DNA of 64,000 nucleotides from Martelella endophytica (lineage in GTDB: Bacteria > Pseudomonadota > Alphaproteobacteria > Rhizobiales > Rhizobiaceae), in the NCBI RefSeq assembly GCF_000960975.1, contig NZ_CP010803.1:905501-969500 (forward strand), in the 5' to 3' direction. A program made the position numbers and the translations under genes. Positions 1 to 64,000 of this stretch are shown in pieces. The notes beneath the pieces were generated by a model. The model was not told where the DNA came from, did no database searches, and saw nothing but the letters and a program-made list of their open reading frames with translations. Numbering within the stretch: the first letter of the stretch is position 1; every line of letters starts with the position of its first letter.

Positions 1-836
1 AGCAGCGGCTGCAGCACCGCGGCATCGACATTGAGGTGATGCGGTTCGGAGAGGATTGCCGCCAGTTCGCCATGGTTTTCGGGCCTGGCCGACCATGCCG
101 ACGCCCGGTAGAGGCTGCGCAGCAGCGCCGCCACGGTCTCCTCGTTTTGGACGGCAAAATCGGCCGGCAGGGCCAGCACCTTCTCCGGGCTGGACCGCCA
201 GATCTTCGCCTTGACGGTGACGATCCGCGCCGCGCCGCGCCGCGCGGCAATCGTGTTCCACGGCTCGCCGGCGCAATAGCCATCGATCCGCCCGGCCTCG
301 ATCGCGTCCGGCATGAAGGGCGGCGGCAGCACCACGATTTCGATGTCCCGATCGGGATCGATGCCGTTGGCCGCGAGCCAGTAGCGCAGTTCGAGATTGT
401 GCCCGGAAAATACGTAGACAACGCCGAAGCGCAGCGGCGGCAGACCCTGTGTCTTTCTGGCCGCGATCACCCGCTTCAGCGCGGCGCCCGCCCTGGCGGG
501 ATCGAGGTCGCTTTCATCGCCCTCCGCCTCCATCGCCGCGCCAAGGGCCGCCGACACCGTCACCGCATTGCCGCCAAGCCCGAGAGCAATTGGCGCCACC
601 AGTTTCGGCGACAGCGGAAACAGGCCGAGATTGGCCGCGATCGGCATCGGCGCCAGCACATGAGCGGCCTGCAGGCTGCCGACGGCCAGCCGGTCGCGGA
701 TCGCGCTCCACGAGGTTTCCCGCGTCAGGCGGACATTCAGTCCCTCCTCGACGAAAAAACCTTTCGCCTCGGCGGCCAGAACGATGGCGCTGTCGAGAAG
801 CGGCACAAATCCGATTGAAAGGTCCTGCATCTTCAT
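1..836 (-). CDS. nasS: NasS, nitrate-sensing binding-protein-like regulator (partial, 3' end off window)
   Basis: The protein starts MKMQDLSIGFVPLLDSA and resembles NrtA/CmpA-type nitrate-binding proteins, but has no signal peptide, as expected of the cytoplasmic sensor NasS. About 278 codons are visible before the window edge. Later stretches such as GYCAGEPWN are typical of the NrtA family. In the known NasST system NasS holds NasT inactive and releases it when nitrate or nitrite binds. The start was chosen because its ATG overlaps the nasT stop as ATGA, which implies translational coupling and a 1:1 complex. A true transporter subunit is less likely because no permease or ATPase is adjacent. 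Confidence 0.85.
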   Translation of the reverse strand, partial: MKMQDLSIGFVPLLDSAIVLAAEAKGFFVEEGLNVRLTRETSWSAIRDRLAVGSLQAAHVLAPMPIAANLGLFPLSPKLVAPIALGLGGNAVTVSAALGAAMEAEGDESDLDPARAGAALKRVIAARKTQGLPPLRFGVVYVFSGHNLELRYWLAANGIDPDRDIEIVVLPPPFMPDAIEAGRIDGYCAGEPWNTIAARRGAARIVTVKAKIWRSSPEKVLALPADFAVQNEETVAALLRSLYRASAWSARPENHGELAAILSEPHHLNVDAAVLQPL

Positions 837-1423
837 CTCTCCAGCATCTCGAACGTCATAATCAGGCTCTGCGCCACATCGACAATCTTGCGGTTCTGAT
901 CCATCGCCGTGCGCCGCAGCAGCGCATAGGCCTTTTCCTCGTCCATGCCGCGCGATTTCATCAGCAACGCCTTGGCACGGTCGACAACCTTGCGGTTTTC
1001 AAGCTGGCTCTTCGCCGCCTCCAGTTCCTGCGCCATGCGCGAAAACGCGTTGAAACGGGAAATCGCCATGTCGAGGATCGGCTTGACCCTTTCCTGTTTC
1101 AGCCCGTCGACGACATAGGCCGAAACCCCGGCCTCGACCGCCGCATGAATGGTTTCGGCATCGGAGCGATCGACGAACATCGCAATCGGCTTCTTCACCG
1201 ATCGCGACAGCACGAACAGGCTTTCGAGCATGTCTCTATTGGGGTTTTCGATGTCGATCACGATCACATCCGGCGACAGGCGCTCGATCGTCCGGGCGAC
1301 GCCGACCAGCTCCTCGACGACGGTGACATTATGGTGGCCGGCCTTGAGCAGCCCGTCCCTGATAATGGCGGCGCGGATCGCATTTTCATCGATGACAAGG
1401 ATCGCCAGATCACTGGTGTTCAT
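833..1423 (-). CDS. nasT: NasT, ANTAR-domain antitermination response regulator
   Basis: This is a 196-residue protein. Residues 1-120 form a receiver-like fold (LAILVIDENAIRAAII, then DVIVIDIENPN), and a coiled linker leads to a C-terminal ANTAR RNA-binding domain (about 135-190) with KVVDRAKALLMKSRGMDEEK and a YALLRRTAMD helix. NasT is known to bind tandem hairpins in nas leader RNA and prevent termination. It lies 21 bases downstream of nasA and overlaps nasS. A matching two-hairpin leader is present upstream of nasA in this window, so the operon probably controls itself in response to nitrate. Confidence 0.92.
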   Translation of the reverse strand: MNTSDLAILVIDENAIRAAIIRDGLLKAGHHNVTVVEELVGVARTIERLSPDVIVIDIENPNRDMLESLFVLSRSVKKPIAMFVDRSDAETIHAAVEAGVSAYVVDGLKQERVKPILDMAISRFNAFSRMAQELEAAKSQLENRKVVDRAKALLMKSRGMDEEKAYALLRRTAMDQNRKIVDVAQSLIMTFEMLER

Positions 1424-1444
1424 GAGACGGCTTCCGCAATAGGT

Positions 1445-4400
1445 TCAGTAGACATCACGCATATAGCGCTTTTCCCGGGCGAGCGACCTAACGTAGCCCT
1501 CGGCTGCCTTGGGCGAAAGCCCGCCATGCGTCCGGGCGATGGTTTTCAGCGATGCATCAACATCCTTTGCCATGCGGCTCGCATCGCCGCAGACATAGAA
1601 GTGCGCACCCTCCTGCAGCCACTTCCATATCTCGCGGCCGTTTTCCGCCATGCGGTGCTGGACATAGATCTTCTCCGCCTGGTCGCGCGAAAAGGCGGTG
1701 TCGAACCGGGTGAGCAGGCCGCCCGCAAGCCAGGCCTCGATCTCGTCACGATAGTAGTAGCCGCTCTCGCGAGACTGCTCGCCGAAGAACAGCCAGTTGG
1801 GCCCGGTCGCCCCTGCCGCCTCACGGTCCTGCAGAAAGGCGCGGAACGGCGCGATGCCGGTGCCCGGCCCGACCATGATCGCCGCAGCTCCCGGATCGGC
1901 AGGCGGGCGGAAATGCGCCTGTTTCTTCACCGAAACGTGCACCGGCGCCTCCGCCGCCCTGTCGGCCAGAAACGCCGAGGCCACGCCCTTGCGGCTCTTG
2001 CCGTGTCGGGCATGGCGCAGCACCGAAACCGTCAGATGGATTTCGTCCGGACTCGCCTTCGGACTGGAGGCGATCGAGTAAAGCCGCGGCTTGAGCTTTT
2101 TCAGATGGTCGCAGAATGCCTGCCCGTCGACGGGTTTCGGCGCGATGGCGACAATGTCCGCGATCTGCCGGCCCCACAGCCAGTCATTGAGGGCGTTCCG
2201 GTCGGCCGTGCCTGTGAGCGTCTTCAGCGTTTCATCGCCGCTGACATCCGCCCACCATTCGAGGAAACCCGAATGCGGCTGGCCGATCTCGAAATGATCG
2301 CGCAAGGCCTCGCCGATCCCGATGTCATGGCCGTTGATCCCGGAGATTGGCGTTTCCGCCGGCAATTGCAGAGAGGCCAGGATTTCATCGACAAGCTCGG
2401 GACAGTTGCGCGGCATGATGGAAAGCGCATCGCCCGCCTCGTAAGCCGCCGCGCCATCGACCTGAAACCCGAACTGGCGCACCTCCTTGGCGCTGCCGGA
2501 ACCGCTCAGCAACCGGTTGACGCTGAGCCTGGCCGCCAGGGTTTCGGTTGGCTTTCGCCCATTGGGCCGGGAGCCGGGCTCCGCTGCGGCTGCGCCTTTC
2601 GAAGGCACGGAAAGAGCGGCCATCGCCGCTGCAACCGCGTCCGTCTCCTCGCCCGCATCCAGCGTGCGGCAGGCCGCCAGACGCGCCGCGCCGAGCGCTT
2701 CAAGTCGGGAATCCAGTTTCCGCCCGAAACCGCAGAACTGATCATAGGAACTGTCGCCCATCGCCACCACGGTATAGCTGAGGTCCTCAAGTCGAGGTGA
2801 ATCCTCGCGCGAAAGCGTTGCCCAGAAATCGGCCGCATGATCGGGCGGGTCGCCATCGCCGAAGGTGCTGACGATGAAAAGCACCGGGTCTTTGGTCGCA
2901 AGATTATCCAGCGAGACGGCGTCGAGCGGACGCAACACCATACGGTAACCTGCCGCGCCAAGCGCACCACAGAGATCGGAGGCCGCCATTTCCGCAGTTC
3001 CCGTCTGCGAGGCGAAAAACACGGAGACTTTTGGCTGTGTCGGGTCCTCGTCTCTCTGCCTGGCATCAATTTCGGCGGGCATGTCCTCAGCCTTGCGCCG
3101 CGCATCCGTCGGCGCATCGGGCTCCGCCGCCGCCACGCGGGCGAGCGCGACCGCCGTCACCTTGAACTCCGGCTGCAGCGAAATCGGATCGACGGCATCG
3201 CCGGTCACTGCATTGACCGCCAGTTGATCGCCGAACACGTCGTTCCAGTGAAACGGCGCGAACAGAGTGCCCGGCGAGACCCTCTCGGTGATGATAACGG
3301 GCAGCACCGCGCTACCGTGGCGCGAAGTCACCGAAACGCGGTCATTGTCGCCAATCGCAAGCGCCGCCGCATCGGTCGGGTTGATCTCGATGAAGGGCGC
3401 GGCGTTGAGCTTGTTCAGCTTGGCAACCTTGCCGGTCTTGGTCATGGTATGCCACTGGTGCTGCAGGCGACCGGTGTTAAGGATCAACGGATAATCGTCA
3501 TCCGGCATTTCGGCCGGGCCGGAATGCGGACGCGGCCAGAATTTCGCCCGGCCGCTTTCGGTGGCGAATTTCAATCCTCTATCCGGCGCGCGGTAGCGGA
3601 TCGGATTGCGCGTGGTTTGGCCGGTCTGGGATGCCGGCCACTGGATGCTGCCGTTGCGCAGCCGCTCATGCGTGACGCCGGAAATGTCGTAACCGGTCGC
3701 GGGGTTGGAGAACTGCCGGATCTCCTCGAAGACCTCTGCCGCGCTGTCATAGGTGAAGGCGTCCTCATAGCCCATGGCGCAGGCGACTTTCGCGATGATC
3801 TGCCAGTCCGGCAACGCCGCGCCAGGAGCTTTCGCTGCCGCCGCTGTCAGCGCCATGTTGCGCTCGGAATTGACCATCACGCCGTCGGCTTCGAACGACA
3901 CCGCCGCCGGCAGAAGGATATCGGCATAGGGCGTTGTCTCGGTCTCGGCAAAGGCATCCTGGACCACCACGAACGCCGCCCGATCGAGCGCCGCCGTCAC
4001 CGTCTTGCGATTGGAGACGCTTGCGACCGGATTGGTGCAGATGATCCACGCCGCCTTGATGTCGCCCGCCGCCATCGCCTCGAACATGGCAATGGTGCCC
4101 GTTCCCTCCTCGGCACGGATGATGCCGGGCGCGATGCTCCAGCGCGCCTCGCAAAAGCGCCGGTCGGCCTCCACCAGCGCCGAGCGCTGCCCCGGCAGGC
4201 CGGGCCCCATATAACCCATTTCGCGCCCGCCCATGGCATTCGGCTGCCCGGTCAGCGAGAAGGGACCGCTGCCGGGTCGACAGATCTTTCCCGTTGCAAG
4301 ATGCAGATTGCAGATCGCATTGGTGTTGAACGTGCCCTGGACCGACTGATTGAGCCCCATGGTCCAGAGCGTCATGAACCCGCCTGCGGACAGCAAGAGC

Positions 4401-5245
4401 GCGGCAGCGGCCTTGATGCTCTCGGCGGAGAGGCCGGTGATCGCTGCCACGCGTTCCGGCGCATAGTCGGCGAGGAAGCCCAGCATATCCGCCCAGCCAT
4501 CGGTATGGGCGTCGATGAAGGCCTGATCGATGCCCCCTGCCTCGACAATCAGATGCAGGATGCCGTTGAAAAGCGCGAGATCGGTTCCGGGTTTCGGCGC
4601 GAGATACAAATCGGCCTTCTCGGCGGTGGCGGTGCGCCGCGGATCAACGACGATCAGCTTCGCACCCTGCCTGACCCGGTCCATCATCCTTAGAAACAGG
4701 ATCGGATGGCAGTCGGCCATGTTCGAGCCGATCACCAGAAACAGATCGGCCTTCTCGATGTCGTCATAGGATCCCGGCGGCGCGTCCGCGCCCAGAGAGA
4801 GCTTGTAGCCGGAACCCGCGCTGGCCATGCAAAGACGTGAGTTGGATTCGATATGGCGCGTGCGCAAAAACCCCTTGGCGAGCTTGTTGGCGAGGTACTG
4901 CGCCTCCATCGACATCTGGCCGGAGACATAAAGGGCAACCGCGTCCGGCCCGTGTTCATCGGCAATGGAGCGCAGCCTTCCGGCCGTCTCGGCGATCGCC
5001 GCATCGATGGATACGGCTTCCGGCGCAACGCCCTCGCCCCGGACAAGCGCTCCTTCGAGACGGCCGGGCGCGGCGATCGCCTCATGCGCGGTCTTGCCCT
5101 TGGTGCAGAGCCGCCCGCGATTGGCCGGATGGTCCTTGTCGCCGGAGAGCCTGACAATCCGCCCGTCCTCGACATCGAGCACCACGCCGCAGCCGACGCC
5201 GCAATAGGGACAGACGCTCTTGACGGTTTCTACGCCCATCGCCAC
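1445..5245 (-). CDS. nasA: Assimilatory nitrate reductase fused to an NADPH-flavoprotein reductase (NasA-CPR fusion)
   Basis: The protein has 1266 residues. Residues 1-700 are a molybdopterin oxidoreductase with the N-terminal [4Fe-4S] motif CPYCGVGC at about 13-20 and a C-terminal dinucleotide-binding segment ([18 protein letters not shown]). A linker leads to a flavodoxin domain from about 738 ([17 protein letters not shown]), then from about 905 an FAD/NADPH reductase of the sulfite reductase alpha/cytochrome P450 reductase type ([36 protein letters not shown]) with an aromatic C-terminus (MRDVY). Ordinary NasA needs a separate reductase; here NAD(P)H electrons can pass FAD to FMN to Fe-S to Mo in one chain. 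It heads an operon with nasT and nasS, and no nitrite reductase gene is in view. Confidence 0.93.
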
Positions 5246-5350
5246 CCCCTGCGTTGCAGAGCGCCGACGACTAACGGGAACCGGAGATGACGCGCAGAAT
5301 GGTTCACATGCCGGGGTGGCATCGGCTTTCCTCGCTGTCTAAAATGAAAA

Positions 5351-5415
5351 CAAAAAAGCCGCGGCATCGTTCGAAGCGCTCCCTTTCAAGGAAACGGTTC
5401 TCGGATCCGCAGCTT
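5351..5415 (-). terminator. Leader terminator of the nas operon
   Basis: Read on the minus strand, AAGCTGCGG (5415-5407) can pair with CCGCGGCTT (5364-5356), nine pairs including one G-U, followed directly by a run of T. The gene start is about 105 bases further on, so this is a leader (attenuator-type) terminator rather than an end-of-operon one. Its 5' arm shares bases with the second hairpin of the candidate NasT target, so the two structures exclude each other. Confidence 0.65.
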
Positions 5416-5443
5416 TGCGATGGAATGCCCGCCATTGGACATT
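5407..5443 (-). promoter_or_regulatory. Candidate ANTAR (NasT) RNA target: two tandem hexaloop hairpins
   Basis: On the minus strand, hairpin 1 is AATGTCC-AATGGC-GGGCATT (5443-5424), a seven-pair stem with a six-base loop. After three bases, hairpin 2 is TCGC-AAAGCT-GCGG (5420-5407), a four-pair stem with a six-base loop. Both loops have A at position 1 and G at position 4, the recognised signature of RNAs bound by ANTAR proteins. Hairpin 2 overlaps the 5' arm of the leader terminator, which gives a direct antitermination mechanism for NasT encoded in the same operon. Confidence 0.72.
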
Positions 5444-5453
5444 GATAGGTTCA

Positions 5454-5482
5454 ACGATAGTCCGACACGCGGCGACTTTCAA
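5454..5482 (-). promoter_or_regulatory. Candidate sigma70-type promoter of the nas operon
   Basis: On the minus strand TTGAAA (5482-5477) and TATCGT (5459-5454) are separated by 17 bases. Transcription would start near 5447, placing the first ANTAR hairpin almost at the 5' end of the RNA, as expected for a leader controlled by NasT. Confidence 0.45.
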
Positions 5483-5535
5483 GTCCGCCGGCTGAATTGC
5501 GGAAGCGGGCCACCACAAGGAAGGATAACAGCGCG

Positions 5536-6063
5536 ATGCCGGTAAAGATCAAACGGGTCTACGACGAACCCGACAAGGCGGACGGCCTGCGCGTTCTCGT
5601 TGACCGCCTCTGGCCGCGCGGGCTTACGAAGGACAAGGCCCGCGTCGATCTCTGGGCAAAGGAGGTCGCGCCCTCAAGCGACCTGCGAAAATGGTTCGCG
5701 CACCGGGAAGACCGGTGGGACGATTTTCAACGGCGCTATCGCGCGGAGCTTGCGGAAAATGGCGCGCTTGATGAGCTGTGCGCTGAAAGCGAGGAAAACA
5801 CCGTGACATTGCTCTATGGCGCCCGCGACCAACGCATCAACCACGCGCGCGTACTGGCGGCCGTCATCACGGAAAAAAGCGGGCGCCAGGCCGAGGCGGA
5901 TCGGCCGAGAGAGATCGCGGTGGAAGTTTCCTCGCCGCCCTGTTTTCTGCACGAGCTCGACGCGTCCTGGCTCGGAACGGAAAGCGGCGGCGACAGCGGC
6001 GAACCTGCACATCGCGAGATCGATGGAGAGCCTTCCATCCCCAAGTCCGATCGCTCTCGATAG
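5536..6063 (+). CDS. DUF488 family protein
   Basis: This 175-residue protein has a DUF488 core in its first 120 residues: VKIKRVYDEP, then GLRVLVDRLWPRGLTK, LWAKEVAPSSDLRKWF and VTLLYGARD. The family is widespread and its biochemical role is not established. The ATG at 5536 was chosen because AAGGAAGGA lies just upstream, at about 5517-5525. The last 50 residues (after about 125) are not part of the usual domain and look low in conservation. The gene converges on the end of the nar operon with only three bases between the stop codons. Confidence 0.8.
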   Translation: MPVKIKRVYDEPDKADGLRVLVDRLWPRGLTKDKARVDLWAKEVAPSSDLRKWFAHREDRWDDFQRRYRAELAENGALDELCAESEENTVTLLYGARDQRINHARVLAAVITEKSGRQAEADRPREIAVEVSSPPCFLHELDASWLGTESGGDSGEPAHREIDGEPSIPKSDRSR

Positions 6064-6066
6064 CGC

Positions 6067-6357
6067 TTACGGCGAACGCCCGCCAGACGAGACGATGCTG
6101 AACTCGTCGCCTGCTATCATGCCATCCTCACGCACGGTCAGTCGCCAGCGGCGGTTGCCGATGCGGAATGACAGGCGCCAGTGTCCCTCGTCATCGCCAT
6201 CTCCCTGCTCCACCGAAGACCGCACCAGCCCGCGCGCTGTCATCGCGTGCAGATCGTCGACACTGAGACCAAAGCGATGGGCGAGCCTCTCCGCGCTGAT
6301 TTCAAACTGCCCATCTGCATTGCGCACGATGAACGCCCCGGTTTCCTGAGCAGTCAT
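6067..6357 (-). CDS. DUF6522 family protein, last gene of the nar operon
   Basis: A short acidic protein of 96 residues (MTAQETGAFIVRNADGQFEI, ISAERLAHRFGLSVDDLHAM, HWRLSFRIGNRRWRL). It resembles small DUF6522 proteins often seen near denitrification or nitrate respiration genes; its function is unknown. The start at 6357 has GGGAGG upstream and overlaps the hemoglobin stop as ATGA, so the two are probably translated together. The family name is from memory of the sequence pattern. Confidence 0.65.
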   Translation of the reverse strand: MTAQETGAFIVRNADGQFEISAERLAHRFGLSVDDLHAMTARGLVRSSVEQGDGDDEGHWRLSFRIGNRRWRLTVREDGMIAGDEFSIVSSGGRSP

Positions 6358-6857
6358 GCTCCCTCCCCGTTTGTCACCTGCCCCGCGGGACGGACAAGAT
6401 CGCCATACCCGATCGGGCACAATCCTGTCGTATCCTCGCCGCGATGAAAGCCGATCGCCAGACGGAAGGAATGGGCAATCCGCATGGCCCTGTCGAGAAA
6501 CAGCGAAGCCACCTCTTCCGGACAGAACGTGTCAACAGTTTCGGCAAAAAGCTGCAGCCAACGCTCGAAATGCCGCCTTTCGAGCTCGGGGATCGCAAGA
6601 TGCGGCGGCAGCGGACGGCCCTGATAGCGCGCCGTGCGCAACAGCGTCGCCGACCAGAAGTCGCACATCCGCCCAAGATGGCGCGGCCAGTCATCGGCGG
6701 CGATCCGGCTATTGAAGACCGGCCCGAGCAGTGGGTCTTCGCGGATACGGTCATAAAAGTCGTGCACTACGGCGGCGATCATCGCTTCGTCCAGAACCTC
6801 GGGAAGCGGCTTGCCGTCGATGATCACGGTACGCTCCGGCGCGGATCGTCCGTTCAT
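6354..6857 (-). CDS. Group III truncated hemoglobin
   Basis: The protein has 167 residues. It shows the truncated globin pattern: a B-helix FYDRIREDPLLGPVFN with the B10-type tyrosine, a DFWSATLL segment, and RRHFERWLQLF carrying the proximal histidine. Related proteins bind O2 or NO, and in a nitrate respiration operon a role in NO handling is the natural inference. The start at 6857 has AAGGAGAA upstream; longer in-frame starts lack this. The gene lies 29 bases after mog and overlaps the DUF6522 gene. Confidence 0.88.
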   Translation of the reverse strand: MNGRSAPERTVIIDGKPLPEVLDEAMIAAVVHDFYDRIREDPLLGPVFNSRIAADDWPRHLGRMCDFWSATLLRTARYQGRPLPPHLAIPELERRHFERWLQLFAETVDTFCPEEVASLFLDRAMRIAHSFRLAIGFHRGEDTTGLCPIGYGDLVRPAGQVTNGEGA

Positions 6858-6886
6858 ATCTGATTCTCCTTCACGAATGCCCGGTT

Positions 6887-7408
6887 TCAGCCCGGCGGGC
6901 GATGCGCCTTGACCCTTGCAGGGTCCGTCTCGATCGGTCCTGCGCCGATCAGATCGAGGCAATAGGGAATTGCCGGAAAGACCGCGTTCAGGCAAAGCCT
7001 TATCGAGGCCGGGCGGCCCGGCAGGTTGACGATCAGGCTCTTTCCGCGCACGCCGGCGGTCTGGCGCGAGAGGATGGCCGTCGGGGCCTGTTCCAGGCTG
7101 ATGCGCCGCATCAGTTCACCAAAGCCCGGCAGTTCCTTTTCCATTACGGCCTTCATGGCTTCCGGCGTCTCATCGCGCGGCGCAGGGCCCGTGCCGCCGG
7201 TGGTCAGGATCAGGTCGGCGCGAACGTTGTCGCACAGCTCCGTCAGCGTATCCCGCACCGAGGCAACCCCGTCCGGCATGATGACGCGGTTCAGGGTATA
7301 GGGCGACGTGATGGTTTCAGCCAGCCAGGTCACGATCATGGCGCCGCTTTGATCTTCATATTCACCGCGGCTGGCGCGGTCGGAAATGGTCAGTGCGACA
7401 ATCAGCAT
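6887..7408 (-). CDS. mog: Molybdopterin adenylyltransferase (MogA/MoaB family)
   Basis: A 173-residue protein that adenylates molybdopterin before molybdenum insertion. The family signatures are visible: TISDRASRGEYEDQSG near the N-terminus, LTTGGTGPAPRDETPEA in the middle, and VNLPGRPASIRLCL near the C-terminus. The start at 7408 has GGAGG upstream and lies one base after the moaA stop. Its position behind narGHJI fits cofactor supply for NarG. MogA and MoaB are hard to tell apart by eye. Confidence 0.85.
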   Translation of the reverse strand: MLIVALTISDRASRGEYEDQSGAMIVTWLAETITSPYTLNRVIMPDGVASVRDTLTELCDNVRADLILTTGGTGPAPRDETPEAMKAVMEKELPGFGELMRRISLEQAPTAILSRQTAGVRGKSLIVNLPGRPASIRLCLNAVFPAIPYCLDLIGAGPIETDPARVKAHRPPG

Positions 7409-7409
7409 C

Positions 7410-8438
7410 TTATCCTCCAAGCACGGACATCGTCCGCGCGATGCCATCGATGTGGGTATTCGTAATTGAAAACGCGTGTCCCTCAGGCTTCAGGGCCACC
7501 GCACGCGAAATCTGTGCGTCGACCGGCCGGTCATCGGCGCTCGCCCGCAAGGCCTCCCTGAGGCCGATCCGGCCTTCATTACCCATGCAGGTATAAAGAT
7601 CGCCGGTGGCACTGACCCGCAGGCGGTTGCACGCGGTACAGAAATCGCAGGAAAGCGGCGTAATGAACCCCAAAATGCCGCCCGTTTCCCTGACCCTCAC
7701 ATAACGCGCCGGACCGCCGCTGCTCACGGCAAGCGGCTCAAGCGTCCAGCGTTCCGAAAGCGTCTCACGCAGATTCGACAGCGACAGAAAGCTCTCCCGG
7801 CGATCATGCCGGCCCTCGCCGAGCGGCATTTCCTCGATCAGCGTCAGGTCCATGCCCCGGCAATGGGTAAAGCGGATCAGGTCATCCACCTCATTCTCGA
7901 AGGGACCGCGCATGGCAACCGCATTGATCTTGACCTTCAGGCCCGCCGCCTGCGCCGCCTCCAGGCCGGCAAAGACCCGTTCGATCCGCCCCCAGCGGGT
8001 GACTTCGCGATAGCGCTCGGAATCGAGCGTATCGAGCGAGACGTTCACCCGGCGCACGCCATTGGCGAAGAGCGCCTCCGCGTAGCGATCGAGCAGCGTG
8101 CCGTTGGTCGTCAGCGTCAGCTCGTCGAGTTTGCCGGTTTCTAGATGAGCGCGCAGCATGGAAAACAGCGTCATGATGTTCTTGCGCACCAGCGGCTCGC
8201 CGCCGGTGATCCTGATCTTGCGCACGCCGCGCGCCATAAAGATGCAGGCGAGCCGATAAAGCTCCTCAAGGTCGAGGATCTCACGGCGCGGCAGGAAGGT
8301 CATGTTCTCGGACATGCAATAGGTGCAGCGCAGGTCGCAACGGTCAGTGACCGACAGCCTGAGATAGTTTGCAGTCCGGCCGAAACCGTCAACAAGCGGA
8401 CGCGGTGTGACCTCTCTTGTCGGGCGTTCATGCCACAT
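7410..8438 (-). CDS. moaA: GTP 3',8-cyclase MoaA (radical SAM, molybdenum cofactor)
   Basis: The protein has 342 residues. It carries the radical SAM motif CDLRCTYC near residue 35, GGEPLVRKN, the C-terminal second cluster CDFCTACNRLRV, and the diagnostic C-terminal GG (VLGG). MoaA carries out the first step from GTP to cyclic pyranopterin. I prefer the ATG at 8438 (MWHERPT); an upstream in-frame TTG at 8462 would add eight residues. The start overlaps the end of the DUF2478 gene, which supports a single transcript with narKGHJI. Confidence 0.93.
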   Translation of the reverse strand: MWHERPTREVTPRPLVDGFGRTANYLRLSVTDRCDLRCTYCMSENMTFLPRREILDLEELYRLACIFMARGVRKIRITGGEPLVRKNIMTLFSMLRAHLETGKLDELTLTTNGTLLDRYAEALFANGVRRVNVSLDTLDSERYREVTRWGRIERVFAGLEAAQAAGLKVKINAVAMRGPFENEVDDLIRFTHCRGMDLTLIEEMPLGEGRHDRRESFLSLSNLRETLSERWTLEPLAVSSGGPARYVRVRETGGILGFITPLSCDFCTACNRLRVSATGDLYTCMGNEGRIGLREALRASADDRPVDAQISRAVALKPEGHAFSITNTHIDGIARTMSVLGG

Positions 8439-8991
8439 CGCGCACCCGCCTTGCTTCACCAATCGCCTTGCAACTCCACGTCAGGACAGCCTCGGCATCC
8501 GCCGGCAAAGGCTCGGATAAACCGCCTGAAAATGCCTGCCAGCCATCGAGATAGGGCTGTTTCACCGAGGTCAGGATCGGCACGTCCGCCACGAAGGCGG
8601 CCTCGAAAACCGAGCGCAGCCCGCCGCCCCGCTCTTCCCCCTTGCCGAAACGGTTGAGAATGAGGAGGTCGGGCTGCGTCCTGATCCGAACTTCGGCAAA
8701 CACTGCCACGTCCGAAAGCGCGTTGAAATCCAGCCTGCAGCCGCGCGCATGCGCGCCGAGCGCCTGCATGATCTGCCAGCGTTTGCCGGTGACGATGTCT
8801 TCCAGATCGACCGCGCCGCAGCACTGGCCCTCGACATTCTCAGCATGCTGAACGAGGCCTTCAACCCGATATCCCTTCGCAATAAGCCGCCGCGCCACCG
8901 TTTCCAGGACCCGGTCGGCGGCGTCATCCTGCATGAACGGGATGAAACCCAGCGGCTTGCATTCACCCGTCGCTCCTTTTCCGTCCGCCAT
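8428..8991 (-). CDS. DUF2478 family protein, likely molybdenum-related NTPase-like
   Basis: A 187-residue protein with GFIPFMQDDAADRVLE, QCCGAVDLEDIVTGKRW and DLLILNRFGKGEERGGGLRS, the pattern of DUF2478 proteins often found with molybdenum enzyme genes. The DLLILNRFGKGE stretch resembles a nucleotide-binding core, but I see no complete Walker A. Its role is not established; placement between the isomerase gene and moaA suggests a role in molybdoenzyme maturation. The ATG at 8991 follows an AGAGG. Confidence 0.7.
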   Translation of the reverse strand: MADGKGATGECKPLGFIPFMQDDAADRVLETVARRLIAKGYRVEGLVQHAENVEGQCCGAVDLEDIVTGKRWQIMQALGAHARGCRLDFNALSDVAVFAEVRIRTQPDLLILNRFGKGEERGGGLRSVFEAAFVADVPILTSVKQPYLDGWQAFSGGLSEPLPADAEAVLTWSCKAIGEARRVRDVA

Positions 8992-9007
8992 CACAAACCT
9001 CTTTGCC

Positions 9008-9913
9008 TTACTGCACCAGCGGCCCGTCGGCGCCGGCGATCTCGATGCCCTCGATTTCGGCTTCCGCCGCCAGAACCGCGATGAACTGTTGCACCGCCTT
9101 CGACCAGGCCGCAGCTTCCAGCCAGGCGGCAATGCGCGGCCTGACCGCATCGAACGGCAATTGCTCCCCCTCGATGCGCCGATCCATGCGGATGATGTGG
9201 AAACCGTAGCGGGTTTCAACCGGTGAACCGGTCACCTCCCCCTCCGGCAACCGCATCAGCACCGCCTCGAATTCCAGCACCGTGCTGCCCGGCGTAAGCT
9301 GGCCGAGATTGCCGCCCTGTTGCGCCGACGGGCAGGCCGAACGCGCCCGCGCCAATTCGCCGAAGTCAACGGTGCCTACTTCAAGGTCCGCAATCATCTG
9401 CTCGGCCTCGGCGCGTGCCCGCCGCCGGGCGGCCTCGTCGGCCGGGTTTGCGGCAAGCAGGATATGACTTGCCGCGAAGATCGGTTCAGAGCGGAAGCGG
9501 TCCCGGTTGTTGTCGTAGAACCGGCGGCATTCGGCGTCGCCGGCAGAAGGCGCATCGACCGATGCCTCGATCAGCGCCCGGATCGCGGCATCCTCGGCGG
9601 TTTCGGTCTTCCCGTCGGAGGTTGTCTCCGGTGTACCGATCACCTGCTGCTCGGCTGCCTTTTGCAGCAACAGTTCGCGGATGACGAGCGCTTCCGCCGC
9701 AGCCTTCAGCGCCGCTCCGGGATTGTCAGCCGGGTGGTTCTGGGCTTCGGCAAGGATGGCGCTTTCGGCGATCGCGACGCCATTGACGGAAATTTCGGAA
9801 AACACCGGTCGCGCCTTCGGCGGTATTTTCGTGTCGACGGCCTGATAGCCGCCGCCGTGCTCGGGTCCGGCACCGGAGGACTTCGGCTGTTGCGGTGTGA
9901 AGAGGTTGACCAT
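9008..9913 (-). CDS. Parvulin-type peptidylprolyl isomerase (NifM-like)
   Basis: The protein has 301 residues with an N-terminal SurA/NifM-type helical part and a rotamase domain at about 145-240: FAASHILLAANPAD, TVDFGELARARSACPSAQQGGNLG, then ETRYGFHIIRMDRR. No signal peptide is apparent, so it probably acts in the cytoplasm. Isomerases of this type are often encoded directly after narI, where assistance in folding NarGH is inferred. It starts six bases after narI. Confidence 0.88.
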   Translation of the reverse strand: MVNLFTPQQPKSSGAGPEHGGGYQAVDTKIPPKARPVFSEISVNGVAIAESAILAEAQNHPADNPGAALKAAAEALVIRELLLQKAAEQQVIGTPETTSDGKTETAEDAAIRALIEASVDAPSAGDAECRRFYDNNRDRFRSEPIFAASHILLAANPADEAARRRARAEAEQMIADLEVGTVDFGELARARSACPSAQQGGNLGQLTPGSTVLEFEAVLMRLPEGEVTGSPVETRYGFHIIRMDRRIEGEQLPFDAVRPRIAAWLEAAAWSKAVQQFIAVLAAEAEIEGIEIAGADGPLVQ

Positions 9914-9919
9914 TTCTCG

Positions 9920-10639
9920 TCACTCCGCCGGTTTGCCGTTGATACGTGATCCGTCACCCTTCTGCCGGGCGACCTGATAGCCGGGACGCCAGATGTAGCG
10001 CACCGGAACGCTGAGCATGTGCACCAGCCGCGTGAACGGGAAGATGAGCAATATGGTGAGGCCCAGCAAAATATGCGCCTTGAAGATCCAGGCCGCTTCG
10101 GCAACGTAGGATGAGGCGGCGAAGTTGAAGGTGAAGATTCCCTGCGCCCAGCTCATGAATTTCACCATTTCATGGCCATCGAGATGGTGCAGCGACACCG
10201 GGATCGTGCCGAGACCCAGCAGAAGCTGCAGCCAGAGCAGAATGATGATCATGGTGTCGCTGACAGTCGAAGCGGCCCTCACCCGCGCATCGAACAGGCG
10301 GCGATGGACAAGCAGCGTTGCGCCGACAATGCCCATCACCCCGGCAATGCCGCCGGCGACGACGGCCAGCAACTGCTTGGCCCCGTGGCTGATCCCGAGC
10401 GCATCGAAGATCCAGATCGGCGTCAACAGCCCGACAACGTGGCCGGCGAAAATGACCAGCACGCCGACGTGAAAGAGCACCGATCCCCAGATGAGCTGCT
10501 TGCGTCGCAGCAGTTGCGACGAGCCAGAGCGCCAGGAATAGGGCTCGCGATCATAGCGGATAATGGTGCCGAGGATCAGCACCGTGAGCGCGATATAGGG
10601 ATAGATGCCGAAAACGAGGGTGTTGAGATAGGCTGACAT
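9920..10639 (-). CDS. narI: Respiratory nitrate reductase gamma subunit (cytochrome b)
   Basis: A 239-residue membrane protein with about five hydrophobic segments. It begins MSAYLNTLVFGIYPYIALTV. Histidines suited to binding two b hemes sit in LFHVGVLVIFAGHVVG and near the C-terminus in FTRLVHMLSVPVRYIWRPGYQ. NarI takes electrons from quinol and passes them to NarH. The start at 10639 has GGAGA upstream. It follows narJ by ten bases. Confidence 0.95.
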   Translation of the reverse strand: MSAYLNTLVFGIYPYIALTVLILGTIIRYDREPYSWRSGSSQLLRRKQLIWGSVLFHVGVLVIFAGHVVGLLTPIWIFDALGISHGAKQLLAVVAGGIAGVMGIVGATLLVHRRLFDARVRAASTVSDTMIIILLWLQLLLGLGTIPVSLHHLDGHEMVKFMSWAQGIFTFNFAASSYVAEAAWIFKAHILLGLTILLIFPFTRLVHMLSVPVRYIWRPGYQVARQKGDGSRINGKPAE

Positions 10640-10649
10640 GGTCTGTCTC

Positions 10650-11360
10650 CTAGTTCGAAACGGAGCCGGCGACATCGCCGGGTTGACGGTCTGCCGCGCG
10701 CATGCGGGTTCGAAGCCGGTCCGGCCCGCACGCGCCCTCGCCGGCATTGCCGCCGAAGGTGACAGCTTCTTCCTCCCAGATGCGGTCAAGCGCCTTGAGG
10801 TCGTCGGGATCGTCTTCGGGTGCGGCCATCAGCTCCTTCAGAAGCTTCTGGTCAGCCTCAGCCGATGACAGCAGGGACAGCACGGCGAAGACCGATGCAT
10901 AGACGGATTCCCGCTTCTTCAGCCGCTCGCCGATCGCCTCGGTGATGTGCGCCGTCTGGCCGAGCAGGTCTTCCGCCTCAGCTCTGGGGCGGGTGGAGAG
11001 AAACTCGAGGAACAGCGGCAGATAGTCCGGCAGTTCCTTGGCGTCGATCTCGAAACCGCCCGTCTCGTAAAGCGCCATCAGATCGACCATGGCCTGGCCG
11101 CGATCCCGGCTTTCGCCATGGACATGCTCAAAGAGATGCAGCGACAGCGCACGGGTGCGGTCGAAGAGATGGACATAGCGTTCCTGGACCGCGTAGAGAT
11201 CGCGGCCCGCAAGATCGTCGATCAGCCTGCCGAGCGCCACGGCAACGGCCTCCGGCACCGCGGAGGATGCCAGCGCCGCCTTCAGCTCGGGCAGGTCGTC
11301 AAGCAGTTCCCGCTCCGGATAGGACAGAAGCAGGGAGGTAATTTTCAGGGCAATGTTCAT
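10650..11360 (-). CDS. narJ: Nitrate reductase molybdenum cofactor assembly chaperone
   Basis: The protein has 236 residues and a TorD/NarJ-type helical fold: LLLSYPERELLDDLPELKAAL at the N-terminus and the family signature YVHLFDRTRALSLHLFEHVHGESRDRGQAMVDL (given by key parts) in the middle. NarJ holds NarG until cofactor insertion and membrane docking. Its ATG overlaps the narH stop (TGATG), indicating coupling. Confidence 0.93.
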   Translation of the reverse strand: MNIALKITSLLLSYPERELLDDLPELKAALASSAVPEAVAVALGRLIDDLAGRDLYAVQERYVHLFDRTRALSLHLFEHVHGESRDRGQAMVDLMALYETGGFEIDAKELPDYLPLFLEFLSTRPRAEAEDLLGQTAHITEAIGERLKKRESVYASVFAVLSLLSSAEADQKLLKELMAAPEDDPDDLKALDRIWEEEAVTFGGNAGEGACGPDRLRTRMRAADRQPGDVAGSVSN

Positions 11361-12898
11361 CAGACCTGCTCCTTGAAAATATCGGTTGGCGTCGGCACCA
11401 CCTTGCGGCGTCCGGCGCCGAAGAGTTCGGTGTCGCTGTTGCCGCCCGAGCAACCATTGCCGAAGGAGAAGCCGCAGGAGCCGCGCACATCGTAAGCGTC
11501 CTCGGAAACCTCGCGGTGCGTGGTCGGGATGACGAAACGGTCCTCGTAATTGGCAATCGCCATCACGTGGTACATGTCCTCGATCATCTGGCCGGTGAGG
11601 CCGACGCGTTCGGCGATCGCCTTGTCGTCGACGCCGTCGACGGTTTTCGAACGCATATAGGCGCGCATGGCAAGCATGCGTTCCAGCGCGTTCACCACCG
11701 GCTCCTCCTTGCCCGCCGTCAGAAGATTGGCGAGGTAGCGCACCGGGATGCGCAGCGATTTCACGTCCGGCATATCGCCATCGAGACCAAGCTTGCCGGC
11801 TTCGGCGGCCGACTGGACCGGCGAGAGCGGCGGTACATACCAGACCATCGGCAGGGTGCGGTATTCCGGATGCAGCGGAAACGCCACCTTCCAGTCGATC
11901 GCCATCTTGTAGACCGGTGAATTCTTCGCCGCCTTCAGCCAGTCTTCCGGCACGCCGTCCCTGCGGGCCTGTTCGATGACGGCCGGATCATTCGGATCGA
12001 GGAACACCTTGAGCTGTTCTTCATAGAGATCCTGCTCGTTTGCCGTCGAGGCGGCTTCCGAGATCCGATCGGCGTCGTAGAGAATGACGCCGAGATAGCG
12101 GATACGGCCGACACAGGTTTCCGAGCAGACCGTCGGCTGTCCGGCCTCGATGCGCGGATAGCAGAAGATGCACTTTTCCGATTTTCCGGTATTCCAGTTG
12201 TAATAGATCTTCTTGTAGGGACAACCCGACACGCACATGCGCCAGCCGCGACATTTTTCCTGGTCGATCAGAACAATGCCGTCATCCTCGCGCTTGTAGA
12301 TCGCGCCGGAGGGACAGGCGGCGACGCAGGTCGGGTTCAGACAGTGCTCGCAAAGGCGCGGCAGATACATCATGAAGGTGTTTTCGAACTGGCCGTAAAT
12401 TTCCTTCTCCACGCCTTCGAAATTCACGTCCTTCGACCGCTTCTCGAATTCGCCGCCGAGGATTTCCTCCCAGTTCGGACCCCATTCGATCTTCTCCATC
12501 CGCTCACCGGTGAGCTTCGAGCGCGGCCGGGCCGTTGGCATGGTCTTGCTTTCGCCAGCGGTCTGGAGATGTCCGTAATCAAAATCGAAGGGTTCGTAGT
12601 AGTCGTCGATTTCCGGCAAGTCGGGATTGGCGAAGATCTTGGCGAGGATGCGCCATTTGGCGCCCATCTTCGGCTCGATCCTGCCGTTCTTCTTGCGAAC
12701 CCATCCACCATTCCACTTCTTCTGGTTTTCCCATTCCTTGGGAAAGCCGATCCCCGGCTTGGTCTCGACATTGTTGAACCAGGCGTATTCAACGCCCTCG
12801 CGGTTCGTCCAGACATTCTTGCAGGTGACGGAGCAGGTGTGGCACCCGATGCATTTATCGAGATTGAGCACCATGCCGATCTGTGCACGGACCTTCAT
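11360..12898 (-). CDS. narH: Respiratory nitrate reductase beta subunit (iron-sulfur)
   Basis: A 512-residue protein with four ferredoxin-like cysteine groups: CIGCHTCSVTCKN at the N-terminus, then CEHCLNPTCVAACPSGA, CRGWRMCVSGCPYKK and CIFCYPRIEAGQPTVCSETC. The tryptophan in CRGWRMC marks the [3Fe-4S] cluster typical of NarH. It transfers electrons from NarI to NarG on the cytoplasmic face. Its start overlaps the narG stop as ATGA. Confidence 0.97.
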   Translation of the reverse strand: MKVRAQIGMVLNLDKCIGCHTCSVTCKNVWTNREGVEYAWFNNVETKPGIGFPKEWENQKKWNGGWVRKKNGRIEPKMGAKWRILAKIFANPDLPEIDDYYEPFDFDYGHLQTAGESKTMPTARPRSKLTGERMEKIEWGPNWEEILGGEFEKRSKDVNFEGVEKEIYGQFENTFMMYLPRLCEHCLNPTCVAACPSGAIYKREDDGIVLIDQEKCRGWRMCVSGCPYKKIYYNWNTGKSEKCIFCYPRIEAGQPTVCSETCVGRIRYLGVILYDADRISEAASTANEQDLYEEQLKVFLDPNDPAVIEQARRDGVPEDWLKAAKNSPVYKMAIDWKVAFPLHPEYRTLPMVWYVPPLSPVQSAAEAGKLGLDGDMPDVKSLRIPVRYLANLLTAGKEEPVVNALERMLAMRAYMRSKTVDGVDDKAIAERVGLTGQMIEDMYHVMAIANYEDRFVIPTTHREVSEDAYDVRGSCGFSFGNGCSGGNSDTELFGAGRRKVVPTPTDIFKEQV

Positions 12899-15800
12899 TC
12901 TGCGGCCTCCTTTTCTGCAAGGCTTGGGGTATCGTCCATCCAGTCGACATTTTCGAGCTTGCGGACGACGACGAATTCATCGCGGTTGGCGCCTACGGTC
13001 CCGTAGTAGTTGAAACCGTAGGACTGGTGGGCGTAACCGCCGATCATGTGGGTGGGCTTCGGGATCACGCGGGTGACGGAGTTGTGAATGCCGCCGCGCT
13101 GGCCGGTCAGCGGTGAGCCGGGCGTGTTCACGATCTTTTCCTGCGCGTGGTACATGAAGATCGTGCCGTCCTTCATGCGTTGGGAAACAACCGCGCGGGC
13201 GACGAGCGCGCCATTGGCGTTGTAGACCTCGACCCAGTCATTATCGACAATGCTGGCGCGGGCAGCATCCGGCTCGGAAATCCACACCACCGGCCCGCCG
13301 CGATTGAGCGTCAGCATCAGCAGGTTGTCGGTATAGGTGGAGTGGATGCCCCATTTCTGGTGCGGCGTGATGAAGTTCAGCACCAGATGCGGCTGGCCAT
13401 CGAGACGCGCCTCGATCGCCGGCGTCACGGTTCCGGTATCGATCGGCGGGCGGTAGACGCAGAAGGCCTCGCCGAAGGCCCGCATCCAAAGATGGTCCTG
13501 ATAGAGCTGCTGCCGCCCGGAAAGCGTGCGCCACGGGATCAGTTCGTGAACATTGGTGTAGCAGGCGTTGTAGCAGACCTTTTCCGATTCCAGCCCCGAC
13601 CATGTCGGCGAGGAGATGATCTTGCGCGGCTGGGCGACGATGTCGCGGAAGCGGATTTTTTCGTCCTCTTTCGGAAGCGCCAGATGGGTGTGGTCGCGCC
13701 CGGTGATGGCCGAGAGCGCTTCCCAGGCCTTGACCGCGACCTCGCCATTGGTTTCCGGCGCGAGCGACAGGATCACCTCGGAGGCGTCGATATCGGTCTC
13801 GATTCTCGGACGGCCTTTCGAGGCGCCCTCTTCCGTCACCGTGCCATTCAGCTTGCCGAGCAGGCCGACTTCATCTTCGGTGTTCCAGGAAATGCCTTTG
13901 CCGCCATTGCCGAGCGTATCGAGCAGCGGACCGACGGAGGTGAAGCGCTTGTAGAGATTGGGATAATCCCGCTCGACCACGGCAACCGTCGGCATGGTCT
14001 TGCCCGGAACCGCATCGGTTTCGCCCTTCTTCCAGTCCTTCACATCGAAGGGCTGGGCCAGTTCGCCGGGGGTGTCGTGCAGGGTCGGCACCAGCACGAT
14101 ATCCTTTTCGACGCCCAGCACTTCCGGCGCGACCTCGGAAAACGTCTTTGCGATACCCTTGAAGATTTCCCAGTCCGAGCGCGACTGCCAGGCCGGATCG
14201 GCCGCACTGGTCAGCGGGTGGATGAAGGGGTGCATGTCGGAAGTGTTGAGGTCGTTCTTCTCGTACCATGTCGCCGTCGGCAGAACGATGTCGGAATAGA
14301 CGCAGGTGGTCGACATGCGGAAATCGAGCGTGACCAGAAGGTCGAGCTTTCCTTCCGGCGCCTCGTCATGCCAGACAGCCTCCTTGACCTCCTGACGGCC
14401 CTCGTCGCCGAGGTCCTTGCCGAGCAGGCCATGGGATGTGCCAAGCAGGTGCTTGAGGAAATATTCATGCCCCTTGCCCGACGAGCCAAGCAGGTTGGAG
14501 CGCCACACGAACATGTTGCGCGGCCAGTTCTCCTCCGCGTCCGGGTCCTCGCAGGACATGGACAGCGTGCCGGATTTCAGCGCTTCGGCCACATAAACGG
14601 CAGGCTTTTGGCCGGAGGCTTCCGCCGCGCGGGCGACTTCCAGCGGGTTGGCGCGCAATTGCGGGGCGGATGGCAGCCAGCCCATCCGCTCGGCGCAGAT
14701 ATTGTAGTCGATCAGCGTGGCATCCCACGGGCCTTCGGGCGCGGTCGGCGACAGAAGCTCATCCACCTTCACGGTCTCGTAGCGCCACTGGTCGGTGTGG
14801 GCATAGAAGAACGACGTCGAGTTCATGTGGCGCGGCGGGCGCTGCCAGTCGAGGCCGAAGGCCAGCGGCAGCCATCCCGTCTGCGGGCGCAGCTTCTCCT
14901 GGCCGACATAATGGCTCCAGCCGCCGCCGGACTGCCCGATACAGCCGCACATCACCAGCATGTTGATGATGCCGCGGTAGTTCATGTCCATGTGGTACCA
15001 GTGGTTCAGCCCGGCGCCGAGAATGACCATGGAACGGCCATTGGTCTTTTCCGCGTTGCCCGCAAAGGCGCGGGCGGTGGCGATGATCTGTTCGCGCGGA
15101 ACGCCGGTGATCTTTTCCGCCCAGGCCGGCGTGTAAGGCGTTGCATCATCGAAGGAGGTCGCGACATTCTCGCCGCCGAAGCCACGGTCGAGCCCGTAAT
15201 TGGCCACGAACAGGTCGAACACCGTCGCGACAACCGCCTCGCCGTCTGCCAGCGCGACGCGGCGAACCGGCACCTTGCGCGCCAGAACGTCGTCATGGTC
15301 CGTGCCCTCGAAATAGTCGTGCGCCCGACTGCCGAAATAGGGGAAGGCGACGTCTTCGACATCGTCATGCTTTTCGGCAAGGCTCATCACCAGATTGATA
15401 TCGCTGCCCGCGCCATCCTTCTGCTCGAGGTTCCACTTGCCCTTCTCGCCCCAGCGATAGCCCGCCGACCCGCGCGGCGCGACGACGGCACTGGTCTTTG
15501 CGTCGAAGCCGACCGTCTTCCATTCGGGATTGTTGCTTTCGCCGAGACCATCCTTGAAGTCGGAGGCGCGAAGGAAACGCTCCGGCACGAGGAGGCCGTC
15601 CTTCTTCACCAGCCGCACCAGCATCGGCATGTCGGTGTAGCGGCGACAGTAATCGTCGAAATAGCCGACCGTCCGGTCGAGGTGGTACTCGCGCAGGATC
15701 ACGTGGCCGAGCGCCATGGCAAGCGCCGCGTCAGTGCCCTGTTTCGGGTGCAGCCAGAGATCGGAGAATTTCGCGGCTTCCGAATAGTCCGGCGAGACGA

Positions 15801-16638
15801 CCACCGACTTCGTGCCCTTGTAGCGCACCTCCGTATAGAAATGCGCGTCGGGCGTTCGGGTCTGTGGCACGTTGGAGCCCCAGAGCATCAGGAAGCCGGC
15901 ATTGTACCAGTCGGCCGATTCCGGCACGTCGGTCTGCTCACCCCAGGTCATCGGCGAGGCCGGCGGCAGGTCGCAATACCAGTCGTAAAACGACATGCAG
16001 GTGCCGCCGAGCAGCGACAGGTAGCGGGACCCGGCCGCGTAAGAGACCATCGACATCGCCGGGATCGGCGAAAATCCGATGACGCGGTCGGGCCCCCACC
16101 TCTTCGCGGTATAGGCATTCGCCGCCGCGATGAGCTCGTTGACCTCGTCCCAGGTGGCGCGCACAAAGCCGCCGAGGCCGCGCACCTTGATATAGTCGGC
16201 GCGCTTTGCCGGATCCTCCTGAATGGCGCGCCAGGCGGCGACCGGGCTCTTGTCAGCACGTTCCTTGCGCCAGAGCTTCAGGAGCCGCGCGCGGATCAGC
16301 GGGTATTTCACCCGGTTGGCAGAATACATGTACCAGCTGTAGCTCGCGCCACGCGAACAGCCGCGCGGCTCGTGGTTGGGCATATCCGGCCTTGTGCGCG
16401 GATAGTCGGTCTGCTGGGTTTCCCAGGTTACGATCTCGCCCTTGACGTAAATCTTCCACGAACAGGAGCCCGTGCAGTTCACCCCATGGGTGGAGCGCAC
16501 GATCTTGTCGTGCTGCCAGCGCTTGCGATAGGCGTCCTCCCAGTCGCGGTTTTCATTGGTGGTGACGCCGTGGCCATCGGAGAATGTGCCGACATTCTTG
16601 CGCGCCAGAAAGTTGAGGCGGTCGAGGAGAAGAGACAT
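12895..16638 (-). CDS. narG: Respiratory nitrate reductase alpha subunit
   Basis: A 1247-residue catalytic subunit of the usual NarG length. The N-terminus has the histidine-type [4Fe-4S] site in STHGVNCTGSCSWKIY with the last cysteine in EPRGCSRG. CMSFYDWYCDLPPASPM carries the aspartate expected to bind molybdenum. The C-terminal part includes the dinucleotide-binding fold (PHLVLNFITPHQKWGIHSTY). No Tat signal is present, as for membrane-bound NarG facing the cytoplasm. AAGGAACGG lies upstream of the start. It is 24 bases after narK. Confidence 0.97.
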   Translation of the reverse strand: MSLLLDRLNFLARKNVGTFSDGHGVTTNENRDWEDAYRKRWQHDKIVRSTHGVNCTGSCSWKIYVKGEIVTWETQQTDYPRTRPDMPNHEPRGCSRGASYSWYMYSANRVKYPLIRARLLKLWRKERADKSPVAAWRAIQEDPAKRADYIKVRGLGGFVRATWDEVNELIAAANAYTAKRWGPDRVIGFSPIPAMSMVSYAAGSRYLSLLGGTCMSFYDWYCDLPPASPMTWGEQTDVPESADWYNAGFLMLWGSNVPQTRTPDAHFYTEVRYKGTKSVVVSPDYSEAAKFSDLWLHPKQGTDAALAMALGHVILREYHLDRTVGYFDDYCRRYTDMPMLVRLVKKDGLLVPERFLRASDFKDGLGESNNPEWKTVGFDAKTSAVVAPRGSAGYRWGEKGKWNLEQKDGAGSDINLVMSLAEKHDDVEDVAFPYFGSRAHDYFEGTDHDDVLARKVPVRRVALADGEAVVATVFDLFVANYGLDRGFGGENVATSFDDATPYTPAWAEKITGVPREQIIATARAFAGNAEKTNGRSMVILGAGLNHWYHMDMNYRGIINMLVMCGCIGQSGGGWSHYVGQEKLRPQTGWLPLAFGLDWQRPPRHMNSTSFFYAHTDQWRYETVKVDELLSPTAPEGPWDATLIDYNICAERMGWLPSAPQLRANPLEVARAAEASGQKPAVYVAEALKSGTLSMSCEDPDAEENWPRNMFVWRSNLLGSSGKGHEYFLKHLLGTSHGLLGKDLGDEGRQEVKEAVWHDEAPEGKLDLLVTLDFRMSTTCVYSDIVLPTATWYEKNDLNTSDMHPFIHPLTSAADPAWQSRSDWEIFKGIAKTFSEVAPEVLGVEKDIVLVPTLHDTPGELAQPFDVKDWKKGETDAVPGKTMPTVAVVERDYPNLYKRFTSVGPLLDTLGNGGKGISWNTEDEVGLLGKLNGTVTEEGASKGRPRIETDIDASEVILSLAPETNGEVAVKAWEALSAITGRDHTHLALPKEDEKIRFRDIVAQPRKIISSPTWSGLESEKVCYNACYTNVHELIPWRTLSGRQQLYQDHLWMRAFGEAFCVYRPPIDTGTVTPAIEARLDGQPHLVLNFITPHQKWGIHSTYTDNLLMLTLNRGGPVVWISEPDAARASIVDNDWVEVYNANGALVARAVVSQRMKDGTIFMYHAQEKIVNTPGSPLTGQRGGIHNSVTRVIPKPTHMIGGYAHQSYGFNYYGTVGANRDEFVVVRKLENVDWMDDTPSLAEKEAAE

Positions 16639-16662
16639 GATCCGTTCCTTTGTTTCGGGCGA

Positions 16663-19338
16663 TTAGCAGGGCACCGGCGCATTGCGGCGGGTGTAGTAGA
16701 AGAAGGTCAGCAGGGCGCAGAGCACGTAGAAGATGCCGAAGCCCCACAGCGCCATATCCGGTCCGCCGGTCATCGAGATCGAGGTGCCGTAGGATTTCGG
16801 AATGAAGAACGCCCCGTAGGCTGCGATTGCCGAGGTGAAGGCGATGATTGCGGCGCTCTCGCGATCCGTCTGCTTCTGCAGAGCGCCCGCATCCAGTTCC
16901 GGCATCAGCCGCGGCACTTCCTGGCGCATGATCGCCGGGATCATTTGGAAGGTCGACGCATTGCCGACGCCGGTGAGGAAGAACAGCGCCATGAAGCAGG
17001 CGAAGAAGGCCCAGAAGTTGCCGCCCTCACCGCCATGCGGCAGGAATTGCAGCACGCCGACCACAGCGACGAACATGCCGACGAAGGTCCAGAAGGTCAC
17101 CCGGCCGCCGCCGAAACGATCGGAAATCCAGCCCGTGCCCGCCCGGCTCAGCGCACCGACCAGCGGGCCGAGGAAAGCGTAGGACAGAGCATTGACCTCG
17201 GGGAACTGGGTTTTCATCAGCAGCGGGAAACCCGCCGAATAGCCAATGAACGAGCCGAATGTGCCGGTATAGAGAATGCACATGATCCAGTTATGGAAGC
17301 GGGAGAAGATCACGGCCTGATCGGCAAAGGAGGCCTTCGCCGAGGCGATGTCGTTCATGCCGAAATAGGCGGCGACGGTGGCGGCGATGATGAACGGCAC
17401 CCAGACGAAACCGGCATTCTGCAGCCACAGCCTTCCGCCATCCGACAGCGCCTGCGGTTCGCCGCCAAGCGCGCCGAAGACGCCCATGGTGATAACGAGC
17501 GGCACCAGGAACTGCATGACCGAGACCCCGAGATTGCCGAGACCGGCATTCATGGCCAGCGCATTGCCCTTTTCGGCCTTGGGGAAGAAGAAGCTGATAT
17601 TGGCCATGGACGAGGCGAAATTGCCGCCGCCGAGACCGCACAGAAGCGCCAGAACCAGGAAGATCAGATAGGGCGTTTCCGGGTTCTGCACCGCATAGCC
17701 GATGCCCATGGCCGGCAGCAGCAGCGAGGCGGTGGAAAGCGTGGTCCACAGCCGTCCGCCAAAGATCGGCACCATGAAGGAATAGAAAATCCTGAGCGTG
17801 GCGCCCGAAAGACCCGGCAACGCCGCCAGCCAGAAGAGCTGGGCATCGGTGAAATTGAAGCCGATGGCAGGAAGCCGCGCGACCACGACCGACCAGACCA
17901 TCCAGACCGAAAAGGCCAGAAGCAGCGCGGGAATGGAAATCCAGAGATTACGCTTGGCGATCTTCCGCCCGGACTGTTCCCAGAAGGTCTTGTCCTCTGG
18001 GTTCCATTCGGTGAGCGTCGCTGCGGAAGTCTTCGGCGTCATGCCCTCGAATTCCGGCAGCTCCGGCAGGGTGTCGGTCGTGGCCCGGTTGCGGCGCTCC
18101 ATCTGCCGGATGGAGAGATGCATCCATGTCAGGGCTACCAGCACCAGCACGAACAGGAAGGCGAAGCAGGTGGTGTAGACGCCGGTCAGGTCCAGAAGCG
18201 TGCCGAACACGATCGGCAGAACGAAGCCGCCAAGACCGCCGATCATGCCGACGAGACCGCCGACCGAGCCGACATTTTCGGGATAATAGACCGGGATATG
18301 CTTGTAGACCGCCGCCTTGCCGAGGCTCATGAAGAAACCGAGACAGAAGATCATCAGCACGAAGGCGCCGAAGCTCATCGCCGTCGTAAAGATGATGTCC
18401 CCGCCCTTGGCGTGGATCGTGTAGCTGGTCGGCGGATAGGACAGCATGAACAGCAGCAGCAGCGCGAAGCCGAAGGTCCAGTACATCACCGAGCGTGCGC
18501 CGAACCGGTCGGCCAGATGCCCACCATAGGCGCGGAACAGGCTCGCCGACAGCGAGAACGCGGCCGCCGCCATGCCCGCGGTGCGGATATCGACGCCGTA
18601 GACATCAACGAGGTAGTGCGGCAGCCACAGCGCCAGCGCGACGAATGCGCCGAAGACGAAGAAATAGTAGAGCGAGAAGCGCCAGACCTGCAGGTTCTTC
18701 AGCGGCGCAAGCTGGGCCGCGACCGTGGTGGCCTTCGCGCCGGAACGCCGGCGGGCTTCGAACACCGGGTCATGTTTCGAGAACACGAAAAAGATAACGG
18801 CAATGGCCGCCAGAGCGAAGGCCCAGACATTGGCGACCGCCTGCCAGCCGAAAGCCACCATGACGAAGGGCGCGCCGAATTTGGTTACCGCCGCGCCGAC
18901 ATTGCCGGCGCCGAAAATGCCGAGCGCCGTGCCCTGCTTTTCCGGCGGATACCAGTGCGACACATAGGTGACGCCGACGGCAAAGGAGCCGCCGGCGAGA
19001 CCGACGCCAAGGGCGGCGAGCAGAAACAGCGGATAGGTCGTGGCGCTGGTCAGAAGAAAGGTCGCCGCCGCAGCCAGCAGCATCTGCAACGGAAAAACCA
19101 GCCGTCCGCCATATTGCTCGGTCCAGATGCCGAGCATCAGCCGCGACAGCGAGCCGGTGAGAACCGGCGTCGCCACCAGAATGCCGAACTGGGTTTCGGA
19201 AAGGCCGAGTTCGCCTTTGATCTCGACCCCGATGATGGCGAAGAGCGTCCAGACCGCGAAGCAGACCGTGAAGGCCACCGTGCTGAGACAGAGCGCCCGA
19301 CGCTGGTCGTTTCGCGAAACACCATCAACTGCAGACAT
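16663..19338 (-). CDS. narK: Fused NarK1-NarK2 nitrate/nitrite transporter
   Basis: The protein has 891 residues, about twice a single MFS carrier, with two complete NarK-like halves. Half 1 (about 1-430) has FGAGNVGAAVTKFGAP; half 2 (about 465-891) starts KRNLWISIPALLLAF and has NAGLGNLGVSVMQFLVP, both matching the nitrate signature. Fused NarK1-NarK2 carriers are known from Paracoccus, where the halves differ in proton-nitrate symport and nitrate/nitrite exchange. It is the first gene of the nar operon, behind a NarR/FNR-type operator. Confidence 0.95.
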   Translation of the reverse strand: MSAVDGVSRNDQRRALCLSTVAFTVCFAVWTLFAIIGVEIKGELGLSETQFGILVATPVLTGSLSRLMLGIWTEQYGGRLVFPLQMLLAAAATFLLTSATTYPLFLLAALGVGLAGGSFAVGVTYVSHWYPPEKQGTALGIFGAGNVGAAVTKFGAPFVMVAFGWQAVANVWAFALAAIAVIFFVFSKHDPVFEARRRSGAKATTVAAQLAPLKNLQVWRFSLYYFFVFGAFVALALWLPHYLVDVYGVDIRTAGMAAAAFSLSASLFRAYGGHLADRFGARSVMYWTFGFALLLLFMLSYPPTSYTIHAKGGDIIFTTAMSFGAFVLMIFCLGFFMSLGKAAVYKHIPVYYPENVGSVGGLVGMIGGLGGFVLPIVFGTLLDLTGVYTTCFAFLFVLVLVALTWMHLSIRQMERRNRATTDTLPELPEFEGMTPKTSAATLTEWNPEDKTFWEQSGRKIAKRNLWISIPALLLAFSVWMVWSVVVARLPAIGFNFTDAQLFWLAALPGLSGATLRIFYSFMVPIFGGRLWTTLSTASLLLPAMGIGYAVQNPETPYLIFLVLALLCGLGGGNFASSMANISFFFPKAEKGNALAMNAGLGNLGVSVMQFLVPLVITMGVFGALGGEPQALSDGGRLWLQNAGFVWVPFIIAATVAAYFGMNDIASAKASFADQAVIFSRFHNWIMCILYTGTFGSFIGYSAGFPLLMKTQFPEVNALSYAFLGPLVGALSRAGTGWISDRFGGGRVTFWTFVGMFVAVVGVLQFLPHGGEGGNFWAFFACFMALFFLTGVGNASTFQMIPAIMRQEVPRLMPELDAGALQKQTDRESAAIIAFTSAIAAYGAFFIPKSYGTSISMTGGPDMALWGFGIFYVLCALLTFFYYTRRNAPVPC

Positions 19339-19357
19339 GACTTGCCCCCTAAGGCTC

Positions 19358-19373
19358 GAGCGGAAGCCCGCTC
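19358..19373 (-). other. Hairpin in the narK 5' leader
   Basis: GAGCGG-N4-CCGCTC forms a six-pair stem with a four-base loop, 20 bases before the narK start. It could stabilise the 5' end of the long nar transcript; no T-run follows, so it is not a terminator. Confidence 0.35.
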
Positions 19374-19420
19374 ATTGAAAATTCTGCCTGAGAGCTAGAA
19401 GGATTGGGAGGCGCTCGAAG

Positions 19421-19434
19421 TTGACCTAAGTCAA
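19421..19434. promoter_or_regulatory. FNR/NarR-type operator upstream of narK
   Basis: TTGACCTAAGTCAA is a perfect TTGAC-N4-GTCAA palindrome. Its centre lies about 90 bases before the narK start, so a transcript starting 41.5 bases from the centre would have a leader of about 48 bases. The half-site matches that used by FNR, Dnr and NarR-type proteins, and a gene for such a protein is divergent at 19581. Confidence 0.7.
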
Positions 19435-19534
19435 GGTTGACGGGTGGCGCGCCATAAACAAGAACTGCGGGTGAAATTGCCTTCCCGCGCTGAAATCATC
19501 GTCGAATCGATATGTTGCGGATGCCCTGTCATGC

Positions 19535-19548
19535 TGATAAATTTATCA
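19535..19548. promoter_or_regulatory. Palindrome in the narR promoter region
   Basis: TGATAAATTTATCA is a perfect 14-base palindrome 33 bases before the regulator start. It is AT-rich in a GC-rich region and is related to, but not the same as, an FNR box because its arms are shifted by one base. It may be a site for autoregulation or for another regulator. Confidence 0.4.
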
Positions 19549-19580
19549 ATTGAGGACACGAAAAAAATCAAGGCAGAGTG

Positions 19581-20282
19581 ATGCGATCATCCGATTTGCC
19601 CCAGGTGCGGGCGCTCAGCCTGTTCAGCAGCATGGGCGAGGAGAATTTCGAGGCGCTGATGCAGGCGGCCTATCTGCAGACCTTCCCGCCGCAGCTCGAT
19701 CTGGTGCATGAAGGCGATCCGGCGGATTTCCTCTATGTCGTCATCGAGGGCTGCGTCGAGCTTTACGCCAATGCCAACCGCCGCGAGGCAACCATGGCGA
19801 TGGTGCATCCCGTCAGCGCCTTCATCCTGGCGGCCGTCCTGAAAGACGCCGTCTACCTGATGTCGGCGCGCACGCGGGCGCGCTCGAAAATCCTGCTGAT
19901 CCCCTCGGAAAACGTCCGCTCGATCTTCGAGCTCGACGACGCCTTCGCCCGGGCGATGGTGCTGGAGATGGCCGGCAGCTACCGTTACGTCATCAAGGAG
20001 CACAAGGGCCTCAAACTGCGCAGTTCCGTTGAACGGCTGGCGAACTCGCTTCTCCGGCAAGACCATCAATTCGGCAACGGCACCGGCGAATTCGAGCTGC
20101 CCTACGACAAGCGCACGCTGGCCTCGCTGCTCGGCATGACCCCGGAAAACCTGTCGCGCGCTTTCAATACGCTGAAACCCTACGGCGTTGAGGTCGACGG
20201 AACGAAAATCCGGCTTTCCGACATCACGTCCCTGAAAACACTCGCCAAACCGACGCCACTGATCGACGACCCGAAGACCTGA
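19581..20282 (+). CDS. narR: Crp/Fnr family regulator lacking the FNR cysteine cluster, NarR-like
   Basis: The protein has 233 residues: a cyclic-nucleotide-binding-like barrel (about 15-120, PPQLDLVHEGDPADFLYVVI) and a C-terminal winged helix with recognition segment LASLLGMTPENLSRAFNTL. Only one cysteine is seen (EGCVELY), so it cannot carry the N-terminal [4Fe-4S] cluster of FNR. Paracoccus NarR is of this cysteine-poor type and activates narKGHJI in response to nitrate or nitrite; the divergent position here supports that role. An in-frame GTG at 19578 is an alternative start; AAGG at 19570 fits the ATG better. Confidence 0.82.
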   Translation: MRSSDLPQVRALSLFSSMGEENFEALMQAAYLQTFPPQLDLVHEGDPADFLYVVIEGCVELYANANRREATMAMVHPVSAFILAAVLKDAVYLMSARTRARSKILLIPSENVRSIFELDDAFARAMVLEMAGSYRYVIKEHKGLKLRSSVERLANSLLRQDHQFGNGTGEFELPYDKRTLASLLGMTPENLSRAFNTLKPYGVEVDGTKIRLSDITSLKTLAKPTPLIDDPKT

Positions 20283-20387
20283 TCCTGTTGGTTTCACCGA
20301 ACGAGAGGTGGCCCGGGAAATTTGCACAGCGGGGATAAATGGAGTTTCTGCCTGACTTCGGTTTAGATGCCGTTAACAGGAGATACC

Positions 20388-20700
20388 ATGACGAGACGAC
20401 CGCGCCGGAACCATAGCCCGGCTTTCAAGGCGAAGGTGGCGCTTGCCGCCATCCGAGGTGAGCAGACGCTGGTGGAATTGTCCCAGCAGTTCGACGTGCA
20501 CGCCAACCGGATCAAGCAATGGAAGGATCAGCTCCTTGAGGGGGGCGACAGGCATTTTTGGCGATGAAGCGAAGGCGGAACCGGCGGGACCAACCGTCGA
20601 TGTCAAAACCCTTCATGCCAAGATTGGCGAACTGACGCTGGAGAACGATTTTTTAGCCGAAGGGCTCGGCAAGGCGGGATTGCCGGGGGACAAGAAATGA
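20388..20700 (+). pseudogene. IS3 family transposase OrfA, frameshifted
   Basis: The start MTRRPRRNHSPAFKAKVAL and the stretch QFDVHANRIKQWKDQLLEG are typical of IS3 OrfA helix-turn-helix proteins. After LLEGG the frame closes, while the continuation (ATGIFGDEAKAEPAG, then KTLHAKIGELTLENDFL) runs in another frame to 20700. One extra G in the G6 run near 20540 explains the break. AGGAG precedes the start, and the end overlaps the orfB ATG. It is unlikely to give active OrfA unless the ribosome slips at the G run. Confidence 0.85.
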
Positions 20701-21677
20701 TCGACCGCTCACATAAACTGTCGGTCGCCCGTCAGGCGGAGCTTCTCGGTTTCAGCCGTGGCAGTGTCTATCATCGGCCTCGTCCGGTCTCTGACGACGA
20801 TCTGGCTCTGATGCGCCGGCTTGATGAACCGCATCTCGACTACCCGTTTGCCGGAAGCCGGATGTTGCAAGGGCTCTTGAGGGGAGAAAGGCTGGATACC
20901 GGGCGGCTGCACGTCGCCACGCTGATGAAGAAGATGGGCATCAAGGCGATATGCCGTCACCCGAACACGTCGAAACCAACGCCAGGCCACAAAATCTATC
21001 CCTACCTCCTGCGCAAGCTGGCGGTGATCCGGCCCAATCAGGTTTGGGCAATGGATATAACCTACGTTCCGATGGCTCGCGGTTTTGTCTATCTCTGCGC
21101 CGTCGTGGACTGGTTCAGCAGGAGGGTGCTGTCGTGGCGGCTGTCGATGACGAAGCGCCAGCGCGCATGGATCGCCATGACGCTTGCACAGGAGACCCCG
21201 ATCCTGCTTTTGGATGAACCGACCACCTTTCTCGACCTCGTGCATCAGATCGAGGTGATGGAACTTGTCGGCGAGCTGGTGAACGGGAGCGGCAAGACGG
21301 TCGTCGCTGTCCTGCACGACCTCAACCAGGCCGCCCGTTACGCCGATCACATGGTCATGCTCAGCGCAGGCAAGGTGGCGGCGACCGGCCGCCCGGAGAC
21401 CGTGATGACAGAAAAGGGCATCCATACGGTTCGGTTTACGCACGACCATCATCAGCGATCCGGTCACCGGAACGCCCATGTGCATCCCCGCAGCGCGTCC
21501 GAATGTTTGACAGCGCGGACCACCACTTCCACACTGGTATTCAGCAATTCTATAGCTTTGCGGTCATCGGCCCCCAGATGCATTATCCTGTGCCTTGATG
21601 ATGTGCACTGTCCACCGCCAGATTCGCGACCAATCATGACCTTTGACCGTTTCTTGCCGGATGAAGTTCATTGGTAA
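20697..21677 (+). pseudogene. Chimeric reading frame: IS3 OrfB N-terminus joined to an ABC ATPase fragment
   Basis: Residues 1-152 are IS3 OrfB: SHKLSVARQAELLGFSRGSV, YPFAGSRMLQGLL, and the start of the catalytic core NQVWAMDITYVPMARGFVYL with the first catalytic aspartate. The second aspartate and the glutamate are missing. At residue 153 the frame runs straight into KRQRAWIAMTLAQ of an ABC transporter ATPase, and after about residue 240 it leaves that frame too. The 326-codon frame is open but cannot encode a working transposase. Confidence 0.85.
21153..21515 (+). pseudogene. FecE/FepC-type iron-siderophore ABC ATPase, 3' fragment
   Basis: The segment after the ABC signature is present: QRAWIAMTLAQETPILLLDE (Walker B), then PTTFLDL and the switch histidine in VVAVLHDLNQAARYAD. 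Walker A and the LSGGQ residues are absent. Near 21440 two bases appear to be lost, and the natural ending TIISDPVTGTPMCIP continues in another frame to a stop just after AARPNV. The order of motifs matches ferric siderophore ATPases. No permease gene is near, so this is a relic. Confidence 0.75.
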
Positions 21678-21847
21678 GCCTTTACCGACGATTGGTTTTT
21701 TTAAGCGTTATAATAAGGGGTAAAGCGCTCGATACCCTTATTATGACGCTTTGAGGTGTAAATCGGCACAAGGGTTCGACGTCGATCGGCACGATAAGTA
21801 TTTGAAATACTTAAAGCGCGTGGAGCCTGCTGCCGAGCCGAATAACA
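21516..21847. other. Non-coding scar DNA with one long hairpin
   Basis: I recognise no gene here. A minus-strand stretch (around 21585-21520, MHLGADDRKAIELLNTSVEV) reads like a protein fragment but I cannot assign it. An imperfect inverted repeat, AGCGTTATAATAAGGGGTA at 21704-21722 against TACCCTTATTATGACGCT at 21733-21750, forms a strong AT-rich stem. Confidence 0.4.
21704..21750. repeat. Imperfect inverted repeat
   Basis: The left arm (19 bases) and the right arm (18 bases) differ by one G-U-type mismatch and one bulged G, around a ten-base centre that includes AGCGCT. It is not followed by a T-run, so a terminator is doubtful; a regulator site or miniature element end is possible. Confidence 0.5.
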
Positions 21848-22000
21848 AGCAGAACCATCGCGCTTCGCCCCTTCACGCCCGACGTGGTGTTCTGCGTCTA
21901 CCTTCTCTTTCTCGCCGATATTCAGAAGTCCACCCTCGTCTGCGGTTTCACGGCCGAGCTTTTCCGGCTACGAAACAGGTACGAGCTGCCAACCGCATAG
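21848..22000 (+). pseudogene. C-terminal fragment of a LysR family regulator
   Basis: In the frame ending at the TAG at 22000 the DNA encodes SRTIALRPFTPDVVF, then YLLFLADIQKSTLVCGFTAE and LFRLRNRYELPTA. It closely matches the end of the intact LysR gene at 38685-39584 (RAIALRPFTPEVMFRVYLLF and RNRYELPTA). Similarity continues past the stop to about 22095, matching DNA to about 39680. It therefore derives from a paralogous LysR locus and is not functional. Confidence 0.8.
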
Positions 22001-22070
22001 GAAAGCGTAAAGCAGACGCTAGGGCGTCCGCTGTTGTCCAAGCACATGGTCCATTCCGATGGCTGCTTCA

Positions 22071-22090
22071 GGTCTTGATGGGATACGAAC
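22071..22090 (+). repeat. Dispersed 20-base motif, copy 1
   Basis: The motif ggtcttgatgggatacgaac is identical at 39656-39675 and recurs with small changes at 52668-52687 and 63184-63203. This copy lies 71 bases after the LysR fragment and before the first ParDE module. Confidence 0.6.
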
Positions 22091-22239
22091 TGTCGCCCCT
22101 TCATTTATCTGACCTGTATGGTACACCCATAGACATTCCAGCAAAGTTGATACTTTACATCAGGACAGACGAAGGAGAGTTGAGGTCAATTGGGAGGTAT
22201 TTGACCAGCGCAGGACATTGAGGCTGAGCTTCACTCCGC

Positions 22240-22256
22240 TTGATAATAGTTGATAA
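22240..22256 (+). promoter_or_regulatory. Direct repeat upstream of parD1, candidate autoregulatory operator
   Basis: TTGATAA occurs twice with a ten-base period (22240-22246 and 22250-22256). The same pair precedes the second ParDE copy at 52902-52918. ParD-type antitoxins repress their own promoters by binding repeats of this kind. Confidence 0.45.
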
Positions 22257-22297
22257 ATCACATATATTGTCGTCATTCCAATACGATGGAGGACCGC

Positions 22298-22564
22298 GTG
22301 ATTAGCGCCGATCTGGGAAAGCAGCTTGAGAGCTATATTCAGCAACTCGTGGAGACAGGCCGCTACGGCTCGAAAAGCGAAGTGCTGCGTGAAGGCGTGC
22401 GACTGGTCCAGGACCGCGAAACCCGGCTTGCCGCGCTGGATGCCTCGATCATGCGCGGCATCGCCGATGCGGACGCTGGCCGGACCAAGTCGGCGAGCGA
22501 CGTCTTCAACCGTCTCGACGCGAAATACAGTGCAATGGCTGACAAGTCCGAAAAATCGGCATGA
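22298..22564 (+). CDS. parD: ParD family antitoxin (copy 1)
   Basis: A short ribbon-helix-helix antitoxin with ISADLGKQLESYIQQLVETG and SKSEVLREGVRLVQDRE, followed by a toxin-wrapping tail. I prefer the GTG at 22298 because GGAGGA sits five bases before it; an ATG at 22286 would add four residues but lacks a binding site. The stop overlaps the toxin start as ATGA. It differs from copy 2 at only about four positions, so the two antitoxins probably recognise both toxins. Confidence 0.88.
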   Translation: MISADLGKQLESYIQQLVETGRYGSKSEVLREGVRLVQDRETRLAALDASIMRGIADADAGRTKSASDVFNRLDAKYSAMADKSEKSA

Positions 22565-22857
22565 TCCGTGAGTTTTCCCGAGAGGCCGAAAACGATCTTG
22601 AGCAGATCGCCGATTATATTGCTGAGCGAAACCCAAGACGCGCCCTTTCATTCCTCCGGGAACTGCGGAGCATCTGTGAGGATATTGTCTTTAATCCCGA
22701 CGCCTTCGCCCTCGTCCCGCGCTATGAACATCATCAGATCCGTCGACCCGTTCACGGCAACTACCTGATCTTCTACCGCGTTGACAGTGCAAAGGTGGTC
22801 ATCATTCACATTCTTCATGGCGCCACCTACTATGGCGCAATCCTCTTCGGCGACTGA
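22561..22857 (+). CDS. parE: ParE/RelE superfamily toxin (copy 1)
   Basis: The protein has 98 residues: MIREFSREAENDLEQIADYI, then ALSFLRELRSICEDI, VPRYEHHQIRRPVHGNYLIF and VVIIHILHGATYYGAIL, the normal ParE layout of two helices and a sheet. ParE toxins usually act on DNA gyrase. Translation is coupled to parD. Copy 2 at 53223 differs at about ten positions, including Y to D near the C-terminus, which may change activity. Confidence 0.9.
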   Translation: MIREFSREAENDLEQIADYIAERNPRRALSFLRELRSICEDIVFNPDAFALVPRYEHHQIRRPVHGNYLIFYRVDSAKVVIIHILHGATYYGAILFGD

Positions 22858-23150
22858 TAAAAAACCCGTTGAGTTGGGGTAATCTCGGGCATTGAAGCAG
22901 GACCGCGCGGCTCCGGCGTAAGTCTGAGCGTCAAAGCCTCGTTTCCGGAAGACGCCGGATCAGGCTTGCTTCAACGCGATGGCCTCAGTGATGGTGGCAG
23001 AACAATCGAGACGGAAGTCCACTTAACCAAAGACCGAAAACTGTCCAGACAAACCGAGCCAACTCTGTCAAATGTTGAGCGTCAGGCTCGCGCATCTTTT
23101 TTGCGATTTTCAGACCTGAGCTAGTCCTTCAAGAAAACGTCAAAAATCGG
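22858..23150. other. Intergenic DNA with IS right end
   Basis: The first 90 bases are also found after the second ParDE module (53517-53598). From about 22990 the DNA leads to the candidate right IS3 terminal repeat at 23041-23066. I see no gene. Confidence 0.5.
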
Positions 23151-23179
23151 TTGCCTTCATATAAGTCGTTCGATAAATG
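23151..23179 (+). promoter_or_regulatory. Candidate azt promoter
   Basis: TTGCCT (23151-23156) and TAAATG (23174-23179) are 17 bases apart. The -10 part overlaps the Zur-like operator, so a bound repressor would block polymerase. Confidence 0.4.
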
Positions 23180-23194
23180 TAATGGTATTACATT
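23176..23194. promoter_or_regulatory. Zur-like operator of the azt operon
   Basis: AATGTAATGGTATTACATT has perfect eight-base arms around a three-base centre. It resembles zinc uptake regulator boxes and sits 16 bases before the first codon of a zinc transporter operon. Zur would repress the operon when zinc is plentiful. Confidence 0.7.
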
Positions 23195-23209
23195 ACGCGC
23201 TTCCCATCT

Positions 23210-24004
23210 ATGAACGAGCCCCCTTCAATGACCGAGGCCTGCCTGACCTTTTGCGATCTGACGCTTGGATATTTCCGGCATCCCGCCGTGGACCACCTGA
23301 ACGGAATTGTCGGCAAGGGCAGCCTAACGGCGGTGGTCGGCGGCAACGGATCTGGTAAATCGACGCTGATGAAGGGCATTGTCGGGTTGCTGCGGCCGCT
23401 TGGCGGCAGTTGCGCGGTCGCGCCCGGCACGCGTCTGGCCTATCTGCCGCAGCTCTCGGAGCTCGACCGCAGCTTTCCCGCCCGGGTCGTGGACCTCGTC
23501 TCGCTGGGTCTGTGGCCGCGGCGCGGTGTTCTCGGCCGGCATCGCACCGAGGACCGGCGGGCGGTCAGCGACGCGCTGATGGCCGTAGGTCTGGAGGGCT
23601 TCGAGAAGCGTCCCGTCGACAGCCTGTCCGGCGGCCAGCTGCAAAGGGCGCTGTTTGCGCGGGTTCTGGTGCAGGACGCCGATCTCATTCTTCTGGATGA
23701 GCCGTTCAACGCGGTCGATGCGCGCACGATCACCGATCTTGTGGCGCTGATCAAGAACTGGCACGGGGAGCAGCGCACGGTCATGGTTGTCGTTCATGAC
23801 CTCGATCTTGTGCGCGAACACTTTCCCGAAGCGCTGCTGCTGGCCAGGCGGCCCATCGCCTGGGGCGATGTTCATGGCACGCTTTCGGCGGAGAACCTGC
23901 TGCGCGCCCGCCATTACAGCGAGCCCTTCGATGAACATGCGCCGTGGTGTACGCCCGATGGCGATGCAGGCCTGCGGCAGGTCTCGGGGGGAGCGCGATC
24001 ATGA
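23210..24004 (+). CDS. aztA: Zinc ABC transporter ATPase AztA
   Basis: A 264-residue ATPase with Walker A GGNGSGKST, signature LSGGQLQRALFARVL, Walker B ADLILLDEPFNAVD and switch histidine VVVHDLDL. It belongs to the metal-type (cluster 9) ABC ATPases. The order aztA, aztB, aztC, aztD matches the Paracoccus zinc uptake locus. The first ATG at 23210 was kept; a second at 23228 is possible as neither has a strong ribosome binding site. Its stop overlaps aztB. Confidence 0.88.
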   Translation: MNEPPSMTEACLTFCDLTLGYFRHPAVDHLNGIVGKGSLTAVVGGNGSGKSTLMKGIVGLLRPLGGSCAVAPGTRLAYLPQLSELDRSFPARVVDLVSLGLWPRRGVLGRHRTEDRRAVSDALMAVGLEGFEKRPVDSLSGGQLQRALFARVLVQDADLILLDEPFNAVDARTITDLVALIKNWHGEQRTVMVVVHDLDLVREHFPEALLLARRPIAWGDVHGTLSAENLLRARHYSEPFDEHAPWCTPDGDAGLRQVSGGARS

Positions 24005-24870
24005 TCTACGACGCTCTGGTGCTGCCCTTCATCGAGTTCGCCTTCATGCAGCGGGCCCTTGCCGGCGCGCTGATGCTGTCGCTCAGCGCCTGCCCGGTCG
24101 GCGTGTTCCTGATGCTGCGGCGCATGAGCCTGACCGGCGATGCGATGTCGCATGCGATCCTTCCGGGCGCGGCCGCCGGCTTTCTGCTCTATGGCCTCGA
24201 AATCGTGCCGATGACGATCGGCGGGCTTGTCGCCGGCATCTTCGTGGCGCTCGGGGCCGGCGCTATCGCCCGGCTCACCGTGCAGAAGGAAGATGCCTCG
24301 ATGGCCGCCTTCTATCTGATTTCGCTGGCGCTTGGCGTGATGATGGTGTCGCTGCGCGGCTCCAGCGTCGACCTGATGCATGTCCTGTTTGGCACGGTTC
24401 TGGCGCTGAACGACGGTGCGCTGACACTGATCGCGCTGGTCTCCGTCACCTCCATGGTTCTCGTCGGCCTGTTCTGGCGGGCGCTGGTGGCCGAATGCAT
24501 GGACCCGCTGTTCCTGCGCTCCGTCTCCCGCCTTGGCTCGCCGGTGCATTTCATCTTTCTCGGCCTCGTGGTCATCAATCTGGTGGCGGGCTTTCAGGCG
24601 CTCGGCACGCTCCTGTCCGTCGGGCTGATGGTGCTGCCGGCAGCCGCCGCCCGCTTCTGGACGCAACGCGTTTCGACCATGTGCGCGCTCGCCATCGCCA
24701 TCGGCTTTGCCTCCTCCCTCGTCGGCCTTTTGCTGTCCTATCACGCATCGCTGCCGTCCGGCCCGGCGATCATCCTGTCGGCCGGCGCGATCTATTTCGT
24801 TTCGGTCGTCGCAAGCCCGCGCGGCCTTCTTCTGTCGCGCCTGCCGAAATCGCTGCATCGCGCAGCCTGA
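24001..24870 (+). CDS. aztB: Zinc ABC transporter permease AztB
   Basis: The protein has 289 residues and about eight hydrophobic segments, with the metal-permease motif MSLTGDAMSHAILPGAAAGF near residue 42 and GFQALGTLLSVGLMVLPAAA near 200. It forms the membrane channel for Zn2+ delivered by AztC. The ATG at 24001 overlaps the aztA stop as ATGA. Confidence 0.9.
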   Translation: MIYDALVLPFIEFAFMQRALAGALMLSLSACPVGVFLMLRRMSLTGDAMSHAILPGAAAGFLLYGLEIVPMTIGGLVAGIFVALGAGAIARLTVQKEDASMAAFYLISLALGVMMVSLRGSSVDLMHVLFGTVLALNDGALTLIALVSVTSMVLVGLFWRALVAECMDPLFLRSVSRLGSPVHFIFLGLVVINLVAGFQALGTLLSVGLMVLPAAAARFWTQRVSTMCALAIAIGFASSLVGLLLSYHASLPSGPAIILSAGAIYFVSVVASPRGLLLSRLPKSLHRAA

Positions 24871-24894
24871 TCAAGCAACTTACCGGAATTCAAC

Positions 24895-25827
24895 ATGAAG
24901 ACACTGACAGCCCTTTTCACAAGCCTGATCGTCACCGCTGCATTCTGCGCGCCCGCCCATGCCGAGGACGAAAGGCTTGCCGTGGTCGCCAGCTTCTCGA
25001 TCATCGGCGACTTTGCCGAACAGGTCGGCGGCGACCGCATCACGCTTCGAACGCTGGTCGGACCGGACAGCGATGCCCATGTCTATGAGCCGCGCCCGGC
25101 CGATGCCATGGCGCTGGCGCGGGCCGATGTCACCCTCGTCAACGGCCTGCAGCTCGAAGGCTTCATGGGCCGTCTGATCGAGGCGAGCCAGACGGACGCG
25201 CCGATCACCACCGTGACCGATGGCGCCGATATCCTCAACGATCCCAATGGCGGCCATTATCACTATATCGACGGCAAGGCGATCTTCCACGCCGCGCCGA
25301 ACGATCCGCATGCCTGGCAATCGGTCAAAAATGCCAAAGTCTATGTCGAGAACATCGAAAAGGCCTTCTGCGCCGCCGATGCGGAAGGATGCCCGACATA
25401 CGAGGCCAATGCCGAGGCCTATCTCGAAAATCTGACGGCGCTCGATGCGGAAATCCGGGCCACGGTCGATGCGATCCCTGAGGATCGCCGCGTCGCCGTC
25501 GTCGCCCATAATGCGTTCCGCTATTTCGAGCACGATTACGGGATTACCTTCCTTTCGCCGCAGGGCGTTTCGACCGAGTCCGAAGCATCCGCCGCGGATG
25601 TCGCCTCGCTGATCCGTGAGATCCGGGAAAAGCGCGCGGCGGCCGTCTTTGCCGAAAACATTTCCGACGCCCGCCTCGTCGAACAGATCGCGTCCGAAGC
25701 CGGACTCGAGCTTGTGGGAACGCTCTATTCGGATGCGTTGTCTTCAGTCGACGGCCCCGCGCCGAGCTATATCGACATGATGCACTACAATGTCGAAACG
25801 CTCGCGAACGCCATCAACAACGGCTGA
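24895..25827 (+). CDS. aztC: Zinc-binding periplasmic protein AztC
   Basis: The protein has 310 residues and a signal peptide (MKTLTALFTSLIVTAAFCA, cleavage near PAHAED). It is a cluster A-I metal-binding protein: probable Zn2+ ligands are the histidines in DSDAHVYEP, NDPHAWQSV and AVVAHNAFRYF and the aspartate in LYSDALSSVD. The GGHYHYIDG loop is the histidine-rich region that can take zinc from a chaperone. It lies 24 bases after aztB. Confidence 0.93.
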   Translation: MKTLTALFTSLIVTAAFCAPAHAEDERLAVVASFSIIGDFAEQVGGDRITLRTLVGPDSDAHVYEPRPADAMALARADVTLVNGLQLEGFMGRLIEASQTDAPITTVTDGADILNDPNGGHYHYIDGKAIFHAAPNDPHAWQSVKNAKVYVENIEKAFCAADAEGCPTYEANAEAYLENLTALDAEIRATVDAIPEDRRVAVVAHNAFRYFEHDYGITFLSPQGVSTESEASAADVASLIREIREKRAAAVFAENISDARLVEQIASEAGLELVGTLYSDALSSVDGPAPSYIDMMHYNVETLANAINNG

Positions 25828-25834
25828 CACCCAT

Positions 25835-25866
25835 AAAAAGGGCGAGGCCGAACCTTGCCCATTTTT
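25835..25866 (+). terminator. Hairpin with T-run between aztC and aztD
   Basis: GGGCGAGG and CCTTGCCC pair with one G-U around a five-base loop, flanked by AAAAA before and ATTTTT after. It probably stops part of the transcription, so aztD may be made at a different level from aztABC or from its own promoter. Confidence 0.65.
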
Positions 25867-25896
25867 GTTACGTTATACCATAAAGGAGAGACGAAT

Positions 25897-27708
25897 ATGA
25901 AACGATGGATCCTGGGTGCATCCGCACTCGCGATTTCACTTGGCGCTCCGGCGGCGTTTGCCGAGGACCATGAGGACAGCGTCACCCTCTACCGCGTTTT
26001 CGTCGGCGATCATTCCGATTCGAAAGTCACGGCCTTCGACCTCGGTGAGCCCGACCATCGCTGGTCCTTCGACACCGCCGGCCAGAACAAGCTTTATGCG
26101 GTCAATGACGGCGCGGCCATCGTCGCCGTCCAGTCGGACAGCGACGCGGTGCATTTCATCGACAGCGGCATCTCGCTGCATTCCCATGGCGACCATTCCG
26201 ATATCGACATCGAGGAGCCAATCGCCGTCGAGGGCAGCCTCACCGGCCCGCGCCCGTTCCACATCATCGATCATGACGGCAAGGTCGTCATCAATTTCGA
26301 CAAGGGCGGCTATGCCGCAATCGTTGATGCCCATGAACTTTCCCATGGCGAGATTGAAACCAGCGAGTTGAAGCAGGAGCGCGCCCATCACGGTTTTGCC
26401 GCCCCCGTCGGCCAGTACTGGGTCACGAGTGTTGCCACCGACACGCCGGTCGACGGCACCCGCATCGGCCTGCGCGCCGTGAGCGAAGACGGCGAGCCGG
26501 CCGGCGATGTCGCGACCTGCACCGGTATTCACGGCGAAGCCTTTTCCGGCGCCTATCTGGCCGCCGGTTGCCAGGAAGGTGTTCTGACCGTGACCCCGGG
26601 CGAAGACGGCCCCGTCTTCGAGATGCTGACTTACCCCGACGATCTGCCGGAAGGACAGACCACGGGCACCCTGCTCGGCGCGAAAAGCATGCAGGTGTTT
26701 CTCGGCAATTACGGCAAGGATGGACTCGTCGTCATCGACCCGGCCGAAGAACCGCATTTCAGCTATATCGAACTGCCTTTCCGCCGCGTCGACTTCGCGC
26801 TCGATCCGGCCAATGCCCGCTACGGCTATGTGCTAACCGAGGACGGCAGCCTGCACCAGATCGATATTCTGGACGCCAGCCTCACGGAAAGCGCCAAGGT
26901 CACCGAACCCTATTCGATGGACGGCCACTGGAACTATCCGCGTCCGCGTATCGCCATGGCCGGCGATGAAATCGTGATGACCGATCCGAATGCCGGCCTC
27001 GTCCGCCGCATCGCCAAGGATGGCCTCACGGAAGTCGGTAAGATCGACGTCGGCGGCATGCCCTACAACATCGCCGTTGCCGGCGGCAGCGGCATGGTGC
27101 ACGAAGGCGAACATGACCATGAAGGCCACGATCACGCGCATGACGACCATGCCCATGCCCACGATCATGGCGACCCGCAGATCGCCAAGGGCTATTTCGA
27201 GGACAGCCAGATCGCGGACCGTACGCTTTCCGACTGGGAAGGCGACTGGCAGTCGGTGTATCCCTACCTTCAGGACGGAACACTCGATCCGGTGATGGAA
27301 CACAAGGCCGAGACCGGCAGCATGACCGCCGAAGAATACAAAGCCTATTACGACACCGGCTACAAGACCGACGTCGGGCGGATCACCATCAAAGGCGACA
27401 CGGTCACCTTCTATCGGGATGGCGAAGCGGTTGAAGGCCACTACGAAAGCGACGGCTATGAAATCCTGACCTATGCCAAGGGCAACAGGGGCGTCCGCTT
27501 CATCTTCGAAAAGACCGGTGGCGACGCGGCCGCACCGCAGTTCATCCAGTTCTCCGACCACCGGATCGCGCCGGCGGATGCCGATCACTATCACCTCTAC
27601 TGGGGTGACGACCGCGCCGCCGTGCTGGAGGAACTCACCAACTGGCCGACCTACTACCCGTCATCACTAAACGCCGACCAGATCGTCGACGAGATGCTCG
27701 CGCACTGA
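25897..27708 (+). CDS. aztD: AztD zinc metallochaperone fused to a C-terminal ZinT domain
   Basis: A 603-residue secreted protein. A signal peptide (ISLGAPAAFAED) is followed by an AztD-like beta-propeller to about residue 400 with an early SLHSHGDHSD metal loop. A histidine-rich linker (about 401-426) leads to a complete ZinT/YodA domain: LSDWEGDWQSVYPYLQDGTL, TGYKTDVGRITIKGDTVTFY and the metal site SDHRIAPADADHYHLYWG. AztD is known to pass zinc to AztC; ZinT is a periplasmic zinc binder that assists ZnuA. Known AztD proteins are shorter, about 400 residues as I recall. AAGGAGAG precedes the start. Confidence 0.9.
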   Translation: MKRWILGASALAISLGAPAAFAEDHEDSVTLYRVFVGDHSDSKVTAFDLGEPDHRWSFDTAGQNKLYAVNDGAAIVAVQSDSDAVHFIDSGISLHSHGDHSDIDIEEPIAVEGSLTGPRPFHIIDHDGKVVINFDKGGYAAIVDAHELSHGEIETSELKQERAHHGFAAPVGQYWVTSVATDTPVDGTRIGLRAVSEDGEPAGDVATCTGIHGEAFSGAYLAAGCQEGVLTVTPGEDGPVFEMLTYPDDLPEGQTTGTLLGAKSMQVFLGNYGKDGLVVIDPAEEPHFSYIELPFRRVDFALDPANARYGYVLTEDGSLHQIDILDASLTESAKVTEPYSMDGHWNYPRPRIAMAGDEIVMTDPNAGLVRRIAKDGLTEVGKIDVGGMPYNIAVAGGSGMVHEGEHDHEGHDHAHDDHAHAHDHGDPQIAKGYFEDSQIADRTLSDWEGDWQSVYPYLQDGTLDPVMEHKAETGSMTAEEYKAYYDTGYKTDVGRITIKGDTVTFYRDGEAVEGHYESDGYEILTYAKGNRGVRFIFEKTGGDAAAPQFIQFSDHRIAPADADHYHLYWGDDRAAVLEELTNWPTYYPSSLNADQIVDEMLAH

Positions 27709-27733
27709 GGTCAGCGCCATAACCAACGAAGAA

Positions 27734-27778
27734 GTGTCCGGCCTTCCATGGCCGGACACACCGGCTTGTCGACAAGCC
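27734..27778. repeat. Two adjacent perfect palindromic hairpins
   Basis: GTGTCCGGCC-N6-GGCCGGACAC (27734-27759) is a perfect ten-pair stem, and GGCTTGTCGACAAGCC (27763-27778) is a perfect 16-base palindrome. They lie after aztD and before the COG0523 gene. Without a T-run they are not classical terminators; mRNA stabilisation or a regulator site is possible. Confidence 0.6.
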
Positions 27779-27791
27779 CGCCTCCGTGTCA

Positions 27792-28874
27792 ATGAGGAAT
27801 GGATTGAAGCAGTTCTACGACCCCGTTGCGGTAACGCTGCTGACCGGCTTTCTCGGCTCCGGCAAGACGACGCTGATCAATGAACTGGTCAGCGATCCGC
27901 GCATGCATGAGACCGCCGTGATCATCAACGAGTTCGGCTCCATCGCCATCGATCACGATCTCGTCCGCACCGGCTCGGAGCGCTACATCCGCACCACGAC
28001 AGGCTGTCTCTGCTGCTCCGCCACAAGCGATATCCGCACCTCGCTTTTCGAATTGCACGAGGCCCGGATGAAAGGCGCAATCGGCCCGATCAGCCGCGTG
28101 GTCATCGAAACCACCGGGCTTGCCGACCCCGCTCCGATCATCAACAGCCTGATCCCCGGCGGCGCGCCGGCAACCGCGCTGAGGGACCACGCCGTTGCGC
28201 GCCACTTCTATCTGCAGGGCGTCATCACCACCTTCGATACGATTGACGGACGCTCGACGCTTGCAAGCTTCATCGAGGGCTGGAAGCAGTTGGCCTTTGC
28301 CGATGCGGTGATCCTGACGAAAACCGATATCGCCGAGGAAAAACGGAACTGGGCGCGGGAGCTTGCCGTGCTCAACCCGGCTGCGCGCTTTCACGACCGG
28401 AATGGGCCCGGCTTCGACCTTGTCTCGCTTCTCGGCGAAACGCCCTATTCGGTGTCGCAGAAGGCGGAAGACGTCAATGGCTGGCTGGCGATGGAACGGC
28501 TCTCCCCGCACCCGGAGCACGACCACGACCCCAATCGCCACGGCGACGAGATCGAGGCGTTTTACCTGACCAGCGAAACGCCGCTTGACCCGGATGCGAT
28601 CGGCATTCTGCTGGGCGTTCTCGTCAGCCCGCAAAACCGCGGCCTCATCCGCATGAAGGGGCTGGTCGCGCTCAGCGATGATCCCGAAAGGCCAATGGTG
28701 ATCCACGCCGTGCAGCACAGAATGGACCCGACCGTGCGCCTGCCGCAATGGCCAGGTGAGGAACGCGGCACGCGGATCGTGCTGATCGGCATGGACCTCC
28801 CGCAACAGCAGATCCGCGCGCTTTTCGACGCCCTTGTCGCGCGCTCAAAGAAAAGCAGGAGGAAAACCGCTTGA
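27792..28874 (+). CDS. COG0523 (CobW/ZigA-type) GTP-dependent metallochaperone
   Basis: The protein has 360 residues with Walker A LTGFLGSGKTTL, the metal motif GCLCC, VVIETTGLADPAP and the GTP specificity motif TKTD. A histidine-rich stretch (HPEHDHDPNRHGDE) precedes the C-terminal domain. COG0523 GTPases next to zinc uptake genes are induced under zinc limitation and are thought to deliver zinc to client enzymes. The ATG at 27792 was kept; a GTG at 27786 and a TTG at 27804 are alternatives. Confidence 0.88.
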   Translation: MRNGLKQFYDPVAVTLLTGFLGSGKTTLINELVSDPRMHETAVIINEFGSIAIDHDLVRTGSERYIRTTTGCLCCSATSDIRTSLFELHEARMKGAIGPISRVVIETTGLADPAPIINSLIPGGAPATALRDHAVARHFYLQGVITTFDTIDGRSTLASFIEGWKQLAFADAVILTKTDIAEEKRNWARELAVLNPAARFHDRNGPGFDLVSLLGETPYSVSQKAEDVNGWLAMERLSPHPEHDHDPNRHGDEIEAFYLTSETPLDPDAIGILLGVLVSPQNRGLIRMKGLVALSDDPERPMVIHAVQHRMDPTVRLPQWPGEERGTRIVLIGMDLPQQQIRALFDALVARSKKSRRKTA

Positions 28875-29158
28875 GCAGTGCTTTCGTGAACCCGCTCGCC
28901 CCGAAAAAACCGGACGTCATCGAGTCCGCGCGCAGGATCAAGAGCTGGACACGCACGTGTTTGAAGATCGACGATGCAACCATCGTCTCGGTCAACGAAC
29001 TCGCCTGCCACCTCCCCGGTTGTCCGCCGAAGGAAACGGTCATTCTGGTGATGGCGGGGCCAAACGACACAGGTCAGTTTTCCATCCACAAGGCGATGGC
29101 GGATGTCACGTTGGAGGACGTCAGCCTTGGGGCGACGGATGTTCAGGACGATGGATGA
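28871..29158 (+). CDS. Small conserved-looking protein with a CHLPGC motif
   Basis: A 95-residue protein I cannot assign. It has RIKSWTRTCLKIDDATIVSV and NELACHLPGCPPKETVILVM. Three cysteines, two of them in CHLPGC, could bind metal. Its TTG start overlaps the stop of the COG0523 gene as TTGA, so the two are translationally coupled and a partner role in metal delivery is a reasonable inference. No signal peptide is present. Confidence 0.65.
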   Translation: MSSAFVNPLAPKKPDVIESARRIKSWTRTCLKIDDATIVSVNELACHLPGCPPKETVILVMAGPNDTGQFSIHKAMADVTLEDVSLGATDVQDDG

Positions 29159-29290
29159 AAACGGCGCGCGCGAGATCGCATTTCGCTTGCGTCAAATTGA
29201 CAAGTTACAATAACGTGCGGCTTCCATTCTTGTCTGGCCGACATGCTGTATGCTTCGGCGGAACAGCAGAATGATGGGGAGGTTTTGGGT

Positions 29291-29653
29291 TTGCGGGGAT
29301 TGAAGGCAGCGATGCGGGAGCTGGCGGCGGCACTGGCCGTGATCGCCGTCTTTGCGCTCGCCTTTATCTATCAGCCCTTCATGCCGGCTCTGACCCACCA
29401 TGATGCGAGTTCGCTTCTGGCATCGTCCCAGAGCGTTCTCTGCGGCAGCGGACCCGGCGATGACTGGGCCATGAGCCACGGCCCCTGCCATGCCTGCCGC
29501 CAGGATGCCGCCATCCTGCCGCCGCCGCCGGACGAGGCCGTGCCGGCCTATACCTGCCTCGTGGCACATGATCTCGCATTTGAAGACGAGACCCCGCCCC
29601 GCGTCGTCTACACAAGCCATTACAATCCGCGCGCACCGCCGTTTGCTGTCTGA
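29291..29653 (+). CDS. DUF2946-like small membrane-anchored protein (copy 1)
   Basis: About 120 residues with one hydrophobic N-terminal segment (LAAALAVIAVFALAFIYQPF) and a periplasmic tail containing CGSGPGDDWAMSHGPCHACR. The C and H pattern resembles DUF2946 proteins that accompany copper uptake genes. The TTG at 29291 follows GGGGAGG with good spacing; ATG at 29312 is an alternative. A second protein of this type is at 31488, with the same DWAM(S/A)HG segment. Confidence 0.6.
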   Translation: MRGLKAAMRELAAALAVIAVFALAFIYQPFMPALTHHDASSLLASSQSVLCGSGPGDDWAMSHGPCHACRQDAAILPPPPDEAVPAYTCLVAHDLAFEDETPPRVVYTSHYNPRAPPFAV

Positions 29654-29715
29654 TTCCGCAAAGCGGACCTGTCAGGGTCCGTAAAATCACGACAATTCCA
29701 AACGGAGTATTTTCC

Positions 29716-30759
29716 ATGACCACGTTCATGACCCGTCTCGCATGGGCCGGCGCAATCAGCCTTGCCAGCCTTTCCGCTGCCAATGCCCACATGACGCTCG
29801 AAACCGGCGAAGCACCGGCCGGCGGCGGCTACAAGGCCGTATTGCGCGTTCCCCATGGCTGCGATGGCGCGGCGACCACCGAAATCCGCGTTCAGGTGCC
29901 GGAAGGCTTTTACAGCGTGAAGCCGATGCCGCATGCCGGCTGGGAGCTCGAAACCGTCACGGGCGCTTACGCCGAGACCTATATGAACCATGGCATGCCG
30001 GTCAGCGAAGGCGTGACCGAGGTGATATGGAAGGGCGGCGAATTGCCCGACGCCTATTACGATGAATTCGCAATGCGCGGCTCGCTGTCGGCCGATATCG
30101 CGCCCGGCACGGTGCTCTATTTCCCGGCCGTTCAGCTTTGCGCCGATGGCAGCGCCAACCACTGGACCGGTACGGGCGAGACAAGTGACGCCGAACCCGC
30201 GCCCAAGCTGACGGTGACGGCCGCCGGTCACGGACATGGTGGCCACGACGACCACGCCCCAATGTCTCATGACATGAGCCATGATATGGACCACGCCATG
30301 AGCGAGGACATCAAGCTTGGTGATCTCGACATCACCGGCGCCTTCGCCCGCGCCACCCTGCCCGGCGCACCCGTCGGCGGCGGGTTCCTGTCAATCACCA
30401 ATAATGGCGATACCGACGATCGCCTCATCGCCGCCTCATCCGATGCCGCAGGCGACCTGCAGCTTCACAACATGCGCATGGATGGCGAGGTGATGAAAAT
30501 GTACCAGATGACCGATGGTATTCCGGTTCCCGCTCACGAGACTGTGGAGCTTTCGCCGGGCGGCCTGCACATCATGTTCATGAAGCTGAATGGTCCGCTT
30601 GTCGAAGATACGGTCGTCGATGTCGAGCTGACCTTCGAGAAGGCGGGAAAGGTGACCGTGCCCTTCGCCGTCAAAAGCATCGCCGCGAAGGAAGCCGGCC
30701 ACGACATGCATGGCATGGATCATGACCACGCCGACCATGGCGACATGAAGGCGAACTGA
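29716..30759 (+). CDS. YcnI (DUF1775) - PCuAC fusion, periplasmic copper chaperone
   Basis: The protein has 347 residues. A signal peptide ends in SAANAHMTLE, so the mature protein starts with the copper-binding histidine typical of YcnI. Residues 25-165 are DUF1775 (VPHGCDGAATTEIRVQVPEG). A methionine/histidine linker (SHDMSHDMDHAMSED) leads to a PCuAC domain with the H-x-n-M copper site: LHNMRMDGEVMKMYQM and HIMFMKLNGPL. The C-terminus is also rich in H and M. It precedes sco and probably feeds copper to cytochrome oxidase assembly. Confidence 0.92.
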   Translation: MTTFMTRLAWAGAISLASLSAANAHMTLETGEAPAGGGYKAVLRVPHGCDGAATTEIRVQVPEGFYSVKPMPHAGWELETVTGAYAETYMNHGMPVSEGVTEVIWKGGELPDAYYDEFAMRGSLSADIAPGTVLYFPAVQLCADGSANHWTGTGETSDAEPAPKLTVTAAGHGHGGHDDHAPMSHDMSHDMDHAMSEDIKLGDLDITGAFARATLPGAPVGGGFLSITNNGDTDDRLIAASSDAAGDLQLHNMRMDGEVMKMYQMTDGIPVPAHETVELSPGGLHIMFMKLNGPLVEDTVVDVELTFEKAGKVTVPFAVKSIAAKEAGHDMHGMDHDHADHGDMKAN

Positions 30760-30886
30760 GTTTCAGTCACCGCACCGACCCCGCACAGCCTGACCGGCGA
30801 TGCGGGGCGTTCCCAAATCGCACAAGAGCGTCTGCCGGGCCGGCGACGGCCCCGCGGACCCGTGTGCGCAAGCAGGAATTCAGGAC

Positions 30887-31495
30887 ATGAAGAACTTCAG
30901 AAGGGCCCTCTGGGGGTCCATCGCAGCCATCTGCGTGGTGATCGTCTGGCTGGTCTATCAGATCCGCGAGACGAACGAAGAGATGATGCATGTCCCCATG
31001 GGTCCGGACTTCACGCTAACGGCGGATGACGGCTCCCCGATAACGCAGGCTGCCTTCCGGCAGAAGCCGACCGCGCTGTTCTTCGGCTTCACCCATTGCC
31101 CGGAAGTCTGCCCGACCACGCTCTACGAACTGAACGGCTGGCTGCACGAGGTCGATCCCGACGGCGACAAGATCGACGCCTACTGGATCTCCATCGACCC
31201 CGACCAGGACACGCCGGAGATGATGGGGCTGTATCTTTCCAACGTCACCGACCGGGTCACCGGCATTTCCGGCGACCCGGACAAGGTGCGTGCCATGGCC
31301 GATGGCTTCGGCATCTATTACGAAAAGGTGCCGCTCGATCCGAACGACCCGGACGGCGACTACACGATGAACCACACGGCCTCGGTGTTTCTCCTGAATG
31401 ACGGCGGCGTGCTGCAGAGCACGATCTCCTACAAGGAGGACTCGGCAACCGCCGTCGCGAAGCTGAAGAAGCTGATCGAAACCGACAATGGCTGA
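30887..31495 (+). CDS. Sco1/SenC family copper chaperone
   Basis: A 202-residue membrane-anchored thioredoxin-fold protein. The N-terminal anchor is LWGSIAAICVVIVWLVYQI; the copper site is CPEVC in FFGFTHCPEVCPTTLYEL with the distal histidine in YTMNHTASVFLL. Sco proteins build the CuA centre of cytochrome oxidase or supply copper to related enzymes. It overlaps the next gene by eight bases. Confidence 0.93.
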   Translation: MKNFRRALWGSIAAICVVIVWLVYQIRETNEEMMHVPMGPDFTLTADDGSPITQAAFRQKPTALFFGFTHCPEVCPTTLYELNGWLHEVDPDGDKIDAYWISIDPDQDTPEMMGLYLSNVTDRVTGISGDPDKVRAMADGFGIYYEKVPLDPNDPDGDYTMNHTASVFLLNDGGVLQSTISYKEDSATAVAKLKKLIETDNG

Positions 31496-31862
31496 ACTCA
31501 GGGCAGCGCGCGACCTCATCGGCGGCGCTGTGCTGGCGTTTCTGGTGCTGTTTTCGCTGGTGCCGGCCGGGGTCATGCCGGTTGCGACAACGCACGGCGT
31601 AGCGGTCGTCATCTGCACCGGCCATGGTCCGCTGGAGATCGCGCCAGACCCGCAGACAGGAGGGCCTGCCGGAAAATCCGGTCAGGGCAGCCCCTGCGAC
31701 TGGGCTATGGCGCACGGCCTGTTCAGCCTTCCTTATGTCGCGCTTCCCGTACCGACCGGGAGCGGCGCATTTGTGATCGCCCAAGACCGGTGGACGACCG
31801 TGCTTGCGCACGCGCACGCCACAGTCCTGCCCCCGGCGACCGGTCCCCCTTTCGCATCATGA
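31488..31862 (+). CDS. DUF2946-like protein (copy 2)
   Basis: The protein has 124 residues with an N-terminal hydrophobic helix (LIGGAVLAFLVLFSLVPAGV) followed by VVICTGHGPLEI and GSPCDWAMAHGLF, the cysteine/histidine pattern of DUF2946 proteins. The start overlaps the end of sco. Together with copy 1 it frames the copper chaperone genes. Confidence 0.75.
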   Translation: MAELRAARDLIGGAVLAFLVLFSLVPAGVMPVATTHGVAVVICTGHGPLEIAPDPQTGGPAGKSGQGSPCDWAMAHGLFSLPYVALPVPTGSGAFVIAQDRWTTVLAHAHATVLPPATGPPFAS

Positions 31863-31904
31863 GTTTCAAAACCCGTTGAAACCTCATTGAAGCGAAAGAA
31901 AATC

Positions 31905-33305
31905 ATGACAGATACGACCCTCAGGGCCGCGACCCCGCCGGCGGCAGCCGCGAAAAAATACTATTATCTTGCCTGGCGATGGCATTTCTACGCCGGCCTC
32001 TACGTCATTCCCTTCCTCTGCATGCTGGCAGTCACCGGCCTGACCATGCTCTGGATCTCCTGGTCGGCGGGGCTGGGCGCCGAGCGCATGGCGGTCACGC
32101 CGCAGGGCGAAGCGATGGCAGTCAGCACGCTCGAGACGGCGGCAGAGGCAGCCGTTCCCGACGGCCGTGCCACGCAGTATATATCGCCGCTCGCCGACAA
32201 CCGCATAGCCGCCTTTGCCGTCGAAACCGACGCCGGCACCACCGGCGTGGCGCTCGATCCCTATTCCGGCGCGGTGATGAAAACCTTCCCCTGGCGTGCC
32301 GGCTGGTACGACTTCGCAAACAAGGTCCACGGCACGCTGATGCTGGGCGATTTCGGCGACCGGATGATCGAGATTGCGGCAAGCCTCGCGATCATCATGA
32401 TCGTGACCGGCCTTTATCTTCACTGGCCCCGCAACGGCTCCGGCTGGCGCTCAGCGCTGGCGCCTCAGCTTTCTCTCAGGAAGAGGGCCTTGTGGAAATC
32501 CCTCCATGGCGTCACCGGAATGTGGATCTCGCTGATCCTACTCGTCTTCTTGCTGTCCGGCCTCAGCTGGGCCGGCGTGTGGGGCGGCAAGATGGTGCAG
32601 GCCTGGAACACGTTTCCCGCCGAAAAATGGGGCGCGCCACTCTCCGACAGCACTCATGCCGATATGAACCATGGCGATGGCAAGGAAGTTCCCTGGGGGC
32701 TGGAGCAAACGCCGCTACCGGAATCAGGTTCGCTCGCGGGCGTCGAAGCGATCGCCGGAAAGGTCGATATCGACAGCGTCGCCGCCTTCGCCGGCAGCCT
32801 CGGCTTCAACGGCCGCTTCCAGCTCAACCTTCCGAAAGACACCACCGGCGTGTGGACCATCAGCCATGACAGCATGTCCAATGACGGCCCGAACCCGACC
32901 GCCGACCGGACGATCCATATCGACCAGTATACCGGCAGGGTGCTGGCGGATATCCGCTTTTCGGACTATTCGCCCTATGCCAAGGCAATGGCCGTCGGCA
33001 TCGCCTTCCATGAAGGCGATCTCGGCGTCTGGAACCTCGTGCTCAACACCACCTTCTGCCTGTCCGTCCTTCTGGTGTCGATCTCGGGCGCCATCATGTG
33101 GTGGAAACGCCGCCCGGCCACTGCCGGCAAGCGCCTATTCGCCCCGCCCAGACCGCAGGACATCCCCTTCTGGAAAGGCGCGGCCCTGCTCGTCGTCACG
33201 CTCGGGATCATTTTTCCCATGGCCGGGCTTGCCATCGCATTCATCCTGCTGCTGGATGCGAAACTGCTGCGGCTCGTTCCGAGCATTCGGCGCGTGCTGA
33301 GCTAA
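31905..33305 (+). CDS. PepSY-domain membrane protein (PiuB-like)
   Basis: A 466-residue protein with about four hydrophobic helices: WHFYAGLYVIPFLCMLAVTG at the N-terminus, MIEIAASLAIIMIVTGLYLH, then others near 200 and 380-450. PepSY-like segments lie in the periplasmic loops (ATQYISPLADNRIAAF, IHIDQYTGRVLADIRFSDYS). Such proteins accompany iron or copper uptake systems and may act as membrane reductases; histidines in the helices could hold heme. The position suggests a copper role. Confidence 0.85.
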   Translation: MTDTTLRAATPPAAAAKKYYYLAWRWHFYAGLYVIPFLCMLAVTGLTMLWISWSAGLGAERMAVTPQGEAMAVSTLETAAEAAVPDGRATQYISPLADNRIAAFAVETDAGTTGVALDPYSGAVMKTFPWRAGWYDFANKVHGTLMLGDFGDRMIEIAASLAIIMIVTGLYLHWPRNGSGWRSALAPQLSLRKRALWKSLHGVTGMWISLILLVFLLSGLSWAGVWGGKMVQAWNTFPAEKWGAPLSDSTHADMNHGDGKEVPWGLEQTPLPESGSLAGVEAIAGKVDIDSVAAFAGSLGFNGRFQLNLPKDTTGVWTISHDSMSNDGPNPTADRTIHIDQYTGRVLADIRFSDYSPYAKAMAVGIAFHEGDLGVWNLVLNTTFCLSVLLVSISGAIMWWKRRPATAGKRLFAPPRPQDIPFWKGAALLVVTLGIIFPMAGLAIAFILLLDAKLLRLVPSIRRVLS

Positions 33306-33344
33306 AAAGCGTCGATGCGGCGCGCCACAAGCACGTCGCATCGA
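33303..33344 (-). terminator. Terminator of the aap operon
   Basis: TCGATGCGGCG (33312-33322) pairs with CGTCGCATCGA (33334-33344), 11 pairs with one wobble. On the minus strand the stem is followed by CGC and TTTTT, so it ends the aapP transcript. It overlaps the PepSY gene stop on the other strand, and on that strand no T-run follows. Confidence 0.7.
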
Positions 33345-33382
33345 ACTGTCTCACAAGAAGATGTCGGCTCGCGACGGGACTG

Positions 33383-34126
33383 TCAGTGGATCATTGTCCG
33401 GATGCTGGAGAGAAAACGTCGGGTTCTCTCGTCTTCCGGCGCATCGAAGAACTGATCCGGGGCGGCGGTTTCGACAATCCCGCCGGCTTCCATATAGACG
33501 ACGCGATCGGCGACCTGGCGGGCGAAGCCCATTTCATGGGTGACGACCACCATGGTCATGCCGTCATCGGCGAGCTCCACCATCACGTCGAGCACTTCCC
33601 GAATCATCTCCGGATCGAGCGCCGATGTCGGTTCATCGAACAGCATGATCCGCGGCCGCATGCAGAGCGCCCGCGCGATGGCGACCCTTTGCTTTTGCCC
33701 GCCTGAAAGCTGCCCGGGGAATTTCGGCGCCTGATCGAGAATCCGAACGCGCTTCAGGAAGGTTTCCGCCGCTGTCTCCGCTTCCGCGCGCGGCGTGCGC
33801 CGCGACAGGATCTGCGGCAGAACGCAGTTTTCGAGAACAGTCAGATGCGGAAACAGGTTGAAATGCTGGAACACCATGCCCGCGTCGCGCCGGACCGCAT
33901 CGAGATTGCGCAGATCGTCGCCAAGCTCGACGCCGTTGACAACAATCCGGCCCGCCTGATGCTCCTCGAGCCGGTTGATGCAGCGGATCAGCGTCGACTT
34001 GCCAGAGCCCGACGGGCCACAGACCACAACCTTCTCACCGGGCGCAACCGTCATTGACACCCTCTTGAGCACGTGAAAATCGCCATAGAATTTGTCGATG
34101 TTATCGATTTCGATCGCAGGTTTCAT
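33383..34126 (-). CDS. aapP: Amino-acid ABC transporter ATPase AapP
   Basis: The protein has 247 residues: Walker A GPSGSGKST, signature LSGGQKQRVAIARAL, Walker B PRIMLFDEPTSALDPEM and switch VVVTHEMGFARQVADRVVYM, the standard polar amino-acid importer ATPase. It is the last gene of aapJQMP and overlaps aapM by four bases (ATGA). Confidence 0.93.
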   Translation of the reverse strand: MKPAIEIDNIDKFYGDFHVLKRVSMTVAPGEKVVVCGPSGSGKSTLIRCINRLEEHQAGRIVVNGVELGDDLRNLDAVRRDAGMVFQHFNLFPHLTVLENCVLPQILSRRTPRAEAETAAETFLKRVRILDQAPKFPGQLSGGQKQRVAIARALCMRPRIMLFDEPTSALDPEMIREVLDVMVELADDGMTMVVVTHEMGFARQVADRVVYMEAGGIVETAAPDQFFDAPEDERTRRFLSSIRTMIH

Positions 34127-35211
34127 CCGTGTGTCCTTGCGGCTACGCCCCATTCGAGATGGCGCGAATAGATGGATATGGAAAAGCAGATGATGAAGTA
34201 GATCGCGGCGACGAACAGATAGGCCTCGGTCGAAGGCGCCGGCCATGCTGGGTCGGTGCTGGCGCTGCGCGCCGCGCTCAGCATGTCGAACACGCCGACG
34301 ATCAGCACCAGCGAGGTGTTCTTGATCATCACGATGGCGGTGTTGGTCAGCGGCGGGATCACGTTCTGGATCGCCTGCGGCAAAACTATGTGCCAGATCA
34401 TTTTCCAGTAGGGAATGCCGAGCGCCTCGGCGGCCTCGATCTGCCCGTCATCCAGCCCCTGAAGGCCGCCGCGAATGACCTCCGCCAGATAGGCGGCGGC
34501 GAAGATCGTCAGCGCGGCAAGCGTCCGCCCCAGCTTGTCGACGGTCCATTCCGGCGGCAGGAGCAAAGGCAGCAGGATCGCCGCCACGAACAGCAGGCCG
34601 ACCAGCGGAAGACCGCGCACCAGTTCGATCACGAAAATGCTGATCGCGCGGGCAACGGGCAATTTCCCCCGCCGCCCCAGCGCAAGCAGCACGGCGAGCG
34701 GAAACGCAAGCCCGAGCGAAAGCGTCGCCAGAAGCAGCGTCACCGGCAGGCCGCCCCATTTCGACGTCGGCACGTAGTCGAGGCCCAGCACGCCGCCGCC
34801 CATCAGCACCAGCATGGCGGCAATCGCGACGGCCCAGACCAGCAAGAGCCGAGCATTCCATAATCTCGGCGACAGCGAAACCAGAACCATGGCGACGATC
34901 AGCACGATGACGATGGTGGCCCGCCATTGTTCTGATGGCGGATAGAGGCCGAACAGGATCAGCCGCGCCTTGGCCCCGATAAAGGTCCAGCACGCCCCGC
35001 CGCCCTGGCATGCGGCCGGGCCGCCCACCCAGTGGGCATCGAGAACGGCCCAGTTGAAGGCCGGGATGAGGCCGACGATGATCAGGACGGCCAGAACCGT
35101 GAGGAATGCCGACAGCAGGTCGCCGAACAACAGCTTCAGAAGCGGCTTGCGCTTGGCCTTGGGCGGTTTCTGCGGTGCATCAGCGATCTTGAAAGATATA
35201 TCTGTCATCAT
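34123..35211 (-). CDS. aapM: Amino-acid ABC transporter permease AapM
   Basis: The protein has 362 residues, longer than HisM-type permeases and similar to AapM, with a long N-terminal extension and helices before the permease core. The core motif is EAAEALGIPYWKMIWHIVLP (EAA loop). The start at 35211 gives an ATGA overlap with the aapQ stop; the adjacent ATG at 35208 is equally possible. Confidence 0.92.
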   Translation of the reverse strand: MMTDISFKIADAPQKPPKAKRKPLLKLLFGDLLSAFLTVLAVLIIVGLIPAFNWAVLDAHWVGGPAACQGGGACWTFIGAKARLILFGLYPPSEQWRATIVIVLIVAMVLVSLSPRLWNARLLLVWAVAIAAMLVLMGGGVLGLDYVPTSKWGGLPVTLLLATLSLGLAFPLAVLLALGRRGKLPVARAISIFVIELVRGLPLVGLLFVAAILLPLLLPPEWTVDKLGRTLAALTIFAAAYLAEVIRGGLQGLDDGQIEAAEALGIPYWKMIWHIVLPQAIQNVIPPLTNTAIVMIKNTSLVLIVGVFDMLSAARSASTDPAWPAPSTEAYLFVAAIYFIICFSISIYSRHLEWGVAARTHG

Positions 35212-36356
35212 CGCACCACCAGCGCAACGCGCGCGTTGTACCAGTTCATGAAAGCGGAAACAGAGAGCGAAATACTGAGGAAGACGGCCAGCATGATCAG
35301 GATGCTCTCGATGGCCTGGCCGGTCTGATTGATCACGGTGTTGACCACGAGGCCGAGTTCGGGATAGCCGACCGCCACGGCAAGCGTCGTGTTCTTCACG
35401 GTCGAGAGATATTGCGACGTCATCGGCGGCACAATGATCCTGAGCGCCTGCGGCAGGATGATACGGAACATGATGTGGCGTTCGCTGAGCCCCAGCGCCC
35501 TGCCGCCTTCCCACTGGCCCTTTTCGACGGCGTCGATGCCGCCGCGGATGATTTCGCCGATAAAGGCCGACGTGTAGATCGTCAGGCCGGTGATGATCGA
35601 GGCGAATTCGGGCGACAGCACCATGCCGCCCCTGAAATTGAGCCCCTTCAGGGCCGGAGCCTCAAGACCGACCGGATGGCCGAGCATGCCGGAGAGCCCG
35701 ACAACGACTGCCACCCAGAGGCAGACAGAGAGGCCGACGCTCGCGGCTTTTACCGACAGGCGCTTTCCGGCGGAAAGCTTGAAGCCGGCGACGATTGCAA
35801 TGACCAGCAGGATCGCCGCAACGATCAACAGCATGCTGGCGCCCGGGCCGAGCGTCAGGGCCGGCGCATAGACGCCTCGAATGGACAGGAACACGCCGGG
35901 CAGCGGATTGAGCGCCTCGCGCGGTACCGGAAACAGAGAGGTGGCGATCGCATACCAGAAGAGAAGCTGGACGATCAGCGGAACGTTGCGCAGCACCGTG
36001 ACATAGGTACCGGCAAAGCGCGACAGCAGCGGATGGGCGGAGCGGCGCGAGAGCCCGACCACCAGCCCGAGCAGCGTTGCAAACAGGATCGACAGGAACG
36101 ACAGCCACAGCGTATTGGCGAGACCGACGACATAGGCCCAGAAGAAGCTGTCCGATGCATCGTAGCGGAGGATGCTTTCGGAAATCGGAAAGCGCGCCGG
36201 CCGCCAGAGATAGTCGAAACCGGTGCGGATGCCGCGTTCGGTCAGGTTCTCATGCGTATTGCCCGCAAGCCACCAGACGAACAGGACCAGACCGCCCAGA
36301 AGGGCGATCTGCATGGCCCAGGAACGGGCTCGTTGTGAATACCAGAGCGACAGCAT
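35208..36356 (-). CDS. aapQ: Amino-acid ABC transporter permease AapQ
   Basis: A 382-residue permease of AapQ type with an early helix (IALLGGLVLFVWWLAGNTHE), a long periplasmic region and the EAA loop EGGRALGLSERHIMFRIILP. ISTVKNTTLAVAVGYPEL-like segments (LSTVKNTTLAVAVGYPEL) are typical. It pairs with AapM. It is eight bases downstream of aapJ. Confidence 0.92.
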   Translation of the reverse strand: MLSLWYSQRARSWAMQIALLGGLVLFVWWLAGNTHENLTERGIRTGFDYLWRPARFPISESILRYDASDSFFWAYVVGLANTLWLSFLSILFATLLGLVVGLSRRSAHPLLSRFAGTYVTVLRNVPLIVQLLFWYAIATSLFPVPREALNPLPGVFLSIRGVYAPALTLGPGASMLLIVAAILLVIAIVAGFKLSAGKRLSVKAASVGLSVCLWVAVVVGLSGMLGHPVGLEAPALKGLNFRGGMVLSPEFASIITGLTIYTSAFIGEIIRGGIDAVEKGQWEGGRALGLSERHIMFRIILPQALRIIVPPMTSQYLSTVKNTTLAVAVGYPELGLVVNTVINQTGQAIESILIMLAVFLSISLSVSAFMNWYNARVALVVR

Positions 36357-36364
36357 GACCGGCT

Positions 36365-37387
36365 TTACTGAAAGGCCAGCGGGAACATCAGCCCGCCGTC
36401 GTTGAACAGCGCGTTATAGCCTCGCTCCAGCTTCAGCGGGCTGTCCATGCCGACATTGCGATCGTAGACCTCGGCGTAATTGCCGACGGATTTCACGATA
36501 CGATAGGCGAAATCGTCGCTGAGGCCGAGTGCCGCGCCATTGCCCGGATCCGTGCCGAGGAAGCGGCGGATGCGCGGGTCGTCGCTGTCGAGATAGTCGT
36601 CGATATTCTCGCTGGTAAGCCCGAATGCCTCGGCGGCGATCATCGCCTGGATCGACCATGTCACGATATCGAGCCACTGGTCGTCACCATGACGGACGGC
36701 AGGCGTCAGCGCGTCCATATAGGGCGTTGCCGGGAAGATCACGTAATCATCCGGATTGTCGGCCATCGTCGCGCGCACGGAGGCGAGCGCACCGGCATCG
36801 GTGATCAGCGCATCGCAACGGCCGGAGAAGAAGGCCTGGCGGCCGGCGGTGGTGTTGTCGAAGACAACGGGCTGAAGATCGAGATCGTTCTTGGTCGAGA
36901 CGTCGTTGACGACAACCTCGGTGGTCGAGCCGGTCTGCACGCAAACGGATGCGCCCGCCATGTCCTCGACGCTGGTGATGCCGAGCGATTTCGGCATCAT
37001 GAAGCCGGTGAATTCATAGTAATTCGGCGTCGTGAAATTGATGCCGTTGGCGTCGCGCTGCAGCGTCCAGGTGAGCGTGCGCGGCAGCATGTCGATCTCG
37101 CCGGTCTGAAGGGCCGGAATGCGCTGCTGGCCCGAAAGCGGCACGAAATCGACCGCATCCTTGTCATCGAGCACGGCCACGGCGACGGCCCGGCAGGTTT
37201 CCACGTCGAGGCCACGCCAGTAGCCATTGTCATCCGGCGCGCCGAAGCCGGGCGTGCCCTGGCTGGAGCCGCAGATCAGCCGCCCCCGCTCCTTCACGGT
37301 GTCAAGCGTCGAGGTCGATTGCGCAAATGCCGGCGTGGCGAATGCGGCGATCACCGCCATCGCGGTCAATGTGGTCTTGCAGGTCAT
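36365..37387 (-). CDS. aapJ: Amino-acid-binding periplasmic protein AapJ
   Basis: The protein has 340 residues, the usual AapJ length. A signal peptide (MAVIAAFATPAFAQ) is followed by VKERGRLICGSSQGTPGFGA and YWRGLDVETCRAVAVAVLDD. AapJ proteins bind a broad set of L-amino acids. Two cysteine pairs typical of the family appear (LICGSS/ETCRAV and ASVCVQT/SGRCDAL). It lies 43 bases after the PLP-dependent lyase gene and is probably cotranscribed with it. Confidence 0.92.
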   Translation of the reverse strand: MTCKTTLTAMAVIAAFATPAFAQSTSTLDTVKERGRLICGSSQGTPGFGAPDDNGYWRGLDVETCRAVAVAVLDDKDAVDFVPLSGQQRIPALQTGEIDMLPRTLTWTLQRDANGINFTTPNYYEFTGFMMPKSLGITSVEDMAGASVCVQTGSTTEVVVNDVSTKNDLDLQPVVFDNTTAGRQAFFSGRCDALITDAGALASVRATMADNPDDYVIFPATPYMDALTPAVRHGDDQWLDIVTWSIQAMIAAEAFGLTSENIDDYLDSDDPRIRRFLGTDPGNGAALGLSDDFAYRIVKSVGNYAEVYDRNVGMDSPLKLERGYNALFNDGGLMFPLAFQ

Positions 37388-37430
37388 GTTCCCGTCTCCT
37401 TGTTGGATTTTATATGCTGCATGTGACTTC

Positions 37431-38591
37431 TCAGCCACCGAGCGCAGTGAAGAAGCCGTCGAGGTCTTCCCTGAGATCGGAGGGATCTTCCACGCCGATA
37501 TTGACGCGCAGAATGATGCGGTCCTTGTGGGGATGCGGCATTTGCCGCGATGTCTTGACGCTCATCGGCGCAATCAGGCTGCGGGTGCCGCCCCAGGAGG
37601 CGCCGATCGCGAAATAGCGCAGGCCATTGAGCGCGGCATCGAGGCGCGCTTCATGCGCGGCCGGCAGAACGACCGAAAACAGGCCGCTGGCGCCGGCGAA
37701 ATCGCGTTTCCAGATGGCATGTCCGGGACTAGAGGCGAGTGCGGGAAACAGCACCGGCCCGACATCACGGCTTTCCAGCTCCACCGCGATCTCGCCGGCC
37801 ACGCGCCCGACGTGGGCGAGGCGCACCGCCATGGTTTCCATCCCGCGCAGCACCAGTTGCACCGCGTCGGGCGAAACGCCGAAGCCCAGCATACGCATCG
37901 TGTCGCGCAAGGCCTTGCGCAGATCCAGATCGTTGACGCTGACCGAGCCCATCAGCAGGTCCGAGTGGCCGCCCGGATATTTGGTCAGCGCCTGCATCGA
38001 GAAGTCGACACCATGGTCGAGCGGCTTGAACAGCAGCGGCGTCGCCCAGGTATTGTCGATGCCGGTCAGGATGCCGCGCCTTTTCGCAATCGCGGTGACG
38101 GCCGGCACGTCCTCGATTTCCATGGTTGTGGAACCGGGCGATTCCATCCAGATCAGCCTTGTGTTGTCGCGCACAACGTCCTCGATGCCAGCACCAATAC
38201 CCGGCTCGAACACCGACCATGCGATGCCACGCGGCTCCAGGAAATTGCGGCAAAGGCCAATGACCGGGGGATAGGCGTTGTCGGCGACCAGAACATGGTC
38301 GCCGGGCTTCAGGCACGAGAGCATCACGACCGCGATCGCGGCCTGGCCGGACGGCAGGATGACCGTCTTCAGGCCGTTTTCGAGTGCTGTAAGCTGCGCC
38401 TCCAGCACGCGCTGCGTCGGCGTGCCGTGCAGGCCGTAGGAATAGCCGTCGAGATCCCGTTGCGACCGGGTGGCATAGGCTTCGGCGTCCGGAAAGACGA
38501 TGGTCGAGGCCCGGTGGGTCGGAACGCCGAGGGCGGCATAGCCTTCTTCGCCGATCTTCGGGTGATGAACGCTCTTGGTTGCGTCGCGCAT
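37431..38591 (-). CDS. PLP-dependent trans-sulfuration enzyme, cystathionine beta-lyase-like
   Basis: A 386-residue Cys/Met metabolism enzyme. The PLP lysine is in FSMQALTKYPGGHSDLLMGS (about residue 195); SGQAAIAVVMLSC and LIWMESPGSTTMEIEDV are other family motifs. It cleaves or exchanges C-S bonds; beta-lyase of cystathionine or cystine is likely, but the substrate cannot be read from sequence. Its place ahead of aapJQMP suggests it acts on an amino acid imported by that transporter. Confidence 0.85.
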   Translation of the reverse strand: MRDATKSVHHPKIGEEGYAALGVPTHRASTIVFPDAEAYATRSQRDLDGYSYGLHGTPTQRVLEAQLTALENGLKTVILPSGQAAIAVVMLSCLKPGDHVLVADNAYPPVIGLCRNFLEPRGIAWSVFEPGIGAGIEDVVRDNTRLIWMESPGSTTMEIEDVPAVTAIAKRRGILTGIDNTWATPLLFKPLDHGVDFSMQALTKYPGGHSDLLMGSVSVNDLDLRKALRDTMRMLGFGVSPDAVQLVLRGMETMAVRLAHVGRVAGEIAVELESRDVGPVLFPALASSPGHAIWKRDFAGASGLFSVVLPAAHEARLDAALNGLRYFAIGASWGGTRSLIAPMSVKTSRQMPHPHKDRIILRVNIGVEDPSDLREDLDGFFTALGG

Positions 38592-38606
38592 GTGAACTCC
38601 TGAAAT

Positions 38607-38621
38607 AACGATGCCATCGTT
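38607..38621. promoter_or_regulatory. Palindrome between the lyase and LysR genes
   Basis: AACGATGCCATCGTT has perfect six-base arms around GCC and lies 16 bases before the lyase start in a 93-base divergent intergenic region. It is a candidate site for the neighbouring LysR regulator or an RNA hairpin over the lyase leader. Confidence 0.45.
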
Positions 38622-38684
38622 GCCTTTTGTTGGCAGCAGGAATACTGATCAGGGCACATAGTTCTATGCGGAAACCTTATAGGC

Positions 38685-39584
38685 ATGAATTTTCGCCAGC
38701 TCGAAGCCTTCAATGCCGTGATGATCTCGGGCTCGACCGTCCGGGCCGCCGAGCTGATGGGCGTCACCCAGCCGGCCGTGTCGCGTCTGATCGCCGAGCT
38801 GGAAGCGGCGGTGCGGTTTCCGCTGTTCGACCGGGTGCGCGGTCGGCTGATCGCGACTCCCGAGGGGACACTGTTCTTCCGGGAGGTCGAGGTCAGCTTC
38901 AAGGGACTGGACCGGCTGCAGGCCACCGCAGCCAGCATACGGGATTATGGGGCCGGCACGCTAAAGATCGCCTCGCTGGCGGCTGCCGGCGCTATTCTGG
39001 TGCCCGCGGCCATCCGCGCCTTCCGGAGGCAGAATCAGGGCGTGAGGATCACCTTCCAGATCACCTGGTCGTCGGCGATCCGGAACGGCATCACTGACGG
39101 GCAATACGATCTGGGGCTCGCAGCAGACGAGATCGATCGATCGGGCATCGACAGCCAGTTGTTCGGCAGCTTTCCGGGCCTCGTCGCCATGCCGAAATCC
39201 CATCCGCTGACCCTTCACAAAGCAATCACACCCGATCTGATCGCGGAATGGCCGCTGATCGGGCTCAGCCCGGAGGACCGGGCGAGGCAGCGCTTCGACG
39301 AGACAATGAAGCAAGCCGGGCAAGAGCCGAAATATGTGATCGAGACCCCGAACGCCGCCACCATCTGCGCGCTGGCGCAGGAGGGAGATGCCGTGGGTCT
39401 GGTCAACCCGCTGGTTATCGGCGACACGGAAAGCCGTGCGATCGCGCTCCGCCCCTTCACGCCCGAGGTGATGTTCCGCGTCTACCTTCTCTTTCCCGCC
39501 GACATCCAGAAGTCCGCCCTCGTGCGCGGTTTCACGGCCGAACTTTTCCGGCTGCGAAACAGGTACGAGCTGCCGACGGCGTAG
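38685..39584 (+). CDS. LysR family regulator, probable controller of the lyase-aap operon
   Basis: The protein has 299 residues. The N-terminal helix-turn-helix is MNFRQLEAFNAVMISGSTVR followed by ELMGVTQPAVSRLIAELE; the rest is a substrate-binding-like effector domain. It is divergent from the lyase gene, the usual LysR arrangement. A degraded copy of its last 50 codons and downstream DNA lies at 21848-22095. The effector is probably an amino acid. Confidence 0.88.
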   Translation: MNFRQLEAFNAVMISGSTVRAAELMGVTQPAVSRLIAELEAAVRFPLFDRVRGRLIATPEGTLFFREVEVSFKGLDRLQATAASIRDYGAGTLKIASLAAAGAILVPAAIRAFRRQNQGVRITFQITWSSAIRNGITDGQYDLGLAADEIDRSGIDSQLFGSFPGLVAMPKSHPLTLHKAITPDLIAEWPLIGLSPEDRARQRFDETMKQAGQEPKYVIETPNAATICALAQEGDAVGLVNPLVIGDTESRAIALRPFTPEVMFRVYLLFPADIQKSALVRGFTAELFRLRNRYELPTA

Positions 39585-39655
39585 GAAAGCGGAAAGCAGA
39601 CTGCTGGGCGGCCGCTGTGCTCCAGCTACACGGTTCATTCTGATGGGCTGCTTCA

Positions 39656-39675
39656 GGTCTTGATGGGATACGAAC
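39656..39675 (+). repeat. Dispersed 20-base motif, copy 2
   Basis: It is identical to 22071-22090 and sits at the same distance (about 71 bases) after the LysR stop. The rest of the 272-base gap between the LysR and AraC genes holds nothing I recognise. Confidence 0.6.
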
Positions 39676-39856
39676 CATCGACGCCTTCGTTCAGCTTCTC
39701 CATCAGCGGCATCATTTCTTTATCCCGCCCATTCGTGAACTGACGAGTTCCAGAGCGATCGGTCTCAAAGGGAGGAGCGGTTTCCTTGCCGAGAGCGCGA
39801 TTTTGATCCCGGTCGCGTTGGCCGCGGATCCGCACATCAACCGGCCGGCCACTCCA

Positions 39857-40663
39857 TCACCCGCCAAAGACCCTGAGATACCTAGCCGGCGAGGTACCGA
39901 GCGCCTTCCTGAACATCGTGATGAAGGCCGACACCGATTCGTAGCCGAGATCGCCCGAGACCTGCTGAACCGTCGCGCCGGCGGAAAGACTGCGGATGGC
40001 GATGATCAGCTGCAATTGCTGGCGCCAGCGACCGAAGGTCAGACCAGTCTCCCGCTGGACGAGCCGGGCGAGCGAATTCTCGCTCATGGCCACGCGGGCC
40101 GCCCATTGCGCGACCGTGCTGCGATCGCCCGGATCATTCGCCAGCGCCGACGCGATACGGTTGAGCCGTGGCTCGTCCGTCAGCGGCAGGTGCAGATGCT
40201 CTACCGACATCCGCGAGAGCGCCGACAACAGCAATGTCGTCATGGTGTCGGCCTCGGCCTTTGCAACATCGGTCTGATCCGCCATCTCGATAATCAATTC
40301 CCGGACAAGCGGCGAAAGCGACAGCGTGCAGCATCGATCGGGAAGATCGGCCGCGCCCGGCTCGACAAACAAGAAGAACAGGCGGGCATTGGCCGTCGCG
40401 ACATTGCTGTGGGTCATTCCGCCCGGCACCCAGATACCGCAGTGCGGCGGCACCATCCACATCCCGCTCGGAACACGGCAGGTGACGCCGCCCCTCAGCG
40501 CCATGACGAGTTGCCCCTTGCGATGGTGATGTTCAGGCGCTTCCCGTTCGTTTTCTGACACATCGATCCTGATGGCACTCGCCCGCGCCGTTGACCTGTC
40601 AAGGTCATTATCGCTGCGCGCCCAGGAAAGCGCCATCGGTGTTTGGTTGAATTTCGCTATCAT
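39857..40663 (-). CDS. AraC family regulator with cupin-like N-terminal domain
   Basis: The protein has 268 residues. The cupin-like part includes EAPEHHHRKGQLVMALRGGV and GIWVPGGMTHSN; the C-terminal DNA-binding domain has VAMSENSLARLVQRETGLTF and the second helix-turn-helix QQVSGDLGYESVSAFITMFR. It is divergent from the efflux cluster at 40739-44179 and probably controls it. ATG at 40663 directly adjoins a palindrome and lacks a ribosome binding site; ATG at 40636 is an alternative start. Confidence 0.87.
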   Translation of the reverse strand: MIAKFNQTPMALSWARSDNDLDRSTARASAIRIDVSENEREAPEHHHRKGQLVMALRGGVTCRVPSGMWMVPPHCGIWVPGGMTHSNVATANARLFFLFVEPGAADLPDRCCTLSLSPLVRELIIEMADQTDVAKAEADTMTTLLLSALSRMSVEHLHLPLTDEPRLNRIASALANDPGDRSTVAQWAARVAMSENSLARLVQRETGLTFGRWRQQLQLIIAIRSLSAGATVQQVSGDLGYESVSAFITMFRKALGTSPARYLRVFGG

Positions 40664-40664
40664 C

Positions 40665-40688
40665 TTGATGAATGTCTAAATTCATCAA
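40665..40688. promoter_or_regulatory. Operator palindrome between araC-type regulator and efflux genes
   Basis: TTGATGAAT-N6-ATTCATCAA has perfect nine-base arms. It touches the start of the AraC gene and lies 50 bases before the efflux operon start, well placed to control both. Confidence 0.6.
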
Positions 40689-40738
40689 TCGCAATTGTCG
40701 ATACCATTTCCCGGAAGATATGAATTTCGGAGATGACA

Positions 40739-41038
40739 ATGGACATTCGTCAATATCGTCAGCACACGGAAACAAACGCATCCGATGAAGCCGCACCACG
40801 TCAACGAGCGTTGCGGAAGCTGGCCGGCCTTTTCCGCGCCAAAATCCGTTCGTGGTTCACGCCACCCGCCTATGACGGGCCGATCATTTCATGTTCGGAC
40901 CCGGAGGAGGCCTATCGGCAGGCCTGCCTTTCCGCGCCGCCATTCTGCTATGTTTCTCCGGCGCTTTACGGCCTCGGCCCAACAGCCGGTGAAGGAAAGG
41001 ATGCGCATCCGGCGACACAACCGGGCGATGAAGCATGA
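40739..41038 (+). CDS. Hypothetical protein, first gene of the efflux operon
   Basis: A 99-residue soluble protein I do not recognise: basic in the middle (RALRKLAGLFRAKIRSW) and with a C-terminal part containing ISCSDPEEAYRQACLSAPPF. No signal peptide or helix is seen. ATG at 40739 has CGGAG at a good distance; ATG at 40733 is too close to it. It overlaps the transporter gene as ATGA, which argues that it is really translated. Confidence 0.55.
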   Translation: MDIRQYRQHTETNASDEAAPRQRALRKLAGLFRAKIRSWFTPPAYDGPIISCSDPEEAYRQACLSAPPFCYVSPALYGLGPTAGEGKDAHPATQPGDEA

Positions 41039-43065
41039 GCGGCCGATCAGTCGTCACCACCGCGAATGTCGTCTTCTCCCTCAAGACATTCCTGGCGGCC
41101 ATGCTGGCCTATTTCATTGCGATCCGGTTTGGTCTGCCGCGCCCCTTCTGGGCGGTGGCGACCGTTTATATCGTCGCGCATCCGATCTCTGGCGCGATCG
41201 TGTCGAAATCGGTCTATCGGCTCATCGGAACCATGATCGGGGGCGTCGCAACGCTTGTCATGGTTCCCAATCTTGTCCAGGCGCCGATCCTGCTGTCCTC
41301 AGCCATCATTGCCTGGGTCTCTGCCTGCACCTTCGTCAGCCTTCTGGACCGCACACCGCGCAGCTACGTGCCTCTGCTCGCCGGCTACACGGTGCTTCTT
41401 GCGGGATTGCCTCTGGTCACGGCGCCAGCCGACACGTTCGAAACCGTCGTATCACGCATCGAGGAGATTGGTCTGGGGATTATCTGCGCCTCGCTTGTAA
41501 GCCAGCTCATCCTCCCGGTTCATGTCGGTACCGTGCTGATGGGCCGGATCGACGGATGGGTGGCGAATGCGCACAGGCTGTTGTCCGAGACGGCGGCCGG
41601 CGCGGCAGATAAAAGACAGAAAAGGACTGAGCGGCACGGACTGGCGGCGGAAGCCGCGGATATCAGATCATTTGCGACCCATCTCCAATATGATGGTTCC
41701 CGATATCGGCCCGCCGTATCGCTGGTCCGGTTGTTGCAGCACCGCATGATTACGCTTCTGCCCTTGTTGGGCGAACTGGACGATTTGCGAACGGCACTGA
41801 CAAGGCTGAACGCGCCCGCAGCGGGAAAGGCTTTGTCATTGATCGCCGAGGCCGGTCAACTTTCTCCAAGATCCGCAGAAGCACGCGATGCCGAGATCAA
41901 CGCGCTCGTGCGCCCCGATGCAAACCGGTCTTGGGAAACACTTGTCCTCGCCAATGTCTCCCGAACGCTTAAGGACATTCTGCGTGTCTCGGATGAATGC
42001 GATGCACTGCGGGAAGCCATCGACGAGGAGAATGCGGCGAGAACGGCGCACCGTTTCTCAGATTTCGACGGGATACCGGCCTATCATCGCGACCTCGGCA
42101 TGGCTTTTCTGTCCGCTTTTGCTGTCGCGACCTGCCTCGCCACATCGATCAGCTTCTGGATTGCGAGCGGCTGGTCCGACGGCATGACATTCGCTCAGAT
42201 ATCGGGCGTCCTGTGCTGCCTGCTTGCCACCATGGACAATCCGATACCCGCCATGCGCAAGTTTGTCGACGTGACCATCGGCGCGGTGATCGCAGCCTTC
42301 ATCTATGGCTTCGCGGTCCTTCCGATGATCGATGGCTTTGTGCCGCTCGTTGCCGCGCTGGGCCTGTTCCTGATCCCGGCGGGCCTATGTCTCGCCGTAC
42401 CGTCGCTGGCCATCGTCGGCATGGGGCTTTGCATCAATTTCCCCCTTCTTCTGGCGCTGCAGGCCAAACAGAGTGCGGATTTCCTCACCTTCGCCAACAC
42501 GGGGGTTGCCACCATACTCGCGATGATCTGGACGATCATCGTCTGTGGGCTCACACGCTCCGTGCGGGCGGAAACGAATGCCAGAAGGCTGTTTGCCGTC
42601 ACCCGGAAACATGTCGCCAGGATTGCAGCCGGTCGACATGCCGACGGCCATATGACGCAGCATAAGGTTCTCGATGTCACCGGGCTGTTTGCCTCAAGGG
42701 CGGGGAGCCTGCCGCCAAGCTCCGAAGCCTCAAACCCAGATATGATCCGGGTTCTGAGAGCGGGACTTCATCTGACGGCCATGCAGGATCTCCTGGACGA
42801 CGTCTCGCCCGCTCTGCGTATCAGGGCGAATACCCTCTTCAATGCCGCGAAGAGCCTCTACCGCCGAAAGCCAACAAAACAGTCTGACGCTTTGGAAGCG
42901 GCGCTCACGCTTCTGGACGACCTCATCCTCTCTGCTCAGGGCGGGCATATTTCGGAAATAGAGCGGGAATTTCTGGTGCGCGCCGCAGCCCTGCGTCTTT
43001 GCCTCGCGCCGGAGGGCGAGCCTTCAGCTTCAATGCCCCACCCGGAAAGGAGAATGGTTGCTTGA
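41035..43065 (+). CDS. FUSC family inner-membrane efflux protein (AaeB-like)
   Basis: The protein has 676 residues with two membrane blocks: residues 10-160 (FLAAMLAYFIAIRFGLPRPF, VYIVAHPISGAIVSKSVYRL) and about 355-500 (FLSAFAVATCLATSISFWIA). This is the AaeB/FUSC layout; such proteins export aromatic acids or other amphipathic compounds with an HlyD-type partner and a DUF1656 small protein, both of which follow. Substrate unknown. Confidence 0.9.
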   Translation: MSGRSVVTTANVVFSLKTFLAAMLAYFIAIRFGLPRPFWAVATVYIVAHPISGAIVSKSVYRLIGTMIGGVATLVMVPNLVQAPILLSSAIIAWVSACTFVSLLDRTPRSYVPLLAGYTVLLAGLPLVTAPADTFETVVSRIEEIGLGIICASLVSQLILPVHVGTVLMGRIDGWVANAHRLLSETAAGAADKRQKRTERHGLAAEAADIRSFATHLQYDGSRYRPAVSLVRLLQHRMITLLPLLGELDDLRTALTRLNAPAAGKALSLIAEAGQLSPRSAEARDAEINALVRPDANRSWETLVLANVSRTLKDILRVSDECDALREAIDEENAARTAHRFSDFDGIPAYHRDLGMAFLSAFAVATCLATSISFWIASGWSDGMTFAQISGVLCCLLATMDNPIPAMRKFVDVTIGAVIAAFIYGFAVLPMIDGFVPLVAALGLFLIPAGLCLAVPSLAIVGMGLCINFPLLLALQAKQSADFLTFANTGVATILAMIWTIIVCGLTRSVRAETNARRLFAVTRKHVARIAAGRHADGHMTQHKVLDVTGLFASRAGSLPPSSEASNPDMIRVLRAGLHLTAMQDLLDDVSPALRIRANTLFNAAKSLYRRKPTKQSDALEAALTLLDDLILSAQGGHISEIEREFLVRAAALRLCLAPEGEPSASMPHPERRMVA

Positions 43066-43271
43066 CCGGACAGATCGACCTTTGCGGTGTTTTCATCCCG
43101 TCGCTCGCCGCGCTCGCGCTTGCCGCGTACATCGTCTTCCGCGCCCTTGTCTCCGTTCTGGTCAAGGTCGGCTTCTATCGCATGGTATGGCATCGCGCCC
43201 TGTTCGACGGCGCCCTTTACCTCATGCTTTTCGGCTTCGTTTCAATCGCATTAGACTGGTTTCAAACATGA
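43062..43271 (+). CDS. DUF1656 small membrane protein (AaeX-like)
   Basis: The protein has 69 residues with two hydrophobic helices: FIPSLAALALAAYIVFRALV and ALYLMLFGFVSIALDWFQT. DUF1656 proteins typically sit between FUSC and HlyD genes. The TTG start at 43062 overlaps the FUSC stop as TTGA and has AAGGAG about nine bases before it; the stop overlaps the next ATG. Too short for many gene finders if TTG is ignored. Confidence 0.82.
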   Translation: MTGQIDLCGVFIPSLAALALAAYIVFRALVSVLVKVGFYRMVWHRALFDGALYLMLFGFVSIALDWFQT

Positions 43272-44179
43272 ACAAGATCACGATCCTGTCGGGGCGCGCC
43301 CTGTTGACGCTTGCCATGGTCGGCTGCGCCGCAGTCCTTTCCTGGCACCTCTGGTCCTTCCATATGGAGGCGCCATGGACGCGCGATGCGCATGTTCGCG
43401 CCGATATCGTTCGGCTGACGCCGGATGTCTCCGGGCCCGTCACAGCGGTGCTGGTGACCGACAATGCCAAGGTGCAGAAAGGGGATGCACTGTTTCGCAT
43501 TGAAACGGACCGCTTCGAGATCGCACTGAGGGAAGCCGAAGCGCAAGTGGAGAGCACCAGGGCGGCGGCGGTGCTGGCCAGGACAGATTTCGAGCGCTAT
43601 CAGCGCCTCGCGTCCAAGGAAGCCGTGAGCCTCAAGCAGATGCAGCAGGCAAAAAGTCAGATGCAACAGGCAGACGCCGCCCTTCAATCGGCGTTAGCCG
43701 CCCGTGATCTTGCAGCTCTGAATCTTGAACGGACGACCGTGAAGGCCCCGGCTGCCGGAACGGTGACGAATTTCTCACTGCGCGCTGGAAACTACGTTTC
43801 AGCCGGCAATTCGGTCGGCGTACTCCTCGAAAGACAGGCGATCTACGTCGCGGGCTATTTCGAGGAGACAAAGCTTGCCCGAATCCACATCGATGATCGC
43901 GTCAGGATCGACATCATGGGAGAACCGGAACCGGTCTTCGGACATGTGGCGAGCATTGCCGCCGGTATCGAGGACCGGGAGCGAAGCGACACCGCCGGCT
44001 CGCTCGCAAGCGTTGCACCCACATTCTCATGGGTCCGTCTGGCCCAGCGCGTTCCGGTCAGGATCGCGATCGACGACAGTCCGGGGACGGGCCACCTCAC
44101 CGTGGGTCGGAGCGCCACTGTAACCGTTGAAGAAAAGGGCAAATCGGATGCAAAGTCGCGCCAGAGCAACTCCGGCTGA
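43268..44179 (+). CDS. HlyD family periplasmic adaptor (AaeA/EmrA-like)
   Basis: A 303-residue membrane fusion protein: N-terminal anchor (LLTLAMVGCAAVLSWHLWSF), biotinyl-lipoyl-like parts (RLTPDVSGPVTAVLVTDNAK and ERTTVKAPAAGTVTNFSLRA), a coiled coil (about 95-155, KEAVSLKQMQQAKSQMQQAD) and a beta-barrel (GYFEETKLARIHIDDRVRID). It links the FUSC protein to an outer-membrane channel encoded elsewhere. Confidence 0.92.
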   Translation: MNKITILSGRALLTLAMVGCAAVLSWHLWSFHMEAPWTRDAHVRADIVRLTPDVSGPVTAVLVTDNAKVQKGDALFRIETDRFEIALREAEAQVESTRAAAVLARTDFERYQRLASKEAVSLKQMQQAKSQMQQADAALQSALAARDLAALNLERTTVKAPAAGTVTNFSLRAGNYVSAGNSVGVLLERQAIYVAGYFEETKLARIHIDDRVRIDIMGEPEPVFGHVASIAAGIEDRERSDTAGSLASVAPTFSWVRLAQRVPVRIAIDDSPGTGHLTVGRSATVTVEEKGKSDAKSRQSNSG

Positions 44180-44226
44180 TGCGGATGCCGGTTCACCGTC
44201 TGGAATTGCTTACAAGATAGCGCGAT

Positions 44227-45153
44227 TCAGCGCCGTGGCGGATTTTCCGCCGCGGCCTTTTCGCCTCGGTGGGCCTCATCAACCAGCCAGTCCACGAAAC
44301 CGCCGACGATGCCACCGCTGTCTGCCTGGCGGGGGATGACCGCGACATAACCGGTCCTTGGTACCCGGATCTCCGGCAGCGGCGTCATCAGACGATGGCT
44401 GGTGATATCGATGTCGAGCATGGGAAGGGGACCGATCCCGATGCCAAGCCCGTCTTCCACTGCCTGGCGCGCGACGAAGAAGTGGTCGAATGTCTGACGC
44501 GGAAGGCCGGTCAGATGCTGAAGCCCTGCCTTTTCCAGCCAGTTCGTCCAGTCGCCGGGGCGGGTTTCGCTGGCAAGCAGCGTATGCCCCTCGATGTCTG
44601 CCGGCTTCAGGATCGGACGGCTTTCGAACAGGGCCGGGCTCATGATCAGCGTATCCACATCCTCCAGTACCGGCACGACATCATGCTGCGGCCAGACATC
44701 GTCACGCACGACACCGCGCCGGATGGAGAGATCGACGCCGCCGCGCAAATCCTCCTGAACGCAGGACACGGTGGTGACGACGACCTCGACCTGCGGGTGA
44801 TCGGCGTGGTAGCGCGAAAGCCGGGGAATGAGCCAGCGCATCGCTAGGCTGGTCGGGGCGCTGACCCGCAGAATACGCCGCGCGCCTGGACGACCGCAGG
44901 CTTCTGCCGCGACCGACAGCCTGTCGAACGACAGGCCGACCTCCGCGGCGAAGATCTTGGCCGTCGGCGTCGCGACCATGCGCCGCCCCTCCTTCACAAA
45001 TAGCCTCTGCCCCAACCAGCCCTCCAGCACGGCGATCTGACGGCTGACCGCACCATGGGTAAGCCCGAGTTCAGCGCCGGCCTCGGCGTAGCTCCCGGTC
45101 CGGGCAGCAACTTCGAATATCCGCAGGGCATTCAGAGGTGGAAGGTGACGCAT
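44227..45153 (-). CDS. LysR family regulator (GcvA-like)
   Basis: The protein has 308 residues. It starts MRHLPPLNALRIFEVAARTG with helix-turn-helix AELGLTHGAVSRQIAVLEGW, the pattern of GcvA-type LysR proteins. The start at 45153 is preferred over a longer frame from 45192 because it opens at the usual family position. It is divergent from the MFS-SDR pair and probably controls it, through repeats near its own start. Confidence 0.88.
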   Translation of the reverse strand: MRHLPPLNALRIFEVAARTGSYAEAGAELGLTHGAVSRQIAVLEGWLGQRLFVKEGRRMVATPTAKIFAAEVGLSFDRLSVAAEACGRPGARRILRVSAPTSLAMRWLIPRLSRYHADHPQVEVVVTTVSCVQEDLRGGVDLSIRRGVVRDDVWPQHDVVPVLEDVDTLIMSPALFESRPILKPADIEGHTLLASETRPGDWTNWLEKAGLQHLTGLPRQTFDHFFVARQAVEDGLGIGIGPLPMLDIDITSHRLMTPLPEIRVPRTGYVAVIPRQADSGGIVGGFVDWLVDEAHRGEKAAAENPPRR

Positions 45154-45158
45154 TCTGT

Positions 45159-45195
45159 ATCCGTGAGAAAATGGAACGGCATCCGTGATCAAATG
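45159..45195. promoter_or_regulatory. Direct repeats spaced two helical turns between LysR and MFS genes
   Basis: ATCCGTGAGAAAATG (45159-45173) and ATCCGTGATCAAATG (45181-45195) match at 13 of 15 positions with a 22-base period. This suits a dimeric or tetrameric regulator binding one DNA face, most simply the adjacent LysR protein. Confidence 0.5.
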
Positions 45196-45287
45196 CAGTC
45201 TAGTCCACGAAATCTCACGCGTATAGCTTGAAGAGAGAATATCGCCGGCTGCGGCAGGAGAACAAGAAGACAGAAGAAAAGAAGGAC

Positions 45288-46535
45288 ATGAGCCACAACA
45301 GACGATGGAATACGGAAAAACGCAGCCTTGCCGGCGCCTGTCTCGTCCACGCGCTGCATGATGGATACACGGATGCGCTCTATGCTTTCATGCCGGTTTG
45401 GCAGGCACAGTTCGGGCTTTCCTATGCGGCGCTTGCAGCCATCCGCGCCCTTTACTACGCAACCATGGGCGGATTGCAAATGCCCGCCAATCACCGCCTG
45501 CGCGGCTGGACGCCGCGCGCAGCGCTGATCCTTTCGACAGCAATTGCCGCAATTGGCCTCATCTTCATGTCGCTACCATTCGGTCTGACCGGACTTTGCG
45601 TCGGTCTGATGGTAGCAGGCATCGGATCGAGCATACAGCATCCCTGCGCCTCCGTGCTGGTCAGCGAAAGCTTCGGAACGGCCACGCGCCGCCCGCTCGG
45701 GATATATAATTTCTCCGGCGACCTTGGCAAAGCCGCCTTACCGGCGCTTGTCGCGTTGCTATTGCCGGTCATGAGCTGGAGACCCGTGCTCGGGTTGATG
45801 GCGGCGCTCGGCCTCGCCCTGATCTTCGCCCTGATGCGTTTACTTCCCGCCATTCCTGCAACCACATACAAGGAGAAACGGCCTAAGCCCGGTTCCCGGC
45901 GCGATGGCTTCCGTCTTCTGACAGTCATTGGCGGCTTCGATACCGCAACCCGAATGGGGTATCTGCTGTTTCTTCCCTTCCTCGTCGAGGGCCGCGGCGG
46001 CAGCCTGCCAACGGTCGGCATCGCGCTTGCCCTGGTGTTTATCGGAGGCGCATTCGGCAAGGCCATTTTCGGCGACCTCGGCGAACGGCTAGGCGTTGTC
46101 AGAACGGTGATGATTGCCGAGGCCACGACAGCATCGTTGATCGTGGCGACACTTTTCACCTCGCTCCCCCTGATGCTCATGCTCTTGCCACTGCTCGGGC
46201 TTGTACTCAACGGCACCTCGTCGGTCCTCTATGGCACCGTGCCCGAATTGTCGGATGGCGATACCGGTCGGGCTTTCGCGATATTCTATACAAGCGTTAT
46301 CGGGTCGGGCGGCATCGCTCCGATCCTCTACGGCGCAATCGCCGATAATAGCAGCCGCACACTTGGTATCGTGGCCACCGCCGCCACCGCCGCCCTGATC
46401 CTGCCGCTGGTCCTGGCCTTGGGGCCGCATCTGACAAATCCTGCGGCAACGGTCGCTGAACCACGCAAATCCAGTCACCAGGCCCTGCGCCGCCGATCTG
46501 AGCCGCGCGCTACGCCAAATCCAGAGAAAAGATAG
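45288..46535 (+). CDS. MFS transporter (fosmidomycin-resistance-like)
   Basis: A 415-residue carrier with about 12 hydrophobic helices, starting MSHNRRWNTEKRSLAGACLV. HALHDGYTDALYAFMPVWQA resembles the first helix of Fsr-type exporters, and GIGSSIQHPCASVLVSESFG is also typical of that group. The C-terminal tail is basic. It is four bases from the SDR gene, so the two share a transcript. Confidence 0.85.
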   Translation: MSHNRRWNTEKRSLAGACLVHALHDGYTDALYAFMPVWQAQFGLSYAALAAIRALYYATMGGLQMPANHRLRGWTPRAALILSTAIAAIGLIFMSLPFGLTGLCVGLMVAGIGSSIQHPCASVLVSESFGTATRRPLGIYNFSGDLGKAALPALVALLLPVMSWRPVLGLMAALGLALIFALMRLLPAIPATTYKEKRPKPGSRRDGFRLLTVIGGFDTATRMGYLLFLPFLVEGRGGSLPTVGIALALVFIGGAFGKAIFGDLGERLGVVRTVMIAEATTASLIVATLFTSLPLMLMLLPLLGLVLNGTSSVLYGTVPELSDGDTGRAFAIFYTSVIGSGGIAPILYGAIADNSSRTLGIVATAATAALILPLVLALGPHLTNPAATVAEPRKSSHQALRRRSEPRATPNPEKR

Positions 46536-46539
46536 ACCC

Positions 46540-47301
46540 ATGAAGGCAGTTTCCGAGTCCCCCGTGATCGTGATAACCGGAGGAAGCCGCGGGGTCGGTG
46601 CGGCGACCGCGCGGCTCGCTGCCGCAAGAGGCTATGATGTCGTGCTCACCTTCGTCGCCAATGAAGCGGCGGCACATGCGGTTTCGGCCGACGTGGAAGC
46701 CGCTGGCCAGCGCGCGCTGGCGGTTCGGGCAGACAGCGCCGATCCCGGTGAGATCGAGCAGTTGTTTGCGGCCATCGACCAGACGTTCGGCCGCATCGAT
46801 GTGCTGGTGAACAATGCCGGGATCATTGCGCAGCAATCCCGGCTCGAAGGGATCGGGTTTCAGCGGATGCAACGCATCTTCGCGGTCAATGCAATCGGTC
46901 CGATGCTCTGTGCGCAACAGGCGGCGAAGCGAATGTCCACCCGAAACGGCGGATCGGGCGGTGTGGTGATCAACATCTCCTCGGCCTCGGCGCGGCTCGG
47001 CAGTCCGAACGAATATGTCGACTACGCCGCCTCCAAGGGCGCGCTCGAAACCTTCACCACGGGCTTTTCCAAGGAAGTGGCGCGGGAAGGCATCCGCGTC
47101 TGCTGCATTCGCCCCGGCCATATCTATACGGACATGCACGCCAGCGGCGGTGAACCGGGGCGGGTGGACCGAGTACGCGACACGATCCCCATGGGCAGAG
47201 GCGGCCAGCCGGAAGAGGTCGCCCGCGCGATCCTCTGGCTTGCAAGCGAGGAAGCCTCCTTCGTGACCGGCACATTCCTTGACGTGACCGGCGGCAAGTA
47301 G
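46540..47301 (+). CDS. SDR family oxidoreductase
   Basis: The protein has 253 residues and is a classical short-chain dehydrogenase: cofactor motif TGGSRGVG, NNAG, catalytic serine in NISSASARLG and YxxxK in YVDYAASKGALE. EEVARAILWLASEEASFVTG near the C-terminus is typical. Substrate unknown. It follows the MFS gene by four bases. Confidence 0.9.
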   Translation: MKAVSESPVIVITGGSRGVGAATARLAAARGYDVVLTFVANEAAAHAVSADVEAAGQRALAVRADSADPGEIEQLFAAIDQTFGRIDVLVNNAGIIAQQSRLEGIGFQRMQRIFAVNAIGPMLCAQQAAKRMSTRNGGSGGVVINISSASARLGSPNEYVDYAASKGALETFTTGFSKEVAREGIRVCCIRPGHIYTDMHASGGEPGRVDRVRDTIPMGRGGQPEEVARAILWLASEEASFVTGTFLDVTGGK

Positions 47302-47578
47302 GCGGCAATGCCCTCGGCGGGGTGGCGCTCTGGCCTGTCCGGCAACACTGTCGTTGACAGGACGTGTGGCGGAGGCGTATTTCAAAACCGCCTGAAAAGA
47401 CAGCAATGCAGGTATGGTGATAACCTGCGGTCTCCTTCGAGACAGTCACGCTTGAGCGGTGCGCCGCTCTTGGCCATGGCCGGATGCGGCAGGGTTTTCC
47501 TGCCTGTGATCGGTCGTGGTTGCCTTGGCCTTCCCTTCCCGATCCGTGTCCGCGTTTTCAACAAGAGGACATGTGGAA

Positions 47579-48406
47579 ATGACGATATTGGTGATTGGCG
47601 GAACCGGGCTGGTCGGTTCCCGCGTGGTGCAGGCGCTCAGCCGCCGCGATCTCTCCGTCAGGGCGACAAGCCGGAAGGCCGCCGCCTTCCCCGCTGGCAT
47701 TGAGGGCGCAATTGTCGACCTTGCCGATCCGGCAACGCTGCGCGATGCGCTTAACGGCGTCACCGCGGTGTTCGCCTATACCGAGCCGGAGACGGCGCCG
47801 GTTCTGGCCGAAGAGCTGAGCCGCGCGGGCGTCCGCCGACTCGTGCTGCTGTCGTCGGAAGACGCGCTCCATGAGAGCGAGAGAAGCTTCAACAGCCGCC
47901 GCCATCGCGAGCCGGAGCGCACCATCGAACAATCCGGCCTCGAATGGACGTTTCTGCGACCCACGGCCTTTGCCTCGAATGCGCTGTTCTGGAAGGAGCA
48001 GATCCGCCACACCGCAACCGTTCGCTCCCCCTACCCCGAGGCAGCACAGGCGCTGATCGATCCGCTCGATATCGCGGAATGCGCGGCGGTGGCTTTCAAC
48101 TCGGAGGCGCTGATCGGTGAGGCGCCGGTCCTGACCGGCCCGGAAAGCCTGAGGCAGCGGCGCCAGGTGGAGATCATCGCCGAAGTGATCGGCAAGCCGG
48201 TTGCGTTCCAGCCGCTCGGCGTTAACGAGGCGCGCGCAATGTTTAGCCGGTTCATGCCATCCGAATTCGTAGAACTGAAGCTTGCCGTGCTTGCGGCGGC
48301 TGAGGCGCGACCCGGCATGCCCACGAATAGCGTCTTCGAGATCACCGGACGGCCGCCGAGGCGTTTCTGCCAGTGGGCGGAGGACAATGTCGACGCGTTC
48401 CGGTAA
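47579..48406 (+). CDS. NmrA-like NAD(P)-binding protein
   Basis: A 275-residue atypical SDR with the N-terminal motif MTILVIGGTGLVGSRVVQAL. The active-site tyrosine/lysine pair of classical SDRs is not evident, while EWTFLRPTAFASNALFW and ALIDPLDIAECAAVAFNSEA are typical of NmrA/NAD(P)H-binding redox sensors or quinone reductases. It stands alone; the 277 bases before it hold nothing I recognise. Confidence 0.82.
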   Translation: MTILVIGGTGLVGSRVVQALSRRDLSVRATSRKAAAFPAGIEGAIVDLADPATLRDALNGVTAVFAYTEPETAPVLAEELSRAGVRRLVLLSSEDALHESERSFNSRRHREPERTIEQSGLEWTFLRPTAFASNALFWKEQIRHTATVRSPYPEAAQALIDPLDIAECAAVAFNSEALIGEAPVLTGPESLRQRRQVEIIAEVIGKPVAFQPLGVNEARAMFSRFMPSEFVELKLAVLAAAEARPGMPTNSVFEITGRPPRRFCQWAEDNVDAFR

Positions 48407-48512
48407 CGCCGACGGCTCGCGACTTGCGCCAGATCAGGGGCGGAGATAAGACTCAAATAGGCATCTAGGGCGGCATCGCGATGCAATCGGGAAGCCGCCA
48501 CGCAAAGAACTA

Positions 48513-49103
48513 ATGGAGGGCGATTTGGCGGGTGAACGACGGCGGGGTGAAGCGCTCGATCAGGCTCTGCTGGATGCGGCCTGGGAAGAACTGAGGACGC
48601 ATGGTTACGCGCACCTGACAATGGAGGCCGTGGCGGAGCGCGCCGGCACCAGCCGCCCGGTGATCGCCCGCCGCTGGGACGGCAAGGCCCCGCTGGCGGT
48701 TGCCGCCATTCGCCGGCAGATGGAGGCATTTCCTGTCGACGTGCCCGACCAGGGCGATGTGAGAACGCAACTGCTTGCCTATCTGGCGCGCGCCTCCGAC
48801 CGTGCGGAAGGCATCGCGGCAGCCTTCTCTCTGTTTACCAGCGAGTATTTCTCGGAGGTCGGTTCAAGCCCAGAAAGCCTGCACAGCGCGCTGATCCGCG
48901 GCGAGGCGGAAACCGAAACGCAGATCCTGAAACGCGCCGTTGCCCGCGGCGAGGTGGAGGGCCGCAAGCTGGTCCCGCCCGTCTCCACCCTGCTTGGAGA
49001 CCTGTTCCGTCATCATGTCATCATGAACTTTTCCGCGCCGCCCATAGCCCTCAGGGAAGCCTGGGTTGACAGCATATTTCTTCCGCTGGTCCGGCCTGAC
49101 TGA
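48513..49103 (+). CDS. TetR family regulator
   Basis: About 196 residues with a TetR helix-turn-helix: LDAAWEELRTHGYAHLTMEA then VAERAGTSRPVIARRWDGKA. The C-terminal ligand domain is helical. Two starts are possible: ATG at 48513, and TTG at 48525, which has GGAGGG six bases before it and may be the true one. It lies upstream of the crotonase gene, whose promoter region has paired operators at 49278 and 49317. Confidence 0.87.
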   Translation: MEGDLAGERRRGEALDQALLDAAWEELRTHGYAHLTMEAVAERAGTSRPVIARRWDGKAPLAVAAIRRQMEAFPVDVPDQGDVRTQLLAYLARASDRAEGIAAAFSLFTSEYFSEVGSSPESLHSALIRGEAETETQILKRAVARGEVEGRKLVPPVSTLLGDLFRHHVIMNFSAPPIALREAWVDSIFLPLVRPD

Positions 49104-49277
49104 CGGATTTGCGGCCCGTGAAGCGGCGCCGCGCCCTCTCCTCTTTGCCGCCCCTTGAGATTTCAATCTCCAGACCGCGTTTCAACGATCCTGTTCGAGA
49201 CGATGCGCGGATAGTGCGCCGCCCCAAGCCGGCCCGCTCCTGGCGCCGCCTGCGCCTGAACTCGCCAACTTTAAATA

Positions 49278-49295
49278 AGATACATAAATGCATCT
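49278..49295. promoter_or_regulatory. Operator copy A upstream of the crotonase gene
   Basis: AGATACATAAATGCATCT is nearly palindromic and differs by one base from the reverse complement of the site at 49319-49336. The centre-to-centre distance is 41 bases, about four helical turns. Confidence 0.6.
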
Positions 49296-49316
49296 TGACG
49301 AGCGCTTGTGCGATGA

Positions 49317-49338
49317 TTAGATGCAATTATGTATCTAA
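49317..49338. promoter_or_regulatory. Operator copy B upstream of the crotonase gene
   Basis: The core AGATGCAATTATGTATCT is flanked by TT and AA, extending the palindrome. Paired with copy A it probably binds a regulator, the TetR protein encoded just upstream being the first candidate. The other parts of the 363-base gap at 49104-49466 show nothing else. Confidence 0.6.
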
Positions 49339-49466
49339 TTGGCCTCGATGCTCGCCGACCTGACCCGCAAGCCTCGAACCATGACGCCAAGCGGATGCCA
49401 TCGGGCGTCGCCTTTCAAGGCGGACGTGACCAAGCAACAGATGACGAGATGACACAGGAGTTACAG

Positions 49467-50309
49467 ATGACCGAGCAGATGAGTTTCCTGAAGAACGGCC
49501 GCCACGAGCGCCTCGAGAGCTATCGGGAAAAATACAAGGACTTCATGGCGCTCGAGCGTGAGGACGGCATTCTCGAGTGCAGACTGCATCACGAGGATGG
49601 GCCGGCCGTCCATGGCTGGGAGGCGCACCATGCCTGGCGCGAGGTCTGGATCGACATCGGGCGCGACCCGGAAAACGAGGTACTGATCGTCACCGGAACC
49701 GGCGATCGCTGGCAGATCGGCAATCCCGAAGTCTGGAAGACGCCATTTCGTGAGTGGGATCGCGAGGAACAGCTTGCGCTTTACCACGACAGTTCGCGGC
49801 TGATCGAAAACATGGTCTTCAACATCGATATTCCGACGATCGGCATCGTCAACGGACCGGGCACGCATTGCGAGCTCGCAACGCTATGCGACATCACGCT
49901 CTGCACCGAGGATGCCGACTTCTTCGACCCGCATTTTCTCGGCGGCACCCCGCCCGGCGACGGCATGGCGCTGACGCTGCAGCGGACCATCGGGCCGAAG
50001 CGGGCGGCCTATTACGCCTATACCGGCAAGAAAATCGATGGCCACACCGCCGTGGAACTGGGGCTGGCGAATGAATGCCTGCCGCGCGAGGACCTGCTGC
50101 CGCGCGCCCGGGAGATCGCCCGGATGATGATGGAGCGCTCCAAGATGACCCGCCACCTCACCCACGCGATCCTGTCGCGCCCCTGGCGGCAGGCCGTGGT
50201 GGAGGACATGGGCTTCCACCTCATGCACCAGTCCTATGAGATGACCACCAATCGCGAGGGCGCGCTGGCAAACCTCATGAAGAACGCACACCGTTTCCGG
50301 GATCGGTGA
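49467..50309 (+). CDS. Crotonase-superfamily hydrolase, 6-oxocamphor hydrolase-like
   Basis: The protein has 280 residues. It has a crotonase fold with LIVTGTGDRWQIGN, TIGIVNGPGTHCELATLCDI and FFDPHFLGGTPPGDGM. The pattern resembles 6-oxocamphor hydrolase, which splits beta-diketones; the histidines in GTHCEL and DPHF and the aspartate in PPGDG align with its active-site residues, but the expected glutamate near the C-terminus appears replaced. General enoyl-CoA hydratase is the alternative. ATG at 49467 has AGGAG at seven bases. Confidence 0.75.
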   Translation: MTEQMSFLKNGRHERLESYREKYKDFMALEREDGILECRLHHEDGPAVHGWEAHHAWREVWIDIGRDPENEVLIVTGTGDRWQIGNPEVWKTPFREWDREEQLALYHDSSRLIENMVFNIDIPTIGIVNGPGTHCELATLCDITLCTEDADFFDPHFLGGTPPGDGMALTLQRTIGPKRAAYYAYTGKKIDGHTAVELGLANECLPREDLLPRAREIARMMMERSKMTRHLTHAILSRPWRQAVVEDMGFHLMHQSYEMTTNREGALANLMKNAHRFRDR

Positions 50310-50418
50310 TGGCCGGGACAACCGAAGCGGCTGTTTTCGCGAGAGAGCAGCCGCTTAGATGTGTTTCAGCATGACCGCTGTGACGGAAAGTCCAGTTGGC
50401 GGGCGACCGCTTCGGGTC

Positions 50419-50907
50419 CTAAACGGAGGCCTGACGGGCGGTGCCCCTGCTCCCGGAAGCGACAACCTTCCGGCGCTCGATGAGCCTGGTCTCGATATGC
50501 TTCAGCGTTGCGTTCACGGCTTCAAGCTGACGGTCATCTTCGATCAGTCCCGCGAGGTCGCGGCTCCAGACCTCCTGCATCCGTTTGAAGTTGGCCTTGG
50601 CCCGATCGGTGAGGTAAAGCCTCTTACCCCGCGCATCGCGCTCATCCGCGTCCTGCCGCAGCAGGCCTTTTTCGGTTAATCCGCGAAGAACGCGGCTGAA
50701 GTTGCTCGGGGGCAGAAGGGCAGCCTCGGCGGCTTCGCGCGCGGACGTGCCGGGGTTTTGCAGAACATGGCGCATCACCAGGATTTCGACCGGCGTGCAC
50801 GGCCCCGGCTCGAGGCCGTCCGGAACGGACAAGTGACGTCCGACGGCGTGAATCAGGTCTGCGAGCGTGTAGAGCTTGCGCGCGGTGTCGTCGTTCATGG
50901 TTGCCAC
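50419..50907 (-). CDS. MarR family regulator
   Basis: The protein has 162 residues with a winged helix: PGTSAREAAEAALLPPSNFS, RVLRGLTEKGLLRQDADERD and ARGKRLYLTDRAKANFKRMQ. It is divergent from the SDR-metallohydrolase pair and probably represses it. Candidate operator repeats lie between the genes at 50922-50946. Confidence 0.88.
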   Translation of the reverse strand: MATMNDDTARKLYTLADLIHAVGRHLSVPDGLEPGPCTPVEILVMRHVLQNPGTSAREAAEAALLPPSNFSRVLRGLTEKGLLRQDADERDARGKRLYLTDRAKANFKRMQEVWSRDLAGLIEDDRQLEAVNATLKHIETRLIERRKVVASGSRGTARQASV

Positions 50908-50921
50908 TTTACCTATTATGT

Positions 50922-50946
50922 GATAGTTATCTTATGATAGCATATC
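50922..50946. promoter_or_regulatory. GATA/TATC repeats between marR-type and SDR genes
   Basis: GATA-N2-TATC (50922-50931) and TATC-N4-GATA (50928-50939) overlap, followed by ATATC. Such short alternating arms in a divergent promoter are typical of MarR operators. Confidence 0.4.
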
Positions 50947-51001
50947 TCAACCCATCGGCATAGGCCCGCATATCCAGCCGGCCACAACAGGGATAAACGG
51001 C

Positions 51002-51727
51002 ATGAACATTGAAGGTTCCGTCATCATGATTACCGGCGCATCGTCCGGCATCGGCGCTGCGACGGCGCGGGCGACGTTCGCCGCCGGCGCGCGCCTTGTC
51101 CTGCTGGCGCGGCGCGAGGATCGCATCACCACCCTCGCCGAAGAACTGGGCAATGCACTGGCCGTCCGTTGCGATGTCACCGACAGGGATCAGGTAGCCG
51201 TCGCCATCCAGCAGGCCAAAGACACCTATGGACGGGTCGACGTGCTGGTCAACAATGCCGGTCAGGGACTCGAAGCCGCCATCGAAGATATCGCGATCGA
51301 GGATTTCCGGGATATTCTCGACCTCAACCTGGTGGCGCCGCTGATCATGATGCAGGCGGTGCTTCCACTGATGCACGCCCAGGGCGCCGGCGCCATCATC
51401 AATGTGAGCTCGGGGGTGACGTTTTACCCGCGCCCGCATAGCGGCGCCTATAACAGCGCCAAGGCAGGACTCAACATGCTCTCCGCCGTGGCGCGCGCGG
51501 AACTGGCCGATCAGGGAATCGCGGTCTCGACCATGCTTCCCTTCGTCACCGCCACGGAATTCACCGATGCACTCAAGGCCGGCAGCGAGGCGGCCAGGGC
51601 CGAGCCCGCCGCGGCCGTGGCCCACACGCCAGAGAGGGTCGCGGACAGAATTCTCGACCTGATCAGGAGCGGCGACGAGCGGGCGGATCTCGTTCCCCAA
51701 CGTTTCGGCGGATCGCTTGCGGCGTGA
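51002..51727 (+). CDS. SDR family oxidoreductase
   Basis: A 241-residue classical SDR: TGASSGIG cofactor motif, NNAG, INVSSGVTFYPRPHSG and catalytic YNSAK. It heads a two-gene operon divergent from the MarR gene. Substrate unknown; MarR control suggests a detoxification or aromatic-related role. Confidence 0.9.
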   Translation: MNIEGSVIMITGASSGIGAATARATFAAGARLVLLARREDRITTLAEELGNALAVRCDVTDRDQVAVAIQQAKDTYGRVDVLVNNAGQGLEAAIEDIAIEDFRDILDLNLVAPLIMMQAVLPLMHAQGAGAIINVSSGVTFYPRPHSGAYNSAKAGLNMLSAVARAELADQGIAVSTMLPFVTATEFTDALKAGSEAARAEPAAAVAHTPERVADRILDLIRSGDERADLVPQRFGGSLAA

Positions 51728-51782
51728 TGATGGACAGCAGCCGCAACATACAAGCCGCACAGACAATAAACGGAGGAAGCCA

Positions 51783-52436
51783 ATGCTGATGCAGGTCACG
51801 AGCAGCGAAATTTCCCTGTCCAATCTCTTCACCACGCCGCCCGCGGACCTGCCCTTCATGCGCGATGTCGTCGTCCGGTCCTTCCTCATCACGGGAGAGA
51901 ACGGCACGCTGGCGATCTACAACGCGCCAGGCCTGTCGGAAAGCGCCACGATGGAAGGCGGCGCGCCGAAAACGCTGCTGATGAGCCATTGGCACGAGGA
52001 AATGTATGGGCCGCCCGACCTGGACCTGACGCCCTATGTCGCGGCCGCCGATCGGGCCGAGACGGCACGCTCCCTGCCAAACGTCCGGACCTTCGATGCG
52101 TATCAAGATAGCCGGGCGGATATCGACATCATCCCGACGCCCGGTCACACCGCTGGCTCCGTCATGTTCCTCTGGACCTCAGGAGACCACAGGGTTCTGT
52201 TCTGCGGCGACAGCATCTGGAACCATGACGGCCGCTGGGAGGCGGTGGTGCTCGGCGAAAGCAAGCGCCAGAATTACATCGCCAGCCTTGAGGCCATCGC
52301 AGAACTGGACTTCGACGTGCTGATCCCGTGGGTGGCAAAACGCGGGGCCCCTTGCGTGAATGTGTGCGACAGACATACGGCGCGGACCAACATTCTGCAG
52401 ATCGCCCACCGCCTCAGGCGCGGAGAACGCGCATGA
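51783..52436 (+). CDS. Metallo-beta-lactamase-fold protein with altered metal motif
   Basis: The protein has 217 residues. The MBL-fold order is visible: TLLMSHWHEEMYGPP in place of the usual HxHxDH, then IIPTPGHTAGSVMFLW and VLFCGDSIW. The DH pair of the first motif is replaced by EM, so the second metal site is probably lost or changed. It is 55 bases after the SDR gene and likely in the same operon. Confidence 0.75.
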   Translation: MLMQVTSSEISLSNLFTTPPADLPFMRDVVVRSFLITGENGTLAIYNAPGLSESATMEGGAPKTLLMSHWHEEMYGPPDLDLTPYVAAADRAETARSLPNVRTFDAYQDSRADIDIIPTPGHTAGSVMFLWTSGDHRVLFCGDSIWNHDGRWEAVVLGESKRQNYIASLEAIAELDFDVLIPWVAKRGAPCVNVCDRHTARTNILQIAHRLRRGERA

Positions 52437-52901
52437 TACGGCAAGCGCCACATTTGTCACACACCTGTCGGCCGTCCTGAAACGCATGGTATCCCGGTGC
52501 AGCAAACAGCCCGCCGAGCCAGCGCATTTTCCACCGGTCCAGTTCACGCGAGAACCCGGTGCACGGGAATCACGGTGAAAATCCGAACGACAAAGAGTGC
52601 ATAAGTCACTAACTCGATGCTGCCAATTTCAGCAGTGACACAACCTGTCAGTGGGGTTCGGCACAAAGGTCTTGATGGGAATCGAACTGCGGACCCATCA
52701 ATTGCTACCCGTATGGCTTTTCGCAGAGCCATCCAAGCGCAGTTGCGACTGCGCTTCACGACATCCAGGAAGGTCTTGCCGGCAGGATCCCGCCCGACAG
52801 AACCTGAGTTTGCACAGTAAAAATGATCGCCGACGGGCCTTCAGGCAGATTGCGGAGGCAAGATTGGCCAGCACTGGCCATCAAGAATGAGCATGCTCTT
52901 C
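52437..52901. other. Intergenic DNA before the second ParDE module
   Basis: No gene is recognised. It contains the dispersed motif at 52668-52687, and from about 52847 it is related to the DNA before the first ParDE copy. Confidence 0.5.
52668..52687 (+). repeat. Dispersed 20-base motif, copy 3 (two-base variant)
   Basis: ggtcttgatgggaatcgaac differs from copies 1 and 2 by an exchange of two adjacent bases. Like copy 1 it precedes a ParDE module. Confidence 0.55.
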
Positions 52902-52918
52902 TTGATAATAGTTGATAA
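52902..52918 (+). promoter_or_regulatory. Direct repeat upstream of parD2
   Basis: TTGATAA at 52902-52908 and 52912-52918, the same arrangement as at 22240-22256, a candidate site for autoregulation by the antitoxin. Confidence 0.45.
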
Positions 52919-52959
52919 TCCGCCTATGTTGTGTTTGTCACAATACGATGGAGGACCGC

Positions 52960-53226
52960 GTGATTAGCGCCGATCTGGGAAAGCAGCTTGAAAGCTATAT
53001 TCAGCAACTCGTGGAGACAGGCCGCTACGGCTCGAAAAGCGAAGTGCTGCGTGAAGGCGTGCGACTGGTCCAGGACCGCGAGACCCGGCTTGCCGCGCTG
53101 GATGCTTCCATCATGCGCGGCATCGCCGATGCGGATGCAGGCCGGACCAAGCCGGCCAGCGATGTCTTCAACCGTCTCGACGCGAAATACAGTGCAATGG
53201 CTGACAACGCCGACAAATCGGCATGA
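52960..53226 (+). CDS. parD: ParD family antitoxin (copy 2)
   Basis: Almost identical to copy 1 at 22298, with four changes, all in the C-terminal tail (for example KPASDVF for KSASDVF and NADKSA for KSEKSA). The GTG start was chosen on the same GGAGGA evidence; ATG at 52948 is the alternative. It overlaps the toxin gene as ATGA. Confidence 0.88.
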   Translation: MISADLGKQLESYIQQLVETGRYGSKSEVLREGVRLVQDRETRLAALDASIMRGIADADAGRTKPASDVFNRLDAKYSAMADNADKSA

Positions 53227-53516
53227 TCCTTGAGTTTTCCCGAGAGGCCGAAAACGATCTTGAGCAGATCGCCGATTATATTGCCGAACGAAACCCAAGA
53301 CGCGCCCTTTCATTCCTCCGGGAATTGCGGAGCAGCTGTGAGGATATCGTCGTTAGCCCCAACGCCTTCGCTCTCGTCCCGCGCTATGAACATCATCAAA
53401 TCCGTCGACGCGTTCACGGCAACTACCTGATCTTCTACCGCGCTGACAGTGCAAAGGTGGTCATAATTCATATTCTGCATGGCGCCACCGACTATGGCGC
53501 CATCCTCTTCGAATGA
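53223..53516 (+). CDS. parE: ParE/RelE superfamily toxin (copy 2)
   Basis: The protein has 97 residues and starts MILEFSREAENDLEQIADYI. It differs from copy 1 at about ten positions and ends LFE instead of LFGD. The changes cluster in the middle (SCEDIVVSPNA) and in HGATDYGAIL. All core motifs are kept, so both toxins may be active. Confidence 0.9.
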   Translation: MILEFSREAENDLEQIADYIAERNPRRALSFLRELRSSCEDIVVSPNAFALVPRYEHHQIRRRVHGNYLIFYRADSAKVVIIHILHGATDYGAILFE

Positions 53517-54051
53517 TAAAAACCCCTCGAGCTGCGGCAACCTTGGGCACTGAAGCAGGACCGTGCGGCTACGGCATACGTCTGAGCGTCAAAGCCCAGA
53601 TCAGCCATCCCACAACCGCTTTTTGTGCGGTTGCCGGGGTGTGATCAAACGACCCGTGTCCGCGAGCTGCTGAAGCATTTTTGCCGGTGATTTGAAGCTT
53701 GTCACCACGCGGACTGAAGAAGCCCGCCCAAGTCTAATGAAGATGTTCGGCGAATGTGGCGCGACGTTTATCTCTCTTGCCGCGATACGGCAATGTTCTA
53801 GGTCGACAGCGACCTGACCTATTTCCCGATCGCAAATTCGCGCTTTTCCTATGAGATTTTTATGTCTTGGCCTTTCCCCCTCTCTCGAACCCTTATGCGG
53901 TTCCGCGCCATATTCTTGCCATCATCGGTAGTCGGCCGGAATGCGACGGGCGCTCTCATAGCTCCCCATAGCGCATCCGATCTTGTGGCGATGACCTGCA
54001 TGGCAAATGCGTGGAGCAAATAAAGACCCCGCATACGAGAAGAGGTGAGAA
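53517..54051. other. Intergenic DNA between ParDE copy 2 and the kdp cluster
   Basis: The first 80 bases repeat DNA found after ParDE copy 1. A hairpin CAACCGC-N7-GCGGTTG lies at 53613-53633 without a following T-run. I could not pick out a convincing KdpE site or promoter. Confidence 0.45.
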
Positions 54052-54141
54052 ATGATCGTCGAGTATGCTCTGAGCGGTGCGGTGACGCTGTTCGTCGCTG
54101 CCTATCTGATCTACGCGCTGCTTCGGCCGGAGCGCTTCTGA
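54052..54141 (+). CDS. kdpF: KdpF, small subunit of the K+-transporting ATPase
   Basis: The protein has 29 residues and a single hydrophobic helix ending in AAYLIYALLRPERF, the KdpF hallmark. GAGGTGAG lies just before the ATG. KdpF stabilises the KdpABC complex. It is followed here not by kdpA but by a short ORF and kdpB. Confidence 0.88.
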   Translation: MIVEYALSGAVTLFVAAYLIYALLRPERF

Positions 54142-54161
54142 GTTCCCGAAGGTCCAGTCCG

Positions 54162-54350
54162 ATGAAACAGGCACGGACCATAGGAACGCCGCTTCGCCAG
54201 ATCCGCAAATCCCTCGATCCGAAGCAGCCCACCCCCCCCAAGGCAGGAAAGCCGCTGCGGGCATCGGACATCATCCTCGCCCTGACCGTGGCGATGGTGC
54301 TGTTCGCGCTTGTCGCCCGGCTTTCCGCCGCGCTTTTCGGGTGCGGCTGA
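54162..54350 (+). CDS. Possible small membrane protein between kdpF and kdpB
   Basis: A 62-residue frame with a basic, proline-rich N-terminus ([20 protein letters not shown]) and one C-terminal hydrophobic helix ([20 protein letters not shown]). I do not recognise it. AAGG precedes the ATG by about eight bases. Its position inside the cluster and same strand make it plausible, but it could be chance. Confidence 0.45.
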
Positions 54351-54390
54351 ACGGACCGAACCGTCACTCATTAACATGCTGGAGTCACGC

Positions 54391-56463
54391 ATGAGCCAGT
54401 CCCGATCCGCGAGTCTCTTCGACGCTCGCATCCTTGTCCCCGCACTTGGGGGCGCTTTCAAGAAACTCAATCCGCGTACGTTGGCGAAGAACCCGGTAAT
54501 GTTCGTCGTCGGCGTCGTCTCAGTTCTGACGACAGTGCTGTTTCTCAAGGACGTCGCGACCGGCGCGGGCGACCTCGGCTTCTCCTTCCAGATCATCCTC
54601 TGGCTCTGGTTCACGATCCTGTTCGCGAACTTCGCCGAGGCGGTCGCGGAGGGACGCGGCAAGGCGCAGGCCGACTCGCTTCGCCGTTCGCGCACCGAGA
54701 CGCAGGCCAAGCTGCTCGCCAATTCTGAGAGCAACGAGACCAAGCTCGTCCCGGGCACAAGCCTGAAGACGGGCGACATCGTCCTGGTCGAGGCTGGCGA
54801 CATCATCCCGTCCGATGGCGAGATCATCGAGGGCATCGCCTCGGTGAACGAGGCGGCGATCACGGGCGAGTCCGCGCCGGTCATCCGAGAATCCGGCGGC
54901 GACCGTTCGGCGGTGACCGGCGGCACGCAGGTGCTGTCGGACTGGATCAAGGTCAGGATCACCGCCGAGGCGGGATCGACCTTCATCGACCGCATGATCG
55001 CCCTGGTCGAAGGCGCGGAGCGCCAGAAGACGCCGAACGAGATCGCGCTGAACGTGATGCTCGCCGGCCTGACGCTGATCTTCGTCATGGCGACGGCGAC
55101 GATCCCCGCCTTCGCAGCCTATGCCGGCGGTTCCATTCCGATCATCGTGCTGGTGGCGCTGTTCGTGACGCTGATCCCGACGACGATCGGCGCGCTGCTT
55201 TCGGCCATCGGCATCGCCGGCATGGACCGCCTGGTGCGCTTCAACGTTCTCGCCATGTCCGGCCGCGCCGTCGAGGCGGCAGGCGACGTCGACACACTGC
55301 TGCTCGACAAGACCGGCACGATCACGCTCGGCAACCGTCAGGCGACCGAGTTCCGGCCCGTCAAGGGTGTCACCGCGCAGGAACTGGCCGATGCCGCTCA
55401 CCTGGCCTCGCTCGCCGACGAGACGCCGGAAGGCCGCTCCATCGTCGTGCTCGCCAAGGAGAAATACGGCATTCGCGGGCGGGACATGCAATCGCTGCAC
55501 GCGACCTTCGTGCCGTTCACGGCGCAGAGCCGCATGTCGGGCGTCGACATTGACGGATCATCGATCCGCAAGGGCGCCGTCGACGCCGTTCTCAAATATG
55601 TCGAACAGGCATCGGCCGCAAATGGGTCGACACGCGCCAGCGCCGAAAGCAAACGCGAACTCGAGACGATCGCCAACGACATCGCCAAGACAGGCGGCAC
55701 GCCGCTTGCCGTGGTCAGGGACGGCAAACTGCTCGGCGTCGTCCATCTCAAGGATATCGTGAAGGGGGGTATTCGCGAGCGTTTTAACGAACTGCGCCGC
55801 ATGGGCATCCGCACGGTGATGATCACCGGCGACAACCCGATGACGGCGGCGGCGATCGCGGCGGAAGCCGGCGTCGACGATTTCCTGGCCGAAGCCACGC
55901 CGGAAAACAAGCTGACTCTGATCCGCGAGGAACAGGCCAAGGGCAAGCTCGTCGCCATGTGCGGCGACGGCACCAACGACGCTCCTGCCCTCGCCCAGGC
56001 CGATGTCGGCGTCGCCATGAACACCGGCACGGTCGCAGCCCGCGAGGCCGGCAACATGGTGGATCTGGATTCCGATCCGACCAAGCTGATCGAGATCGTC
56101 GAGATCGGCAAGCAACTGCTGATGACCCGCGGGGCGCTGACCACGTTCTCGATCGCCAACGACGTCGCGAAGTATTTCGCGATTGTGCCGGCCATGTTCA
56201 TCGCGCTCTATCCGAAACTCGGCGTGCTCAACATCATGGGGCTCGCAACGCCGCAAAGCGCGATCCTGTCGGCGATCATCTTCAACGCGCTGATCATCAT
56301 CGCCCTCATCCCGCTTTCGCTCAAAGGCGTTGCCTACAAGGCCATCGGCGCGGACGGGCTCCTGAGGCGCAATCTTCTCATCTACGGGCTTGGCGGCCTG
56401 ATCGTGCCGTTCATCGGCATCAAGGCGATCGACCTCGTCATCACCGCCATCGGCCTCGCCTGA
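54391..56463 (+). CDS. kdpB: K+-transporting ATPase, ATP-binding subunit KdpB
   Basis: The protein has 690 residues, a P-type ATPase with TGES (actuator), [10 protein letters not shown] (phosphorylated aspartate), [15 protein letters not shown] (nucleotide domain) and [16 protein letters not shown] (hinge). The ATG at 54391 has GGAG eight bases before it; upstream in-frame starts are possible. It precedes kdpA here, unlike the E. coli order. Confidence 0.96.
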
Positions 56464-56481
56464 CCACAAGGAACGCGACAC

Positions 56482-56562
56482 ATGACCATCCTCTATCTCG
56501 TTCTCGGACTGGCGGTCTTCGGGCTTCTGCTCGTCATGACCGACGCCGTCGACCGCGCCTGA
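56482..56562 (+). CDS. Possible tiny membrane protein between kdpB and kdpA
   Basis: A 26-residue frame with one hydrophobic helix (ILYLVLGLAVFGLLLVM) and an acidic/basic end (TDAVDRA). CAAGGAACG lies before the ATG, so translation is likely. It resembles KdpF in size and form but not in the C-terminal motif. It may be a second small Kdp subunit. Confidence 0.6.
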   Translation: MTILYLVLGLAVFGLLLVMTDAVDRA

Positions 56563-56589
56563 TCTTCCAACGATGTCGGAGACTTCTCG

Positions 56590-58263
56590 ATGTTCATTCA
56601 ATCCATATTCTTCGTCGTCCTCGTCGTTGGCGGCACGGCGCTCATCTCCTGGCCGCTCGGCCGCTACATGAAATGGGCCATGGACCCGAACAGGGGCGAG
56701 GCCGGCGGCTTCACCCGCCTGTTCCAGTCGATCGGCGGCGCCACATGCATGCAGGACCAGAACTGGAAGCGCTACATGGTCGCCATGCTGGCCTTCAACA
56801 TCGTCATGTTCGTGGTCACCTTCGGGTTTCTCGCCCTGCAACAGGCCCTGCCGCTCAATCCCGACGGCAAGGGCGCATTGGAGGGCAGCCTGATCTTCAA
56901 CACGGCGGCCTCGTTCACCTCCAACACCAATCTGCAGCATTATTCGGGTGAGGTATCGCTCAGCTACCTGTCGCAGCTCGGCGGGCTGATGTGGTTGCAG
57001 TTTGTGTCTGCGGCCACCGGCATCGCGGCGCTTGCCGCGCTCGCCCGCGGTCTTGCCGGCAAGCCGCTTGGCAATTTCTTCGTTGACCTGCAGCGCGCCA
57101 CCTTCCTCGTCCTGCTGCCGGTCGCCTTCGTATTCGCCATCCTGCTCGTTCTCGGCGGCGTGCCGATGACCTTCGATGGAGCGGCGGTCGCGATCACGCT
57201 GGAAGGCGTGCAGCAAACCATTGCCCGTGGTCCGGTCGCCGCCTTCGTGTCGATCAAGCAGCTCGGCACCAATGGCGGCGGCTTCTTCGGTCCCAACTCG
57301 ACCCATCCGCTGGAGAACCCCAGCTTCTGGACCAATATCATCGAAATGGTCGCCATCATCCTGATCCCGATGGCCTGCGTATGGATGTTCGGCCGGATCT
57401 TCGAGCGCAAGCGCCACGCCATGGTGATCTTCGCGGTCATGCTGGGCTTCATCGCGGTCAAGATCGCTGGCGCGGTCTATTTCGAATCCGCGCCGACCGA
57501 AGCCTTCGCCAACCTGTCGATCGAGCAGACCGTCGGCAATCTCGAGGGCAAGGAACTGCGCTTCGGCGCGACCGGCGGCCCTCTATGGTCGGTGCTGACG
57601 ACCTCGACTTCGAACGGTTCGGTCGGGGCCATGCATGACAGCCTCAACCCGATGACAGGCCTGATGCCGATGATCGGCATGTGGCTCAATTCCACCTTCG
57701 GCGGCGTCGGCGTCGGCATGATCAACATGTTCCTCTATATCGTCGTCGGCGTCTTCATTGCCGGGATGATGATCGGCCGCACGCCGGAATATCTCGGCTG
57801 GCGCGTGGAAGCGCGGGAGGTGAAGTTCGCGCTGTTCGCCCTGTTGGCGCACGGCCTCTTCATCCTGGGAGGAACAGCAATCTTCGCCGCAACACCGTGG
57901 GGCGCCGACACGCTCAACAATGTCGGACCGCACGGCTTCTCCGAAATGCTCTACGAGTTTACGTCGGCCAGCGCCAACAACGGCTCCGGCTTCGAGGGGC
58001 TCGGCGATGGCACCGTTCCGTGGAACATCGCGACCGGGATCGTGATGCTGCTCGCGCGGTTCATTCCGATCATCCTGCCGCTCGCGATCGTCGGCTCGCT
58101 CTCGGCCAAACGTCGGAGTGTCGAATCGAGCGGAACGCTCAGCGTCGAAAGCGGCGTCTTCGCGACCATGCTCGCCTCGACGATTTTCGTCATCGGCGCA
58201 CTTACCTTCTTCCCGGCGGCGACGCTCGGCCCGATTGCCGAACACGTCATGTTCATGAACTGA
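56590..58263 (+). CDS. kdpA: K+-transporting ATPase, K+-binding subunit KdpA
   Basis: A 557-residue channel-like protein, equal in length to E. coli KdpA. The four filter segments are visible: TSNTNLQHYSG, TNGGGFFGPNS, TTSTSNGSVGAM and SANNGSGFEG. About ten hydrophobic helices span the protein. It selects K+ and passes it to KdpB. Confidence 0.97.
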   Translation: MFIQSIFFVVLVVGGTALISWPLGRYMKWAMDPNRGEAGGFTRLFQSIGGATCMQDQNWKRYMVAMLAFNIVMFVVTFGFLALQQALPLNPDGKGALEGSLIFNTAASFTSNTNLQHYSGEVSLSYLSQLGGLMWLQFVSAATGIAALAALARGLAGKPLGNFFVDLQRATFLVLLPVAFVFAILLVLGGVPMTFDGAAVAITLEGVQQTIARGPVAAFVSIKQLGTNGGGFFGPNSTHPLENPSFWTNIIEMVAIILIPMACVWMFGRIFERKRHAMVIFAVMLGFIAVKIAGAVYFESAPTEAFANLSIEQTVGNLEGKELRFGATGGPLWSVLTTSTSNGSVGAMHDSLNPMTGLMPMIGMWLNSTFGGVGVGMINMFLYIVVGVFIAGMMIGRTPEYLGWRVEAREVKFALFALLAHGLFILGGTAIFAATPWGADTLNNVGPHGFSEMLYEFTSASANNGSGFEGLGDGTVPWNIATGIVMLLARFIPIILPLAIVGSLSAKRRSVESSGTLSVESGVFATMLASTIFVIGALTFFPAATLGPIAEHVMFMN

Positions 58264-58279
58264 TCCGGAGATCCGAAAG

Positions 58280-58834
58280 ATGCAACTTTTTCTCTCGAGT
58301 ATTCGCATTGCCGCGGCGACCATGGTGATATGCGTCGCGGGCTATGCAACAGCCGTCTGGGCCGTGGCCCGGGCGATCGCCCCCGACACGGCCAATGGTT
58401 CGCTGATCATCGGCGAAAGCGGCGCGGTCATCGGCAGCCGCCAGGTGGCGCAGGCCTTCACCGAACCCCGCTATTTCTGGCCGCGGCCATCGGCCGTCGA
58501 TTATAACGGCGCGGGCGCCGGCGGCAGCAACAAGTCGCCGACGAGCGCCGATGTCGAAGATCGCGGTCGCGCGATGGTGGAACGCTACGGCGCGACCCCG
58601 GACAACCCGTTGCCTGCCGATCTCGCAGCCGCATCCGGAGCGGGTCTCGATCCGCACATTTCCGAAGAGGGCGCGCTCTATCAGGCCGGACGCGTGGCGG
58701 CCGCGCGTGGACTGGAGAGGGCACAGATCGAGGAACTCGTCCGCCAGGCGTCGTTTTCGCCCGGCGGATTCCTCAGCACGGACCGCATCGTCAACGTCCT
58801 TGAGCTCAACATCGCATTGGACGCAGTGGATTGA
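58280..58834 (+). CDS. kdpC: K+-transporting ATPase subunit KdpC
   Basis: The protein has 184 residues with an N-terminal helix and the KdpC motifs GSRQVAQAFTEPRYFWPRPS, NPLPADLAAASGAGLDPHIS and AARGLERAQIEELV. It is 16 bases after kdpA. The 187 bases to kdpD show no recognisable feature. Confidence 0.95.
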   Translation: MQLFLSSIRIAAATMVICVAGYATAVWAVARAIAPDTANGSLIIGESGAVIGSRQVAQAFTEPRYFWPRPSAVDYNGAGAGGSNKSPTSADVEDRGRAMVERYGATPDNPLPADLAAASGAGLDPHISEEGALYQAGRVAAARGLERAQIEELVRQASFSPGGFLSTDRIVNVLELNIALDAVD

Positions 58835-59021
58835 GCGTGATTGTCCGCAGACCAAAAGCGCCATACCTATGCGATGACATGTCCATCGAAGCCGTCTCCG
58901 GGATCGACGGTTCGCAGACCCGGAGGCGGCATCATGGAAAGTGGAACGGCGGACGGCTCGACAAGCGGCTGCACGATCGGGTGGTTGCATTTGATGGCCT
59001 CAACGTGGCGGGAATAGCGAG

Positions 59022-61742
59022 ATGGGATCGGAAGAGTCAACGCGCGATACAACACGGCCTTCTCCTGACGCGCTGCTGGAAAAGGCGGAGCAGGAAACAC
59101 GCGGTCGCCTGAAGATCTTTCTGGGCGCCGCGCCCGGCGTCGGCAAGACCTACGAAATGTTGCTGTCCGGCCGCGCCCGCAAGTCCGATGGCGACGATGT
59201 CGTCATCGGCGTGGTCGAAACCCATGGCCGGAAGGAAACCGAGGCCCTGGTTCGCGGTTTCGAGATCATTCCAAGGACAAAGATCGAATATAAGGGCCGG
59301 ATCCTTGAGGAAATGGATCTGGATGCGGTGCTGGAACGCGGTCCGGCCCTGGTGCTTGTCGATGAACTGGCGCACACGAACGCGCCGGGCAGCCGTCATC
59401 CCAAGCGGTATCTCGATGTTCTCGAACTCCTCGACCATGGTATCGACGTCTATACGACGCTCAATATCCAGCATCTGGAGAGCCTGAATGATGTGGTCGC
59501 GCAGATCACGCGGATTCGGGTCCGGGAGACGCTTCCCGATTCCATTCTCCAAAAGGCCGATGACGTCGAGATCATCGACATTACCCCCGACGACCTGATC
59601 AAGCGGCTGAATGAAGGCAAGGTCTATGTTCCGAGGACCGCCAAGCGCGCGATCGAGAACTATTTCTCGCCGCGGAACCTGACGGCGCTGCGCGAACTGG
59701 CCTTGCGCCAGACGGCCCAGCGGGTCGACCAGCAACTCCTCTCCCAAATGCGCCAGAGCGCGATCGAGGGGCCGTGGCCGGCCGGCGAGCGGATTCTTGT
59801 TTGCGTCAACGAGGATCCATGCTCGTCAGGGCTTGTGCGTTACGCCAAAAGGCTCGCGGACCGGCTGCACGCGCCATGGGTCGCGCTCCATGTCGAAGGG
59901 CGGCGCACGCAGAGCCTGGACGATGATGGTCGGGATCGGATCGCCGCGGCGCTGCGTCTGGCCCAGAGCCTCGAAGGGGATGCGGTGACCGTTCCCGGTG
60001 GAGGCGGTCGTGTCGCCGCCGATATCGTCGCCTATGCCCGCGCCAACAACATCACCCATATCGTCATCGGCAAGAGCGAGCGGTCTCGATGGTTCGAGAT
60101 CCTGCACGGTTCCGTCGTTCACGAACTTGTCCGTCATGCTGGCGACATCAGCGTCGATGTGGTGGCCGGAAGCAAGCCTGGCGGCGTGCCGGCGTCCAGA
60201 GCCTCCGTCGCGGTCGCGGAACCGCGTTCGCGCCCGGACTGGAAGGCCTATCTGAAAGCAACGATGGTCGTTGCGATGGCGGTCGGCTTCGGCTTGGCGC
60301 TCTGGCCCTGGCTCGGCGTCGAACACATCGCGCTGATATTCCTGACCGGCGTGGTCACCGTCGCCGTCTGGTTCGGCCTGTTACCATCGCTTTACGCCAG
60401 CGTTTTGTCGGCCGCCTGCTACAATTTCTTCTTCACCAATCCCTATCATACATTCCTGATTTCGCGACCGCGCGAGATCGTATCCGTCGTGTTTTTCACG
60501 ATCGTGGCCGTGATCGTGTCGAATGTCGCCGCGCGCGCCAGGGCGCAGACGATCGCCGCCAAGGCCCGGGCCCGAACGACGGAAGCGCTCTATTCATTCA
60601 GCCGGAAACTGGCCGGAGCAAGTACGCTGGATGACGTGCTGTGGGCATCGGCCCATCAGATGGCCTCCATGCTCAAGGCGCGCATCATCATCCTTCTGCC
60701 GGAAAACGGCACGGTGGCGGTCAGGGCGGGCGTGCCTCCGGATGATACGCTTGTCGATGCCGACATCGCGGCGGCACGCTGGGCGTTGGAACATAACCGA
60801 CCGGCCGGACGGGGGGCGGACACCTTGCCGGGCGCCGCCCGCCTCTATGTCCCCCTCACCACAGGCGAGACGCCGGTGGGCGTGGTCGGCCTGGACAGTG
60901 ACAGGCAAGGACCGCTGCTTACGCCTGAAGAGCAGCGGCTGCTGGATGCGCTGGCCGACCAGGCAGCGGTTGCCATCGAGCGCATCCAGTTGGTCGCGGA
61001 CGTCGACAAGGCAAGGCTGGCCGCGGAAGCCGACAAACTGCGCTCCGCATTGCTGGCATCGATATCGCACGACCTCAAGACCCCGCTGGCGGCCATTCTG
61101 GGTGCTGCCGGAAACCTCCGTGACTATTCGGCGGCGCTGAGCGAACAGGATCGCAATGACATGCTTTCCACGATCGTCGACGAGTCCGAGCGGTTGAACA
61201 GGTTCATTGCCAATCTCCTCGACATGTCGCGGATCGAAACCGGCGCGATGGAGCCGAACGCTTCGCTGCAATATCTCGACGACATGGTGGGATCAGCGCT
61301 CCGCCGGGCGCAAAAGATGTTGTCGCGGCATCATGTTCGCACCGAACTGCCGGCAGATCTTCCCATGCTCAAGGTTGATCCCGTCCTGTTCGAGCAGGTG
61401 ATCTTCAATCTTCTGGACAATGCGGCGAAATACGCGCCACCGCAGACCGCGATCCGGATGCGAGCGTGGAAGGATGGAAATTGGGTGATGATCCAGATAC
61501 TGGACGAGGGACCGGGCATTCCGCCGGCCGACCTGGAAAGGGTCTTCGACAGCTTCCATCGCGCGCGCAAGCGCGACCATGTTCTCGCCGGCACGGGTCT
61601 GGGCCTTTCGATATGCAGGGGGTTCGTCGAGGCGATGGGGGGCACGATCACATCCGCCAACAGGACGGATCGCAGCGGCGCCGTCTTCACGATCCGGATG
61701 CCGACGCCGGCGAACCCGCCGAGAGTGGGAGATGCATCATGA
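59022..61742 (+). CDS. kdpD: Sensor histidine kinase KdpD
   Basis: A 906-residue sensor. Residues 20-230 are the KdpD domain with Walker A GAAPGVGKTYEMLL, followed by a universal-stress-like domain (ILVCVNEDPCSSGLVRYAKR), four membrane helices (about 405-505), a GAF domain, and the kinase core with the phosphorylated histidine in LASISHDLKTPLAAILGAAG and ATP motifs NLLDNAAKYAP and GTGLGLSICRGFV. It senses K+ limitation and phosphorylates KdpE. Confidence 0.96.
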   Translation: MGSEESTRDTTRPSPDALLEKAEQETRGRLKIFLGAAPGVGKTYEMLLSGRARKSDGDDVVIGVVETHGRKETEALVRGFEIIPRTKIEYKGRILEEMDLDAVLERGPALVLVDELAHTNAPGSRHPKRYLDVLELLDHGIDVYTTLNIQHLESLNDVVAQITRIRVRETLPDSILQKADDVEIIDITPDDLIKRLNEGKVYVPRTAKRAIENYFSPRNLTALRELALRQTAQRVDQQLLSQMRQSAIEGPWPAGERILVCVNEDPCSSGLVRYAKRLADRLHAPWVALHVEGRRTQSLDDDGRDRIAAALRLAQSLEGDAVTVPGGGGRVAADIVAYARANNITHIVIGKSERSRWFEILHGSVVHELVRHAGDISVDVVAGSKPGGVPASRASVAVAEPRSRPDWKAYLKATMVVAMAVGFGLALWPWLGVEHIALIFLTGVVTVAVWFGLLPSLYASVLSAACYNFFFTNPYHTFLISRPREIVSVVFFTIVAVIVSNVAARARAQTIAAKARARTTEALYSFSRKLAGASTLDDVLWASAHQMASMLKARIIILLPENGTVAVRAGVPPDDTLVDADIAAARWALEHNRPAGRGADTLPGAARLYVPLTTGETPVGVVGLDSDRQGPLLTPEEQRLLDALADQAAVAIERIQLVADVDKARLAAEADKLRSALLASISHDLKTPLAAILGAAGNLRDYSAALSEQDRNDMLSTIVDESERLNRFIANLLDMSRIETGAMEPNASLQYLDDMVGSALRRAQKMLSRHHVRTELPADLPMLKVDPVLFEQVIFNLLDNAAKYAPPQTAIRMRAWKDGNWVMIQILDEGPGIPPADLERVFDSFHRARKRDHVLAGTGLGLSICRGFVEAMGGTITSANRTDRSGAVFTIRMPTPANPPRVGDAS

Positions 61743-62431
61743 CCAATCCAACCATCCGGATACTCATCGTCGACGATGAAGTGCCGATCCGCAAACTGCT
61801 GCGCGTCGGTCTGTCGGTCGAAGGCTACAAGGTCGTCGAAGCGATGAATGCCAGGGAGGCGACGGAGAGCGTCGCCGCAGGCGAGCCCGACCTGATCATC
61901 CTGGACCTCGGCCTTCCCGATATGCCAGGACATGACCTCCTGGCCAAGTGGCGCAACGAAGGCGTCGAACTGCCGATCATCATCCTATCGAGCCGGACGG
62001 ACGAAGCCGGCATCGTCAGGGCGCTGGAACTCGGCGCCGACGACTATGTCACCAAGCCCTTCGGCACCAAGGAACTGGCGGCGCGCATCCGCGTCGCCTT
62101 GCGTCACAAGCTCCAGCAACAGGGCGAACGTCCGGTCTTCCAGACCGGCGCGCTCTCCGTCGATCTCGTCAAGCGGATCGTCAGGGTCGGCGAAAAGGAG
62201 ATCAAGCTGTCGCCGAAGGAATACGACATCCTGCGCGTTCTCGTGCAACACGCCGGCAAGGTCATCACCCATCGGCACTTGCTCGAGGCGGTCTGGGGCG
62301 GCTCCGCCGACGTCCAGTATCTCCGCGTCTATGTCCGGCAGCTTCGACAGAAGATCGAGCTGAGCCCGGACGAGCCGCAATACATCACGACGGAAACGGG
62401 CGTCGGTTACCGGCTGCGCGAAGCCGACTGA
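61739..62431 (+). CDS. kdpE: Response regulator KdpE
   Basis: The protein has 230 residues: receiver domain with VDDE and phosphorylated aspartate in IILDLGLPDMPG, lysine in YVTKPFG, and an OmpR-type winged helix (IKLSPKEYDILRVLVQHAGK and YLRVYVRQLRQKIE). It activates kdp transcription. The ATG overlaps the kdpD stop as ATGA. Confidence 0.95.
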   Translation: MTNPTIRILIVDDEVPIRKLLRVGLSVEGYKVVEAMNAREATESVAAGEPDLIILDLGLPDMPGHDLLAKWRNEGVELPIIILSSRTDEAGIVRALELGADDYVTKPFGTKELAARIRVALRHKLQQQGERPVFQTGALSVDLVKRIVRVGEKEIKLSPKEYDILRVLVQHAGKVITHRHLLEAVWGGSADVQYLRVYVRQLRQKIELSPDEPQYITTETGVGYRLREAD

Positions 62432-62493
62432 TATCGACCTGGAAGCGCCCGCGAGCGCAGCCCACGGGGTCAAGCACTGGAAGTGAGTAGCAT

Positions 62494-62946
62494 ATGAAAA
62501 TCTCCGAAGTCATGCGGCCGGACGATGTCCTGATCGATGTATCTGCCGCCTCCAAAGCCAACCTGCTGCAGCTGATGTCCAATCGGGGGGCACAGGTCCT
62601 TGGCGCTGATCGATCGGACATTGTTGGCGCGTTGGAGCATCGCGAGAAGCTGGGATCAACAGGTTTCGGCGCCGGGATCGCCATTCCTCACGCGCCGGTT
62701 GAAGGCGTAGCCGCGCCGTTTGCGCTCCTGATCCGGCTTGCGAGGCCGATCGCGTTTGAAGCGATCGACGATCGACCCGTGGATGTCATTTGTCTGATCC
62801 TCACGCCGCCCGGCGACCAGGCGGAGTACCTGAAGCTTCTATCGACGATATCCCGCAAATTGCGGTCTTCCGAAACACTCAAGACCATCAGATCCGCCAC
62901 CGACGCCGGGCAGATCTACGCCGCGATCGCGATGTGCGAAGACTGA
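62494..62946 (+). CDS. ptsN: PTS IIA(Ntr)-like protein
   Basis: A 150-residue PTS EIIA domain with the phosphohistidine site GIAIPHAPVEGV and LLSTISRKLRSSETLKTIRS. In E. coli EIIA(Ntr) interacts with KdpD and modulates kdp expression; a copy at the end of the kdp cluster suggests a dedicated regulator. It is 62 bases after kdpE and is probably a second paralogue in addition to the usual rpoN-linked ptsN. Confidence 0.87.
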   Translation: MKISEVMRPDDVLIDVSAASKANLLQLMSNRGAQVLGADRSDIVGALEHREKLGSTGFGAGIAIPHAPVEGVAAPFALLIRLARPIAFEAIDDRPVDVICLILTPPGDQAEYLKLLSTISRKLRSSETLKTIRSATDAGQIYAAIAMCED

Positions 62947-63075
62947 CTGATGTCGCTCGACCTGTTGGAGCAATCGATCTTGCCATTGTTCGAGCTGTTT
63001 GGCGTGGAGATCGAACTGCCACAAGAGCCCGGCCATCGTTTTCCTGCCCTTGATCGCGACGGCGAAGACGCCGAA
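62938..63075 (-). pseudogene. Remnant of an IS3 OrfA transposase
   Basis: The minus strand encodes FAVAIKGRKTMAGLLWQFDL then HAKQLEQWQDRLLQ, clearly related to the OrfA at 20388 (AAIRGEQTLVELSQQFDVHA, then KQWKDQLL) but with both ends lost. It overlaps the last codons of the PTS gene on the other strand. It marks an old insertion at the end of the kdp cluster. Confidence 0.65.
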
Positions 63076-63183
63076 GAAGTCTCCAGGATTAAACCATCCA
63101 GCTTTCACGGGCAGAGCACTCCCTTTCGGGTCTTTGCCCGGATATTGGAATGAGACAGCCCTTAGCGATGGCCGGCATCAAAG

Positions 63184-63203
63184 GTCTCGAAGGGATTCGA
63201 ACC
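63184..63203 (+). repeat. Dispersed 20-base motif, copy 4 (diverged)
   Basis: ggtctcgaagggattcgaac matches 16 of 20 positions of copies 1 and 2. It lies beside the IS3 remnant. The rest of the gap to 63240 holds nothing I recognise. Confidence 0.45.
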
Positions 63204-63240
63204 AGCGATCCGGCAGGGATGACGTCCTCTCAGCAAGGAA

Positions 63241-64000
63241 TTAAAATTGCATGGAAAATCTCAGCGTCGCTTCCTGGCTCCGGAAGTTTTCCGCAAATTG
63301 GCCCCGATACTCACCGCGAAGCTCGTACTTGTCATTGGCCATGAACTGCAGTCCAGCGGTCACATCAAGCAGGGTGTCTGGCATTGCTGCCGTTGAAGTA
63401 AAATCGAAGGCTTTCTGGCCGCGATAATAAGCCGTTACATCCGTAGCGATGCCATCGTTGGACTGATAGGTTAATCCGACGGAGGAATAAGGCCGCAGCC
63501 AGCTGCTTTGGCCGAGATCGAACCGCGCGCCCGTTTCGATCGCCGGATGGGCGGCAAAGGTCCATTGATCGATGCCGCTGACCGCCATGTTCAGGATCGT
63601 GCCATTCAACTGGTAGTCCGACATATGGGTATAAACGAGATCGAGGTCCACGAGCGGACGCAGATACCAGTCCGAGAACGAAAACTCGTAGGCCGCGCGG
63701 GCGCGCAGACCGGCGGTGAAGACGTTCGGCGAGGCCGAACTCGTCCAGACGTCATCGCCTATGTCGAATGTATTGGTTATCTCATTGCCGGCATAGCCGA
63801 TTTGCGCCGCACCGGCGAACAGCCATCCACCGGACTGATGCTTCAGCGCAAGCGCGGCATCGCCGCTGTTTGCGCTGGTTTTCGTGAATTGATCGGCGCT
63901 GTTGCCCCAGGAATTGGTGTAGCCGAGTGTTCCGCCGAGATACCAATTGTCCCCGATTTCCCATTGCGCACCCACGCGCCAAGTCTGGTCATGATCAACG
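63241..64000 (-). CDS. Autotransporter outer-membrane beta-barrel, C-terminal part (5' end off window)
   Basis: About 253 codons are visible and the frame stays open to the window edge. Alternating strands such as WYLGGTLGYTNSWGNSADQF and VFTAGLRARAAYEFSFSDWY, with YELRGEYRGQFAENFRSQEA near the end and a C-terminal phenylalanine (FSMQF), are the hallmarks of autotransporter barrels. The passenger domain would lie beyond the window. The in-frame GTG near 63975 is not the true start. Confidence 0.88.
   Translation of the reverse strand, partial: VDHDQTWRVGAQWEIGDNWYLGGTLGYTNSWGNSADQFTKTSANSGDAALALKHQSGGWLFAGAAQIGYAGNEITNTFDIGDDVWTSSASPNVFTAGLRARAAYEFSFSDWYLRPLVDLDLVYTHMSDYQLNGTILNMAVSGIDQWTFAAHPAIETGARFDLGQSSWLRPYSSVGLTYQSNDGIATDVTAYYRGQKAFDFTSTAAMPDTLLDVTAGLQFMANDKYELRGEYRGQFAENFRSQEATLRFSMQF

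Follow-up and report, generated by a model that had tools for sequence, protein, structure and literature searches.

A conserved AztD-ZinT fusion in alphaproteobacteria: a candidate two-module zinc shuttle

Results

A fused aztD-zinT gene directly behind aztABC

The window analysed here, a stretch of 64,000 nucleotides from Martelella endophytica (NZ_CP010803.1, positions 905,501 to 969,500), contains the zinc transporter genes aztABC and, directly downstream of them, a single gene in which an AztD zinc chaperone is joined to a complete ZinT domain. The features of this locus, in window coordinates, are as follows.

23182..23196, minus strand: Zur-box-like site ahead of aztA, one mismatch
23210..24004, plus strand: aztA, zinc ABC transporter ATPase (NF040873, 249.9 bits, above cut-off)
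24001..24870, plus strand: aztB, zinc ABC permease (NF040871, 313.5 bits, above cut-off)
24895..25827, plus strand: aztC, zinc-binding protein with a short three-His loop, GGHYHYIDGKAIFH (NF040870, 371.8 bits, above cut-off)
25840..25860, plus strand: weak terminator-like hairpin in the gap between aztC and the fusion (one found against 0.3 expected)
25867..25881, plus strand: Zur-box-like site, GTTACGTTATACCAT, 30 bases ahead of the fusion ATG, one mismatch to the Paracoccus denitrificans motif
25897..27708, plus strand: aztD-zinT fusion gene, one uninterrupted ORF of 603 aa from ATG to stop (NCBIfam AztD and Pfam ZinT)
25897..25962, plus strand: Sec-type signal peptide, residues 1-22, read by eye (...GAPAAFA/EDHEDS)
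26002..27087, plus strand: AztD beta-propeller domain, residues 36-397 (NF038015, 6ck1 and model strands)
26185..26202, plus strand: AztD zinc site 2 ligands His97, His100 and Asp102 (168 of 168 aligned rows; 99, 102 and 104 in P. denitrificans)
26260..26532, plus strand: AztD zinc site 1 ligands His122 (26260-26262), His165 (26389-26391) and His212 (26530-26532), by alignment
27100..27102, plus strand: His402, site 2 ligand and final residue ahead of the linker (168 of 168 rows; the C-terminal His408 in P. denitrificans)
27103..27177, plus strand: His-rich disordered linker, residues 403-427 (low pLDDT and composition)
27178..27705, plus strand: ZinT domain, residues 428-603 (PF09223, 281.4 bits)
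27559..27594, plus strand: ZinT zinc ligands His555, His564 and His566, by alignment (spacing 9 and 2)
27786..28874, plus strand: COG0523/CobW-type GTPase (PF02492 and PF07683; best NCBIfam matches below cut-offs)
28871..29158, plus strand: 95-aa protein overlapping the GTPase gene (no Pfam or NCBIfam match)

The AztD profile NF038015 matched the fusion at 384.6 bits (E 3.4e-115) over its whole length (profile positions 1-356 of 356). This score falls below NCBI's naming cut-off of 400 bits, as do those of other AztDs, such as the unfused AztD of G409 (380 bits). The same N-terminal half resembles the solved AztD of P. denitrificans (6ck1; E 6e-178, residues 2-402), while the C-terminal half matched PF09223 far above its gathering cut-off of 27 (profile positions 4-181 of 181) and resembles both the ZinT domain of AdcA (7jja; E 2.6e-59) and Escherichia coli ZinT (E about 1e-55). 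An AlphaFold2 model built from 78 aligned sequences (mean pLDDT 86.1, pTM 0.64) predicted two confident domains, with beta strands across residues 28-401. The pLDDT was below 50 at residues 1-25 and again at residues 403-426, where disorder starts straight after the last propeller strand (389-401). In a Pfam search the cluster A-I binding-protein domain, PF01297, was absent from the fusion, the N-terminal half of which is AztD. A reading of the gene made earlier from the sequence alone had described one secreted protein composed of an AztD propeller, a His-rich linker and a full ZinT domain. Both profiles, the matches to solved structures and the ligands agree with that description, and the domain search it proposed matched AztD at residues 36-397 and ZinT at residues 428-603.

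The GTPase encoded behind the fusion is a probable zinc-stress partner. The 95-aa protein that follows contains a CHLPGC motif; its homologues on plasmids mostly (7 of the 10 listed) fall under GTP-binding protein annotation, and a similar ORF of 93 aa stands behind the GTPase in L025. Farther upstream, the frame at 20697-21677 is a composite in which the start of an IS3-type integrase (HTH_21, rve) is continued by the last part of an ABC transporter ATPase domain, apparently a remnant of a mobile element insertion, and a ParD/ParE toxin-antitoxin pair (22250-22857) lies between it and aztA. Beyond the zinc genes, genes for a DUF1775-PCuAC fusion, SCO1/SenC and PepSY_TM at 29716-33305 form an apparent copper-handling cluster.

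Zinc ligands and the junction between the halves

Site 1 and site 2 of AztD have been defined in solved structures (PMC6689063, in the parts used here and below), and the ligands of both are retained almost without exception. Among 168 AztD rows, fused and unfused, the equivalents of His122, His165 and His212 were kept in 167, 168 and 168, respectively, the sole exception among all AztD ligands being a Tyr at the His122 position of P0088; two cysteines, 208 and 225, were likewise conserved in 168 of 168. The ZinT ligands are held by the motif SDHRIAPADADHYHLYWG, which begins at residue 553, and are spaced like His452, His461 and His463 of AdcA (in the portion of PMC7858048 used). They were kept in 107, 107 and 106 of 107 fused rows and in all 57 free ZinTs. 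The loss of metal ligands in homologues that the earlier reading had named as evidence against itself was not seen; the AztD and ZinT ligands are near-invariant.

In P. denitrificans AztD, His408 is at once the C-terminal residue and a site 2 ligand (PMC6689063). Its counterpart in the fusion, His402, is invariant in A1. Counted from the site 2 His, a median of one residue, the His itself, is left in 63 unfused rows (range 1-73), and in the 101 fused rows whose linker could be read, the stretch up to ZinT has a median length of 23 residues (13-57) and contains 7 His. Long His-rich tails also occur in some unfused AztDs, for example P0094 and P0122. An HxHxH motif stands at most 16 residues ahead of ZinT in 180 of 186 fused proteins and in 58 of 63 free ZinTs; as it is common to free ZinTs too, it probably arrived together with ZinT.

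The termini of AztD adjoin the zinc transfer site, and a His-rich N-terminal motif close to that site apparently plays no role in transfer to AztC (section 4.1 and other parts of PMC7463823 used here). The linker of the fusion may thus be dispensable too. Because ZinT is tethered directly behind His402 of site 2, a local handover of zinc from ZinT to this site of the propeller would make anatomical sense.

Distribution of the fusion

The M. endophytica genome consists of one contig of 4.8 Mb, and its single ZinT match is the fusion. ZinT was present in 117 of the best 120 homologues listed for the whole fusion, 112 of which were at least 580 aa long, and in 90 of the best 120 listed for the propeller alone; the loci fetched contained 48 distinct fused genes. 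Its single frame and its recurrence in homologues exclude the possibility that the fusion as such stems from a frameshift or an assembly error. As judged from sequence comparison, the AztD-ZinT fusion is real and conserved, and it occurs in many alphaproteobacteria.

The survey of genomes that the sequence-only reading had called for was made in the family of the window. A full-length AztD was encoded in 67 of 247 genomes (G314, G338 and G470, which have fragments only, stand outside the 67) and was fused to ZinT in 19 of them. In all 19, the fusion was the only ZinT match. A free full-length ZinT was found in none of these 19, in 3 of the 48 genomes with an unfused AztD and in 35 of the 180 genomes without a full-length AztD, a count that omits the ZinT fragments of G309, G349, G396 and G443. 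The distribution is patchy: of four Martelella genomes searched, two had the fusion and two had neither AztD nor ZinT. An even draw over the class (289 genomes) gave a strong AztD match in the window's genome and one other only. Named carriers among the matches listed included Martelella, Agrobacterium, Aureimonas, Devosia, Phyllobacterium, Labrenzia and Paracoccus, all of which we take to be alphaproteobacteria.

On plasmids, 8 of 177 matching records cover at least 80% of the query. Four plasmid loci were read out; three carry intact fused frames, and that of Sinorhizobium meliloti SM11 is cut at the start. The record of L035, a locus with a broken frame, is named Marinicella, and its propeller part is about 92% identical to that of the window; the record name may be wrong.

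Binding proteins available to the fusion

AztC (at least 319 bits) was found in 13 of the 19 fused genomes of the family. Its gene lies just upstream of the fusion, in the same direction, in 12 of the 19, and adjoins it on the other strand in G483. AztC is missing from the other six (G498, G462, G335, G294, G424 and G530), where the best score was at most about 227 bits; their six fusions retain every AztD ligand. Typing covered one binding protein each in seven of the 19 fused genomes, namely, these six and the window's. ZnuA was the best NCBIfam match in all seven, and was above the cut-off in four. The ZnuA-like protein of the window's genome has a His-rich loop and scored 254.3 bits (cut-off, 268). 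The fusion directly follows the ZnuA-like gene, on the same strand, in G462 and G294.

AztC is also absent from 20 of the 48 genomes with an unfused AztD, compared with the 6 of 19 with a fused one. These figures led us to reject a special role of the fusion in making cells independent of AztC, and the absence of AztC, being as frequent with unfused AztD, gives no special sign that the fusion serves ZnuA. In G477, an unfused AztD is encoded directly behind another cluster A-I binding protein, without AztC. This arrangement, together with the 20 of 48, suggests that AztD may have clients besides AztC.

The AztD of P. denitrificans transfers zinc to AztC and, according to the same part of the source, passes none to ZnuA (PMC6689063). 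A service to ZnuA would therefore depend on the ZinT half alone. Since the fusion is the only ZinT match of every fused genome surveyed, its ZinT half probably also performs the usual ZinT job for ZnuA. Whether the client is AztC or ZnuA probably varies from genome to genome.

Nineteen fused loci without a close AztC were read out (ORFs of at least 90 aa, over 4.5 kb upstream or to the contig end). Within that distance, ten show no azt genes (L004, L008, L010, L022, L025, L026, L027, L029, L031 and L044), and four others (L002, L006, L013 and L035) have scraps of aztA or aztC. The binding proteins encoded upstream in L012, L033 and L116 have a long His-rich loop that replaces the short AztC loop; both propeller types are represented.

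Candidate Zur control

Sites were searched with the Zur motif of P. denitrificans (Table 7 of PMC5387054, of which a part was used). With up to two mismatches, the window gave three matches where 0.10 were expected; two of the three overlap each other at aztA. With up to one mismatch, the whole genome gave five matches at four places, and a reversed control pattern gave none. The four places are ahead of aztA, ahead of the fusion, in the gap that separates znuA from a divergent ABC ATPase gene, and ahead of another CobW-like GTPase gene; the genes at the last two were identified by eye, znuA by profile. Other fused loci had a box (up to two mismatches, within 200 bases upstream) in 27 of 49 cases and none in 22, the 49 counting the gene of G439 twice, as L135 and L155. 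Among the ten fused loci without azt genes nearby, eight have a box, L010 and L027 being the two without.

In P. denitrificans, the authors found no Zur motif in the aztC-aztD gap and used that gap as a negative control (in the portion of PMC5387054 used). In contrast, the Martelella fusion has a putative Zur box of its own in this gap. As far as motifs can tell, the fusion is controlled by Zur.

Separate histories of the two halves

Trees were built from 168 AztD rows (271 before removal of near-copies at 88% identity) and 164 ZinT rows (257 before, 90%). Left out were the partial P0053, P0087, P0091, P0093, P0095 and P0142, together with broken-frame loci and rows covering only part of the domain. 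In the AztD tree, unfused proteins stand between the fused ones and split them into three or four groups. The tree shows at least 15 changes between the fused and unfused states, 10 of them forced by well supported branches, and the fused propellers come from several deep lineages. A single clade of all fused AztD halves was rejected (AU p 5.6e-80; 85 rows chosen among the 168), and so was a single clade of the fusions other than type A (p 1.3e-6), a group that was named after the first tree was seen.

Most fused domains cluster in the ZinT tree, with propeller types mixed. One branch with a support of 93 has 50 of the 57 free ZinTs and two fused ones on its far side. The test did not reject one clade of fused ZinT (p 0.17; 95 locus rows of the 164) or a separate clade of type-A fused ZinT (p 0.20; 95 rows). 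As neither was rejected, the resolution of the ZinT tree is weak, and the case for a mosaic leans more on identities and DNA profiles.

Identities were compared over 29 operons with AztC, 21 with type A and 8 with type B propellers. Mean identities within A and between A and B were 65.9 and 65.1 for AztC, 76.1 and 74.7 for ZinT, and 78.3 and 79.3 for AztB (13 of the 29 operons), whereas those for the propeller were 73.9 and 41.4. DNA identities of L039 or L034 to L166 trace the same outline along the operon: 65-94% in aztABC, about 35-56% in the first two thirds of aztD, 54-72% in its last third, and 66-85% in the linker and ZinT. The pairs L037 and L166, and L099 and L154, show this profile from aztC on and differ upstream of aztC. 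By these comparisons the two halves are of different history, and operons that are alike in other respects differ in the propeller only. The mosaic could have arisen by exchange of the propeller while ZinT stayed in place, or by several transfers of ZinT.

Discussion

The fusion combines features of three known systems. With the AztD of AztABCD, represented by the P. denitrificans and Citrobacter koseri proteins (6ck1 and 6cmk), it shares the propeller fold, both zinc sites, the two cysteines, a signal-peptide-like start, the position behind aztC and a Zur-box match at the operon. Both solved AztDs stop at the site 2 His or a short His tail, whereas the fusion continues into a complete ZinT. 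With ZinT/YodA of E. coli and Salmonella it shares the whole domain, the three His ligands and the preceding His-rich stretch; however, ZinT/YodA is a free periplasmic protein, and in the fusion ZinT is the C-terminal half, and the genome has no further ZinT match. Streptococcal AdcA also carries a C-terminal ZinT on another zinc protein, behind a linker of 11 aa (25 aa in the fusion). The partner in AdcA is the transporter's own cluster A-I binding protein, whereas that in the fusion is a chaperone that loads a separate binding protein. Moreover, AdcA is a Gram-positive lipoprotein, while the fusion has, by eye, an ordinary Sec-type start. The parallel with AdcA drawn in the sequence-only reading, with a different partner, therefore holds: ZinT is C-terminal via a linker, and PF01297 is absent.

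That reading had also supposed the combination to be undescribed, and no description of an AztD-ZinT fusion was found in the literature searched. In one study, 577 AztD sequences and their neighbourhoods were analysed, and the parts of it used here mention a ZinT fusion for AdcA only (PMC6689063). What is new relative to the earlier reading is the fusion's own putative Zur box and the separate histories of its halves.

We consider the chances about even that the fusion is a Zur-controlled, secreted, two-module zinc shuttle which serves whichever binding protein is present. Under zinc starvation, Zur would release aztABC and the fusion gene. The open cleft of ZinT and the His tether would gather periplasmic zinc, and the tether would hold it within reach of AztD site 2. 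From there, the propeller would pass zinc to AztC where present, as does the AztD of P. denitrificans, and the ZinT half could supply ZnuA as well, the protein that ZinT usually works with. The fusion would thus replace a free ZinT and link one periplasmic zinc pool to the available cluster A-I binding proteins, which in the window's genome would be AztC and ZnuA.

The earlier reading was narrower, a two-stage scavenger in which zinc moves linearly from ZinT over the linker and AztD site 2 to AztC as the sole client. Its anatomical part is plausible: ZinT is joined at site 2, aztABC lies just upstream in the window with the three His of the AztC loop retained, and AztC adjoins the fusion in 13 of the 19 fused genomes. 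Its exclusive part does not fit the six fused genomes without AztC, which have ZnuA-like proteins and keep every AztD ligand, nor the ten loci without azt genes upstream, most of which have a Zur box of their own. We therefore regard AztC as sole client as rather unlikely. A passive periplasmic zinc store, made up of three zinc sites and a His tether with no directed transfer between the halves, seems improbable to us. In its favour, P. denitrificans AztD normalises zinc accumulation, and not growth, when binding proteins are lacking (in the part of PMC7731109 used), AztD occurs without AztC among fused and unfused genomes alike, and the predicted model, with its pTM of 0.64 and disordered linker, gives no sign of a fixed domain arrangement. 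On the other hand, the conserved junction at the site 2 His and the HxHxH ahead of ZinT suggest more than storage, even though free ZinTs mostly share the latter, and zinc transfer to AztC is an established activity of the P. denitrificans AztD.

The fused ZinT could be seen as a portable loading module. Joined behind the His of the transfer site, it would have remained while distant propeller lineages took the place in front of it, or it would have been carried onto them; it would allow an AztD to supply AztC or ZnuA, with zinc passing two chaperone domains of one protein on its way to the binding protein. We offer this wider view as speculation, with little expectation that all of it is right. 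An interaction of ZinT with ZnuA has been shown and metal transfer has not, in the passages of PMC6689063 used, while the transfer from AztD to AztC can be tracked by AztC fluorescence (PMC7463823, in part). A natural chain of ZinT and a chaperone makes the handover of zinc from ZinT to a partner directly testable. In addition, the survey indicates that AztD, fused or unfused, often occurs without AztC.

The fusion in public records

Source names for the fusion vary, and include AztD, ZinT, cadmium-induced protein and substrate-binding protein. Public gene calls sometimes reduce it to a ZinT without signal peptide or propeller. Among 120 short ZinT proteins listed, 12 are exact suffixes of fused frames, and 23, partly overlapping the 12, have an AztD remnant motif in their first 70 residues. 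Shortened calls of this kind leave the fusion under-reported, with a predicted product that lacks the signal peptide and the propeller.

Such NCBI "ZinT family" proteins that start inside the fused frame, and the broken frames of four related loci (L035, L041, L053 and L061), might be taken as signs that annotation, frameshift or assembly had joined two genes, but with a clean single frame in a one-contig genome, ZinT in nearly all of the best homologues, 48 distinct fused genes, and 10 of the 12 suffixes being N-terminally cut calls on intact frames (the other two, P0150 and P0203, come from the broken L035 and L041), such an artefact has next to no likelihood.

P0155, P0164, P0169, P0187, P0202, P0243 and others are ZinT calls of about 200-230 aa that start in the last propeller strands or the linker. 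P0191 is an exact suffix of an intact frame in L248, and P0148 and P0149, seen as protein records only, also start in linker sequence. Short relics that miss most of the propeller, P0153, P0156 and P0178, are listed as well.
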